Below the pieces are notes generated by a model. It ran no database searches. It was not told the DNA's origin and saw nothing but the letters and a program-made list of their open reading frames with translations. Shown here piece by piece: positions 1 to 48,748 of a DNA stretch of 48,748 nt. The stretch spans positions 1-48,748 of the forward strand of contig JAUZRP010000004.1 in the NCBI GenBank assembly GCA_030950395.1, given 5' to 3'. How positions within the stretch are numbered: the stretch's first letter is position 1; each line of letters starts with the position of its first letter. This DNA is from Desulfonauticus sp. Lineage in GTDB: Bacteria > Desulfobacterota > Desulfovibrionia > Desulfovibrionales > Desulfonatronovibrionaceae. The translations under genes and the position numbers were made by a program.

Positions 1-138
1 ATGGTAATGCCAGGGGACAATACCACGTTTGTAGTAGAATTGATAGCCCCAGTAGCTATGGAAAAGGGATTGCGGTTTGCAATCCGTGAAGGTGGTAGAA
101 CAGTAGGCGCAGGCGTAGTTACAGAAATATTGGAGTAG
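1..138 (+). CDS. tuf: Elongation factor Tu, C-terminal end (partial)
   Basis: Only the last 45 residues are present; the gene begins before the window. The fragment carries the conserved C-terminal EF-Tu domain 3 motifs MVMPGD, VELIAP and [20 protein letters not shown]-Tu delivers aminoacyl-tRNA to the ribosome as a GTP complex. The stop at 136-138 lies 4 nt before rpsJ, so this copy belongs to the str-S10 operon end, the usual tuf-rpsJ junction. Whether another tuf copy exists elsewhere cannot be seen. Confidence 0.97.
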
Positions 139-142
139 GAAT

Positions 143-460
143 ATGGTTACAATGAGTGGAGATAGAATTAGGATTAAATTAAGGGCATACGATTATCGTA
201 TTTTAGATAAGGCAGTGGCCGAGATTATAGATTCGGCCAAGAATACGGGGGCTAGTGTAGTAGGCCCTATCCCTTTGCCCACAAAGATACATAAAGTAAC
301 GGTAAATAGGTCTGTTCACGTGGATAAAAAATCTCGTGAACAATTTGAGGTTAGAACTCATAAGCGCCTGTTAGACATATTAGAACCAACTCAGCAGACA
401 GTGGATGCCTTGGGCAAACTTAATTTGCCAGCAGGTGTTGATGTTGAAATAAAGTTATAA
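143..460 (+). CDS. rpsJ: Ribosomal protein S10 (uS10)
   Basis: Small-subunit protein of the 30S head, also the NusE partner in antitermination. The motif [10 protein letters not shown] near the N terminus, [10 protein letters not shown] in the middle and [18 protein letters not shown] later are diagnostic. There are two possible starts, ATG at 143 and ATG at 152; the first follows a GGAG about 7 nt upstream and gives 105 residues, the second gives 102, which is also normal for the family. It is the first gene of the S10 block, between tuf and rplC. Confidence 0.98.
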
Positions 461-472
461 GGCGAGGACAAA

Positions 473-1105
473 ATGAATAAGGGACTCGGTATAATTGGGA
501 AAAAAATAGGAACAACGAGAATTTTTGGTGAAGATGGTTCTGTGGTGCCTGTTACTGTAGTACAGGCTGGACCCTGTCCTATTATCCAAGTGAAAACAAA
601 AGAACGTGATGGTTATGAAGCTATTCAATTGGGGTTTGAGGAAATACCAGAAAAAAAAGTAAATAAACCTTTAAAAGGACATTTTGAAAAGGCTAAAAAG
701 GGTTTTTTTAGATATTTAAAAGAGTTTCGATTAGAAAATCTCAATGATCTTGATTTGGAACAGGCTATTACAGTGGAAATTTTTAAACCAGGTGAAAAGA
801 TAAGCGTGACCGGTACCTCTAAGGGAAGAGGTTTTGCTGGAGTTATGAAACGTTGGGGATTTGGTGGTCTTCCAGCATCTCACGGAGCAGAAAAAGTGCA
901 CCGTGCTCCTGGGTCTATAGGTCAGTGTGCTTTTCCCGGAAGGGTTTTTAAAGGCAAAAAAATGGCTGGTCACATGGGAAATAAACGCGTGACCTATCGC
1001 AATTTAGAGGTAGTTGGGGTTAGAGTAGAAGAAAACGTAATTTTAATTAAAGGTCAGATCCCAGGACCGAAAAATGGCTTAGTATTATTACGAAAGCAGA
1101 GTTAA
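473..1105 (+). CDS. rplC: Ribosomal protein L3 (uL3)
   Basis: Large-subunit assembly-initiator protein that reaches the peptidyl-transferase centre. The family signature is visible as [19 protein letters not shown] followed by [15 protein letters not shown] and [10 protein letters not shown], and the N terminus [13 protein letters not shown] is typical. At 210 residues it has normal length. An AGG-type ribosome binding site (aggcgagg) precedes the ATG. It sits 12 nt after rpsJ and 14 nt before rplD, the standard S10 order. Confidence 0.98.
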
Positions 1106-1119
1106 GAGGCAGAAAGAAG

Positions 1120-1740
1120 ATGATAAAGGCAAAAGTATATTCTCAAACAAATCAGGAAGTTGGAGAAATTGAATTAAGAGAAGATGTTTTTGGTCTGGAG
1201 GTTCGTCCAGAATTATTGCACTTTGTGGTGCGGGCTCATTTAGCTGCCAAAAGGCAGGGGACTGTTGGGGTAAAAAACAGGGCCAAAGTTAGAGGCGGAG
1301 GTCGCAAACCCTGGAGACAAAAAGGAACAGGTAGAGCTAGGGCAGGAAGTATTCGTTCTCCGTTGTGGAAAGGTGGGGGAGTAGTGCATGGTCCTCAGGC
1401 TAGAGATTATTCTTTTAAAGTAAATAAAAAAGTAAAAAAACTGGCTTTAAAGATGGCCGTAAGCTCTTTGTTAGCTGAAAATAGGTTGAAAATTATAGAT
1501 AAATTTGACTTTCCTGAAATTAAAACCAAAAAATTTGTAGAAATAAAAAATGGTTTAGGATTAAAAAAACCCTTGATTGTTTTGCAAGAAAGGTATAACA
1601 ACCTTGAACTTTCGGCTAGAAATGTTCCAGGGGTTACAGTTTTGTTACAGGATTTTGTTAATACCTACGAAGTATTGAGACATAAGGAATTGGTAATAGA
1701 GAAAGAAGCTATTCTTAAACTTCAGGAAAGGTTGGGTTAA
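1120..1740 (+). CDS. rplD: Ribosomal protein L4 (uL4)
   Basis: Large-subunit protein lining the exit tunnel. In E. coli it also autoregulates the S10 operon; nothing in the window shows whether that happens here. The loop motif [19 protein letters not shown] (about residues 64-82) and [13 protein letters not shown] are characteristic. The protein is 206 residues, typical of the family. Its stop is 1 nt from the rplW start, indicating translational coupling. Confidence 0.98.
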
Positions 1741-1741
1741 A

Positions 1742-2032
1742 ATGGATATTACACAGATAATTATTAAGCCTATTTTAACTGAAAAGAGTACTCTACTAAA
1801 GGATGGAGAGAATAAACTGACGTTTTTAGTTCATCCATCTGCCAATAAGTATCAGATTAAAAAGGCCATAGAGGAACTTTTTCAGGTAAAGGTTGAGAAG
1901 GTAAATGTTGTGCGAAAAGCGCCCAGGGTATTAAAGAGATTTGGAAGAGTAGTAGGTAAAAGGCCTGGTTTAAAAAAGGCTTATGTTACATTGGCTCCTG
2001 GGGACAAAATTGAATTTTTTGAAGGGGTTTAG
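1742..2032 (+). CDS. rplW: Ribosomal protein L23 (uL23)
   Basis: Exit-site protein of the 50S subunit that docks trigger factor and the signal recognition particle. The N-terminal [12 protein letters not shown] and central [21 protein letters not shown] segments match the family, and the length of 96 residues is normal. It starts immediately after rplD and is followed after 2 nt by rplB. Confidence 0.98.
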
Positions 2033-2034
2033 TT

Positions 2035-2862
2035 ATGGGTATTAAAAAGTTAAAACCCACATCACCGGGTAGGCGATTCCAAACAGTATCCACTTTTGAA
2101 GAAATTACCAAGACAACCCCTGAGAAGTCTTTAGTAAAGGGTTTGACCAAGAAAAGTGGGCGTAATAATTATGGGAGAGTCACCTCAAGGCGTAGGGGCG
2201 GAGGTAATAAGAGGAAGTATAGAATTATTGATTTTATCCGTAGGGATAAGTTTGGAGTACCTGCTAAAGTAGTAGCGATTGAATATGATCCTAATAGAAG
2301 TGCTCGGATTGCCTTGTTGACTTATTTGGATGGGGAGAAAAGATATATTTTAGCTCCTGTGGGATTGCAGGTAGGCGATAATGTTGTTGCTGGCACTGAT
2401 GTGGACATAAAACCAGGCAATGCTTTGCCGTTGGAGAATATTCCTGTGGGTACAGTAGTGCATAACATAGAGTTAAGCCATGGGCGAGGTGGGCAGTTGG
2501 CTCGCTCTGCCGGTACCTATGCGCAGGTTTTGGCCAAAGAGGGTAAATATGTTTTGTTAAGATTGCCTTCAGGAGAAATACGTTACGTTTTGGCTAAAAA
2601 TATGGCTACAGTTGGTCAAGTAGGCAATTTGGATCACGAAAATATTTCTATAGGAAAGGCAGGTCGGAACAGGTGGTTAGGGAGAAGACCTAAGGTAAGA
2701 GGGGTTGCGATGAATCCAGTAGATCATCCTCTTGGCGGTGGAGAAGGAAGGTCTTCTGGGGGTAGGCATCCTTGTTCTCCTTGGGGTTGGCCTACGAAGG
2801 GATATAAAACAAGAAATCCGAAGAAACAGTCTAGCAAGTTGATAGTAAAAAGGCGTAAATAA
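2035..2862 (+). CDS. rplB: Ribosomal protein L2 (uL2)
   Basis: Core 23S rRNA-binding protein needed for peptidyl-transferase activity and subunit joining. The sequence has [12 protein letters not shown] at the N terminus, [17 protein letters not shown], and the C-terminal signature [18 protein letters not shown] containing the conserved histidine. The length of 275 residues is normal. Spacing to rplW is 2 nt and to rpsS 10 nt. Confidence 0.99.
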
Positions 2863-2872
2863 GAGGTGAGGT

Positions 2873-3160
2873 ATGCCTAGATCTTTAAAGAAAGGTCCTT
2901 TTGTTGACGATCATTTGTGGAAGAAAGTTGAAAAAGCCAGGCAGGAAAAGAGTAAAAAGGTGATTAAGACCTGGTCTAGGAGATCTACAATTGTTCCTGA
3001 GATGGTGGGGTTGACGTTTGCGGTACATAATGGACGCAAGTTTATACCTGTTTTTGTGACAGAAAATATGGTTGGCCATAAGTTAGGAGAATTTGCTCCC
3101 ACCCGTACTTATTATGGGCATGCTGTAGATAAAAAAAGTAAGGGTAAGGGTAAAAAATAA
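2873..3160 (+). CDS. rpsS: Ribosomal protein S19 (uS19)
   Basis: 30S head protein contacting S13 and the A-site finger. The N-terminal [15 protein letters not shown], the middle [16 protein letters not shown], and [14 protein letters not shown] near the end are the family signature. It has 95 residues with a lysine/glycine-rich tail. A GAGGTGAGG ribosome binding site precedes the ATG. Confidence 0.98.
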
Positions 3161-3177
3161 AAAAAGGGTAACGGATT

Positions 3178-3510
3178 ATGGAAGTTAAAGCTGTTGCTAA
3201 ACACGTAAGAATTTCGCCTAGAAAAGCTAGGCTGGTGGCAGAATTGGTAAAGAATAAGCCAATAGAAGATGCTTTAAATATTTTAAAATTTACACCCAAA
3301 AAGGCAGCCAGATTGATAGAAAAGGTGTTAAGCTCTGCTATAGCTAATGCAGAGAACAATACCAGTCTGGATATAGACAACCTTTACGTTAAGAGGGTTA
3401 TTATTGACGAGGGTCCAACCATGAAAAGGATAAAGCCATACGCTATGGGAAGAGCTTTTTATATTCGTAAGAGGACCAGTCACATAACTGTTATAGTAGA
3501 TGAAGCATAG
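3178..3510 (+). CDS. rplV: Ribosomal protein L22 (uL22)
   Basis: 50S protein with a beta-hairpin lining the exit tunnel. [19 protein letters not shown] at the N terminus and [23 protein letters not shown] at the C terminus (the hairpin and its base) identify it. The length of 110 residues is normal. Its TAG overlaps the AGGAGG sequence that serves the following TTG-initiated rpsC. Confidence 0.98.
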
Positions 3511-3521
3511 GAGGTCATGTT

Positions 3522-4157
3522 TTGGGTCAAAAAGTACATCCATACGGTTTTAGGTTAGGTTATACTAAGAATTGGTTGTCCCGTTGGTATGCAAAAGGTG
3601 ATTATCCTCGTTTTGTATATGAGGATAAAAATATCAGGAAGTTCGTAAAGGACAAACTTTATCATGCTGGAGTCTCTAAAATAGAGATAGAGCGGGCAGC
3701 AGATAAGGTAAGGGTGATTATTTATACCGCTAGGCCTGGTATTGTGATTGGTCGTAAGGGAGTGGAGATAGAAAATCTCCGTAAAGAATTACAGAATAAG
3801 TTTAAAAGAGAATTTAATATTGAAGTTTTGGAAGTAAAACGGCCAGAAACAGATGCTCAGTTGGTAGCTGAAAGTGTAGCTCTGCAGTTGGAGAGAAGGA
3901 TTGCCTTTAGAAGGGCTATGAAAAGGGCTATAGGTTTGGCTACTAAATTTGGAGTAGGTGGTATTAAGGTCTCTTGTGCAGGAAGGTTAGGGGGAGCGGA
4001 AATTGCACGTACAGAATGGCAAAGAGAAGGTAGAGTTCCTTTGCAAACCTTACGTGCAGATATAGATTATGGTTTTGCTATAGCTAAAACTACTTATGGT
4101 GTTATAGGGGTTAAGGTTTGGATTTATAAGGGTGATATTTTAGATGAGGTAAACTAA
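3522..4157 (+). CDS. rpsC: Ribosomal protein S3 (uS3), TTG start
   Basis: 30S protein at the mRNA entry channel with a KH domain. The N-terminal [17 protein letters not shown], the KH motif [19 protein letters not shown] and the C-terminal [12 protein letters not shown] are all present, over a usual length of 211 residues. The only start that preserves GQKVHP is TTG at 3522, preceded by AGGAGG; the nearby ATG at 3517 is out of frame. Confidence 0.98.
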
Positions 4158-4158
4158 G

Positions 4159-4569
4159 ATGCTCAGTCCAAAAAGAGTTAAGTATCGTAAACAGCAAAAG
4201 GGTAGATTGCGCGGTAAGGCTTACCGTGGAAATAAAGTCAGTTTTGGGGATGTTGGGTTAAAGGCTTTGGAGCATGGCAAGTTGACCAGTCAGCAGATAG
4301 AAGCTGCTCGTGTAGCGATGATTAGGCATATCCGTAGGGGTGGAAAAATTTTTATTAGGGTATTCCCTGATAAACCCATTACAGCTAAGCCTGCTGAGAC
4401 AAGGCAGGGTAGTGGTAAAGGTTCTCCTGTCGGTTGGTGTGCTCCTGTAAAACCAGGTAAGATTTTATATGAAATAAGAGGGGTTAATTTGGAATTAGCC
4501 AAAGAGGCTTTGCGTAGGGCTTCTTATAAACTACCCATTAAAACTGCGATAGTGGTTAAGGAGATGTAG
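4159..4569 (+). CDS. rplP: Ribosomal protein L16 (uL16)
   Basis: 50S protein that helps organise the A site. [16 protein letters not shown], then [37 protein letters not shown] and the end [11 protein letters not shown] match the family. It has 136 residues. It starts 1 nt after the rpsC stop and is followed 2 nt later by the GTG-started rpmC. Confidence 0.98.
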
Positions 4570-4571
4570 AA

Positions 4572-4781
4572 GTGAAAGCCAAAGAATTGCGTTCATTAGC
4601 AGTAGGTGATTTGCATAAGAAGCTAGCTGAGTTTAGGCGGGAATTGTTTAATTTGCGTTTTCAACACGCTACAGCTCAGCTAGAAAATACTCAGCGTATT
4701 CCCCAGGTCAAAAGAGATATAGCTAGAGTTTTAACTATATTACGTGAAAAAGAGTTGGAGTCTCAAAATGCGAGCAAATAG
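4572..4781 (+). CDS. rpmC: Ribosomal protein L29 (uL29), GTG start
   Basis: Small two-helix 50S protein near the exit site. MKAKELRSLAVGDLHKKL followed by ELFNLRFQHATAQLENTQRI is the usual pattern, over 69 residues. Translation starts at GTG 4572; the GGAG within the end of rplP serves as the ribosome binding site. Its last 14 nt overlap the start of rpsQ. Confidence 0.97.
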   Translation: MKAKELRSLAVGDLHKKLAEFRRELFNLRFQHATAQLENTQRIPQVKRDIARVLTILREKELESQNASK

Positions 4782-5019
4782 GCGTAAATTGATTGGTGTC
4801 GTGGTAAGCGACAAAAATGAAAAGACTATTGTAGTTAAAGTGGAGAGGTTGGTAAAACATCCTTTGTTAAAAAAGTACATTAAAAAGAGAAAGAAGTTTA
4901 TGGCTCATGACCCGAGCAATGAGTGTAAGGTGGGGGATAAGGTAGAGATTATAGAGTCTAGACCTCTTAGTGCCCGCAAACGCTGGCATTTGGTGCGGAT
5001 CATAGAAAAAGCTAAGTAG
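4768..5019 (+). CDS. rpsQ: Ribosomal protein S17 (uS17)
   Basis: 16S rRNA-binding OB-fold protein. The reading frame is open from a GTG at 4744, but the ATG at 4768 (MRANRRKLIGVVVSDKNEK) has a TTGGAG seven nt upstream and matches the usual N terminus, giving 83 residues. KTIVVKVERLVKHPLLKKY and the C-terminal ESRPLSARKRWHLVRI are diagnostic. It overlaps the end of rpmC by 14 nt, which implies translational coupling. Confidence 0.95.
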   Translation: MRANRRKLIGVVVSDKNEKTIVVKVERLVKHPLLKKYIKKRKKFMAHDPSNECKVGDKVEIIESRPLSARKRWHLVRIIEKAK

Positions 5020-5032
5020 TGAGGGGTAGGCA

Positions 5033-5401
5033 ATGATACAGGTGGAAAGTAAACTAGAGGTAGCAGATAATTCTGGGGCCAAGAAAGTTGCGTGTATAAA
5101 AGTTCTTGGCGGCACAAGAAGGAGATATGCAAGCCTAGGTGATGTTATAGTTGTTTCGGTGAAAGAAGCTATACCTCACTCCAAGGTAAAAAAAGGTGAG
5201 GTATATAAGGCAGTAGTAGTAAGGACCAAAAAGGAAGTAGGTCGTCCTGATGGTTCTTACATTCGTTTTGATGAAAATGCTGCTGTATTGTTGAATAAAA
5301 ATTTGGAGCCTATAGGGACACGTATTTTTGGGCCTATAGGTAGGGAACTTAGAAGTAAAAATTTTATGAAAATTGTATCTTTAGCTCCTGAGGTACTGTA
5401 A
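5033..5401 (+). CDS. rplN: Ribosomal protein L14 (uL14)
   Basis: 50S protein at the subunit interface. [19 protein letters not shown] at the N terminus and [20 protein letters not shown] with FGPIGRELR near the end are the family signature. The length of 122 residues is exactly usual. It is preceded by GAGGGG and ends 1 nt before rplX. Confidence 0.98.
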
Positions 5402-5402
5402 G

Positions 5403-5732
5403 ATGGCACAAAAAATATTGGTCAATGATAAGGTAATGGTTATAGCTGGTAAGGAAAAGGACAAGGTCGGTAAAGTATTAAAGGTTTTAAGAGATAAGAA
5501 TAAGGTTATTGTAGAGGGTGTTAATAAAGTGAAGCGTCACGTAAAGCCTAATCCTTATCGAAATGAACCGGGTGGCATTGTGGAAAAGGAAGCTCCTATT
5601 CATATTTCGAATGTGGCTTTACTCTGTGACGCGTGTGCAAAGCCGACCAGAGTGGGGTTTAAGTTTACTGAGGATGGGAAAAAGGTTCGTTTTTGTAAAA
5701 AATGTAAAGAAGTAATTAGTAAGGTGCAGTAA
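5403..5732 (+). CDS. rplX: Ribosomal protein L24 (uL24) with C-terminal zinc-ribbon-like cysteines
   Basis: Assembly-initiating 50S protein. The KOW motif [19 protein letters not shown] lies at residues 7-25, and [14 protein letters not shown] follows. The C-terminal part contains CDAC and, after [14 protein letters not shown]: two CxxC pairs that may form a zinc ribbon, as in many bacterial L24 proteins. It has 109 residues. The stop shares its last base with the rplE ATG (TAATG). Confidence 0.97.
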
Positions 5733-6271
5733 TGATGAGGTTAGAAGAATTATATAAAGAAAAGGTCGTTCCTCATTTGATGAAAGAGTTTGGTTATAAG
5801 TCTCCTATGGAGGTGCCCAGAATTGAAAAAGTATCTTTAAATATGGGACTGGGAGAAGGGAGTCAAAATAACAAGTTGATTCAGGAAGCTGTACAGGAGT
5901 TGACTTTTATTGCTGGCCAAAAGGCAGTGATTACCCGTGCCAAAAAGTCTATAGCTGGTTTTAAATTAAGAGAAGGTCAGCCCATTGGGGTAAGGGTTAC
6001 TTTACGTCGAGAGAGAATGTGGGCTTTTTTGGATAAGTTGTTTAACGTAGCTTTACCTCGGGTTAGAGACTTTAGGGGTATTCCTGATAGAGGGTTTGAC
6101 GGGCGAGGTAATTTTACATTGGGTATAAGGGAGCATACTATTTTTCCTGAAGTGGATTTGGATAAGGTGGAGCGGGTAAAAGGAATGAATGTTACTATTG
6201 TAACAAGTGCAAAGACAGATAAAGAAGGCAAGATGCTTTTAGATATGTTGGGCTTGCCTTTTAAGAAGTAA
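5732..6271 (+). CDS. rplE: Ribosomal protein L5 (uL5)
   Basis: 5S rRNA-binding protein of the 50S central protuberance. [15 protein letters not shown], then [39 protein letters not shown] and [14 protein letters not shown] are conserved blocks. The length of 179 residues is normal. Two adjacent ATG codons at 5732 and 5735 could both start; the first overlaps the rplX stop by one base. Confidence 0.98.
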
Positions 6272-6284
6272 GGAGGAATATTCT

Positions 6285-6470
6285 GTGGCGCGCAAAGCTT
6301 TAATGGTCAAGGCACAAAGAAAGCCAAAATTTTCTACTCGTAAGTATAATCGTTGTCCGCTCTGTGGCAGGTCAAGGGCTTTTTTGAGAAGGTTTGGTGT
6401 TTGTCGTATTTGTTTTAGGAATATGGCATTGGCGGGTGAATTGCCAGGTGTAAGAAAATCAAGTTGGTAA
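6285..6470 (+). CDS. rpsN: Ribosomal protein S14 (uS14), short zinc-binding type, GTG start
   Basis: 30S head protein. With 61 residues and the motif [20 protein letters not shown] (C24, C27, C40, C43) it belongs to the short, zinc-containing S14 type. The start is GTG at 6285, behind a strong AAGGAGGA. It lies between rplE and rpsH as in the standard spc operon. Confidence 0.97.
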
Positions 6471-6481
6471 GGAGTGGAGAT

Positions 6482-6865
6482 ATGCAATTAAGTGATCCTA
6501 TTGCTGATTTATTGACCCGTATCAGGAATGCTCATTTGGCTAGGCATAAAGAAGTGGTGGTCCCTGCCAGTAAGTTAAAGGCAGAAATTTTGCGAATTTT
6601 AAAAGAAGAAGGTTTTATTCAGGACTATCTAGAAGAGGACAAAACTTTGAAAGTCTATCTTAAGTATTACCAAGGGAAGCCTGTAATTAAGGGGTTAAAA
6701 AAGATTAGCAAACCTAGTCGGAGGATATACGTAAAGGCCAAAGAAATTCCTATTGTTAGAAATGGATTAGGTATAGCTATTTTATCTACTTCTCAGGGTA
6801 TTTTGGAAGGCAGACAGGCCAGGAAAAGCAATGTTGGTGGTGAATTAATTTGTGAGGTTTGGTAG
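6482..6865 (+). CDS. rpsH: Ribosomal protein S8 (uS8)
   Basis: 16S rRNA-binding protein of the 30S platform; in E. coli it is the spc operon repressor. The sequence begins QLSDPIADLLTRIRNAHLA and ends with GLGIAILSTSQGILEGRQA followed by GGELICEVW, both diagnostic. A GTG at 6464 in the same frame gives a longer protein, but the ATG at 6482 has AAGGAGTGGAG just upstream and gives the normal 127 residues. Confidence 0.97.
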   Translation: MQLSDPIADLLTRIRNAHLARHKEVVVPASKLKAEILRILKEEGFIQDYLEEDKTLKVYLKYYQGKPVIKGLKKISKPSRRIYVKAKEIPIVRNGLGIAILSTSQGILEGRQARKSNVGGELICEVW

Positions 6866-6874
6866 GAGTTTGTT

Positions 6875-7411
6875 ATGTCAAGAATTGGAAAGAGACCAAT
6901 TTCTTTACCAAAAGGGGTAGAGGTAAGTTTTAGGCCAGATGGAATTAAAGTGAAGGGCCCTAAGGGAGAACTTAAACTCCCTAATCATTCCAAGATTACT
7001 TATCGTGAAGAAGACGGTAAAATTTTTGTAGAAAGGGTGGATGATTCAAGGGTTGCTAAAGAACAGCATGGTTTGAGGCGCACTCTTCTTTATAATGCGG
7101 TTGTTGGGGTGAGTGAAGGGTTTAAAAAGACTTTAGAAGTGATTGGTGTGGGCTACAAAGTGGCTGTTAAGGGGAACAAAATAGAGTTAAATGTGGGGTA
7201 TTCACATCCTGTTTTGATGGAGTTGCCCAAGGATTTGAGTGCGCAGGTAGAGGGAAACAAGTTAACTATTTCTGGCATCAATAAGGAAAAGGTGGGGGAA
7301 TATGCGGCCAGGATTAGGCGTGTGCGTCCTCCAGAACCTTATAAAGGTAAGGGAATTAAATATTTGGATGAACAAATTAGACGTAAAGCTGGTAAAACTG
7401 GTAAGAAATAG
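6875..7411 (+). CDS. rplF: Ribosomal protein L6 (uL6)
   Basis: 50S protein near the factor-binding site. [16 protein letters not shown] at the start, [17 protein letters not shown], the [20 protein letters not shown] block and the C-terminal signature [17 protein letters not shown] identify it. The length of 178 residues is normal. It is 9 nt after rpsH. Confidence 0.98.
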
Positions 7412-7422
7412 TAGGTGGGACA

Positions 7423-7770
7423 ATGAAAAAAACTAGAAGAGAAGCCAGATTTAAAAGAAAAATACGTATTAGAAAAAAAATTAAGGGCACAGCTGAAAGA
7501 CCACGTTTGGTGGTGTTTCGTTCCAATCGTTATATTTATGCTCAAGTGGTAGATGATGTAGAAGGCAAGGTGTTGTTTTCTTACAGTTCTTTAGCGATGG
7601 ATAGAGCCAAGTTGACAAAAGAAGTTGCTAGAGAGGTGGGGTTAAAAGTAGCTGAAATGGCTAAATCGAGACAAATTACAAAAGTAGTTTTTGATAGAAA
7701 TGGTTATTTGTATCATGGTAGGGTAAAGGCCTTGGCTGATGGTGCCAGAGAGGGTGGATTAAAATTTTAA
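7423..7770 (+). CDS. rplR: Ribosomal protein L18 (uL18)
   Basis: 5S rRNA-binding protein. It has the basic N terminus [18 protein letters not shown] and then [20 protein letters not shown] and [20 protein letters not shown] with AREGGLKF at the end. It has 115 residues, typical of the family. It is 11 nt after rplF and 11 nt before rpsE. Confidence 0.98.
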
Positions 7771-7781
7771 GAGGGTGATCA

Positions 7782-8276
7782 ATGGAAAAGGAAAACAAAG
7801 GGTTAGAGTTTATAGAAAAGATAGTTTATCTCAATCGGGTTGCAAAGGTAGTAAAAGGTGGTAGAAGGTTTAGTTTTAGTGCTCTGGTGGTAGTAGGTGA
7901 TGGTAAGGGAAAGCTTGGATACGGGCTAGGAAAAGCTAATCAGGTCCCTGATGCTATTCGTAAAGCCACTGATAGAGCCAAAAGAAATTTGTTCAATATT
8001 CCTTTACATGGTACTACCATTCCTTTTCAGGTGATAGGAGAGTATTGTTCTAGTAGAGTGTTATTAAAACCTGCTAGTCCTGGTACAGGTATTATTGCTG
8101 GTGGTACTGTGCGAGCAGTGTTAGAAGTTTTAGGCATTAAGGACGTGTTGACTAAATCTTTGGGAAGCAATAACCCTCATAATGTATTAAAGGCCACTAT
8201 TCAGGGACTGCAAGAGCTTGTAACTCCAGAGGAAGTAAGTTTGATGAGGGGTAAGAAAGTTAGGTTGGTGAAATAG
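7782..8276 (+). CDS. rpsE: Ribosomal protein S5 (uS5)
   Basis: 30S protein at the mRNA entrance that contributes to decoding fidelity. The double-stranded-RNA-like block [20 protein letters not shown] with [20 protein letters not shown] is conserved, as is [20 protein letters not shown]. Length is 164 residues. The ATG follows a GAGGGTGATC ribosome binding site. Confidence 0.98.
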
Positions 8277-8287
8277 GAGTGGTTGTT

Positions 8288-8458
8288 ATGATTAAAGTAA
8301 AATTAAAGAGGAGTTTAATTGGTCTTAAGCCAAAACAAAGAAAAACCATCAAAGCTTTAGGTTTAAGGAAAATTAACCAGATTAAAGAATTGCCTGATAA
8401 CGATGCTGTCCGAGGTATGATTAAGAAAGTTCAAATTTTTGTAGAGGTGGTGGAGTAA
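8288..8458 (+). CDS. rpmD: Ribosomal protein L30 (uL30)
   Basis: A 56-residue gene between rpsE and rplO. The translation contains KVKLKRSLIGLKPKQRKT, then LGLRKINQIKELPDN and the C-terminal MIKKVQIFVEVVE, which is the L30 pattern of a single beta-alpha-beta fold ending in KV..LVEV. The ATG at 8288 lies behind AGGAGTGG. Position between S5 and L15 confirms the call. L30 is absent from some bacteria, so its presence is worth recording. Confidence 0.95.
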   Translation: MIKVKLKRSLIGLKPKQRKTIKALGLRKINQIKELPDNDAVRGMIKKVQIFVEVVE

Positions 8459-8459
8459 A

Positions 8460-8906
8460 ATGAATTTACACGAATTATATCCTTTTGAGCATGAACGCAA
8501 AAACAAAAAGCGTGTAGGCCGTGGTGACGGTAGTGGGCATGGGGGTACTTCTTGTAGAGGTCATAAAGGACAAAAGTCTAGAAGTGGAGGCAAGGTAGCC
8601 CGTTGGTTTGAGGGCGGACAAATGCCTCTGCAAAGAAGATTGCCCAAACGCGGATTTACCAATATTTTTAAAACCAGGTATGGGATAGTAAACGTTGGAG
8701 CTTTGGTAGAAAAATTTGAGGATAAAGCAGAGATAAGCATAGAAGATATTTATGCGAGTGGTTTGGTAAAAAAGTCATTGCCTGTTAAGGTGTTAGGGGT
8801 TGGAGAAATAACTAAGCCCATCAAAATCACTGCTCATAAGTTTAGTAAGAGTGCTAAAGAAAAGATAGAAAAAGCAGGTGGCAGTATAACTCAATTGGAA
8901 GGTTAA
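8460..8906 (+). CDS. rplO: Ribosomal protein L15 (uL15)
   Basis: Late-assembly 50S protein. The glycine-rich N-terminal extension KKRVGRGDGSGHGGTSCRGH and GQKSRSGGKVARWFEGGQMP are unmistakable, and the C-terminal domain ends with EKAGGSITQLEG. It has 148 residues. It begins 1 nt after the rpmD stop and ends 1 nt before secY. Confidence 0.98.
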   Translation: MNLHELYPFEHERKNKKRVGRGDGSGHGGTSCRGHKGQKSRSGGKVARWFEGGQMPLQRRLPKRGFTNIFKTRYGIVNVGALVEKFEDKAEISIEDIYASGLVKKSLPVKVLGVGEITKPIKITAHKFSKSAKEKIEKAGGSITQLEG

Positions 8907-8907
8907 A

Positions 8908-10224
8908 ATGGCTCAGAATATTCCCCAGAATTTGTCCGGATTAAGTGAATTAAAAAAGAGGATTTTAATCACTTTTTTGTTGTTGGCTGTATATAGAGTG
9001 GGGATACATATCCCTGTTCCTGGGGTAGATGGAAGTGCTTTGGCTGCGTTTTTTGGTCAGGCGAAAAATACTTTGTTTGGCCTATTTGACATGTTTTCTG
9101 GTGGGGGATTAAAGCGGCTGTCTATCTTTGCTTTAGGTATAATGCCCTATATTTCTGCTTCTATTATTATCCAGTTGTTAACGGCTGTAATTCCTGAATT
9201 GGAAAAGTTGAGCAAAGAAGAAGGGGCTGCTGGAAGGAAAAAAATTACCCAATATACGAGGTATTTGACGGTTGTTATTACTCTTATTCAGGGTATAGGT
9301 ATTGCTGTTGGTTTAGAAAATATGACCGGTCCTACGGGTGCTCCTATTGTTTATCATGCTGGGTGGGCTTTTAGATTAACCACGATGATTACTTTAACTG
9401 CAGGCACAGTATTTTTGATGTGGTTGGGAGAGCAAATGACAGAGTTTGGCATTGGTAATGGTATTTCTCTTATTATCTTTGCGGGTATTATTGCTCGTTT
9501 GCCTGCTGCCTTGGTGAACTCGTTTAGGTTGATTCGCACAGGAGAGGTATCTCTTTTTACTTTGTTGTTTTTGTTATTGCTTATGGCTGGAGTATTAATA
9601 GGCATTGTGTATGTGGAGCGGGCTGTGAGGAAAATTCCTATTCATTATGCCAAACGAATGGTAGGTAGGAGATTGTACGGGGGGCAAACTAGCTTTTTGC
9701 CTTTGCGTTTAAATACAGCAGGAGTAATACCTCCTATTTTTGCTTCTTCTATTTTGATGTTTCCGGCTACGATTGCTAATTTTTCCAATGTAGAATGGGT
9801 GAAGAGGGTGGTAAGTTATTTTTTGCCAGGAACAATTTGGTATAGTCTGGTTTATGTAGCTCTTATAGTATTCTTTTGTTATTTTTATACGGCCATTATT
9901 TTTGATCCCAAAGATATTGCTGATAACTTAAAAAATCATGGTGGTTTTATTCCTGGGATAAGGCCTGGAGAAAAGACTAGAGAATATATTGACAAGGTGC
10001 TTTCCAGGCTTACTTTCTGGGGTGCTATTTATGTTTCTGCTGTTTGTATTTTACCTATGATTTTAATTAAACAATTTAATGTTCCTTTTTATTATGGTGG
10101 TACTGCGTTGTTGATTGTAGTTGGTGTAGCAATGGATACCATGTCTCAGGTGCAGTCTTATCTTATTAGTGGTCAATATGAAGGTTTGATGGGTAAGACC
10201 AAGTTAAAGGCTCGTCGTTTTTAA
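8908..10224 (+). CDS. secY: Preprotein translocase subunit SecY
   Basis: Channel-forming subunit of the Sec translocon in the inner membrane. It has 438 residues with ten predictable membrane helices. Signature segments are YRVGIHIPVPGVD after helix 1, LFDMFSGGGLKRLSIFALGI (plug region and helix 2), GNGISLIIFAGI, and the cytoplasmic loop RRLYGGQTSFLPLRLNTAGV with IPPIFASS. It lies in its usual place after rplO, and the following map gene starts 2 nt downstream. Confidence 0.99.
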   Translation: MAQNIPQNLSGLSELKKRILITFLLLAVYRVGIHIPVPGVDGSALAAFFGQAKNTLFGLFDMFSGGGLKRLSIFALGIMPYISASIIIQLLTAVIPELEKLSKEEGAAGRKKITQYTRYLTVVITLIQGIGIAVGLENMTGPTGAPIVYHAGWAFRLTTMITLTAGTVFLMWLGEQMTEFGIGNGISLIIFAGIIARLPAALVNSFRLIRTGEVSLFTLLFLLLLMAGVLIGIVYVERAVRKIPIHYAKRMVGRRLYGGQTSFLPLRLNTAGVIPPIFASSILMFPATIANFSNVEWVKRVVSYFLPGTIWYSLVYVALIVFFCYFYTAIIFDPKDIADNLKNHGGFIPGIRPGEKTREYIDKVLSRLTFWGAIYVSAVCILPMILIKQFNVPFYYGGTALLIVVGVAMDTMSQVQSYLISGQYEGLMGKTKLKARRF

Positions 10225-10226
10225 GA

Positions 10227-10991
10227 GTGAAAAAATATAAGGGTATTTTTATTAAGAATAAAGAAGAGATTGGCTTAATGAGAGAAGCCAATCGGATTGT
10301 AGCTGTTATTTTAGAAGAATTAAAAGAACTTGCAAAGCCAGGATTGACAACTTTAGATTTAGAGCGTAAAGCAGAGAGCCTTTGCGAGCAGTTTAAAGTT
10401 CGACCTGCGTTTAAAGGATATCATGGATATCCTTTTATTTTGTGTTGTTCTGTGAACGAACAGGTGGTGCATGGTTTTCCCAATACCAAGCCTTTGGAAG
10501 AAGGGGATCTTTTAAGTGTTGATATGGGAATAGTATATAAGGGGTTTTACGGGGATGCTGCTAGGACGTTTGGTATTGGAGCGATCAGTCAGAAGGCCAG
10601 AGAGCTGAGTGAAGTTACAGAGCAGGCTTTGTATGTAGGTATTGAACAAGCCAGGGCAGGAAATAATTTATACGATATATCCGCGGCTATTCAAAATTAC
10701 GTGGAGAGTCGAGGTTTCCACGTAATTAAACGTTTTGTTGGGCACGGGATTGGCACGAAACTTCATGAAAAGCCAGAGGTACCGAATTTTGTTCCTTTAA
10801 ATGCTAGCAAAATTCGTTTAAAAGCTGGTATGACTTTGGCCATAGAGCCGATGGTTGCTGTGGGTACAGACGAGGTAGAGATCTTAGAAGACAAGTGGAC
10901 AGCAGTAACCAAAGATAGGAGTTTGGCAGCTCATTTTGAGCATACTATTGCCATTACCGGAGATGGACCTATTATTTTAAGTAAAGTTTAG
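10227..10991 (+). CDS. map: Methionine aminopeptidase type I, GTG start
   Basis: Removes the initiator methionine from nascent proteins. The five metal ligands of the pita-bread fold are recognisable: D in [20 protein letters not shown] (two aspartates), H in [18 protein letters not shown] in MTLAIEPMV and E in [11 protein letters not shown]. It has 254 residues, so there is no extra zinc-finger or SH3 extension. The start is GTG at 10227, coupled to the secY stop. infA, often found after map, is not present here; rpmJ follows directly. Confidence 0.97.
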
Positions 10992-11001
10992 TGGGGGAGT
11001 T

Positions 11002-11115
11002 ATGAAAGTTAGACCATCAGTAAAAAAAATATGTGCTAAGTGTAAAATAATTCGTCGTAAGGGTATCTTGCGAGTAATTTGCGAGAATCCAAGACACAAA
11101 CAGAGACAGGGTTAA
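11002..11115 (+). CDS. rpmJ: Ribosomal protein L36 (bL36), zinc-binding form
   Basis: A 37-residue protein that begins [20 protein letters not shown] and ends [12 protein letters not shown]. The C-x2-C-x12-C-x4-H zinc knuckle (C11, C14, C27, H32) is complete, so this is the zinc-containing C+ paralog. The ATG follows GTGGGGGAG. It lies between map and rpsM, its usual place. Confidence 0.97.
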
Positions 11116-11127
11116 GAGGGGGGCAAC

Positions 11128-11499
11128 GTGGCTAGAATAGCTGGAGTAGAGTTACCAAAAAACAAACGGTTAGATATTGCTTTAACTTATATTTACGGGA
11201 TTGGGCGGAGTACTGCTTTAAAGATTTTAGAGGCTACTGGGATAGATTGGGAGAGGAAAACTGACGATTTAAGTTTGGAAGAAGTCAATGCCATTCGAAA
11301 TGAAATAGAAAAGAATTATAAAGTAGAAGGTGACTTGAGGAGAGAGGTTACGGCTAATATTAAGAGGTTAATGGAGATAGGGTGTTATAGAGGTTTAAGA
11401 CATAGGCGTGGATTGCCTGTGAGGGGTCAGAGAACTCATACTAATGCCCGAACCAGAAAAGGTCCTCGTAGATCTCTAATGAAGAAAAAGAAAAAGTAA
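11128..11499 (+). CDS. rpsM: Ribosomal protein S13 (uS13), GTG start
   Basis: 30S head protein contacting P-site tRNA and S19. [38 protein letters not shown] and the C-terminal [19 protein letters not shown] with NARTRKGPR are diagnostic. It has 123 residues. The start is GTG at 11128 behind AGAGGGGGG; any internal ATG would remove conserved residues. Confidence 0.98.
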
Positions 11500-11513
11500 G
11501 GATGGGGGAATAA

Positions 11514-11906
11514 ATGGCTAAACAACATAGAAAAGGCGGCAGAAAGAAGGAAAAAAAGAATATACCAACAGGATTTGTCTATATTGATTCTTCTTTTAAT
11601 AATACTATGGTTACTTTTACTGACTTGAGGGGCAATGTAATTACGTGGGCTAGTGCAGGAACGGCAGGATTTAAAGGTTCTAGAAAGAGTACGCCTTTTG
11701 CTGCGCAAAAGGCGGCAGAAATGGCTGCAAAAGCTGCTCAAGAACACGGCATGAGAACTATTGGTATTTTTGTTAAGGGACCTGGAGCGGGCAGAGAATC
11801 TGCTATGAGAGCAATAGGTGCAGCCGGGTTTAAAGTGAGGTTTATTCGAGATATTACTCCAATTCCTCATAATGGTTGTAGACCACCTAAAAGGCGTAGG
11901 GTATAA
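11514..11906 (+). CDS. rpsK: Ribosomal protein S11 (uS11)
   Basis: 30S platform protein near the E site. [40 protein letters not shown] and [20 protein letters not shown] are the family signature. It has 130 residues with a basic N terminus. It is 14 nt after rpsM, and the AAGGAGGA after its stop serves rpsD. Confidence 0.98.
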
Positions 11907-11921
11907 AGGAGGAGAGCAAAA

Positions 11922-12548
11922 TTGGCTAGATATAAAGAAGCTAGATGTCGGTTGTGTCGTAGAGAAGGAACCAAGTTGTTTTTAAAAGGGGACAGGTGTT
12001 TTACGGATAAGTGTGCTTTTGAAAGACGTCCTTTTGCTCCTGGTATGCACGGGAGAATGAGAAAGAAGCTTACAGATTATGCTGTTCAGTTGAGGGAGAA
12101 GCAAAAAGTTAAACGTTTATACGGGGTGTTAGAAAAGCAATTCCATAATTATTTTAAAAAAGCTAGCCGTCAGAAAGGGGCTACGGGTGTTAATTTGTTA
12201 ATTTTGTTGGAGAGAAGGTTAGACAATGTCGTTTATAGGTTGGGCTTTGCAGAATCTCGCACTCAGGCCAGGCAATTAATAAGACACGGTCATTTTTTGG
12301 TAAACGGAAGGAAAGTGGATATTCCTTCTTTTTTGGTTAAAGAGAATGACGTTATTGAAGTGAAGACGAAGAGCAAGGAAAAGTTGATTTTTAAAAATGC
12401 CCTTGAGACGTTAGCCCGAAAGGGTATTCCTGCCTGGTTAGAGGTGGATGAAAGTAGTTTAAAAGGTGTTGTTAAGGCAATTCCTACGAGGGAAGACATT
12501 ACCTTCCCAATTAACGAACAACTCATTGTTGAGTTGTATTCTAAGTAA
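11922..12548 (+). CDS. rpsD: Ribosomal protein S4 (uS4), zinc-knuckle form, TTG start
   Basis: Primary 16S rRNA-binding assembly protein. The N-terminal segment carries CRLC and, after [11 protein letters not shown] and C (C9, C12, C26, C31), the zinc-binding C+ form of S4. The S4 RNA-binding domain follows with [20 protein letters not shown] and [16 protein letters not shown]. It has 208 residues. TTG at 11922 is preceded by AAAGGAGGAG with good spacing and gives the conserved MARYK start. Confidence 0.98.
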
Positions 12549-12563
12549 AGAATAGGTGGTAAA

Positions 12564-13604
12564 ATGATAAGAAGTGGGGATAGATTAATAAACACCAGAA
12601 ATTGGACAGAATTAGTAAAGCCACGTCAGCTGGTCCGCGATGACAAGTCCACATCTACTTATGGCAAGTTTATTTGTGAGCCTTTAGAGAGAGGCTATGG
12701 TACTACTTTAGGAAATGCCTTAAGAAGAGTATTGTTGTCTTCGCTCCAAGGAGCAGCAATAGTAGCTGCCAAAATTCGAGGAGTTGCCCACGAATTTACT
12801 ACCATTCCTGGTGTGTTGGAAGATGTCACAGACATTATTTTGAATTTAAAGCAGGTACGTTTTGAAATGACCACAGATGAGCCTCAACACTTGCAACTGA
12901 TAGCCAATGAAAAGGGTGAAGTAACTGCAGGGGACATCAAAGAAACTGCTTCGGTGAAAGTTTTAAATCCTGATTTGCACATCGCGACTTTAAGTGATGA
13001 CATAGATTTTGTAATAGACTTGGAAGTGAGAATGGGAAAAGGGTACGTACCTGCAGAGTTGCACGCAGGATTGGATGATGAAATTGGCATTATCAAATTG
13101 GATGCATCATTTTCGCCTGTAAAAAAAGTGGCTTTTGATGTGGAGCAGGCCAGGGTTGGTCAGCTTACTAATTATGATAAGCTTATTTTAGAGATATGGA
13201 CAGATGGCTCTGTATTGCCAGAGGACGCTCTGGCCTATAGTGCCAAAATTTTACAGGACCAACTGACTATTTTTATTAACTTTGACGATGTAGATAGTGG
13301 GACCTCAGTGGAGTCTGAGGAGAAAAAAGAAGAATTAAACGAATATTTATTTAAACACATAGACGAATTAGAACTTCCACCAAGAGCTAATAATTGTCTG
13401 AAGAGTGTAGGGATTACTCTGGTAGGTGAGTTGGTTCAAAAAACAGAAAATGAATTGTTAAAGATCAAAAATTTTGGCAGGAAATCTTTGGATGATATTT
13501 GGAGAGTATTAAATACTCTCGGTCTGGAGTTTGGGATGAAAATAGATAATTTTGAAGAGAAATATAAAGAATGGTTAAAGAGGAAGGAAAAAGATGAGGC
13601 ATAG
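12564..13604 (+). CDS. rpoA: RNA polymerase alpha subunit
   Basis: Dimerisation scaffold of RNA polymerase. The N-terminal domain (about residues 20-240) shows [20 protein letters not shown] and [16 protein letters not shown]; after an acidic linker the C-terminal DNA-binding domain shows [16 protein letters not shown] and [15 protein letters not shown]. It has 346 residues, within the usual range. The last 11 nt overlap rplQ, so the two are translationally coupled. Confidence 0.99.
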
Positions 13605-14061
13605 AAAAAAAGGTCGCAAACTTAATAGAACTTGGGAACATAGAAAGGCCATGTTTAAAAATATGGCTCAGGCTCTAGTTATGCACGAGAGGATAAAAAC
13701 AACTTTACCTAAAGCCAAAGAGTTGAGACGTGTGGTTGATAGATTGGTAACTCTTGGTTTAAGAAACGATTTACATTCCAGAAGGCTTGCTTTTAAAATT
13801 TTAGAAAACCATCAGTTGGTAAAAAAATTGTTTGACGAGATAGCTCCTTGTTTTCGGGGTGTGCCTGGTGGTTATACCAGGGTAGTTAAAATGGCTTTGC
13901 CTCGAAAAGGTGATTGTGCCCGTATGGCAATAATAGAATTTACCAGGAAAAAACCAGTTGAAGAAGAGCAAACTTCTTTGGAGCAAGAGAACAAAGAAAT
14001 TACCTCTGAACAAGAGCAGTTAAAAGCTCAAAGTGAACAGGTAAGTGAAAGTAAGGAATAA
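13594..14061 (+). CDS. rplQ: Ribosomal protein L17 (bL17) with acidic/glutamine-rich tail
   Basis: 50S protein. [20 protein letters not shown] followed by [20 protein letters not shown] is diagnostic, and the core ends around PVEEE at residue 130. A tail of about 25-30 residues rich in E, Q and S follows, beyond the usual 115-125 residue core, giving 155 in total. Similar low-complexity tails occur in some relatives. It is the last gene of the operon and is followed by a strong hairpin terminator at 14102-14132. Confidence 0.97.
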
Positions 14062-14101
14062 CTCGTTTTTTTTACGTTAAATTTTAGTTTGTTTTTTTAG
14101 T

Positions 14102-14132
14102 AAAAAGGAAGGAGATTCTCCTTCCTTTTTTT
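14102..14132 (+). terminator. Rho-independent terminator of the ribosomal operon
   Basis: The sequence forms a 13-bp perfect stem (14102-14114 with 14118-14130) around a three-base ATT loop. The stem is GGAAGGAG/CTCCTTCC extended by A:T pairs, and it is followed by a T-rich tract. It lies 41 nt after rplQ and 79 nt before the LysR-type gene, so it separates the ribosomal operon from the selenium operon. Confidence 0.9.
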
Positions 14133-14210
14133 ATTTTTTAGTGTATATTAGCAAATATTGGGCGAAGAGTGATTTTGGCAAGTAGAGACTAGAGTTAATA
14201 GGTATGTAAA

Positions 14211-15122
14211 ATGGATTTGAGAAAGTTAGAAGCTTTTTATTATGTTTATATAACAGGTTCGTTTTCTAAGGCAGGAACAGAAATGTTTTTATCTCAGCCT
14301 ACAGTAAGTGCCCACGTATCTGCTTTGGAAAAGGAATTGGGAGTTTTGTTATTTGATAGGAGTGGTAAAGTTGCTTTACCAACTCCGGCAGGCAAATTAC
14401 TATTTGATCGAGTTAGAGAAATTTTTGAATTGGTGCAAAAGACCAAGCAAGAAATAAGTTTGTTAAAGGGAAAAGTAGAAGGAGAAGTAGTTATAGGAGC
14501 CAGTACTATTCCTGGCAATTATTTGTTACCGCGCACTATAAGTGGTTTTTTGAAATTATATAAAAACGTTAAAATTTTCCTGGAGATCGGAGATTCTCTA
14601 TCTATATGGAATAAAGTTTTAACAGGAAAGGTTGATTTTGGTTTAACTGGAGCCTTATATGAAGATAGCTTGTTAGAAACCGTTAAGTTATTAGAGGACG
14701 ATTTAATTATTATTGCTAGTAAAAACTATTGGTTTAAGTTAGACAGTAACACTTGGAATATTGGTGATTTATTGGATTTACCTTGGGTTGTTAGGGAAAA
14801 AGGTTCTGGGACAAGGAAATCTTTTGAAAAGGCCTTAAATTCTCTTGGTATTTTTACTTCAGAGTTGAACGTGGTTCTAGAGGCACAAAACACAGAGTCT
14901 TTGCTGCAATGTGTGTTCCAGGGAGTAGGACTTGGGTTTTGTTCCAGATTGGCAGCTCAAAAATATCTGGAAAAGAAAGAATTGATAGAAGTAAAACTTA
15001 AAAATATTCATATTAGTCGCTGTTTTTATCTGGTTTGGCATAAAAGAAGAACGTTTTTGCCTTTAGCTCAAAGATTACGTGAAGTTATCATTAAAGATAT
15101 AAAGGAGATGCGTGATGTCTGA
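14211..15122 (+). CDS. LysR-family regulator, selenium-metabolism type
   Basis: LysR-type transcriptional regulator of 303 residues. The N-terminal winged helix-turn-helix reads LRKLEAFYYVYITGSFSKAG and FLSQPTVSAHVSALEKELGV; an effector-binding domain with two periplasmic-protein-like lobes fills residues 90-295. Its 3' end overlaps selD by 8 nt. A LysR subfamily linked to selenium metabolism is known next to selD in deltaproteobacteria, and this protein fits by position and by its STIPGNYLLP segment at the domain boundary. The effector is unknown. It may regulate its own operon, but I can mark no specific operator. Confidence 0.88.
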   Translation: MDLRKLEAFYYVYITGSFSKAGTEMFLSQPTVSAHVSALEKELGVLLFDRSGKVALPTPAGKLLFDRVREIFELVQKTKQEISLLKGKVEGEVVIGASTIPGNYLLPRTISGFLKLYKNVKIFLEIGDSLSIWNKVLTGKVDFGLTGALYEDSLLETVKLLEDDLIIIASKNYWFKLDSNTWNIGDLLDLPWVVREKGSGTRKSFEKALNSLGIFTSELNVVLEAQNTESLLQCVFQGVGLGFCSRLAAQKYLEKKELIEVKLKNIHISRCFYLVWHKRRTFLPLAQRLREVIIKDIKEMRDV

Positions 15123-16164
15123 TAAAAAGTTGGTTCAGACAGTAAGAGCTGCTGGCTGAGCAGCCAAGATATCTCCAGGGGACCTGGAGGAAGTTTTATT
15201 GGGATTAGATCTGAATGAGGGCTCAGATGTTTTTATCGTTCCTCCTATGGGATCTGTTGATGCCAGTGTGTTAAAATTTCCTTCTAATATGGCACTTATT
15301 CAGACTGTAGATTTTTTTACCCCTATAGTAAACAATCCTTATTGGTTTGGCCAAATTGCTGCAGCCAATGCTTTGTCTGATGTTTATGCTATGGGAGGCC
15401 AGCCTTATTCGGCAATGAACATTGTTTGTTTTCCTGTAAAAAAAATGAACTTGTCTGTGTTAAAAGAGATTTTGAGAGGAGGATTGGATAAGATCAAAGA
15501 AGCAGGAGCTGTTCTGGCTGGTGGTCATAGCGTGGAAGATGAAGAGATAAAGTATGGTTTGGCTGTAAGTGGACTAGTTGACCCTGGAAAAGTAGCTACA
15601 AACGCAGGTCTAAAGATGGGAGATTTGCTTATCCTAACCAAACCTATAGGCACTGGGATTCTCGCTACTGCTTTAAAAGGCGAATTGGGAGATGAAAAGA
15701 AAATAGAGTCTTTAATTTATAAATGGAGTGCCAGATTAAATGCTAGGGCAGGAGAAGCTATTCAGAGATTTAACTTAAAAGCAAGCACAGATGTGACAGG
15801 CTTTGGTTTGGGAGGACATATTTTAGAAATGGCCAGAGCTTCTATGGTAGAGGTAGAAATTTGGGCCAACAAGGTGCCTGTTTTGGATATTGCCAGAGAA
15901 ATGGCCGCTATGGGGATTATCCCTGCAGGAAGTTATGCCAATAAACATTTTTGCTCTAAAATGGTAAGTATAGCCTCTGATGTAGATCAGATTTTGGTTG
16001 ATTTGATTTTTGATGCTCAAACTTCTGGTGGGTTAGTGTTGGGCGTTCCCGAGTTTTTGGTGCAAGATGTGCTTGTTTTTTTACAGGAAACAGAAGAAAT
16101 AGTAGAAGTTATTGGTCGGGTAAAAGCTGAAGATCCTGCTGGACACGTTATTATTAAGGATTGA
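15115..16164 (+). CDS. selD: Selenide, water dikinase SelD, itself a selenoprotein (UGA at codon 15)
   Basis: Makes monoselenophosphate from selenide and ATP, the selenium donor for selenocysteine-tRNA. Read from the ATG at 15115 through the in-frame TGA at 15157-15159, the N terminus gives the motif A-A-G-U-A-A-K, where Sec15 takes the place of the catalytic Cys and K18 is the conserved lysine (C/U-x2-K). Downstream features include QTVDFFTPIVNNPYWFGQIA, ALSDVYAMGGQPYSAMNI and VLAGGHSVEDEEIKYGLAVS. Total length is 349 residues, the usual SelD size. A gene caller that stops at TGA would start at TTG 15199 and lose the catalytic site. The ATG has AAGGAG upstream and overlaps the LysR gene. Confidence 0.95.
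15157..15190 (+). promoter_or_regulatory. Selenocysteine codon and SECIS-like hairpin in selD
   Basis: The TGA at 15157-15159 is followed after 13 nt by a perfect 7-bp stem, CTCCAGG (15173-15179) with CCTGGAG (15183-15189), enclosing a GGA loop; a further U-G pair is possible at the base. Bacterial SECIS elements are stem-loops located just 3' of the UGA, recognised by SelB, with guanine in the apical loop, so position and loop fit. It is an inference from sequence; the three-base loop is smaller than in E. coli fdhF. Confidence 0.75.
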
Positions 16165-17702
16165 GAGATGTTTTGCACGCTTATATCTATTGTAGGGATC
16201 TGGGGGAAGAGGTGTTGGTCCCCATAAAGATCAACAATAAGGCCCAAAAACTTGACTCTGAGCAAAGGTGGTTGGAGCATCTTTTTTTACAGGGCTATTT
16301 TTTGAACAAGGCGCTATGCTCTGGACTTGGAAGGTGTGGAGAGTGCAAGATTCGATTTAAAGGTAGAGTACCAGCGCCTACCTTAAAAGATAAGCAATGT
16401 TTAAAAGAAAAGGAATTAGCTTACGGCTTACGGCTTGCTTGTGAACATTTCCCAGAAGAGGGGGAGGAAGTCTTTGTCGCTCCTAATCTTTATGATTTTG
16501 CCTCTCAAAAAATTAAGCTTGATACCTTGGCCATTGACGTTGGTACTACCAATGTAAAGTGGGGTGGTGTAAAACAAAATAAGTTTTATTTTTTGGGTAA
16601 AAAAATAAATCCACAAATGGGAGCAGGGTCTGAAGTAGTGGCAAGACTTGCTTTTGCCCTACGAGGGAATGTTTTCAGAGGTTATTTGCAAAGAATAATA
16701 AGGGAAGATTTAGAAAAGATTATTTCAGGTGTAGAGAGTAATAATATTGGATTAGCTGGTAATTCTGTGATGATTTATTTAATTGAAGGAGAGGATGTCA
16801 GGTGTTTATCTAGGCATCCTTTTTTTTTGACCTTTAAAGGAGATACTTGGTTAAAAATAGCAAATCAGGACGTATATATTCCGCCTTTGTTGTCTCCTTT
16901 TCTAGGAGCAGATATAAGTGCAGATTTTGCTTATGTGCAGAAAAATATTGAACCAGAGTATCCTTATTTGTTTTTTGATTTGGGTACAAATGGAGAAATA
17001 TTGCTGGTAATAAATGAAAACAAGATTTTAGGAACAAGTGTGGCTTTGGGTCCAGCTTTGGAAGGGATTGGTTTACGTTTTGGAGGAATTTTTTCGGAGA
17101 ATAGTGTTTCTGATTTTTATCTTACTTCTCATGGTATTGGGTGGACAGGACCTAAAAATAATTTTAAGATTACTGGAACAGGGTACCTCAAACTAATAGA
17201 CTTGTTGTTAAGAATAAATATTTTGGATAGAAGGGGACAGTTTACCTCGCAGGGAGTATTTTACATATTGAATAATAAAATTCAGAATAATAGGTTTTAT
17301 TTAACAGAAGACGTTTTTTTAGATTTAAAAGATGTAGAAGAAATTTTAAAAGTAAAGGCAGCGATTAATACCGGCATTAATTTTTTATTTAAAAAAGCTA
17401 AACTTAATATTAAAGACGTTTCTCAAGTCTTTGTAACTGGATTTTTGGGGCTAAATATAACACAAAATACCTTGATTAACATAGGTTTTTTCCCTTTTGA
17501 GTGGGAAGAAAAGATTTTATTTTTAGAAAATTCTGTTTTACAAGGTGTGACTTTGTTGGCAGGAGATGAAGTTTTGAGAAAAAATATAGTTAGATACTTA
17601 AAACAGGTGCAGACTTTTAACCTTTCTTTCCAATCCGATTTTATCCAATATTTTGTGCAGGCCATGAATTTTGATTTTTGGCGGAATAAGGAAACGTTTT
17701 GA
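16161..17702 (+). CDS. Ferredoxin-ASKHA fusion, reductive-activator-like (RACo/DUF4445 type)
   Basis: A 513-residue protein with an N-terminal plant-type [2Fe-2S] domain followed by an ASKHA ATPase domain. The iron-sulfur motif is ALCSGLGRCGECKIRF, with the fourth cysteine in LRLACEHF. The ATPase shows phosphate-1 LAIDVGTTNVKWGG (about residue 120), phosphate-2 FFDLGTNGEILL (about 272) and VFVTGFLGLNI. Such proteins reductively reactivate the Co(II) corrinoid of methyltransferases (RACo family). No corrinoid enzyme is in view, so the client is unknown. The protein is shorter than typical RACo (over 600 residues). The TTG start at 16161 overlaps the selD stop by 4 nt; a later start is possible. 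Operon position suggests a link to selenium metabolism. Confidence 0.8.
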   Translation: MRDVLHAYIYCRDLGEEVLVPIKINNKAQKLDSEQRWLEHLFLQGYFLNKALCSGLGRCGECKIRFKGRVPAPTLKDKQCLKEKELAYGLRLACEHFPEEGEEVFVAPNLYDFASQKIKLDTLAIDVGTTNVKWGGVKQNKFYFLGKKINPQMGAGSEVVARLAFALRGNVFRGYLQRIIREDLEKIISGVESNNIGLAGNSVMIYLIEGEDVRCLSRHPFFLTFKGDTWLKIANQDVYIPPLLSPFLGADISADFAYVQKNIEPEYPYLFFDLGTNGEILLVINENKILGTSVALGPALEGIGLRFGGIFSENSVSDFYLTSHGIGWTGPKNNFKITGTGYLKLIDLLLRINILDRRGQFTSQGVFYILNNKIQNNRFYLTEDVFLDLKDVEEILKVKAAINTGINFLFKKAKLNIKDVSQVFVTGFLGLNITQNTLINIGFFPFEWEEKILFLENSVLQGVTLLAGDEVLRKNIVRYLKQVQTFNLSFQSDFIQYFVQAMNFDFWRNKETF

Positions 17703-17790
17703 AATAAAAAAAAATTAGGCTAGATAGTGATATTTTTTAGAAATCAAAAAAATTGTCTTGACTAAACAGGAAAAATTTTGTTTTTGCTAA

Positions 17791-17802
17791 GTTGTTAACA
17801 AC
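17791..17802. promoter_or_regulatory. Perfect 12-bp palindrome upstream of HU gene
   Basis: GTTGTTAACAAC is a perfect inverted repeat 58 nt before the HU start, downstream of a TTGACT sequence at 17758-17763 that could be a -35 box. It could be an operator. No clear -10 box at standard spacing was seen, so the promoter itself is not called. Confidence 0.35.
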
Positions 17803-17860
17803 AAAAGGACATCGATAATCAAGGTCTTTATTTAAAAGTTTTAAAAAGGAGGAACGCATA

Positions 17861-18133
17861 ATGACCAAAGGTGATGTGATTGCCATGATTGCTGAAAAGG
17901 CTGATTTGACTAAAGCTGCTGCAGAGAGGGCTCTAAATGCCTTTTTAGATGCTGTGCAGGAAGCATTGGTTCAGGAAGGAAAATTAACGTTAACAGGTTT
18001 TGGCACTTTTGAAGTTGCTCAAAGGGCAGCTAGAAAAGGCCGTAATCCTCGCACTGGTGAAGAAATTGAAATTCCAGCTTGCAAAGTGGTTAAGTTTCGC
18101 CCAGGTAAAATACTAAAAGACGCAATTAAATAA
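17861..18133 (+). CDS. hup: HU-family DNA-binding protein
   Basis: Nucleoid-associated, DNA-bending protein of 90 residues. The N terminus MTKGDVIAMIAEKADLTKAA, the signature GFGTFEVAQRAARKGRNPRT, then GEEIEIPACKVVKFRPGK are typical of HU rather than IHF. A strong AAGGAGGAAC lies before the ATG. It is followed 16 nt later by a small membrane-protein gene, probably cotranscribed, and then by a terminator. Confidence 0.95.
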   Translation: MTKGDVIAMIAEKADLTKAAAERALNAFLDAVQEALVQEGKLTLTGFGTFEVAQRAARKGRNPRTGEEIEIPACKVVKFRPGKILKDAIK

Positions 18134-18149
18134 CCTTTGGAGGGTTAAA

Positions 18150-18329
18150 ATGTTACATGGAGAAACTGTTCATAGTATGTTACCTCAGGATATCCCCTGG
18201 TGGTCTCCAGATTATGCTATATTTTTTGGGGTGCTTTATGCCGTGTTACTTACCATAGGTTCTGGAGTAGGTTTGGTAGTGTTAAGATCTTTAATCCAAA
18301 CTTGGAAAGAACAAAGACATAACAGCTAA
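18150..18329 (+). CDS. Small single-pass membrane protein (59 residues), unknown function
   Basis: ATG at 18150 with a TTGGAGGG ribosome binding site encodes 59 residues. After a short N-terminal segment with PQDIPWWSPDY comes one hydrophobic helix (about residues 22-46, AIFFGVLYAVLLTIGSGVGL and onward) and then a polar, basic tail TWKEQRHNS. The gene lies 16 nt after HU and is closed by a terminator at 18389-18434, so it is probably cotranscribed with HU. The proline/tryptophan segment before the helix recalls small subunits of membrane oxidoreductases, but that is no more than a resemblance. I do not recognise a family. Confidence 0.75.
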   Translation: MLHGETVHSMLPQDIPWWSPDYAIFFGVLYAVLLTIGSGVGLVVLRSLIQTWKEQRHNS

Positions 18330-18388
18330 TTTTTAATTATTAACTTGTTGCTGAAACAGTTTTTAAAACCGATAAATTACTGAAATTT

Positions 18389-18434
18389 AGACAGGAGGGA
18401 AGAAAGATATTTTTCTTGCCTTCTGTCTTTTCTT
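18389..18434 (+). terminator. Hairpin terminator after HU/small membrane protein
   Basis: AGACAG at 18389-18394 pairs with CTGTCT at 18423-18428, and the arms continue inward as GAGGGAAGAAA opposite TTTTCTTGCCTT with one mismatch. A T-rich run follows. It ends the HU transcript before rpsU. Confidence 0.75.
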
Positions 18435-18480
18435 TTTTTAAAAGATAAAGTTTACATTAAATAAAAGGGGGTGATTTTTT

Positions 18481-18681
18481 TTGTCAGAAGTATTTTTGAG
18501 TGGAGAAGATAATTTTGAATATGCTTTGAGAAAGTTTAAAAAACAAGTAGAAAAGGCAGGTGTGTTGTCTGAGTTAAAGAAAAGACAACACTATGAAAAG
18601 CCTGGTGTTAGACGCAGAAAAAAAGAAGCTGCTGCTAGAAAGCGTTTGATGAAAAAATTGCGCAAGTTAAAACTTATTTAG
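18481..18681 (+). CDS. rpsU: Ribosomal protein S21 (bS21), TTG start
   Basis: A 66-residue basic protein of the 30S platform near the anti-Shine-Dalgarno end of 16S r[42 protein letters not shown] and the lysine-rich C terminus are the S21 pattern. The TTG at 18481 follows AGGGGGTGA with a T-run between. The order rpsU, mutS2, dnaG, rpoD resembles the macromolecular-synthesis operon (rpsU-dnaG-rpoD) with mutS2 inserted. Confidence 0.95.
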
Positions 18682-18757
18682 TTTCTCCAAGCAGAGCGTT
18701 TTTGAATTTTTTTCAAAATCGTTCAGGTTAGGTTTATTCGTTTGTTTTCGAATTAAA

Positions 18758-18800
18758 AGGTGGGGTAAGCATCTATCCTCTCCCCACCTCAACTTTTATC
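18758..18800 (+). terminator. Probable hairpin terminator/attenuator between rpsU and mutS2
   Basis: AGGTGGGG (18758-18765) pairs perfectly with CCCCACCT (18782-18789), giving an 8-bp GC-rich stem with a 16-nt loop, followed by an imperfect T-rich stretch (TTTTATCTT). It could terminate some rpsU transcripts before mutS2. The weak T tract makes full termination uncertain. Confidence 0.55.
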
Positions 18801-18824
18801 TTAATTAATCAACAGACAAAATGT

Positions 18825-21098
18825 ATGCACTCCAAGACAATTAAGTATTTGGAGCTAGATAAAGTGCTCCGATTTTTTTCTTCTGAGGCCACGTCAGAAG
18901 AAGGCAAGGCCTATTTTTTGTCTTTACGTCCTGATTTAGATTTTTGGGATGTTTTATATGCCCAAAAGTTATTAGAATCTTTTTTTCAGGCTGTAAAATA
19001 CAAACCTCTTAGTGTAGATTTTTTTCCCTCTTTAAAAGGTGTATTTAAAAATCTGGTAAGAGAGAATTATGTTTTTGATTTAGAAGATGTGTGGGGGCTA
19101 GAGGTATTTTTTCGATCTCAAGAGAAGATTTTTGATTGGTTAGAGCAAGTAACTATATTTTTTAAAGATATAGAGGACTTTGAACAAAAGAAAGTCTGTC
19201 CTTTTCGTTTGAAACAGGCTATTTTTCGATGTGTTGGAGAAAATGGAGAACTAAAAGATGAAAGCTCGCCTGCTTTATTAGAAGTAAGACAGGCCATATA
19301 CAACATCCAAAAGCGTTGCACCAAAAAGATCGAAGAGTTTTTTCAGCAAAATAAAATATCACATTACCTTCAGGACGAGTTTTTAACTATTTCCTCCGAT
19401 AGATATGTAATTCCTTTAAAAGCTAATTTTAAAGGAAAAATCGATGGTATTATCCATGATTACTCTCAAACAGGGGAGACCTGTTATTTAGAGCCATTTT
19501 TTTTAATAGAATTAAATAACCAATTACAACAACTTAAATTAGAAGAAAAAATACAGGAAAGGGCAGTTTTAGAATATCTCACCAATTTGGCCAGACAGGA
19601 ACAAAGCGATTTAGTTAAGTGTTATAATTTTGTGGTACAAATAGATGTTTATCTTGCTAAGGTAAAGGCTGGTTTAAAGATAGGGGCCGTGCCTTTGGCT
19701 TTTAATGAACAGGGGCGTTTAAGTTTAAAAGAAGTTAGACATCCTTTATTGGCCTTTTTAGGCCAAAAAGTAGTGCCTGTAGATATCGAGCTTAAGTCTG
19801 AGCAAAAAGGTCTTATTATAACAGGAGGTAATGCAGGGGGGAAGACTGTTTGTCTAAAGACTCTTGGCCTCACAGCTTTAATGGTGGCGTGTGGTTTGCC
19901 TGTTTGTTGTGCAAAAAATAGTCAATTGCCCTATTTTAAGCAGGTTTTTGCTATAATGGGGGATGAACAAAATCTGGAAGAGAGTTTGAGCACTTTTACT
20001 GCTCAGATAGAGCTATTAAAGACTTATTTACAAAATCTCGACCAACATACACTGGTAATCCTAGATGAATTTGGCACAGGTACAGATCCAACCCAGGGTG
20101 CAGCTTTAGCTCAGGCAGTGGTGGAATACATTTTAGAGCAAGGAGCCTGGGTGGTCTGTGCTACACATTTTCCGGGTCTAAAGGTTTATGGTTTAACCAG
20201 CAATGACTTGCGAGTGTGTTCTGTTTTGTTTGATCCAGAAACCAAAAGGCCTCTTTATAAGTTGCTTTACGATCAGGTAGGGGCAAGTTTTGCTTTTCAG
20301 GTAGCCAAAGCTAAAGGATTGCCTGAAGTTATTTTGGAAAAGGCCGAAAAGATTTTAGGTACTCAAGGAGAAAAAGAAACTCTTTTATTGGAACGTCTAA
20401 ATTCTTTAGTTTGGAAAAAAGAACAAGAGTTATCAGATTTTAGAGTAAAAAAGGATAAGATTGTTACCAGGCTGAAAGATGCTCTAACACAGATTCGGCA
20501 TAGATATAAAACTTTAGAACAAGAGGTGCAAAGAGCAAAGCAAAAGATTTTGCAGGAATGGAAAGAACAAAAAATATCTCGCAAGAAAGCCATTGAAACT
20601 TTAAGTAAACTTCAGTCTGAGTTGAAACAGGAGAAAAAAACGACCAAGCAAGACTTTTCTTTAGCTGTGGGGGATAAGTGTTTGTATGTTCCTTGGGATA
20701 AGCAAGCCAAAGTTATTGGGTTTGATGCTAAAAAGCAGCAATATAAGCTTGATCTGGGAGGGATTATTGTCTGGACCCAAAAAACAGATCTTGCCCCCTG
20801 GCACAAAATCAGGGAGCCAAAAAATGGTCAGGTAGTGGTTCAGGTAGAAGGACAATCTTTGTGGCGATTGGATGTTAGAGGGTTTAGAGTGGATGAGGCG
20901 TTAATAGAAGTGGACAAATATTTGGATAGAGCAGTGTTAAAATCCAGAAAAATAGTTGAAATTGTCCACGGCAAAGGAGCTGGTATTTTAAAACAAGCTA
21001 TTCATAATAGTTTGCGTAACCATCCTCTGGTGGCCCAATTTTATTTGGCTCCTTTAGAGCAGGGTGGGGATGGAGTTACTCTTGTGGAGCTTAAGTAA
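18825..21098 (+). CDS. mutS2: Endonuclease MutS2
   Basis: MutS-related ATPase with a C-terminal Smr nuclease domain; family members limit recombination or act on stalled ribosomes. It has 757 residues. The Walker A region is ITGGNAGGKTVCLKT (about 331-345), Walker B LVILDEFGTGTDP (about 411-423), then ATHFPGLK; a coiled coil spans about 510-620. The Smr domain at about 683-757 starts with LDVRGFRVDEAL and contains IVEIVHGKGAG. The P-loop differs from the usual GPNTGGKT by GG for GP and A for T. No strong ribosome binding site is visible before the ATG; another ATG, out of frame, is 4 nt upstream. The stop adjoins the TTG of dnaG. Confidence 0.96.
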   Translation: MHSKTIKYLELDKVLRFFSSEATSEEGKAYFLSLRPDLDFWDVLYAQKLLESFFQAVKYKPLSVDFFPSLKGVFKNLVRENYVFDLEDVWGLEVFFRSQEKIFDWLEQVTIFFKDIEDFEQKKVCPFRLKQAIFRCVGENGELKDESSPALLEVRQAIYNIQKRCTKKIEEFFQQNKISHYLQDEFLTISSDRYVIPLKANFKGKIDGIIHDYSQTGETCYLEPFFLIELNNQLQQLKLEEKIQERAVLEYLTNLARQEQSDLVKCYNFVVQIDVYLAKVKAGLKIGAVPLAFNEQGRLSLKEVRHPLLAFLGQKVVPVDIELKSEQKGLIITGGNAGGKTVCLKTLGLTALMVACGLPVCCAKNSQLPYFKQVFAIMGDEQNLEESLSTFTAQIELLKTYLQNLDQHTLVILDEFGTGTDPTQGAALAQAVVEYILEQGAWVVCATHFPGLKVYGLTSNDLRVCSVLFDPETKRPLYKLLYDQVGASFAFQVAKAKGLPEVILEKAEKILGTQGEKETLLLERLNSLVWKKEQELSDFRVKKDKIVTRLKDALTQIRHRYKTLEQEVQRAKQKILQEWKEQKISRKKAIETLSKLQSELKQEKKTTKQDFSLAVGDKCLYVPWDKQAKVIGFDAKKQQYKLDLGGIIVWTQKTDLAPWHKIREPKNGQVVVQVEGQSLWRLDVRGFRVDEALIEVDKYLDRAVLKSRKIVEIVHGKGAGILKQAIHNSLRNHPLVAQFYLAPLEQGGDGVTLVELK

Positions 21099-22778
21099 TT
21101 GGCTAACTTAGATTTTGAGCAGCTTATTGAAGAAATAAAGCAAAGGTTGGACATTGTAGAGATAATAGGGCGTTATGTGCAGTTAAGACAGGTGGGCACA
21201 AGATGGGTAGGTCCGTGTCCTTTTCATCAAGAGACCAAACCATCTTTTAACGTTAGCCCTGATAAGGGCTTTTTTTATTGTTTTGGCTGTCAGGCTGCTG
21301 GAGATGTTATCCATTTTTATCAACGCATTAACGGGTTAGAATTTAAAGAAGCTTTAGAAGAGTTGGCCCAAGAAGCAGGAGTTAGTTTAAACTATAATAA
21401 GGTAAAAAAAACTTCTGGTGGTTTAAAAAAACAATTTTATTTTTTGCACAGAGTGGCCAAAGAATTTTTTAGGCAAAATTTGGAAGGCAATTTAGGGCAC
21501 GTTGCCAGAAAATACTTGAATCAAAGAAAAATTTCTCCTGAAGTAAGTTCTAAATTTGAATTAGGTTATAGTCTTGATGCCTGGCAGGGATTGGAAAATT
21601 ATTTTAGGACTCACAAGCTGGATATTGAACAAGCTATCTTGTGTGGTTTGTTGGTAAAAAATGAAAAGGGGCGCATTTACGATAGATTTAGAAATAGACT
21701 AATGTTTCCCATTTTAGATTATCAGGGTAGGGTAGTTGCTTTTGGAGCGAGAGCTTTAGGAAATGATGAGCCTAAGTATTTGAACAGTAGTGAAAGTGTA
21801 ATTTATAAAAAAGGTGAACATCTGTATGGACTATACCAGGCAAGGCCTTACATTATAAAGACAAAGAGTGTTATTCTGACAGAAGGATATATAGATGTGC
21901 TTTCTTTGGTTCAAGCAGGTTATGCCAATGCCTGTGCGATTTTGGGCACCAGTCTTACTGAACAACAGGTATTTAGATTGGCTCAGTGTGCTTCAAAAGT
22001 AATTTTGCTTTTGGATGGAGATAGTGCCGGGTTAAAAGCTGCTTTGCGTAGTGCGGAGATGATTTTAAGTAAGGGGCTGGAATGTGAAGTTGCTGTTTTG
22101 CCTGAGGGTGAAGACGCTGATAGTTTTTTAAAGCAACATGGCCCAGAGGCCCTTCAAGATATCTTGCATAGAGCTAGTTCTGGGCTTGATTATTGCTTAA
22201 AAATGCTTAGAGAAAATAAATCACCAGGGGGGCAGCTCCAATGGGTGGATAATTTTTTGTCTCGGATATCTGATTTCAAACTAAAAGCCTATTATTTACC
22301 CAAGATAGCCTATGGCTTGGGACTTAGCGAGCAGGAGTTGCGCCAAGCTATCCAACAAAAAAATTATGAACACCAGGCAGAGACTTTAATTCAGGAATTT
22401 TCTAGCTGGGATCAGGATGTTTTATCTTTGGCAGTAGTTTTTCCTGAAGAAACTAGGATCCTGGCCCAGGCAGGGATAAGTAATTTTTTTCATTCTAAGC
22501 AGGCCAAACAGTTGTGGGAAAAATTAATTTTGCCTGATTTTGAAGACAGTATTTTAACAGAGCAAGAACGTAGGTTTTATGTTCAGGTCAAGCTGTATTT
22601 TGAAGAACAGATCAAAAAAAATAAAGATAATATTGTTCAAGAAATATTGAAGCGTTTAAAAGAGAAAAAAAACAAAATGGAGCGAGAGAATTTACTTTTG
22701 GCTTTAAAAAATGCTCAAATAAAAGGTAATCAAGAAGAAATAAAAAGAATTTTATCTTTATTGCAAAAAAGTAGTTAG
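21099..22778 (+). CDS. dnaG: DNA primase, TTG start
   Basis: Synthesises RNA primers for replication. The N-terminal CHC2 zinc domain has C40, H43, C61 and C64 (CPFHQETKPSF and FYCFGC). The RNA-polymerase core follows (KYLNQRKISPEV, NRLMFPILD, GRVVAFGARAL, EPKYLNSSE), then the TOPRIM site with LTEGYIDVLSLVQAGY and ILLLDGDSAGLKAA. A helical helicase-binding region fills the C terminus. The length of 559 residues is within the usual range. The TTG start comes directly after the mutS2 stop, with a GGAG just upstream. Confidence 0.97.
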   Translation: MANLDFEQLIEEIKQRLDIVEIIGRYVQLRQVGTRWVGPCPFHQETKPSFNVSPDKGFFYCFGCQAAGDVIHFYQRINGLEFKEALEELAQEAGVSLNYNKVKKTSGGLKKQFYFLHRVAKEFFRQNLEGNLGHVARKYLNQRKISPEVSSKFELGYSLDAWQGLENYFRTHKLDIEQAILCGLLVKNEKGRIYDRFRNRLMFPILDYQGRVVAFGARALGNDEPKYLNSSESVIYKKGEHLYGLYQARPYIIKTKSVILTEGYIDVLSLVQAGYANACAILGTSLTEQQVFRLAQCASKVILLLDGDSAGLKAALRSAEMILSKGLECEVAVLPEGEDADSFLKQHGPEALQDILHRASSGLDYCLKMLRENKSPGGQLQWVDNFLSRISDFKLKAYYLPKIAYGLGLSEQELRQAIQQKNYEHQAETLIQEFSSWDQDVLSLAVVFPEETRILAQAGISNFFHSKQAKQLWEKLILPDFEDSILTEQERRFYVQVKLYFEEQIKKNKDNIVQEILKRLKEKKNKMERENLLLALKNAQIKGNQEEIKRILSLLQKSS

Positions 22779-22850
22779 TGGCAATGGGTGATTAGGAGCA
22801 ATTTAGGCAGAGTGCCTACAAATCAAAATGCAATATAGAAGGGGGAATTT

Positions 22851-24599
22851 ATGAAATCCTTAAAAGATGTGCAACAGATCAAGTCTCTTATTGCAGAGGG
22901 AAAGAAAAAAGGGTTTTTGACTTTTGAAGAACTCAATAAGGCCTTGCCTAAAGATGTAAATACTCCTGAACAAATAGAAGAGATTATCGATATTTTTGAT
23001 CAATTGGATATTATTGTGGTGGATGAAAAGGCGGGAAGGCCCGTATGCGTGGTTCCAGAGGATACTAGTGAATTTATAGAAACTGTACCTGAAGAAGATG
23101 ATCTGGAAATGGTTGGGGGTAGAGATCCTGTGCGAATGTATTTGAAGGAAATGGGCTCTGTTGGTTTATTGGATAGAGAAGGGGAAGTGGCTATTGCTAA
23201 AAATATAGAATCCGGAGAATTGGAAGTTCTTTATGCTTTAATTGAGATTCCAGTGATTGTAGAAGAATTAATAAAAGTTGGAGAAGACTTAAAAAAAGAG
23301 CGTATTAAGTTAAAAGAAGTGGTTAAAACAATAGAAGAAGATGATCCAGAAGAAGAAGAAATGAACCAAAAGCAAAGAGTTATTAAGTATTTAGACGAAA
23401 TAAAGGCTATTTATAGGAAAAAGAAAAGTATTTACAATAGGTTAAACGATTGTGCTACGTTAGATAAAAGAGTTTATGCTATTCAGAAAAGGATTTTAGA
23501 TTATAAAGAAGAAATAGTCTCTAGATTAGTGGCTATAAAGTTGGAGAAAACTCTTATTGATAGACTAATTGAATTAGTAAGAGACTATGTTCGTCAAATG
23601 CATAATTGTATGCGCGATATTAGTGCTTATATTATTTCTCTGGGTAAGACTCAGGAAGAGATTTTTGAATTGTTTTCTAAGGTAGATAATCGAGAGATCA
23701 ATCCTGTAGTAGCTGCAGATGAGTTGAATATGACTGTAGAAGAGCTATTTTCTTTTAAGGAAATGATTTATGCTAAAAAAGAGATTTTAGAGTGTTTGGA
23801 AGAAAAGTGTAAACACGATGTTTATGAGCTAGAGGAAGTTTTGTGGAGGATTGAAAAGGGATACAAAGATGCCTTGGGAGCCAAACAAGAGCTCATTAGA
23901 GCCAATTTAAGATTGGTGGTTAGTATTGCCAAAAAATATACTAATAGGGGCTTACAATTTTTAGACCTTATTCAGGAAGGCAATATTGGCTTGATGAAAG
24001 CAGTGGACAAATTTGAATATCAAAGAGGTTACAAGTTTTCTACCTATGCTACCTGGTGGATTAGACAGGCTATTACTCGGGCTATAGCAGATCAAGCTAG
24101 AACCATTAGAATACCTGTACATATGATTGAGACCATAAATAAATTGGTCAGGACTTCTAGGTATCTGGTGCAGGAATTGGGGCGAGAACCCACTCCAGAA
24201 GAAATAGCAGAAAGAATGGACTATCCTGTGGACAAAGTAAAAAAAGTACTCCGTATAGCTAAGGAGCCTATCTCTCTGGAGACTCCTATTGGGGACGAAG
24301 AAGATAGTAGTTTGGGTGATTTTATTGAGGATAAAAAGGCAGTTGCTCCAGCCGAAGAAGTAGTTCATACTAAGTTGGCTGAGTTAATAGAGCAATTGTT
24401 GTCAGAACTTACTCCAAGAGAAGAGCAGGTGTTGAGAAAACGCTTTGGCATAGGAGAAAAATCTGATCACACTTTAGAAGAGGTGGGCAAATTGTTCAAT
24501 GTTACCAGAGAGAGGATTAGACAGATAGAAGCCAAAGCTCTGCGTAAGTTAAGACATCCTATGCGCAGTAGTTGTTTAAAATCTTATTATGAAAATTAG
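22851..24599 (+). CDS. rpoD: Primary sigma factor RpoD (sigma-70)
   Basis: Housekeeping sigma factor, 582 residues. Region 1.1 is at the N terminus ([20 protein letters not shown]), region 1.2 contains [20 protein letters not shown], and a non-conserved insertion follows. Region 2 shows [20 protein letters not shown] and the -10 recognition [17 protein letters not shown]. Region 4 ends with the -35 recognition helix [21 protein letters not shown] strong AAGGGGG precedes the ATG. A small hairpin (TAGGCA-GAG-TGCCTA, 22804-22818) lies between dnaG and rpoD. Confidence 0.98.
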
Positions 24600-24616
24600 A
24601 ATTGGTAGAAGTTTTT

Positions 24617-25255
24617 ATGGTGAAAAGAATTTTTGTTTTTTTTGTTTTAATTTTTATAAGTGTTAGCGTTGCTAGTAGTGCGTTTGTTAGAGTTAAGGTT
24701 GGAGGTATTGCAGATGGAGATACTCTTTTTTTAGAAAATAGACCCAATTTGCGTTTGATGTGTATTGATGCTCCTGAAATAGATCATGAGAGTGGGAAAA
24801 ATCAATATTATGCTTTGGCAGCAAGAGATTTCCTCTGGCGTTTGGTTAGAGGCAAGATCCTTTTTTTACGAGATGTAAAACACGATAGGTTTGGGAGAAT
24901 GTTGGCCCAGGCCTATTTGCCTGATGGAACGTGGCTAAATTTTTTATTGGTTAGAAAAGGATATGCTTTTTATTTTCCTCATAAACGAGAAAAATGCCTA
25001 AAAATTTTGCAGGCCCAGCGATGGGCCATGCAAGAAGAGGTAGGTTTTTGGAAAAAAATTTTACACTTGCCTTGCGCTTCTCAGGATTTTATAGGTAATA
25101 AAAGGTCTAGGCGGTTTCATACTCTTAGGTGCAAGTTTGGGAAAAGAATTTCTAGATTTAATAGAGTAATTTTTCACTCCTTGTATGCAGCTTTTTATCA
25201 AGGATATGCCCCAGCAAGATGTTGCACTGTATGGCCCATAGAGAGATTACCCTGA
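24617..25255 (+). CDS. Secreted thermonuclease-like (SNase-fold) protein
   Basis: Staphylococcal-nuclease-fold protein, 212 residues from ATG 24617. An N-terminal hydrophobic stretch (VKRIFVFFVLIFISVSVASS) looks like a signal peptide or anchor. The nuclease core shows GIADGDTLFL, RLMCIDAPEID, DRFGRMLAQAYLPDG, WLNFLLVRKGYAF: the DGDT, R-IDAPE and D-R-A motifs. The C-terminal piece FIGNKRSRRFHTLRCKFGKR and GYAPARCC resembles the metal-binding cysteine domain often fused to such nucleases. The frame is open from TTG 24602, three nt after rpoD, which is an alternative start. Probably degrades nucleic acid in the envelope. Confidence 0.82.
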   Translation: MVKRIFVFFVLIFISVSVASSAFVRVKVGGIADGDTLFLENRPNLRLMCIDAPEIDHESGKNQYYALAARDFLWRLVRGKILFLRDVKHDRFGRMLAQAYLPDGTWLNFLLVRKGYAFYFPHKREKCLKILQAQRWAMQEEVGFWKKILHLPCASQDFIGNKRSRRFHTLRCKFGKRISRFNRVIFHSLYAAFYQGYAPARCCTVWPIERLP

Positions 25256-25312
25256 GGAAAAATTTATAATATTGGGATAAAGATTGTCTTCCCCAATTAA
25301 GAGAGGTAAAAG

Positions 25313-25864
25313 ATGAAAAAAAAGTTCCTTTTAGTTTTGATTGTATTTTTGGGGATATTGGTAAGGATAACAGATTTAAAAGCACAAGGATTCACCAAGG
25401 CGGATCGGGAGCGTCTTATTCGTTTAGAGACCACGTTGCAGATGTTTATGGAGCAAACCAATAAACGGTTTGAAGATATGAATCAGAGATTTGCAGACAT
25501 GAATGTGCGATTTAAAGAATTGCGGGAAGATATAAACAAGAGATTTGAATTGATGGATAAGCGATTTGAACAGATGGATAAGCGATTTGAGCAAGTGGAT
25601 AAGCGATTTGAACAAGTGGATAAGCGATTTGAACAAATGATGGATTTTTTGTGGATGCTAACAGGTATATTTACCACTATGACTCTTGGAGTCATAGGTT
25701 TTGCCTACTGGGATAGAAGGACAACAATTAAAGTAGCCAAAGACGAGACTGTAAAAGAAATAGAAAGTGAAGGTAAGCTCAAAAATTTAATAAAGGCTTT
25801 AAGGGAATTAGCCAGAAGCGATCAGCAATTGGCCCATGTGCTTAGAAGTTTTGGCTTGTTATAA
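25313..25864 (+). CDS. Membrane-anchored coiled-coil protein with heptad repeats
   Basis: 183 residues, function not recognised. A hydrophobic signal-like N terminus (KFLLVLIVFLGILVRIT) is followed by a long coiled coil with repeated RFEQMDKRFEQVDKRF-type heptads (about residues 45-108). A membrane helix (FLWMLTGIFTTMTLGVIGFA, about 111-130) and a charged tail follow. The heptads are encoded by 21-bp tandem repeats. Similar small proteins with Lys-Arg-Phe-Glu heptads are widespread in bacteria, often with no known role. Ribosome binding site GAGAGG precedes the ATG. Confidence 0.8.
   Translation: MKKKFLLVLIVFLGILVRITDLKAQGFTKADRERLIRLETTLQMFMEQTNKRFEDMNQRFADMNVRFKELREDINKRFELMDKRFEQMDKRFEQVDKRFEQVDKRFEQMMDFLWMLTGIFTTMTLGVIGFAYWDRRTTIKVAKDETVKEIESEGKLKNLIKALRELARSDQQLAHVLRSFGLL
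25556..25639. repeat. Four tandem 21-bp repeats encoding coiled-coil heptads
   Basis: Four consecutive 21-bp units (25556, 25577, 25598, 25619) of the form GATAAGCGATTTGAACARRTG differ at only a few positions. Each encodes D-K-R-F-E-Q-M/V. More diverged units extend upstream to about 25466. Because the period is a multiple of three, copy number can change without frameshift. Confidence 0.92.
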
Positions 25865-25907
25865 AAAATCTAAACAGGATAAGTATTTTACCGTAAAGGA
25901 GAGATTT

Positions 25908-26102
25908 GTGAGTGAAGAAAAGTGGATAGTTATAGGAGAATTTGAGGATAAGGGAAGAGTAGAGCAAGAAAAATCCAGAATTACAGAAATAGCGCTGGAT
26001 TTAGGTTTAAATCCTGAAATGGTTATAAGTGTTCAAAAAAAAGACGATTTTTTTGAATTAACAATTCATCCCGAGTTTTTTGATTATTTTCAAAGAGTAT
26101 AG
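25908..26102 (+). CDS. Small hypothetical protein (64 residues), GTG start
   Basis: The frame is open from 25836, but GTG at 25908 has AAAGGAGAG just upstream and removes an overlap with the preceding gene, giving 64 residues. The product is soluble-looking and acidic: EEKWIVIGEFEDKGRVEQEK, then ITEIALDLGLNPEMVISVQK, DDFFELTIHPEFFDYF. Alternating hydrophobic pattern suggests an alpha-beta fold. No family recognised. Two nt before the next gene, so likely cotranscribed. Confidence 0.65.
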   Translation: MSEEKWIVIGEFEDKGRVEQEKSRITEIALDLGLNPEMVISVQKKDDFFELTIHPEFFDYFQRV

Positions 26103-26104
26103 CT

Positions 26105-26308
26105 ATGTCCAAGTGGAGATTTTGGCCTTTTGGTCCTGGTTATGAAGGTGGTTTTTGGTATGCTTTGAGTAAGTTTGCCTTAATCGCTGTTTTTTTGTTA
26201 ATTATTGTGGTTTACCTCAGGATTTTGTTTGGACCACGAGGTATTTTTAGAGAAGAGCCAGAGCGATATGTTCAAAGGGATAAAAAGAAAAGTAGAAAAA
26301 ATAAATAA
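26105..26308 (+). CDS. Small membrane protein (67 residues), unknown
   Basis: Begins MSKWRFWPFGPGYEGGFWYA, followed by one transmembrane helix (FALIAVFLLIIVVYLRILFG, about 24-43) and a basic, lysine-rich cytoplasmic tail. It starts 2 nt after the preceding small gene, so the pair is probably translated together. No family recognised; the aromatic and glycine-rich N terminus is distinctive. Confidence 0.68.
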   Translation: MSKWRFWPFGPGYEGGFWYALSKFALIAVFLLIIVVYLRILFGPRGIFREEPERYVQRDKKKSRKNK

Positions 26309-26404
26309 ATTTTAGTTAGCATGAAGCGTTAATAGGTGGTGTGGTTATAATTATAATAAGAGATTTATTGAGTTTTATTCAAACGTTATATTATTTTCAA
26401 GGCT

Positions 26405-27184
26405 ATGAAACTGACAATTGCTCCTTATCTTAGCTGGTTTCAGCAATATACAAAGAAATTTTATACCTCTGACAAATTAGAACAAAGACACATTTTTTTA
26501 AAAGAAGAGCATTCTTTACGCGTCTATGACAATGCTCTAAACATAGTTAAAGTAGAAAAATGTTCTGAAAAATTGAAATTTTGTGTAGAATTTGCATCTT
26601 TATTTCATGATCTAGGAAGGTTTGAACAATATAAACGATATAAAACATTTAAAGATAGTGAATCTGTTAATCATGCAGTATTGGGATACAATATTTTAAC
26701 ATCTCAAGATTTCTGGAAGGATTTGCCGGAGGAGTTTAAAAAATACATTGGTATAGCAATTCTTATGCACAATCGTTTGCACGTATCTCATAAATTTCCA
26801 GAAAATATTTCTTTTGTTATTAAAGTAGTTAGGGATGCAGATAAATTAGATATTTTTAGAGTTATTTTAGAACATCTTTTAAATTCACAAGATAATGAAG
26901 TGATCACTTTACATTTAGAAGATGACAAACAAAAAATAAGTCCAGAAATTATAGCAGACCTTGAGGCAGGTAAATTAGTAGATTATAACAAGATGAGGTA
27001 TGTAAATGACTTTAAGTTGTTGTTAGCTTCTTGGGTGTATGATTTTAATTTTGCTTATACTTATAAAACTGTTTTAGAACAAGGTTATCTGGAAAAACTT
27101 TTTTCTTTACTTCCAAATAGGTTAGAGGTTAGAAAAATTGAAAGTAGACTAACATGTTTTCTAAAGTGTGCTTGTGAAAAGTAA
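26405..27184 (+). CDS. HD-domain phosphohydrolase
   Basis: 259 residues with the HD superfamily pattern: a histidine in EEHSLRVYDNA (about 35), FASLFHDLGRFEQYKRY (HD pair, about 66-82), a histidine in VNHAVLGYN, LMHNRLH (about 119-125) and the late aspartate in KVVRDADKLDIFRVI (about 139-153). These are metal-binding residues of HD phosphohydrolases, so metal-dependent hydrolysis of a nucleotide or phosphoester is inferred; the substrate is unknown. The ATG at 26405 has only a weak AAGG upstream. It stands alone, with 96 nt before it and 51 nt after. Confidence 0.82.
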   Translation: MKLTIAPYLSWFQQYTKKFYTSDKLEQRHIFLKEEHSLRVYDNALNIVKVEKCSEKLKFCVEFASLFHDLGRFEQYKRYKTFKDSESVNHAVLGYNILTSQDFWKDLPEEFKKYIGIAILMHNRLHVSHKFPENISFVIKVVRDADKLDIFRVILEHLLNSQDNEVITLHLEDDKQKISPEIIADLEAGKLVDYNKMRYVNDFKLLLASWVYDFNFAYTYKTVLEQGYLEKLFSLLPNRLEVRKIESRLTCFLKCACEK

Positions 27185-27235
27185 GAAGAGGAGAGTTTTT
27201 TATACTTAAAAGTTATGAGCAATAAGGGGTGAAGG

Positions 27236-27625
27236 ATGCAAAAATTAAAGGTTTATCAGAAGTTAATATTGTTTATGTTGACGTTACCTTTGAGTGGTTG
27301 TGTATGGTTAGCTGTAGGAGGAGCAGGAGGTTTGGCTGGAGCTATATATTATAAAGGTAGGTTAGAGCAAAATGTGAACGTATATTATGCCAGGTTACAT
27401 CAGGCCAGTCTCAAAACTTTAAAAGAGTTGGGTTTACCTATAGAGAAAGAGACCATAAAATATAATGAAAGCAGCATAGAAAGCCATTATTTAGATGGAA
27501 CACCTATTTGGATTGACATAGAAGCTGTGAGTACTCATAGTTCAAAGATTTATATTCGAGTGGGATGGTTAGGAGATGAGACGCGTTCCAGAGATTTGTT
27601 AAATAAGATTTTGGCTCATTTTTAG
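27236..27625 (+). CDS. DUF3568-family lipoprotein
   Basis: 129-residue predicted lipoprotein. The signal peptide ends at a lipobox LSGC (C22), after KLILFMLTLP. A glycine-rich hydrophobic segment WLAVGGAGGLAGAIYYKGRL follows, then a small alpha-beta domain with IWIDIEAVSTHSSKIYIRVG and DETRSRDLLNKILAH. This matches DUF3568, small lipoproteins of unknown role common in Desulfovibrionales and relatives. The ATG follows GGGGTGAAGG. Confidence 0.85.
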   Translation: MQKLKVYQKLILFMLTLPLSGCVWLAVGGAGGLAGAIYYKGRLEQNVNVYYARLHQASLKTLKELGLPIEKETIKYNESSIESHYLDGTPIWIDIEAVSTHSSKIYIRVGWLGDETRSRDLLNKILAHF

Positions 27626-27677
27626 ATTTTTTGGTAATTGTTTTAAATTTTAGCTAGTTCGTAAAAGAGGTGAAGCG

Positions 27678-28403
27678 ATGGACCAAGCTTTGGTAATAAA
27701 CGACATAGATGATTTTGTAAAAATATTGAGACAATACCCAGAATGGAAGGAAAAAGTAAGAGAAATTATACTTACCGAAGAATTAATGCGTCTCCCTTCT
27801 AAATTTGACAATTTTGTAGAGCAAGATTTTAAACCTTTGAAAAAAAAAGTTGATAAAATTGAACAAGACGTAGAAGTTTTAAAAGAAGACGTAGAAGTTT
27901 TAAAAGAAGACGTAAGGGTTTTAAAAGAAGACGTAGCTAATTTGAAGAAGGATATGAAAGGTGTCAAGAATGATATAGGCAGTTTAAAGGGTCAGATGCT
28001 TGAACTTATGGTTCGAGATAAGGCTGGAGCTTATTTTGGGCGAGTCCTAAAGAAAGTAAGGGTGTTAAATTTTAGTGATTTGGCTGATTGGCTTTACGAT
28101 GCTTTGGATGCAGGGGTTATCAGTGAAGAAGAAAAAGACGATGCTTTAAGGGTAGATTTGGTAGTAAAGGGAATTTTGCGTAAAAATAATAAGTTAGAAG
28201 TATATTTGGCCGTAGAGATATCAGAAGTCGTGGATAAAAGAGATGTGGAGAGGGCTTTGAAGCGAGCAGAAGTCATTGAAAAGACTGTAATCTTTTCTAG
28301 AGGGCAAGAAACTCAAAAAAAGTGCCTTGCTGCTGTAATAGGTAATAAATACTCGCAAGGAGCTAAAAAACTTATTCAAGAACACAATATAATTGCTGTG
28401 TAA
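27678..28403 (+). CDS. Coiled-coil protein with PD-(D/E)XK-like C-terminal domain
   Basis: 241 residues. The N-terminal part (EWKEKVREIILTEELMRLPS) leads into a coiled coil of 21-bp-encoded heptads (VEVLKEDVEVLKEDVRVLKE, about 63-90). The C-terminal region (about 108-241) has DLVVKGILRKNNKLEVYLAV-EIS, an arrangement like the restriction-endonuclease fold seen in DUF3782-type proteins. The catalytic lysine of (D/E)XK is a serine at EIS, so activity is doubtful. Function unknown. An AAAGAGGTGAAGCG ribosome binding site precedes the ATG. Confidence 0.72.
   Translation: MDQALVINDIDDFVKILRQYPEWKEKVREIILTEELMRLPSKFDNFVEQDFKPLKKKVDKIEQDVEVLKEDVEVLKEDVRVLKEDVANLKKDMKGVKNDIGSLKGQMLELMVRDKAGAYFGRVLKKVRVLNFSDLADWLYDALDAGVISEEEKDDALRVDLVVKGILRKNNKLEVYLAVEISEVVDKRDVERALKRAEVIEKTVIFSRGQETQKKCLAAVIGNKYSQGAKKLIQEHNIIAV
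27866..27949. repeat. Four 21-bp repeats encoding coiled-coil heptads
   Basis: Units start at 27866, 27887, 27908 and 27929. The first two are identical (GACGTAGAAGTTTTAAAAG plus AA), the third differs at three bases and the fourth is diverged. Each encodes D-V-x-x-L-K-E/K. Confidence 0.9.
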
Positions 28404-28587
28404 GATTTAAATTTAGCGGACAAAAGTTTGCTTTTTCTATAAGATTGAATTTTTTGTCTTAATTTATGGAAGTCTTATAGTGTTTTTGCCTTTTTCAAAA
28501 CTATTTCCTTTCCAGAGTTAGGTCAATTCCTGGTTAAAAATCCTTATCTAAGCTTTATCTGAGCCCTGTTTTATTTTGCATCTTTAC

Positions 28588-28616
28588 TTGATTTTTTGGC
28601 CAAGTCAAAATAATCA
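28588..28616 (+). promoter_or_regulatory. Possible sigma-70 promoter for valS
   Basis: TTGATT (28588-28593) and TAATCA (28611-28616) are separated by 17 nt and lie 42 nt before the valS start, inside a 254-nt gene-free stretch. Both boxes deviate from consensus. I see no aminoacyl-tRNA-type leader such as a T-box in this stretch. Confidence 0.4.
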
Positions 28617-28657
28617 AAAGAGGTTTTAAGAAAACAATCCTTAACAAGGAGATATAC

Positions 28658-31303
28658 ATGGACAAAAAATTACCTAAAGGTTACGAGCCAAAGGAAGTAG
28701 AAGAAAAGTGGATAAAATTTTGGGAAGAGGAAAAAACATTTTCTCCAGATGTAAACACAGTAATCAAACCTTATTCTATTGTCATCCCGCCACCTAACGT
28801 AACAGGCACCTTACACATGGGACATGCTCTAAACATTACTTTGCAAGACATTTTATGTCGGTTTCATAGGCAATTGGGATACGACGTGCTCTGGGTGCCA
28901 GGCACTGATCATGCGGGGATTGCCACCCAAAATGTGGTAGAAAAGGCTTTGGCCAAAGAAGGAAAAACCAGAGACGATCTTGGGCGAGAAAAGTTTGTCC
29001 AAAGAGTTTGGCAGTGGAAAGAGGAGTACGGAGGAAAAATTTTAAATCAAGTGAAAAGATTAGGAGCTTCTGTTGATTGGAGCAGGCTACGTTTTACTAT
29101 GGACCAAGGTTTGTCCAAAGCAGTTCGGGAAGTATTTGTACGACTGTATGAGCAAGGTCTGATCTATAAAGGAGATTATATCATAAATTGGTGTCCCAGG
29201 TGTCATACCGCGTTAGCTGATTTAGAAGTTGAATATGCAGAGGAGGATGGAGGTTTGTATCACTTACGCTATCCATTGCAAGATGGTAGTGGCGAGGTGA
29301 TTATTGCTACCACCAGACCAGAAACTATGCTTGGAGATACTGCTGTAGCTGTAAATCCAGATGATGAAAGGTATAAACACTTGATAGGTAAAAAAGTGAT
29401 TTTGCCTCTGGCGGGAAGAGAAATAGAAATCATTGCAGACAGTTATGTGGATATGGATTTTGGCACAGGTTGTCTTAAGGTTACTCCTGCTCACGATGTA
29501 AATGACTTTGAATTGGGAAGAAAACATAATTTGCCCAGTATTCAGGTGATAGATGATTGGGGCAAAATGACTCAGGAGGCTGGAGAATTTGCTGGTCAGG
29601 ATCGATTTGAGTGCAGGAAAAATATTGTAAAAAAATTAGATGAACTTGGTTTTTTAGTAAAACAGGAACCCTATCGGCATAGCGTAGGTCATTGTTATCG
29701 TTGTAATACTGTAATAGAGCCTTATGTTTCCAAACAATGGTTTGTAAAAGTTGCTCCTCTAGCTAAAAAGGCCAGAGCTGCTGTGGCAGATGGCAAAACC
29801 ACTATCTATCCTCAACATTGGACTAAGGTATATTTTGAATGGCTGGACAACATTAGAGACTGGTGTATTTCTCGCCAGATCTGGTGGGGACATAGGATAC
29901 CTGCCTGGATGTGTGCTGATTGTGGAAAAATGAGTGTTTCCCGCACAGATTTAGAGGTCTGTCCAGAGTGTGGCAGTAAAAAACTGAGTCAGGAAGAAGA
30001 CGTGTTGGATACGTGGTTCTCCTCTGCTCTTTGGCCCTTTTCTACTTTAGGTTGGCCTGAACAGACAAAAGAATTGGAAATCTTTTATCCTACCTCAGTC
30101 CTGGTGACAGGTTTTGATATCTTATTTTTTTGGGTGGCCAGAATGATGATGATGGGACTTCATTTTATGGGAGAAGTTCCCTTTAAGGACGTGTATATTC
30201 ACGCTCTGGTTAGAGATTCCAAGGGACAAAAGATGAGTAAGTCCAGAGGCAACGTGATAGATCCTTTGGTTGTTATTGATAAATTCGGCACAGATGCCTT
30301 GCGTTTTACCCTAACTGCCTTTGCGGCTATGGGACGAGACATTAAATTGAGTGAAGAGAGGATAGAAGGTTATAAACATTTTATAAATAAAATTTGGAAT
30401 GCAGCCAGATTTGCTTTGTTGAATTTAGATGATACTCAAGAATGGAACCCAGAGTTAGTGGATGGTTTAGTTCACAAATGGATTTTGCATCGTCTGGAAG
30501 AGGTAAAAGAGGAAGTTAGAGCAGCCATTTTAAGTTATAATTTTAATAATGCAGCTCAAACCCTATACCAATTTGTCTGGCATGAATTTTGTGACTGGTA
30601 CTTAGAGTTAAGTAAGCCTATGCTCTATGGAGAGGATTTGCAGGCCAAAAATATTGCCCAGATGTGTTTGGCTAAGGTGCTTCGGGAGATCTTAATTTTG
30701 CTTCATCCTATTATTCCTTTTGTAACTCAAGAAATATGGACTTATTTGCCTGGTCAAGAAGAAAAAAATTTAGCTCTTCAGCCTTATCCAGAGTTTAGAC
30801 CAGAATTTTTAGACAAAAATGTTCAAATTCAGATGGAGTTTTTACAAGGAGTTATATCTGGAGTGCGTAATATTAAGGCAGAGCTTGGTATCTCTTTGGG
30901 CACAAAACTAAATTTGTTAGGCAGAGTACACGAGCCAAAAGATATAGATTTTCTTTTGGAACATAAGGAATTAATTAAGTCTTTGGCCCGGTTGGAGGAA
31001 ATGGACCTGGCTTTAGAAAGAGAAGATGTCTCAGGCGCTGCTGTGTTTGTGGTGCGGGGATATGAATTTTTTGTGCCTTTAAAAGGAGTGGTAGATATCG
31101 AAGCAGAACTAAGTAGGCTTACTAAGGAGTTAAACAAATTAAATAAGGAGCTGGAAATAGTAAATAAAAAATTGGCCAATGAATCCTTTTTAAAAAAAGC
31201 CCCCTCTCAGGTTGTGGACAAAGAAAAAGCCAAAAAACAAGAACTGGAAGATAAAAAAATAAAGTTAGAGAAATTGTACAATAAAATTAAGGAGTTATCT
31301 TAA
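28658..31303 (+). CDS. valS: Valyl-tRNA synthetase
   Basis: Class I aminoacyl-tRNA synthetase, 881 residues. The HIGH-type motif is PPNVTGTLHMGHAL (about 46-59) and the KMSKS motif QKMSKSRGNVIDP (about 525-537). The editing domain contains TTRPETMLGDTAVAVNP. A zinc-binding segment (CADCGKMS with CPEC) lies at about 425-450, and a C-terminal coiled coil (about 815-881) binds tRNA. A strong AAGGAGATATAC ribosome binding site precedes the ATG. The next gene begins immediately after the stop. Confidence 0.98.
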   Translation: MDKKLPKGYEPKEVEEKWIKFWEEEKTFSPDVNTVIKPYSIVIPPPNVTGTLHMGHALNITLQDILCRFHRQLGYDVLWVPGTDHAGIATQNVVEKALAKEGKTRDDLGREKFVQRVWQWKEEYGGKILNQVKRLGASVDWSRLRFTMDQGLSKAVREVFVRLYEQGLIYKGDYIINWCPRCHTALADLEVEYAEEDGGLYHLRYPLQDGSGEVIIATTRPETMLGDTAVAVNPDDERYKHLIGKKVILPLAGREIEIIADSYVDMDFGTGCLKVTPAHDVNDFELGRKHNLPSIQVIDDWGKMTQEAGEFAGQDRFECRKNIVKKLDELGFLVKQEPYRHSVGHCYRCNTVIEPYVSKQWFVKVAPLAKKARAAVADGKTTIYPQHWTKVYFEWLDNIRDWCISRQIWWGHRIPAWMCADCGKMSVSRTDLEVCPECGSKKLSQEEDVLDTWFSSALWPFSTLGWPEQTKELEIFYPTSVLVTGFDILFFWVARMMMMGLHFMGEVPFKDVYIHALVRDSKGQKMSKSRGNVIDPLVVIDKFGTDALRFTLTAFAAMGRDIKLSEERIEGYKHFINKIWNAARFALLNLDDTQEWNPELVDGLVHKWILHRLEEVKEEVRAAILSYNFNNAAQTLYQFVWHEFCDWYLELSKPMLYGEDLQAKNIAQMCLAKVLREILILLHPIIPFVTQEIWTYLPGQEEKNLALQPYPEFRPEFLDKNVQIQMEFLQGVISGVRNIKAELGISLGTKLNLLGRVHEPKDIDFLLEHKELIKSLARLEEMDLALEREDVSGAAVFVVRGYEFFVPLKGVVDIEAELSRLTKELNKLNKELEIVNKKLANESFLKKAPSQVVDKEKAKKQELEDKKIKLEKLYNKIKELS

Positions 31304-32827
31304 ATGGAAAAACTCAAGGGGAAAGTTTATTTAGTAGGAGCGGGTCCTGGAGATCCCGGTTTATTTACTTTAAAAGGCAAAACTGTTTTGGAAAAGGCAG
31401 ATGTTGTGGTCTATGATTATTTGGCCAATGAGGATTTACTCCAATATTGTCCAGGAGCAGAGAAGATATACGTGGGTAAAAAAGGTGGAGATCATACTTT
31501 GCCTCAGGCAAAAATTAATCAGTTAATTATTGATAAGGCTCTGGAAGGGAAGGTTGTTGTCAGACTAAAAGGAGGAGATCCTTATGTATTTGGCAGAGGC
31601 GGTGAAGAGGCGGAAGATTTGGTCAAGCAGGGCATAGATTTTGAAGTGGTGCCTGGCATTACTTCTGCTGTGGCGGCTTGTGCCTATGCTGGTATTCCTG
31701 TTACCCATAGAAATTTTGCTTCTTCAGTTAGTTTTATTACTGGTCACGAGGATCCTCAGAAAGCAGAGAGTGCTATTGATTGGAATGCTCTGGTAAAAAG
31801 TAAGAGCACCTTGGTTTTTTTTATGGGGGTAAAAAATTTGTCCATTATTGTTCAAAACTTGTTATCTGCAGGTATGGATCCCCACATGCCTGTGGCCTTG
31901 GTGCATTGGGGCACCACTTGTAAGCAAAAGACTTTGGTTTCTAAACTGGATAAAGTGGTAGAAGATGCTAAACAGGCCAATTTTAGACCTCCTTCTTTGA
32001 TCGTGATTGGCAAGGTAGTGCAATTAAAACCGGTTTTGGATTGGTTTGAGAAAAAACCTCTTTTGGGTAAAACAGTAGTGGTGACTAGGGCAAGGGAGCA
32101 GGCAAGTGATTTAAAAGCAAAATTGCAGGAGTTAGGGGCCTGTGTGTTAGAGTGTCCCACCATAAAAGTAAGACCTTTGGATGATTATTCTAGAGCCTAT
32201 TCAGTTTTAGAAAAACTTGATCTTTACGATTGGCTTGTGTTTACTTCTGTCAATGGAGTAAAATTTTTCTGGAAATTATTAAGGGACTCCCATCTTGATG
32301 CCAGAGCTCTGGGTGGTTTACGAGTAGCGGCCATAGGACCTGCAACCCAAAACGCCCTGGAAAAATTGGGGATTTATCCTGATTTTGTGCCTTCCAAATA
32401 CGTGGCTGAGGATGTGGTAGAAGGATTATTAGATCTTGGTATCAAAGGGAAAGGAGTACTTATTCCAAGAGCGAAAGTGGCAAGAGAGGTATTACCAGAA
32501 GAACTTGCAAAAGCAGGAGCTAGAGTGGAAGTTTTGCCTGTGTATGAAACTGTTTTAGCAGAAGATAATAAAGATAAATTGGTGTTGGCCCTGGAGCAGG
32601 GGAACGTGGATTTTATCACTTTTACTAGTTCTTCCACAGTGAAAAATTTTTTCGCTTTAATCGATAAAAATAGTTTTGCGCTTCAGCTGCAAAAAGTGAG
32701 TTTGGTTTCTATTGGTCCTATTACTTCTGCTACTTTAAAAAAATTTGGCTTTCAGCCGGATCTGGAAGCCTCAACCTATACCATTGATGGCCTTGTAGAG
32801 GTAATTAAAAAAGCAATTGGCAAGTAA
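31304..32827 (+). CDS. cobA/hemD: Fused uroporphyrinogen-III C-methyltransferase / uroporphyrinogen-III synthase
   Basis: 507-residue fusion. The first half (1-245) is the SAM-dependent methyltransferase making precorrin-2: KVYLVGAGPGDPGLFTLKGK, VVRLKGGDPYVFGRGGEEAE, VVPGITSAVAACAYAGIPVT. The second half (252-507) is HemD: LLGKTVVVTRAREQASDLKA, YDWLVFTSVNGVKFFW, VDFITFTSSSTVKNFF. The fusion channels hydroxymethylbilane to precorrin-2 for siroheme, cobalamin or alternative heme synthesis and is common in Desulfovibrionales and clostridia. The ATG adjoins the valS stop. Confidence 0.95.
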   Translation: MEKLKGKVYLVGAGPGDPGLFTLKGKTVLEKADVVVYDYLANEDLLQYCPGAEKIYVGKKGGDHTLPQAKINQLIIDKALEGKVVVRLKGGDPYVFGRGGEEAEDLVKQGIDFEVVPGITSAVAACAYAGIPVTHRNFASSVSFITGHEDPQKAESAIDWNALVKSKSTLVFFMGVKNLSIIVQNLLSAGMDPHMPVALVHWGTTCKQKTLVSKLDKVVEDAKQANFRPPSLIVIGKVVQLKPVLDWFEKKPLLGKTVVVTRAREQASDLKAKLQELGACVLECPTIKVRPLDDYSRAYSVLEKLDLYDWLVFTSVNGVKFFWKLLRDSHLDARALGGLRVAAIGPATQNALEKLGIYPDFVPSKYVAEDVVEGLLDLGIKGKGVLIPRAKVAREVLPEELAKAGARVEVLPVYETVLAEDNKDKLVLALEQGNVDFITFTSSSTVKNFFALIDKNSFALQLQKVSLVSIGPITSATLKKFGFQPDLEASTYTIDGLVEVIKKAIGK

Positions 32828-32961
32828 TTGGCTATTCGAAAAAATATGGTTATATCCTCCATAGACACTAAGGGCAAAGTTAAGTGTTGGTTTTGATAGA
32901 AGTAAGTGTTCGATAGGTAGAATATTGCACATAACTTAAAAACAAATTGTAATGGAGCAAA

Positions 32962-33639
32962 ATGATTTCTTTAGCTGTTTTTATTTCTGGCAGTGGTTCT
33001 AATTTGCAGTCTATAATTAACAAAATAGAAGACGGCTCAATACACGCAGAAATTAAAGTGGTGGTCTCTAATAACCCAGAGGCTTATGGGTTAAAAAGAG
33101 CAGAGCAACATAATTTACATAGTGTGGTCTTAGAACATACGAGATTTGCAGACAGACAGGCTTATGAAAGAGAATTACTTAGAATAGTTAGAGATTTTAA
33201 GACAGATTACGTAATTTTGGCCGGTTTTATGCGCATTTTGTCCCCCTATTTTATTCATGAATTTCAAAATAGGATTTTAAACATTCATCCAGCCCTATTG
33301 CCCAGTTTTCCTGGATTGCATGCTCAGGCACAGGCTGCAGACTATGGAGTCAAAGTGGCAGGTTGCACCGTGCACTTTGTAGATGAAAAAATGGATCATG
33401 GACCTATTTTGATCCAAGCGGCTTTACCAGTTTTGCCCTCAGAAGATGGGGAAAGTTTGGGAAAAAGAATTCTAAAATGGGAGCACAAAATATATCCTCA
33501 GGCAATTTCCTGGCTAGCTCAAAATAGAGTTAACCTTGAGGGACGAAAAGTCATTGTAAAAAACGCTAAAACTTTTTTTTTAGGTCCTGCTGATGATCCT
33601 GTTTTAATTTCCCCTGGTCTAGAAGAAAAGTTCTTTTAG
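32962..33639 (+). CDS. purN: Phosphoribosylglycinamide formyltransferase
   Basis: Transfers formyl from 10-formyltetrahydrofolate to GAR in purine synthesis. The N-terminal phosphate-binding FISGSGSNLQSI, and the catalytic triad N107, H109 (ILNIHPALLPSFPG) and D145 (FVDEKMDHGPILIQ) are intact. The core ends near residue 190; the last 30 or so residues (GRKVIVKNAKTFFLGPADDP) are an extension. Length is 225. The ATG follows AATGGAGC. It is 134 nt after cobA/hemD and so may have its own promoter. Confidence 0.95.
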   Translation: MISLAVFISGSGSNLQSIINKIEDGSIHAEIKVVVSNNPEAYGLKRAEQHNLHSVVLEHTRFADRQAYERELLRIVRDFKTDYVILAGFMRILSPYFIHEFQNRILNIHPALLPSFPGLHAQAQAADYGVKVAGCTVHFVDEKMDHGPILIQAALPVLPSEDGESLGKRILKWEHKIYPQAISWLAQNRVNLEGRKVIVKNAKTFFLGPADDPVLISPGLEEKFF

Positions 33640-33801
33640 GCTAAAAAAAGAAATATCTTTTCTCTTACCTGCAAATCTCCCCAATTATCATCTGACATAT
33701 AATGTCCCCTAGCATAACAAAACATAGATTTCTTATTTTTGCAGTCCCCTGTTTTTATTTGTAATTGATTGGAAATAGGGTATATGGACGATGGGCATCC
33801 T

Positions 33802-33830
33802 ATTTGTAGGCTCAATTCACATAAATTGCC
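33802..33830. repeat. Degraded copy of the dispersed palindromic element
   Basis: ATTTGTAGGCTCAATTCA, then CATAAATTGCC, matches the left arm of the 36-bp palindrome at 44488-44523 with two changes (GGG to GCT). The right arm is partly conserved and the tail lost. It appears to be a decayed member of the same family. Confidence 0.65.
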
Positions 33831-33949
33831 TTAAAAATTTTTCAACAAATAAACGGATATTTGACAATATGTTTACAAGTTCGGAGGTAATGTGAAATTA
33901 TTGGAGTGTTTATAATTTTATAATTAGAAAAGTAACATAATTATTTTTT

Positions 33950-33982
33950 TTGTCATAAAAATGTAATAAAAATACAATATAT
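33950..33982 (+). promoter_or_regulatory. Pho-box-like 11-nt direct repeats
   Basis: TTGTCATAAAA (33950-33960), ATGTAATAAAA (33961-33971) and ATACAATATAT (33972-33982) are tandem 11-nt units. Pho boxes in enterobacteria are direct repeats of CTGTCAT-A/T-A spaced 11 nt. A further TTGTAATAAAA lies at 34010-34020. The cluster downstream includes a PhoU-like domain gene. In AT-rich DNA this may be chance. Confidence 0.4.
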
Positions 33983-34216
33983 TTGTATCTGGTTGAAAAC
34001 ATTTGTTTTTTGTAATAAAAATAGTTGGTTTGAGGTGTGAGTTGATTTGAAAAGAATTGAAATTGTTAGGGAATTAGATTAGTTTTATTTTTTATAAGTT
34101 TGGGGTAATCTTTTATGACTAATATAAATGTGTGTTTGAATTTAGGCGTGTAGATAATTTTAGTAAAACCTAACAGTTTTTTTAATAAAATTTGGCAATT
34201 TGAGGTAGGTGAAGTT

Positions 34217-35386
34217 ATGAAACAGATGAGCAATCAATTAAAAGCCGTAAATTTAACTTTGGTAAATGATTTGGATCTAAAGCAAATTCCTTTGGATATT
34301 ACTGAAGATGATGTTTATATCTTTGACCAGATAACCAGAATAGATCTTACTGAAGAGCAGATCAAAGAAATTATTGAGCCCCAAAAGATATATCCTCTTC
34401 AACGCAACGTGTTGGCTGTTCATTGGCATCCAGAGCACGTGCCTATTGAATTGGCTTTAAAACGTGTAGAGAAAATGTTTCCCAACAAACAAAAAGAATT
34501 AATTATTCCAACCCAGCACAACATTTTAATGGCTTGTGGAAATTATGCAGGGGTGGAAGTTGATTGTTATTCTCAGGGGTTTAATCAAAAAGTGCAGCTT
34601 CTAGTGCATTTTAGAAAGGACAAAATAGAAAAGGCTGACGTATTTAAATCAATGTTAAAGCATACTTTAAAGTATAGAAGTTCTCAGTTGTTTGAATTTA
34701 TAGATACTATTGTGCGTCCTATAGAGCATCGTTTACAGCAAGCTGCTCAGGAGAGTGGTGCCAGTGAATTAGTAGTAGAGTTTGTTAAGATTTATGTTTT
34801 AAAGATAAAACAGTTGATAGAGCAAAACTATACTTCGCTTCCTTTGAATATGATAAAAAATAGTTTACTAAGCAATTTTTTTGAGTATTTACGTCCAGCT
34901 TATGGGGATTCTCTGATTGATAGAGCTTTATTTTTCTTAAAAGCCGTGAAAAAAAAGGTCAAAGAAAATTTTTCTCTACAATATTTTTATAGAACCTCAG
35001 AAATAATAGAAGAAGTTAGATCTTTGGGCGGATGTATTGTTGTTCCTCATCCAGAGCAGTTTTGGCCTATTTTGTTGGCTGGTTATGATGTAGATGGGTA
35101 TGAGGTCTGGAATCCTCAATCCCAGCGCTATACAGAATTTCTAATCTCTGTAGTTTTGGACAAAAATAAACAATTAGGTTTGTCTAAACGGCCCTTGTTA
35201 ATTTTTATGGGTGATGATACTCACATGGGAGAAAAGGTAAAAGCCATAAAAAACATCTTAAAGGCCTCTAGAGAGATAGGATATCAACCAGCCTGGTATG
35301 ATTTGAGCATTCAAAAAAAATTGGTCTTACATAATATTTGTAAAGAAAAGGTCATAGACGAATATAAACAATTGCTTGATAGCTAA
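34217..35386 (+). CDS. PHP-like metal-dependent hydrolase candidate, GAK neighbourhood
   Basis: 389 residues, no signal peptide or membrane helix. Histidine and aspartate motifs resemble a PHP phosphoesterase in order: VHWHPEH (H69, H71, H74), PTQHN (H101), VVPHPEQFW (H278) and MGDDTHMGEK (D333, D334, H336). PHP domains begin with an HxH motif and end with DxH and bind a metal cluster to hydrolyse phosphoesters. A helical insert (about 125-265) separates the halves. Family assignment is by motif only. ATG at 34217 follows GAGGTAGGTG; ATG 34229 is a possible alternative. It is the first gene of the cluster, 92 nt before an amphi-Trp protein. Confidence 0.65.
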   Translation: MKQMSNQLKAVNLTLVNDLDLKQIPLDITEDDVYIFDQITRIDLTEEQIKEIIEPQKIYPLQRNVLAVHWHPEHVPIELALKRVEKMFPNKQKELIIPTQHNILMACGNYAGVEVDCYSQGFNQKVQLLVHFRKDKIEKADVFKSMLKHTLKYRSSQLFEFIDTIVRPIEHRLQQAAQESGASELVVEFVKIYVLKIKQLIEQNYTSLPLNMIKNSLLSNFFEYLRPAYGDSLIDRALFFLKAVKKKVKENFSLQYFYRTSEIIEEVRSLGGCIVVPHPEQFWPILLAGYDVDGYEVWNPQSQRYTEFLISVVLDKNKQLGLSKRPLLIFMGDDTHMGEKVKAIKNILKASREIGYQPAWYDLSIQKKLVLHNICKEKVIDEYKQLLDS

Positions 35387-35478
35387 ATTGCCAAAAAAAA
35401 GATAAACGTTGGAGTTGCGTTATTGTGCCACAAAAAGGATTAACATAACAGAAAAATAATTTAGAAAACCAAAGGAGA

Positions 35479-35757
35479 GTGTTTATGGCTAAGGAGTTAA
35501 AGTTCGAGTATAAGTCCTTACAAGATGTAAACAGCATTCAAGATTATTTTAAGGCTTTATTAACGTGTTTTGAAAATAAACACATGGTTTTGTCTTCTGC
35601 CAATAAAACTGTAGAGTTTCCCATTGGAGAGCTTATTGAACTTGGTATTAAAGCCAAAAAAAAGGATGGTGAAGTAAAGATTACTATTAAATTAGAATGG
35701 AAAGATAAAAATACTCTGTCCATAGATAAAGAAGATAAATTAAATATTTCTTCTTAA
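35479..35757 (+). CDS. amphi-Trp domain protein A (GAK-type)
   Basis: A 92-residue (90 from ATG 35485) soluble protein. After EFPIGELIELGIKAKKKDGE it ends in an amphipathic strand VKITIKLEWKDKN with a tryptophan, the hallmark of the amphi-Trp domain, a family of small proteins found beside GAK genes. Role unknown; it is a candidate substrate, scaffold or partner. AAAGGAGAG lies before the start, and either of the ATG codons (35479 as GTG/TTG-like, 35485) may be used. The following gene begins 99 nt later. Confidence 0.75.
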   Translation: MFMAKELKFEYKSLQDVNSIQDYFKALLTCFENKHMVLSSANKTVEFPIGELIELGIKAKKKDGEVKITIKLEWKDKNTLSIDKEDKLNISS

Positions 35758-35856
35758 CACCTGAGAAACATCAAAAAATTTTTGTACAAATGCAAGGGGT
35801 ATGGAACGTTTATTTGGCGTGGATTGTGTAGTTAATAATATCAATTGGGGTGTTAA

Positions 35857-37524
35857 ATGTTAAGTGGAAGTTTAGAGGAGATCAAGAATAATTTTGTTTT
35901 TTTGCTAACGGACGTTAAGAGCCAATTTAAATTGGTGTTTGATTTTTTAAGAGAACCAAAGGCTTCTCTTTATGATAAGATAGTTGTTAAAGACGATTAT
36001 ATTGATAATCTTAAAAATATTATAGAAAACAAATGTTTTAGTTCTATTAGTTTATATACTAACGGTGGTATTGATAAAGATAAACTCAATTTTATTCGGG
36101 CAACCCACATTATTGCCATAAACTTAGAACGTATTGCTGATTTTTGTGTGAATATTATTCGGCAGGTAGAGCACCTTTCTCATTATTCTTTTTTACATCC
36201 TTTTGAGTTAGAGAAAAATTTTTCTTTTTTAAGTAAGGGACTGGATAAGATATTGCCTGCCTTAGAGAAGAAGAATTTGGGTTATGCCATAGATATTTGT
36301 CGTTTAGAACACGAAGTAGATAAAATATATGAGGTTATTTTTCATAAGATATTGTCTTTAATGCAACAGAACAATAAGCATGCAGCAGATTATGTTACTA
36401 CTATTTTTATTGCCAGATATTTTGAAAGAATAGGAGATTCTTTGCTGAATATAGGTGAGGCTATTTTGCTTTATATACTTGGAGAAAGAATAAAGATTCA
36501 CCAATTTAGAGCGTTGCAAGAGACTTTGTCTCAGCAGGGTTATAAAGGCTCTGCCTTAGACATTGATTTTCAATCTATTTGGGGAACGCGTTCTGGATGT
36601 AGGATTGGTAGGGTTGGGGGCAATGTTAATGCTGGTGTGGATATAGCTAAAAATAGTATTTTTAAAGAAGGCGTTTTAAAGAAAATTGGACAGGAAAAAC
36701 AAAATTTAGAGAAATGGCAGGAGATATTCCCCGGTTTGGTGCCCAAAGTGCTTAGTTATTACGAGTCAGGTGACGTGGGTTCTATGCTCGTAGAATTTTT
36801 GCCAGGATGTGGTTTTGATGAGCTTATCTTAAATTTGGATCAAGAGATCCTTGATAATGCTTTGTTTGTTTTAACCCAGACCTTAAGTTCTATCTGGGAG
36901 ATCACCTGCCAGAAAGGACCCATTGCTATTGATTATACAAAACAGGCCATAAGCAGGAGTGATGACGTATTTAATATGCATCCAGAATTTCCTCAATCGC
37001 AAATAGCTATAGGTGATTTAGTAATAGAACCTATTTTAGATTTGTTTTATAAATGTCAAAAAATAGAGCAAAAATTAACTGCACCTTTTAGTGTTTTTAT
37101 TCACGGAGATTTTAATACCAATAACATTTTATACGATCATCAGGAACAAAGAGTTTATTTTATAGACGTATATCGCTCTAGACAATATGATTATATTCAA
37201 GACGTATCAGTTTTTTTGGTTTCTATATTCAGGATGCCTATTTTTGATAAAATTATTAGGAATTTTATGAATAATTTAATCAGACAATTTTATGAGTTTG
37301 CTCGTAATTATGCCCTGGAGAAACAGGACAATACGTTTAAAATAAGATTGGCTTTAGCTTTAGCTAGATCGTTTTTTACTTCTACCCGTTTTGAATTAAA
37401 TAGATTTTTTGCTAGAAAGATGTTTATGCGAAGCAGGTATTTGTTGGAATTAATTTTAAGATTTGAAAAAAATATTAATAATTGGGACAAATTTTCTTTT
37501 CCTGAACAGATTTTATATTTTTAA
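35857..37524 (+). CDS. PhoU-like domain fused to aminoglycoside-phosphotransferase-like kinase
   Basis: 555 residues, two halves. Residues 1-210 are helical with PhoU-like segments (AINLERIADFCVNIIRQVEH and FIARYFERIGDSLLNIGEAI, E-R-x-x-D metal-binding patterns). Residues 250-540 resemble choline/aminoglycoside kinases, with VFIHGDFNTNNILYD (H416, D418, N421) and FIDVYRSRQYDY (D437) as catalytic loop and metal site. A phosphotransferase whose activity is sensed or gated by a PhoU-like part is a plausible reading; the substrate is unknown. Position within the GAK-type cluster is shown by the order; the fusion may be a lineage-specific extension. Confidence 0.75.
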   Translation: MLSGSLEEIKNNFVFLLTDVKSQFKLVFDFLREPKASLYDKIVVKDDYIDNLKNIIENKCFSSISLYTNGGIDKDKLNFIRATHIIAINLERIADFCVNIIRQVEHLSHYSFLHPFELEKNFSFLSKGLDKILPALEKKNLGYAIDICRLEHEVDKIYEVIFHKILSLMQQNNKHAADYVTTIFIARYFERIGDSLLNIGEAILLYILGERIKIHQFRALQETLSQQGYKGSALDIDFQSIWGTRSGCRIGRVGGNVNAGVDIAKNSIFKEGVLKKIGQEKQNLEKWQEIFPGLVPKVLSYYESGDVGSMLVEFLPGCGFDELILNLDQEILDNALFVLTQTLSSIWEITCQKGPIAIDYTKQAISRSDDVFNMHPEFPQSQIAIGDLVIEPILDLFYKCQKIEQKLTAPFSVFIHGDFNTNNILYDHQEQRVYFIDVYRSRQYDYIQDVSVFLVSIFRMPIFDKIIRNFMNNLIRQFYEFARNYALEKQDNTFKIRLALALARSFFTSTRFELNRFFARKMFMRSRYLLELILRFEKNINNWDKFSFPEQILYF

Positions 37525-37728
37525 ATTCAACTGCAAAAATTATTTTAAACAGGTAAATATAAGTGTAACGAAGCAGATCAACAATTTAACTGCTTAGAAC
37601 TTGAGAATTAAATCAAAAACGCCGATTTTGGGCTTTTGCAATTATTTTAAGGATTGCTTTTTTAGGCTTGGATCTAACTTAGTTAAAATAAAAGCAAATA
37701 CCTTTAGTTGTTAGAAAGGGGAAGGGAA

Positions 37729-38607
37729 ATGGATAAAAAAATAGGAGTTATTGGTATTCCCAAAAGGTGGTCATCAGAATTATTGGCAGATGCTATTTAC
37801 GATTTAACGGGGTTTAGGCTGCTTGTGGATTTATCTAAGGTAGAAGTAGATTTTGAGGCCAAGAAGGTTTGGTTTGAGGGCGTGGATTTAACAGAATTAG
37901 ATGCGTTGATTATCAAAAAAGTATCTCCTGAATATTCCAGTTATATTTTAGATCGTTTGGAGATATTGTGTTATTTAGAGAGTCTTGGAGTGAAAATTTT
38001 TTCTTCTCCCAAAAATATAGCTGCTATGGTAGATAGACTTAGTTGTACTGTAAAATTACAGCAGGCAGGTATTCCTATGCCTCCCACCACTATTACTGAA
38101 GATTTGGACATCGCAGAGCGTGCTATCAAAAAATATGGGCAAGCAATTTTAAAACCTCTCTACACAAGTAAAGCCAGAGGAATGATTTTGGTCTCCTCTG
38201 AGGACGACATTCGAACCGAGTTAGAAGAGTATAAACAGCACCACCCTGTGTTTTATATCCAAAAAAAGATAGATCTAAATGGGAAAGATTTGGGCGTAGC
38301 TTTTTTAGGTGGAAAGTATTTGGCAACGTATGCGCGTTGTAGAGCGAATAATAGAACTTGGAACACTACTACTGTCAACGGTGGAAAGTACAGTACTTAT
38401 GAGCCTTCTGCTGAAGTTATAGAACTGGCCACCAGAGCTCAAAAACCTTTTGGTCTGGATTTTACGTGTGTGGATGTGGCAGAGACCAGTGAAGGGTTGT
38501 TCGTTTTTGAGGTTTCTGCTTTTGGTGGGTTTAGAGGTCTTTTAGATGGCTGTGGTTTGGATGCAGCCAAGATGTATGCCCAATACGTTTTAGAAAGGAT
38601 AAGATAA
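37729..38607 (+). CDS. GAK-type ATP-grasp enzyme (RimK-like)
   Basis: 292 residues from ATG 37729 (frame open from TTG 37708), preceded by AAAGGGGAAGGG. RimK-like ATP-grasp domain: MVDRLSCTVKLQQAGIPMPP (K and D in ATP binding), QAILKPLYTSKARGMILV, YIQKKIDLNGKDLGVAFLGG, the segment NTTTVNGGKYSTYEPS and FEVSAFGGFRGLLDGCG. ATP-grasp enzymes ligate a carboxylate to an amine or thiol through an acyl-phosphate. It overlaps the next gene by one nt (TAATG), and belongs to the GAK cluster, in which the ATP-grasp gives the G. Confidence 0.88.
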   Translation: MDKKIGVIGIPKRWSSELLADAIYDLTGFRLLVDLSKVEVDFEAKKVWFEGVDLTELDALIIKKVSPEYSSYILDRLEILCYLESLGVKIFSSPKNIAAMVDRLSCTVKLQQAGIPMPPTTITEDLDIAERAIKKYGQAILKPLYTSKARGMILVSSEDDIRTELEEYKQHHPVFYIQKKIDLNGKDLGVAFLGGKYLATYARCRANNRTWNTTTVNGGKYSTYEPSAEVIELATRAQKPFGLDFTCVDVAETSEGLFVFEVSAFGGFRGLLDGCGLDAAKMYAQYVLERIR

Positions 38608-39683
38608 TGAAAAATACAGTTAGCGAGCTTATTCAGGAAATTAGACATAAGTATCCTTGTGAATATGATTTATATCTTGAATTTGGGGGAACGAGTTTTT
38701 GGATAAAGGCCAATGATGGGCAGATCGTAAAGGAACTTGCTTATTATTTTAAGCCTTTTGTGAAATCAGAGCAGGAGTCTTGCGAGATAATAATTACGGT
38801 TCATCAGGCGCCTGTGCCAGAGTTTCCTTTTGAATTTGTGGCCAAGCAGCCAGATCCTGGCAAAAGCAGAATAAAAGAAGAATACGTGGAGCTAGAAGAT
38901 GGAAGGATAGTGAGGAAGCGTTTAACAGGTATGGTTTTTTTATTTGGTAATGGAGAGCATTTGGCCATAGGACCTTGCTTGGAAAATTTGAATCAGGTAA
39001 TAAATTTTATTAACAATCGTTATATAGAGATAAAGTTGCTGGAAGGATGTTTGTTGGGGCATGCAGCAGCCATTTTATGGAAGGGAAAAGGACTTGCGTT
39101 AGCTGGTTTTGCTGGAATGGGCAAATCTACCTTTGCCTTGCACTTAATGAGCAGAGGAGCGGTGTTTGTTAGTAATGATCGCTTGCTGGTGCAGGAGGAA
39201 GAAAGTTCTCTTAAGATGTTTGGAGTTCCCAAGTTACCCAGAATTAATCCCGGGACCGCTTTGAATAATCCCAATTTGCATTCTATCTTATCTGAAGAAG
39301 AAAAAAAGCATTTTTCTTCTTTGCCCACAGAAGAATTGTGGAAGATAGAGCAGAAATACGACGTTTTTATTGATAAGTGTTTTGGTGAGGATAGGTTTGT
39401 CTTAGGTGGACCTATGCATGCTTTGGCTATTTTAAATTGGGATTTTAAGCAAGAGGCTAGAGCTCATCTGGAAGTAGTAGATCTTGCTAAGCGTAGAGAT
39501 TTGCTCCAGGCATTTATGAAGTCTCCTGGTCTTTTCTTTTTACCTCCCAAAGGAAAGCATATAGATTTTTCTGAGCAAAGATATATGGACGTGCTTGCAA
39601 AATGCGTGGTGGTGGAGGTGAAAGGTAAAATTAATTTTGATCTAGCCGTGGATGCTTGTCTAGAATTTTTGGAAAATTTGTAA
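38607..39683 (+). CDS. HprK-related kinase B (GAK-type)
   Basis: 358 residues. The P-loop AGFAGMGKSTFALHL (about 166-180) followed by SRGAVFVSNDRLL resembles the HPr kinase/phosphorylase domain (GAGKS and downstream aspartate). The N-terminal 140 residues are unlike classical HprK. This matches HprK-related kinase B of the GAK system. Classical HprK phosphorylates a serine of HPr; here the target may be another protein of the cluster, which is inference. Coupled to the ATP-grasp by a one-base overlap, and 14 nt before the CofD-like gene. Confidence 0.88.
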   Translation: MKNTVSELIQEIRHKYPCEYDLYLEFGGTSFWIKANDGQIVKELAYYFKPFVKSEQESCEIIITVHQAPVPEFPFEFVAKQPDPGKSRIKEEYVELEDGRIVRKRLTGMVFLFGNGEHLAIGPCLENLNQVINFINNRYIEIKLLEGCLLGHAAAILWKGKGLALAGFAGMGKSTFALHLMSRGAVFVSNDRLLVQEEESSLKMFGVPKLPRINPGTALNNPNLHSILSEEEKKHFSSLPTEELWKIEQKYDVFIDKCFGEDRFVLGGPMHALAILNWDFKQEARAHLEVVDLAKRRDLLQAFMKSPGLFFLPPKGKHIDFSEQRYMDVLAKCVVVEVKGKINFDLAVDACLEFLENL

Positions 39684-39697
39684 GAGAGGGGAGTAAG

Positions 39698-40900
39698 GTG
39701 TCTGTTAGGTCGTCTTTTACTATTTTAAAAAAAGTAAAACTTCCAGATAAGTATAAGTTGGCCAGATTTCAGCGTAGTCCTGAACTAGGACCAAAGATCT
39801 TGTTTTTTAGTGGCGGTAGTGCGTTAAAAAGTGTTTCTGCAGAGTTAATTCATTATTCTCACAATTCTATTCACTTAATTACCCCTTTTGATTCGGGGGG
39901 GAGTTCTGCAGTCTTAAGAAAGGCTTTTAACATGCCAGCTGTGGGTGACCTTAGAAACAGGCTAATGGCTTTGGCTGACAAGTCTTTGTACTTTAATCCA
40001 TCTGTGTTTAAGCTTTTTGCTTATAGATTTCCTAAAGATGAAAGTCAAAATAAGCTAAGAGATGAATTTTACGAAATGGCTTTTGGCAAGCATCCTCTGG
40101 TAGCTGATGTTCCAGATCCTATGCGCAAGATAATTAAACATCACTTGCGTTTTTTCTGGCAACAAATGCCAGAGGATTTTGATTTTCGGGGGGCTAATAT
40201 CGGCAATCTTGTTTTGACTTCTGGCTATTTAGAGTACGAGCGTCACTTTGATCCGGTGTTGTTTATTTATTCTAAGTTAGTAGAAGCCAGAGGGATAGTA
40301 AGGCCGATTGTAAATAAGAATGTTCATTTGGCGGTAAAGTTAGACAATGGGGAAGTGATATGTGGACAGCACAAGATTACGGGCAAAGAAGTGCCGCCTT
40401 TGCGTTCCAAGATAAAGGAGATTTTTTTAACTCAGAGTTTAGACGATTTTGAGCCTATTCGAGTGGAAATACGAGAGAAAATAAAAAGGTTGATAGGAGA
40501 AGCTGAGCTCATTTGTTATCCTATAGGGAGCTTTTATTCTAGTATTATTGCCAATCTTTTGCCTTCTGGCGTGGCTAAGGCTATTGCCAACAATTCTTGT
40601 CCCAAAATTTTTATTCCTAATACAGGAAAGGATCCAGAAGCCATTGGGCTGACTTTAGAGGAGCAGGTGTTAAAATTGATTTATTATCTGCGTCAGGATG
40701 CGCCAGAAAGTTCTCCCGTACAACTACTTAATTTTATTTTAGTGGATGAAGACATTAAGCTTTATCCAGGAGCGCGTTTGAGCAAGTTGGAGCTTATGCG
40801 TTTTGGAGTGGAGATAATACGTTGTAAATTGGTGAGTAAAGAGTCTTATCCATATCTTGATCCAGAGTTGTTGGTTAAGGCTTTGTTATCTATTGTGTAA
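39698..40900 (+). CDS. CofD-like protein, GAK-type
   Basis: 400 residues from GTG 39698, preceded by GAGAGGGGAG; the frame is open from 39656, but that start overlaps the previous gene. FFSGGSALKSVSAELI and LITPFDSGGSSAVLRKAF, AVGDLRNRLMALAD and later VHLAVKLDNGEVICGQH match the CofD/YvcK fold (phosphate transfer on 2-phospholactate-type intermediates in CofD). CofD proper makes coenzyme F420; no other F420 genes are here, so a different substrate is likely. It is the third gene of the probable co-translated set. Confidence 0.87.
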   Translation: MSVRSSFTILKKVKLPDKYKLARFQRSPELGPKILFFSGGSALKSVSAELIHYSHNSIHLITPFDSGGSSAVLRKAFNMPAVGDLRNRLMALADKSLYFNPSVFKLFAYRFPKDESQNKLRDEFYEMAFGKHPLVADVPDPMRKIIKHHLRFFWQQMPEDFDFRGANIGNLVLTSGYLEYERHFDPVLFIYSKLVEARGIVRPIVNKNVHLAVKLDNGEVICGQHKITGKEVPPLRSKIKEIFLTQSLDDFEPIRVEIREKIKRLIGEAELICYPIGSFYSSIIANLLPSGVAKAIANNSCPKIFIPNTGKDPEAIGLTLEEQVLKLIYYLRQDAPESSPVQLLNFILVDEDIKLYPGARLSKLELMRFGVEIIRCKLVSKESYPYLDPELLVKALLSIV

Positions 40901-40963
40901 GGGACGTGGCAACAAGAAAATTTTTAACGTTTTAACTTTAAATAGGGTAAGGAGGTTAAGAAA

Positions 40964-41410
40964 ATGAGAAAAGACAAGATTTCAGTAGAGCAAGTGCTGA
41001 AGTTGGAAAAGGTCATTACTTACTTGGAAGGATTATTAGAAGGTTTTAAAGCAGGTAAAATCGTGGTAGAGCACGAAGGCAAAGTTATGAATTTAAAACC
41101 TGCAGAACTGGTAGAGGTAGAGATAGAGGCCAAACAAAAACCAGATAAAGAAAAGTTTTCTTTGGAGTTGTCCTGGCGTCCAGAGTTAGTGGAAGATGAA
41201 GATCCTGGCCTAAAAATATCCAAAGAAGAGCCTAAAGCCGCTCAACCAGCTGAGCAAGATACTAACACTTGTGGAGCCAAAAAGAATACACCAGCTAAAA
41301 CAACCACCACTACAGGTACTTCTACCTGCTCTGCCAAGTCAACAGTTGCTAAGTCCGCTCAAAAAAACAACACAACCACCTTAGCCAAGACTACTACTCA
41401 GAAAAAGTAA
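40964..41410 (+). CDS. amphi-Trp domain protein B with low-complexity Thr/Lys/Ala tail (GAK-type)
   Basis: 148 residues. The first 80 carry an amphi-Trp domain: LKLEKVITYLEGLLEGFKAG, then LKPAELVEVEIEAKQKPDKE and the amphipathic strand FSLELSWRPEL. The last 60 (about 92-148) are rich in T, K, A with two cysteines in DTNTCGAKKN and TSTCSAKS, and no predicted fold. The tail may be disordered. A TAAGGAGG ribosome binding site precedes the ATG, and a terminator follows 24 nt after the stop. Confidence 0.8.
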   Translation: MRKDKISVEQVLKLEKVITYLEGLLEGFKAGKIVVEHEGKVMNLKPAELVEVEIEAKQKPDKEKFSLELSWRPELVEDEDPGLKISKEEPKAAQPAEQDTNTCGAKKNTPAKTTTTTGTSTCSAKSTVAKSAQKNNTTTLAKTTTQKK

Positions 41411-41434
41411 ATTAACTCGATTTGATACGGAGCT

Positions 41435-41469
41435 AAAGGCCTGAGGTATACGTGCCTCAGGCCTTTTTT
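41435..41469 (+). terminator. Terminator of the GAK-type operon
   Basis: A perfect 12-bp stem AAAGGCCTGAGG (41435-41446) and CCTCAGGCCTTT (41455-41466) with an 8-nt loop is followed by TTT. It ends the operon 24 nt after the amphi-Trp B gene and before the CRISPR array. Confidence 0.92.
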
Positions 41470-41504
41470 GTTATGGGCATTATCATTCCTGGATGCATTT
41501 TGAC

Positions 41505-41522
41505 GGCAATTCATGAATTGCC
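41505..41522. repeat. 18-bp perfect palindrome, dispersed-repeat core
   Basis: GGCAATTCATGAATTGCC is a perfect palindrome that matches the centre of the element at 44488-44523. It lies between the GAK terminator and the first CRISPR repeat. Confidence 0.85.
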
Positions 41523-41527
41523 TTAAC

Positions 41528-42636
41528 CTCTCAATCCTTTTTTCTTCAAGGAACGATTCTGACAAAAGATCCTCATTCTTGGTATAGAGACTATTTAGAA
41601 CGGCTGTCTCAATCCTTTTTTCTTCAAGGAACGATTCTGACACATCTGGGAGACAGGGGACATAATACCGCGTAATGGAACGTCTCAATCCTTTTTTCTT
41701 CAAGGAACGATTCTGACGATAAATTCGTCAAGGAGAGGAAACTTCTCTCTGACGAAGTCTCAATCCTTTTTTCTTCAAGGAACGATTCTGACCATAGGTT
41801 GTGAGGGAGATTACAGATTATCCCTCACGTCTCAATCCTTTTTTCTTCAAGGAACGATTCTGACGCTGTATGGTAAGGTAAAAAAATAAAGGAGGTAAAA
41901 AGAAGTCTCAATCCTTTTTTCTTCAAGGAACGATTCTGACCTTTTCCATTTAACTCCCTTTTTTCTTGGAGATAGCGTGGATTGTCTCAATCCTTTTTTC
42001 TTCAAGGAACGATTCTGACGAGGAGATTATGTTTAAAATTATAAAAAAAGACAATTTTTCGGTCTCAATCCTTTTTTCTTCAAGGAACGATTCTGACAAA
42101 AAAAAGGAGGTAAAAAATGTTTAAAAACTATATTTCCGCGTCTCAATCCTTTTTTCTTCAAGGAACGATTCTGACAAAATGGCAAAGGAAAAGATTTACT
42201 TATCTGTTAAAAAAGTCTCAATCCTTTTTTCTTCAAGGAACGATTCTGACAGTATTAAGGTTAAATCAAATTAAAAAAAGGGGGATGTCTCAATCCTTTT
42301 TTCTTCAAGGAACGATTCTGACTCTTTTCTTTATCGTTTTGAATAGACGCTGATATATCCTCGTCTCAATCCTTTTTTCTTCAAGGAACGATTCTGACTT
42401 TGATGGGATAGAATTCGAATACGCTGAAGAAATAATAGTCTCAATCCTTTTTTCTTCAAGGAACGATTCTGACGTAATTTCTCCTTCAAAAAGGATTCTC
42501 AATCTTAAGTTAGAAGTCAAGTCTCAATCCTTTTTTCTTCAAGGAACGATTCTGACGGCACGGATTTTTACAACAGAAATTAGGCGTAATCCAAAATTAT
42601 GTCTCAATCCTTTTTTCTTCAAGGAACGATTCTGAC
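41528..42636 (-). CRISPR. CRISPR array, 15 repeats of 36 bp and 14 spacers
   Basis: The 36-bp repeat begins GTCTCAATCC and ends CGATTCTGAC on the plus strand. Repeats start at 41528, 41606, 41682, 41757, 41829, 41905, 41984, 42062, 42140, 42215, 42287, 42363, 42438, 42521 and 42601. Only the first differs (C instead of G at position 1). Spacers are 36-47 nt. Read on the minus strand the repeat ends GGATTGAGAC, similar to the ATTGAAAC 8-nt crRNA handles of type I-B and III systems, and the degenerate repeat is at the left end, so the leader is on the right and transcription is inferred to be minus. No cas gene lies in the window. Confidence 0.97.
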
Positions 42637-42800
42637 AGTGGGCTTGGAATTGTGAGTTATTTCAATACGTTAAATCGTATTTAGCGCCGACCTCTGATGT
42701 GAGGGATGAAAATTTTTATAAAAAAAATCCCTTTTTAAAATTTTGTCAATGAACTCAATAAGTTATACTCTGCGCGAACCTAGCCTAAAAAAAAGCATTT
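42637..42800 (-). promoter_or_regulatory. Probable CRISPR leader
   Basis: The AT-rich stretch on the right of the array contains TTGACA on the minus strand (42749-42744), a possible -35 box, and an inverted repeat AATACG-TTAAAT-CGTATT (42664-42681) 28 nt from the last repeat. No -10 at standard spacing was confirmed. The region has no gene. Confidence 0.5.
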
Positions 42801-42892
42801 TATCCACTTTTTGAGGTCCGCGCAAGATTATTATTTTTTACGTCAAAGTCGATTAATAACGGAAATTTGCCGTAACCCTTTGATTTTATTGA

Positions 42893-42969
<77 letters not shown>

Positions 42970-43167
42970 AATAGAATTTTATTCAATACTTACAAAATAA
43001 TAATCAGTCAAGTTTTTACGTGTCCAAATTGTTATTTAAAAGGAATAAAGTTTTCACCATAGGTACGTATAGAGTTTGTTTATTTTGCTCAAAAGTCAGG
43101 ATTTACTTTTGTCCTAAAGTCGTTTAGCAGGGTGGAAGTCCTGATTGTTGATTGTGGGGGATTATTT

Positions 43168-43656
43168 ATGGCCAGGTTGTGGTATAAATTTCAAAGAGTG
43201 TGTCGATATTGGTATTTACGGATATTACGTATTAAATCTTCGCCTGAAAGTGTGGCTCTAGGGCTTGCTATAGGTATTTTTGTGGGATTTTTGCCTATTA
43301 TTCCTTTTCAGACCGTGGTGGCCGTAGCTTTTGCTTTTTTGTTTAGGTCCAGCAAAATTGCTGCTGCTTTAGGCACCTGGATTTCCAATCCTTTGAATGT
43401 GGTCTTTTTTTACTATATGCTTTATGTGGTAGGGAAGATTTTTGTCCCTGTTCAAGCAAAATTAGATTTTTCTCATCTAGCCATGAAAGATCTTATTCAG
43501 GCCGGGTGGGATCTTTTTTTGGCTATGACTGTCGGAGGTTTGGTGTTAGGTATTCCGGCCTCTATTGCTACCTATTTTATTTTTCTAAAGATAATAAGAC
43601 GTTATCGAGAGAAAAAAAGGGAGAAAAGGTATTCCAGGTTTAGAAAAGTATCCTAA
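43168..43656 (+). CDS. DUF2062-domain membrane protein
   Basis: 162 residues from ATG 43168 (frame open from 43132), with TGTGGGGGA upstream. The DUF2062 core reads SSPESVALGLAIGIFVGFLP, then IIPFQTVVAVAFAFLFRSSK and LGTWISNPLNVVFFYYMLY, and it has three to four membrane helices. Function is unknown; DUF2062 proteins are small inner-membrane proteins often near other housekeeping genes. The basic C terminus (RRYREKKREKRYSRFRK) overlaps the start of the next gene by 26 nt if that gene begins at AUU 43631. Confidence 0.88.
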   Translation: MARLWYKFQRVCRYWYLRILRIKSSPESVALGLAIGIFVGFLPIIPFQTVVAVAFAFLFRSSKIAAALGTWISNPLNVVFFYYMLYVVGKIFVPVQAKLDFSHLAMKDLIQAGWDLFLAMTVGGLVLGIPASIATYFIFLKIIRRYREKKREKRYSRFRKVS

Positions 43657-44419
43657 AAAAAGTCTTGGACAACACTTTTTGGTTGATAAAAATATTTGTG
43701 TAAAGATAGTAAATTCTTTAGATCTTCAGCCTAAGGACGTGTTGCTAGAAATTGGGCCAGGTCAAGGCGCGCTTACCAGAGTTATTGCTGAGTCTAAATT
43801 GCAGTGGTATATTGGGTTGGAAAAGGATAGGGAACTGATTCCTTTTTTAAAAAAAGAATTTTTGAACTTTGATTTTGTGAACGTAGATGCTACTAATTTT
43901 TGTTGGTCAAAATTAAATCAGGTTCAAAATTTAAAATTAGTTGGCAATTTGCCTTATAATGTGGCGTCTTTGTTGTTGTGGGACGTGTTGAGTTCTTTGT
44001 CTTCTTATGACGTAGCGGTTTTTATGGTCCAAAAAGAAGTGGCTCAGCGTATTGTGGCTGCTCCTGGAAGCAAAGTTTATGGGGCTTTAAGTGTGTGGTT
44101 ACAGTCTTTCTCCTGTCCCCAATTGTTGTTTCACGTTTCACCCAAAGTATTTTTTCCAGAACCCAAGGTCTGGTCGTCTGTGCTTTTATTTAGACCAAGA
44201 GCAGATAGGGCTATTGTGCCGAAAGATAAATTAAGTTACGTGTTAAAGATTTTTTTTCAGCATCGTAGAAAACAAATTCAAAAAATTCTAAAAACCTATT
44301 TAAATCAAAAAGACAAAGATTTATTCACCCGTCTAAACATTGACCCTACCTTTAGACCTGAGAATTTGACAGTTTCTGATTATTGGAAACTGGCTAACTA
44401 TCTTTTTTCTTGGCAATAA
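43631..44419 (+). CDS. rsmA: 16S rRNA dimethyladenosine transferase RsmA (KsgA), apparent AUU start
   Basis: Dimethylates two adjacent adenines in helix 45 of 16S rRNA. The conserved KKSLGQHFLVDKNI lies upstream of the first ATG/GTG/TTG (TTG 43679), so a normal start would delete the SAM-site entry. In frame from ATT 43631, AGGGAG at 43618-43623 sits seven nt upstream, giving 262 residues. Motif LLEIGPGQGALTRVI binds SAM, and VGNLPYNVASLLLW is the N-L-P-Y catalytic motif. An AUU start like that of infC is the simplest reading; a frameshift or sequence error is the alternative. Confidence 0.9.
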   Translation: MPGLEKYPKKSLGQHFLVDKNICVKIVNSLDLQPKDVLLEIGPGQGALTRVIAESKLQWYIGLEKDRELIPFLKKEFLNFDFVNVDATNFCWSKLNQVQNLKLVGNLPYNVASLLLWDVLSSLSSYDVAVFMVQKEVAQRIVAAPGSKVYGALSVWLQSFSCPQLLFHVSPKVFFPEPKVWSSVLLFRPRADRAIVPKDKLSYVLKIFFQHRRKQIQKILKTYLNQKDKDLFTRLNIDPTFRPENLTVSDYWKLANYLFSWQ

Positions 44420-44487
44420 AATCCATCACCCAATTACCTATCGCCAACCAATCCCTCTATCCTTTAAATAAAAAAACATTTTCATAC

Positions 44488-44523
44488 ATTTGTAGGGGCA
44501 ATTCATGAATTGCCCCTACAAAT
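44488..44523. repeat. 36-bp perfect palindrome between convergent genes
   Basis: The whole stretch 44488-44523 equals its own reverse complement: ATTTGTAGGGGCAATTCA followed by the complementary arm TGAATTGCCCCTACAAAT. It lies between rsmA (plus, ending 44419) and hydF (minus, ending 44589), so it could act as a bidirectional terminator. The same core occurs at 41505-41522 and, degraded, at 33802-33830. Confidence 0.95.
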
Positions 44524-44588
44524 TTGGATATCCGTCATCCCTGACGTATCCTCCATAGCTCATAGCCCCATAATCCATACCCCAATCC

Positions 44589-45812
44589 CTAACTTTCTTC
44601 AAAGCAGAGTTTGGCGTAGGGGAAGGGTTCTAGGCAGCGATTTATTACTCCTTGCAGAAAGGATATGGTCAATCCGTAATTGGTGATGGGCACGTTTTTT
44701 TGTTTTGCTTTGTAGATGCGGGTTAGCATTTCTTTTCTGTTTAGGGTGCAGGCCGCACAATGGATGATCAGTTTGTATTGTTCTAAATTTTCAGGGAAGT
44801 TTCTCCCTGCATATACGTCAAAGTTGATTTTGCCACCTATGTATTGCTGGAGCCAGCGGGGTATTTTTACTCGGCCAATATCATCAGCCAGAGGATGGTG
44901 GGTGCAGGCTTCGGCGATTAAGACTTTGTCTCCTGGTCGCAAGTTCTCAATGTTTTTTAGTCCTTTAGCAAAGGTTGGTAGATCTCCTTTAAATCTAGCC
45001 ATAACAATGGAAAAGGTGGTTACCTGTACATCTTTTGGGGTGTCGGCTACTGTTTTTAAAACGCACTGGGAATCGCAAATTACCAATTTGGGCTTGCGGT
45101 TTAAACGTTCTAGCGCGTCTCGAAGTTCTCTTTCTTTGACCACCATACAGTAGGCATCGTTATCCAGAATGTCTCTAATGGTTTGAACTTGAGGCAGGAT
45201 AAGCCGTCCCTTGGGAGCCTGCAGATCAATGGGCACGACTAAAATAGCCAATTCTCCTGCTGGGAGTAAATCTCCCACCAGAGTGGGAGGGTTAAACCAT
45301 TCTTTAGGAGTGGTTTGTAAAAGTAATTCTTTTAGTTCGTCTATACCCTGTTGGTTGATGGCTGATAGGGAGATAAAGGGAATACTTTGTTCTTTTAAGG
45401 AGAGTTCTAATTCTTTAGAAGGTGGGATGATGTCTTTTTTGTTTAGTACTACTAGAAAAGGGATGTTTTGTTCGTTGAAAATATTTTTTATTTTTTCTTC
45501 AAATTCTCCCCACACGTTTCCTTCTGTAACTAAAATGCCCAGATCCGTGCGTCCAAAGACTTCCATAGTTTTTTTGATCCGCATTTCTCCTAGTGCCCCA
45601 AGGTCGTCAATACCTGCGGTGTCAATAAAGACTACGGGCCCTAAGGGAAGGAGCTCCATAGCCTTTTCTACAGGATCGGTGGTAGTGCCTGGAGTATCTG
45701 AGACTATAGATATGGACTGAGAAGTTAGGGCATTTAAAAGAGAGGACTTACCAACGTTTCTGCGGCCAAATATTCCTATATGTAATCTTAGTCCTTTGGG
45801 AGTTTTTTGCAT
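44589..45812 (-). CDS. hydF: [FeFe]-hydrogenase maturation GTPase HydF
   Basis: Scaffold GTPase for H-cluster assembly. 407 residues: N-terminal G domain with HIGIFGRRNVGKSSLLNAL (P-loop), VSDTPGTTTDPVEKAMEL, DTAGIDDLGALG and LNKKDIIPP; a dimerisation domain; and the C-terminal [4Fe-4S]-binding part with ACTHHPLADDIGR and IHCAACTLNRKEM (C-x-H plus H-C-x2-C). It overlaps hydE by 25 nt, so translation is coupled. No HydG is in the window. Confidence 0.97.
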   Translation of the reverse strand: MQKTPKGLRLHIGIFGRRNVGKSSLLNALTSQSISIVSDTPGTTTDPVEKAMELLPLGPVVFIDTAGIDDLGALGEMRIKKTMEVFGRTDLGILVTEGNVWGEFEEKIKNIFNEQNIPFLVVLNKKDIIPPSKELELSLKEQSIPFISLSAINQQGIDELKELLLQTTPKEWFNPPTLVGDLLPAGELAILVVPIDLQAPKGRLILPQVQTIRDILDNDAYCMVVKERELRDALERLNRKPKLVICDSQCVLKTVADTPKDVQVTTFSIVMARFKGDLPTFAKGLKNIENLRPGDKVLIAEACTHHPLADDIGRVKIPRWLQQYIGGKINFDVYAGRNFPENLEQYKLIIHCAACTLNRKEMLTRIYKAKQKNVPITNYGLTISFLQGVINRCLEPFPYAKLCFEES

Positions 45813-46777
45813 TTTAGACTTCCTCCTTTTCCCTGGCCAGATTTACGGCCAGCTCGTTTGATTAAGTTTTTGGTCAAGGCAAGCGTAACTTTGGCCTTGT
45901 TATTGTAAATGTTATAATTTTTTTCGTAACGTTGAGGAGTAAAATTGGGCATAATGACGTTGGCTCCAGCCCCTAAGGCCAATAATTGGCCCTGCTCAGG
46001 GTCAAGAGTGGCAAGAGCCGTAGTAACTGGGAGGTGGATGGTTTGGTTAGTTATTCTTACCAGAGAGAGCACTTTGAGGGTCAATTCTAAATCTCCAGGG
46101 GGATGATCTTTTAAAGGAGTGTCTTTTTGGGGAATAAAAGGACCAATCCCTGCCATGTCTGCCTCAAATTGTTTTATAAGCAAAATGTCTTCTGCAAGGG
46201 TATCCAATGTTTGTCCGGGCAATCCCACGATACAACCCAAGCCGATTTCGTAATTTAAAGTTTTTAAAACAGAGATAGCTTTTAATCTTTCGGTCAGAGT
46301 TTTACCAGGGTGAAGGCGGGCATAAAGATTGGGATCGGCTGTTTCGTGTTTCATCAAATATCTATCAGCCCCGACTTTTTTCCAAAGTTCAAAGTCTTTA
46401 AAATTTCTTTCTCCCAGAGATAAGGTAATGGCCACGTCAGCTTTTTGTTTTATCTGTTCGATAATGGTAGCAATGGTTTGGGCACTGTAGGCAAAATCGT
46501 CACCTGATTGCAAAACAATAGTTTTAACCCCTTGTCTGGCAATATCTAAGGCCAATTGCACGATTTCTTCTGGGGACATCCTATAGCGACTAATGTTTTT
46601 ATTTTCTTTGCGCAGTCCACAATAAAGACAACTTCGACAACAATAATTGGAAAATTCTATAATACCCCGAATGTGAACTTCATCTCCCACCTCTTTTTTT
46701 CGCACCTGGTCAGCCTGCTGTAAAAGCTGGGTTAGAGGAGTGTGGGCTAAATGATGTATTATTTCGTCTTTAGTCAT
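45788..46777 (-). CDS. hydE: [FeFe]-hydrogenase maturation radical SAM protein HydE
   Basis: Radical-SAM enzyme of H-cluster assembly. 329 residues from ATG 46777 (AAGGAA nine nt upstream); the frame is open to TTG 46807. The [4Fe-4S] motif is CCRSCLYCGLR (C-x3-C-x2-C). HIRGIIEFSNYC precedes it and IVLQSGDDFAY, MKHETADPNLYARLHPG and VGLPGQTLDTLAEDI follow, as in HydE/BioB-like barrels. It is upstream of hydF with overlapping ends. Confidence 0.96.
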   Translation of the reverse strand: MTKDEIIHHLAHTPLTQLLQQADQVRKKEVGDEVHIRGIIEFSNYCCRSCLYCGLRKENKNISRYRMSPEEIVQLALDIARQGVKTIVLQSGDDFAYSAQTIATIIEQIKQKADVAITLSLGERNFKDFELWKKVGADRYLMKHETADPNLYARLHPGKTLTERLKAISVLKTLNYEIGLGCIVGLPGQTLDTLAEDILLIKQFEADMAGIGPFIPQKDTPLKDHPPGDLELTLKVLSLVRITNQTIHLPVTTALATLDPEQGQLLALGAGANVIMPNFTPQRYEKNYNIYNNKAKVTLALTKNLIKRAGRKSGQGKGGSLKCKKLPKD

Positions 46778-47057
46778 TGGTGAGATTTCCTTTTTAATTA
46801 ATTCCAACCTGCTAATTGCTAACTACATTTTTAGTTGCGTTAGACCTAGAGTTGGTGGTAAATCTTTTGGAGAGAAGTATAGTCAAATTAGTAGAAAAAA
46901 TGAACTAAAAAATTACGCTAATAAAAAGTTTGTTTCGCTTCCTTACAATGATCAATGTGGGATTAAAAAGTAAGAGAGGTTGAGATTAAGGTATAGAGGT
47001 CTAGGGTTTTCGGGTGAGGTTAATTTTTAATAAAAACATTTCTTGAGGTCTGCACGG

Positions 47058-48227
47058 GTGGGAATGAAAAAAAAAGTGCAAAGTCCATTTTTGGATTTTA
47101 TTTTAAAGGAATGGTTACTCATTACCTCTGGGGTTGGTTTAGTTGTCACTTCAATTGGGGCAAGACGACTTCCTGCGTATTCTTTTCAGGACTTTGAAGT
47201 GTTATTTGTTTTATGGATTTTGTTTGTATCGGTTCAGGGGCTTAATAATTCTGGGCTAATAACCTATATCGCCCAAAAAATAGAGCAGGGCACATTTATT
47301 TCTTTTAAATTGGTTTTGAGCACGTTTTTTCTCTCTATGGTAGTTACCAATGACGTGGCTTTAATTGTGATTGTGCCGCTGACGTTGTTGTTGCCTTTGA
47401 GATATAAAGGCTTAGTAGTGATTTTAGAGGCTATGGCTGCCAATGCAGGTTCTGCTTTGACTCCTTTTGGTAATCCTCAAAATTTGTTTATTTACTGGTC
47501 TTATAACTTATCTTTTGGTCAGTTTGTAGGCGCTATTGCTCCTTTCTCTTTGACTTTTCTAGTGGTGTTAGGTTTGGGAGCGTTTTTGCTTTCTTGTGCT
47601 GAGCACTCCCAGAAAAAACTGACTTTTAAGTTTTTTTCTGCTCCAAATATCAGTTTTAAAGCCTGTCTTCAGGGGATAAAAAATGTAAATTTTGACTTTT
47701 GGCAAGCACCAGGCATTAGTAAGAAAGCCTGGGTTTATTTAGTATTAGTTATTTTTGTTTTGTTAATAGTACTTCACGTCTTACCTCTGGCAACCGGCCT
47801 TATAGTGGTGTTTTTTGCCTTACTTTGGGATGTAGAGGCTTTAAAAGTGGATTATTCTTTGCTCGTTAGTTTCTTTTTTTTCTTTGGATTTTCCGATAAT
47901 ATAAAATTATTTTTACCTCCTTCAATTTTGAGTTCAAAACACGTGTTTTTGTTTTCTGCTTTAGCTAGTCAATTAATAAGTAATGTGCCTGCAGCTTTGT
48001 TATTTTCTAATTTTACTTCCAATTGGTTGGGTTTACTTTGGGGAGTAAATGCAGGAGGTTTTGGAAGTCTTTTGGGATCGTTGGCCAATTTAATTGCTTA
48101 TAAGATTTACATTACTAGATCCCGGACCAAAGACTTACACTTGTTTACCCTTCAGTTTTTTATACTTGGATACGTAGCTTTTTTTATTAGCTTTGGTTTG
48201 TATTTTTTATTTATGATGCCCCGCTGA
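47058..48227 (+). CDS. Ion-transporter-superfamily permease (ArsB/NhaD/SLC13-like)
   Basis: 389 residues and about ten membrane helices. VVTNDVALIVIVPLTLLLPL and ALTPFGNPQNLFIYW are the typical VTNDxALI and T-PxGNPQN motifs of ion-transporter-superfamily carriers; a second set appears near the end (SNVPAALLFSNF and GANAG-like GVNAGGFGSLLGSLANL). Likely substrates are an anion such as citrate, arsenite or sulfate, or Na+; I cannot choose. Starts at TTG 47043, GTG 47058 or ATG 47064; GTG 47058 has GAGGT eight nt upstream. It runs opposite to hydE and converges with the hydrogenase gene. Confidence 0.83.
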   Translation: MGMKKKVQSPFLDFILKEWLLITSGVGLVVTSIGARRLPAYSFQDFEVLFVLWILFVSVQGLNNSGLITYIAQKIEQGTFISFKLVLSTFFLSMVVTNDVALIVIVPLTLLLPLRYKGLVVILEAMAANAGSALTPFGNPQNLFIYWSYNLSFGQFVGAIAPFSLTFLVVLGLGAFLLSCAEHSQKKLTFKFFSAPNISFKACLQGIKNVNFDFWQAPGISKKAWVYLVLVIFVLLIVLHVLPLATGLIVVFFALLWDVEALKVDYSLLVSFFFFFGFSDNIKLFLPPSILSSKHVFLFSALASQLISNVPAALLFSNFTSNWLGLLWGVNAGGFGSLLGSLANLIAYKIYITRSRTKDLHLFTLQFFILGYVAFFISFGLYFLFMMPR

Positions 48228-48266
48228 GCGGTCGAAAAAATCGTAAGACCACTCAGCAGGGGTTTT
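48219..48266. terminator. Bidirectional terminator between permease and hydrogenase gene
   Basis: CCCC-GCTGAG-C-GGTC (48219-48233) pairs with GACC-A-CTCAGC-A-GGGG (48247-48262), with one internal mismatch and one bulged A, followed by TTTT. It includes the stop codon of the permease gene. The minus-strand hydrogenase gene ends at 48275, so the hairpin lies between the ends of two convergent genes. Confidence 0.85.
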
Positions 48267-48274
48267 GGGACTTA

Positions 48275-48748
48275 TTATTCTTTGGAACGATCTATGTAGT
48301 GAGTGTGGAGAAGGTGATGGGCTAATTCGCTTACAGGTTGGCTTAAAAAGTCCTTATAGAGCTGGAGTACTTCTGGGTTTTCATGGGATTTTCTTAAAGG
48401 ACAATTTTTGTCATCTGTATTTAAGGCGTTTGTTCTGGTTTTAACTGTTTCTGTGTTGGTAGGTATAGGTTGTCCACCGCCACCAATACATCCACCCGGG
48501 CAAGCCATAAATTCTATGAACGTATAGTCCTTAAATTCTCCCCCTTGTTTAATAGAATCACAGACCTTGCGGGCGTTACTCAAACCGTGAGCCACGGCTA
48601 CCTTAATCTCCTTATCCCCTATCTTGATTACTGCTCGTTTAATCCCATCCAGAGTGCCAAGGTCTTCAAATTCTAGCTTTTCCAACGTAGAGCCAGTGAT
48701 AAGTTCGTAAGCCGTTCGCAAAGCAGCTTCCATTACTCCACCTGTACG
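48275..48748 (-). CDS. hydA: [FeFe]-hydrogenase, C-terminal part of the catalytic subunit (partial)
   Basis: The frame runs off the right edge; 157 residues are visible. TGGVMEAALRTAYE and FIEFMACPGGCIGGGGQP are conserved H-cluster segments (the L3 motif with the cysteine that bridges to the [4Fe-4S] subcluster). After NCPLRKSHENPEVLQLYKDF the C-terminal small-subunit-like domain ends with HHLLHTHY. The enzyme reversibly interconverts protons and H2. Whether it is monomeric or NAD(P)-linked cannot be told from this end. HydE and HydF, needed for its maturation, are encoded on the same strand about 1.5 kb away. Confidence 0.95.
   Translation of the reverse strand, partial: RTGGVMEAALRTAYELITGSTLEKLEFEDLGTLDGIKRAVIKIGDKEIKVAVAHGLSNARKVCDSIKQGGEFKDYTFIEFMACPGGCIGGGGQPIPTNTETVKTRTNALNTDDKNCPLRKSHENPEVLQLYKDFLSQPVSELAHHLLHTHYIDRSKE

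Follow-up and report, generated by a model that had tools for sequence, protein, structure and literature searches.

What does the GAK gene set do, and when is it expressed? The question is raised by a run of genes in the 48,748-nt contig of Desulfonauticus sp. analysed here (the window), in which a sequence-only reading had picked out five adjacent genes of the GAK families (ATP-grasp, amphi-Trp, HprK-related kinase and CofD-like), described as recorded families of no known pathway. An NCBIfam HMM search placed all five far above the curated cut-offs, with the four families (TIGR04354, TIGR04355, TIGR04356 and TIGR04357) adjacent and in their usual order (Table 1). The description holds as well: curated models exist, though no on-topic paper on GAK, amphi-Trp or the TIGR numbers turned up in the literature searched. 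The five genes are real and conserved, but the unit they belong to is larger, because two further genes inside their span, encoding a PHP-fold protein and a PhoU-APH fusion, had been left uninterpreted. Neither matches a GAK model, and both are core genes. The sequence-only account had also contained no phosphate connection. Together, the seven genes are predicted to form a complete GAK operon, all on the + strand, of a set already recorded in databases, found in sulfate-reducing bacteria and unstudied. The tight packing noted earlier is confirmed: the ATP-grasp and kinase genes share base 38607, and about 14 nt separate the kinase and CofD-like genes if the latter begins at GTG 39698, a start that follows a good ribosome-binding site, whereas a start at TTG 39656 would overlap the kinase gene.

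Table 1. Features of the GAK locus in the window, with one-letter labels (P, PHP-fold protein; a, amphi-Trp; U, PhoU-APH; G, ATP-grasp; K, HprK-related kinase B; D, CofD/YvcK-like).
Feature	Position	Strand	Basis or remark
PHO-box-like site, two 11-bp direct repeats TTGTCATAAAA ATGTAATAAAA	33950..33971	+	245 bp 5' of first gene
P, PHP-fold metal-dependent phosphoesterase-like protein (predicted), 389 aa	34217..35386	+	AF2, Foldseek and VIA; invariant residues
a, amphi-Trp protein 1, 90 aa from ATG	35485..35757	+	TIGR04354, 65 bits (cut-off 31)
Tail motif LNISS of amphi-Trp protein 1	35740..35754	+	[LIVMFAC]x[IV] motif
U, PhoU domain fused to APH-type kinase, 555 aa	35857..37524	+	TIGR02135, 107 bits; PF01895; PF01636
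G, GAK ATP-grasp ligase, start ATG 37729 (mechanical ORF from TTG 37708)	37729..38607	+	TIGR04356, 444 bits (cut-off 300)
K, HprK-related kinase B	38607..39683	+	TIGR04355, 490 bits (cut-off 200)
D, CofD/YvcK-like protein, likely GTG start (mechanical ORF from TTG 39656)	39698..40900	+	TIGR04357, 553 bits (cut-off 340)
a, amphi-Trp protein 2, long low-complexity tail	40964..41410	+	TIGR04354, 64.5 bits (cut-off 31)
Tail motif LKISKEEP of amphi-Trp protein 2	41210..41233	+	[LIVMFAC]x[IV] motif
Terminator-like GC-rich hairpin, then T run	41435..41469	+	just 3' of last gene; read in sequence

Comparison with relatives revealed that these genes travel together. Across 80 named loci the order P-a-U-G-K-D-a was nearly rigid, with median intergenic gaps of 16-50 bp. 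In a 297-genome sample, 20 genomes had K, 21 had P and 16 had both (hypergeometric p ~8e-19, uncorrected for relatedness). Culturable sulfate reducers with GAK include Solidesulfovibrio alcoholivorans and Desulfatibacillum alkenivorans. The conservation of this neighbourhood is far beyond chance, and neither of the outcomes that had been named against the sequence-only reading, a lack of GAK HMM matches or of co-occurrence in relatives, was observed. Some genomes carry P, amphi-Trp and U without the remaining genes, and D occurs alone in Desulfovibrio-like genomes; the module can therefore be taken apart. The D-only loci have RNA-housekeeping neighbours, with a PiT gene near one of them. An XXXCH protein (TIGR04358) is a common companion rather than a defining part of the operon: a relative lies upstream in more than half of the other loci, and the Desulfonauticus genome itself gave no match in a search in which the controls were likewise silent, so that its absence there is not proven. 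An apparent kinase-CofD gene fusion in one locus (L064) was an assembly gap of N's, and the defence-system models gave no match.

The region upstream of the operon points to phosphate. Two 11-bp direct repeats of a CTGTCAT-like unit, the arrangement by which the Pho regulon is recognised, precede the first gene, and the score of this site was reached by none of 200 dinucleotide shuffles. When searched with at most one mismatch, the E. coli-type PHO-box pattern YTGTCAYAWAWNTGTCAY has only two matches in the 2.2 Mb genome, one at the pstS promoter and the other at the GAK operon. In relatives, 23/76 operon starts reached p <= 0.05 with the 11-bp spacing, as compared with 2-12 for other spacings and 17/216 control promoters (Fisher 5e-6); most operon starts (53/76) miss this threshold. 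This test of operon starts superseded one conducted upstream of P alone and on both strands, in which the enrichment was weak (12/78). In addition, pstS, pstC or pstA genes, or a PiT transporter, are found upstream in 12 of 63 loci, and in several lineages the pstSCAB-phoU operon directly precedes the GAK operon, though most GAK loci do not adjoin pst. The link to phosphate starvation is the main new result of this work and was found in no paper searched; a study of D. alaskensis fitness under phosphate limitation does not mention the GAK families in its main text. The sequence comparisons support the seven-gene unit and its linkage to pst, the PHO-box signal, and the predicted folds and conserved catalytic motifs of the proteins.

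The second of the added genes, U, resembles both PhoU (by its PhoU profile match) and the APH kinases (by an intact Brenner motif), with PDB profile matches to PhoU and to APH(3'), and differs from them in that both are fused in a single protein, encoded here outside the pst operon. HGDxNxxN and D437 are invariant, the kinase motifs read as intact, and U is a core member of the operon. Its PhoU domain, like the pst operons immediately upstream in several lineages, would suit a module that does nothing but regulate phosphate uptake, with U and associated proteins adjusting Pst or PhoR signalling and the remaining genes subordinate to that control. We consider this improbable, given that five different catalytic folds exceed the needs of a transport regulator, that most loci lie away from pst, and that this genome keeps a normal phoU in its pst operon elsewhere. 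That pst operon also contains phoB and phoR.

The first gene of the operon, P, matched no Pfam or NCBIfam model, unlike the known PHP phosphoesterases (YciV/RNase AM, BAD_1165, Cv amidohydrolase). Its AF2 model (pLDDT 81) has PHP enzymes as best Foldseek matches, and by VIA it aligns with 3o0f (Z 10.7), RNase AM (10.0) and 2yb1 (9.6), the next non-PHP row scoring 4.5. As modelled, P is a PHP-fold core member of the operon and a predicted phosphoesterase-like protein; with the known enzymes it shares the fold (Z ~10) and a full set of metal-ligand-type residues (invariant H69, H71, E73, H101, E114, D116, H131, H278, D333, D334 and H336), and it departs from them in a helical region at residues ~141-250.

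For D, the sequence-only reading had proposed a phosphate transferase. The PDB profile matches of D (2ppv, 2hzb and 2o2z, at 118-125 bits) are all YvcK-type, no CofD structure was matched in that search, and at 113 bits to the YvcK model TIGR01826 (cut-off 196) D is a relative rather than a member of the family. The GGSS and GDxRNxLxAL motifs are shared with YvcK/GlmR (UPF0052), whereas in D the two matched parts are separated by an additional segment, and the GlmR DD pair has Ser in place of its second Asp. Its closest kin, YvcK/GlmR, binds UDP-sugars and acts as a uridyltransferase (PMC5482804, PMC10128056), so there is no indication of a phosphate transferase. A single-sequence scan of contigs with D returned no match, the patterns probably being too specific. 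A distant relationship of D to CofD does exist, and a profile search relates G to MptN and, more faintly, to CofF, as an F420-like cofactor pathway built on a CofD-like transferase and an ATP-grasp glutamate ligase would have it. Such a pathway is very unlikely here, since an F420 CofD should be closest to LPPG:Fo transferase, whereas D is nearest YvcK, and the conserved gene order includes no CofC- or CofE-type gene.

The main rival explanation is a biosynthetic one, by which the five enzymes (the phosphoesterase P, the APH kinase U, the ATP-grasp ligase G, the P-loop kinase K and D as a YvcK-like nucleotide-sugar enzyme) would make a phosphorus-sparing small molecule, lipid or envelope polymer during phosphate starvation, with the amphi-Trp proteins as scaffolds only. 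The PHO-box and pst evidence fits it too, and relatives of the APH, PHP and ATP-grasp enzymes mostly act on small molecules. Moreover, YvcK/GlmR makes UDP-GlcNAc (PMC10128056), and phosphate-starved Desulfovibrio alaskensis replaces phospholipids with glycolipids and ornithine lipids (PMC5193443). However, phosphate uptake apart, no gene for lipids, polymers or transport recurs consistently in the conserved neighbourhoods, and a role beyond passive scaffolding is suggested by the number of amphi-Trp proteins, two or three in each operon, and by the conservation of their tail motif. We regard this explanation as possible, if somewhat doubtful.

The two remaining enzymes are a putative ligase and a putative kinase. 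The PDB relatives of G are the RimK/LysX alpha-glutamate ligases; its similarity to the RimK/LysX/MptN enzymes spans the full length of the ATP-grasp protein, but their E-x-N metal-site motif is invariantly E-x-S in G, and none of the amphi-Trp proteins carries a LysW-like C-terminal EDWGE. In K, the Walker A P-loop is present in 14/14 sequences, and H152 and D191 are invariant. K shares with HPr kinase/phosphorylase (HprK/P) the Walker A motif and the His and Asp conserved in the core of the HprK fold, with PDB profile matches to 2qmh and 1jb1. In contrast, homology was detected over only ~50 residues surrounding the P-loop, none of the 14 K sequences has the HprK/P signature [ILM]E[IV]RG[ILMV]G (PMC2937029), and the operon encodes no HPr protein. 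The company of an ATP-grasp enzyme, an HprK-like kinase and small proteins might also recall the maturation of a ribosomal peptide of graspetide-like type, with the amphi-Trp proteins as precursors, and HprK-like kinases do occur in lasso-peptide clusters. Nevertheless, G scores far below the cut-offs of graspetide-type ATP-grasp models (37 bits against 350, and 24 against 425), the amphi-Trp domain is confidently folded and stands alone in many genomes, and no exporter or protease is conserved nearby, leaving peptide maturation extremely unlikely.

The amphi-Trp proteins themselves offer a candidate site of action. Amphi-Trp protein 1 is modelled by AF2 as a helix and four strands followed by a disordered tail, and a conserved motif, [L/I]xIx and often then Ser/Thr, lies in the tails of both proteins, outside the folded domain. 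The pattern [LIVMFAC]x[IV] was found in 85/86 tails of the amphi-Trp protein 1 type (shuffles, mean 33) and in 44/46 tails of amphi-Trp protein 2 (mean 25), the latter with the consensus L-K-I-S-S-E-E-P. Since a Ser or Thr follows within two residues in only 45/87 and 33/46 cases, respectively, a universal phosphosite at this position is unsupported, and docking fits better. The amphi-Trp model had no fold match (Foldseek E ~1; best VIA Z 2.7), which is not proof of a new fold, and stand-alone amphi-Trp genes had no shared neighbour partner in 20 non-GAK loci. It is plausible, as suggested earlier, that a modification acts on an amphi-Trp protein, and the conserved flexible tail motif is now a candidate site for it, while the reaction itself is still one that we infer.

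Taken jointly, we give a probability of about 0.4 to a reading in which the seven-gene GAK operon is a module that PhoB induces under phosphate scarcity, its soluble enzymes most likely working on, or by way of, both amphi-Trp proteins. The substrates, order of steps and output of the module, as we infer them, would be as follows. The amphi-Trp proteins, small and folded, would serve the kinase and ligase as adaptors or substrates, with the tail motif as docking or modification site. K would phosphorylate a tail or another protein of the module, and G would attach an amino acid or a comparable group. U could link the module to the sensing or transport of phosphate, P could remove phosphate from the product or from a nucleotide, and D could bind a nucleotide sugar, tying the response to envelope or carbon metabolism. 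The K step might itself read the phosphate level, because known HprK enzymes can run in reverse with inorganic phosphate and are also inhibited by it. The inhibition of HprK kinase activity is documented (PMC2937029); phosphate-driven reversal may not apply to K, which has no HprK/P signature.

A bolder and rather unlikely version would make GAK a protein-based phosphate switch on a new adaptor fold, with which anaerobic sulfate reducers supplement classical Pho control or replace it. In this version an HprK-type kinase sensitive to phosphate and an ATP-grasp ligase would phosphorylate and ligate the amphi-Trp proteins through the tail motif. The phosphate-starvation context, together with a full parts list that includes a PHP-fold family absent from Pfam and NCBIfam, makes this orphan gene set testable, and the phosphate link provides a first testable role for the nameless GAK pathway.

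The five genes that a sequence-only reading had assigned to a GAK-type cluster at 34217-41410 lie where it placed them and scored well over the cut-offs of the four GAK models in an HMM search. Two genes in the same span, which it had left uninterpreted, encode a PHP protein and a PhoU-APH protein, and the GAK unit is seven genes (table). A terminator-like hairpin lies directly 3' of the last gene.

Features of the GAK operon and its flanks
Feature	Position	Remark
PHO-box-like site	33950-33971	TTGTCATAAAAATGTAATAAAA; upstream of operon
PHP protein gene	34217-35386	no Pfam or NCBIfam match
Amphi-Trp 1 gene	better start 35485	from ribosome-binding site
PhoU-APH gene	35857-37524	PhoU domain and APH-type kinase in one protein
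ATP-grasp gene	better start 37729	from ribosome-binding site
CofD-like gene	better start probably 39698	from ribosome-binding site
CRISPR array	41528-42636	directly follows the operon's terminator; 15 near-identical 36-nt repeats (GTCTCAATCCTTTTTTCTTCAAGGAACGATTCTGAC)
DUF2062 protein gene	43132-43656	sub-threshold match to type IV effector model BspA (76 of 300 bits); most likely an ordinary membrane protein

The expected co-occurrence was found in 80 named loci. Most come from sulfate reducers, and some from metagenome bins under labels such as Phycisphaerae, Zixibacteria and Nitrospirae. Their genes follow a single order (PHP, amphi-Trp, PhoU-APH, ATP-grasp, kinase, CofD-like, amphi-Trp), and the median gaps between them are 16-50 bp; exceptions are mostly contig-end truncations or loss of the last genes. 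Because these loci were retrieved via the PHP protein, they say nothing about the frequency of the other genes in its absence, a question that the phylum searches cover. Among 297 genomes of the phylum, 24 had a CofD-like protein above the family cut-off, 20 had the kinase and 21 the PHP protein, and 16 had both of the last two (hypergeometric p ~8e-19, uncorrected for relatedness).

Several genomes depart from the full set. In G213 and G277 (L159, L160 with L036, L038) it is split into PHP, amphi-Trp, PhoU-APH and kinase at one site and ATP-grasp, a second kinase copy and CofD-like at another, which suggests two sub-modules that each need the kinase. Seven genomes from a single Desulfovibrionales genus (L049-L055) retain a divergent CofD-like gene alone and have no kinase, PHP or amphi-Trp gene; in L054 it is flanked by MnmE, exonuclease and pseudouridine synthase genes. 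The CofD-like gene is consistently missing beside the kinase in L101 and in four loci from bins labelled Phycisphaerae (L077, L078, L130, L138). Divergent PHP proteins of one family occur in G219, G241 and G262 (L154-L156), where neither kinase nor CofD-like exceeds its cut-off; amphi-Trp and PhoU-APH adjoin the PHP gene in G219 only.

The AF2 model of the 389-aa PHP protein (pLDDT 81) matched the PHP enzymes BAD_1165, RNase AM and a Chromobacterium enzyme at VIA Z 9.6-10.7, as against 4.5 for the next non-PHP row; by this model it is a PHP phosphoesterase fold, and metal ligands of the expected kind are among its invariant residues. In 12/12 aligned PhoU-APH sequences the HGDxNxxN and Asp motifs found in active APH kinases are conserved. 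The kinase retains the Walker A motif together with the His and Asp of HprK but lacks the HprK/P signature, and the ATP-grasp enzyme groups with RimK, LysX and MptN, an invariant Ser replacing their metal-site Asn. Nearest to the CofD-like protein is YvcK/GlmR; the Listeria protein of this type acts as an accessory uridyltransferase (PMC10128056).

The amphi-Trp protein was modelled by AF2 as one helix and four strands, confident apart from a flexible tail, and matched no PDB structure in Foldseek and VIA comparisons. About 12 residues past the invariant Trp lies a motif, [L/I]-x-I-x (L-K-I-S-S-E-E-P in amphi-Trp 2), found in 85/86 amphi-Trp 1 tails (33 in shuffles) and 44/46 amphi-Trp 2 tails (25 in shuffles); the sequences being related, the shuffle gives no formal probability, though the linker preceding the motif varies. 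Because Ser/Thr within the next two positions is frequent but not universal (45/87 and 33/46, respectively), we read it as a putative docking motif, perhaps with a modification site in it. Over twice as many genomes had amphi-Trp above its cut-off (55/297) as had the kinase, so amphi-Trp also occurs outside GAK; the neighbourhoods of stand-alone copies, in 20 non-GAK loci, shared no partner gene.

Just upstream of the PHP gene in L061, L063, L085 and ~50/78 other loci is the gene for the companion XXXCH protein, which joins an amphi-Trp-like N-terminal domain to a C-terminal end that resembles cytochrome c' and carries KKxCHxxYK (SH for CH in L089). This end lacks the first heme Cys, and the sequences read showed no obvious signal peptide. 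It had no match in the Desulfonauticus genome, in a search where controls gave none either. In 12 loci a gene close to the operon, often divergent and ~3 kb upstream, encodes a protein with a glycosyltransferase C-terminus and an N-terminus that is PHP-like by motif (e.g., L113, 16999-19560, minus strand).

PHO boxes consist of two 11-nt direct repeats, in which E. coli conserves the unit CTGTCAT most strongly (PMC4415409). The pattern YTGTCAYAWAWNTGTCAY, allowing at most one mismatch, occurs twice in the 2.2 Mb genome, upstream of the GAK operon and at the promoter of pstS in the pst-phoB-phoR operon, and its reversed control once. Since its degeneracy was fixed after the sites were seen, relatives are the fairer test. 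Scored on the coding strand with a fixed E. coli-type weight scheme, 23/76 operon starts reached p<=0.05 and 16/76 p<=0.01 at 11-bp spacing, compared with 2-12 and 1-6 at other spacings, 4.7% of random windows and 17/216 other promoters of the same loci (Fisher 5e-6 against 23/76). In addition, pstS, pstC or pstA lies at most 10 kb upstream in 11/63 loci, and in several of these a complete pstSCAB-phoU operon runs into the genes for XXXCH and PHP. In a twelfth locus, a gene for a PiT-type phosphate transporter lies directly upstream; by label, these 12 span at least three lineages (Desulfobacteraceae, Desulfobulbaceae, Solidesulfovibrio). A phosphate context is very probable, and it is common to our preferred reading and its main rival, a pathway for a small molecule or envelope polymer that would serve when phosphate is limiting, which we consider possible but doubtful.

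As had been noted, the families are recorded and the pathway is not known: the locus typifies a gene set that databases define but that has no known function, and a literature search found no paper on GAK. Four points are new: two further core genes, the closeness of the CofD-like protein to YvcK, the tail motif and the phosphate link. Inorganic phosphate inhibits the HprK enzymes known so far, and those of firmicutes can use it to strip phosphate from their substrate (PMC2937029), behaviour that would suit a phosphate response; such reversal is uncertain for the GAK kinase because the HprK/P signature is missing. Our preferred reading, put forward tentatively at a probability of about 0.4, is that GAK would be a PhoB-controlled module that works on amphi-Trp adaptors or through them.
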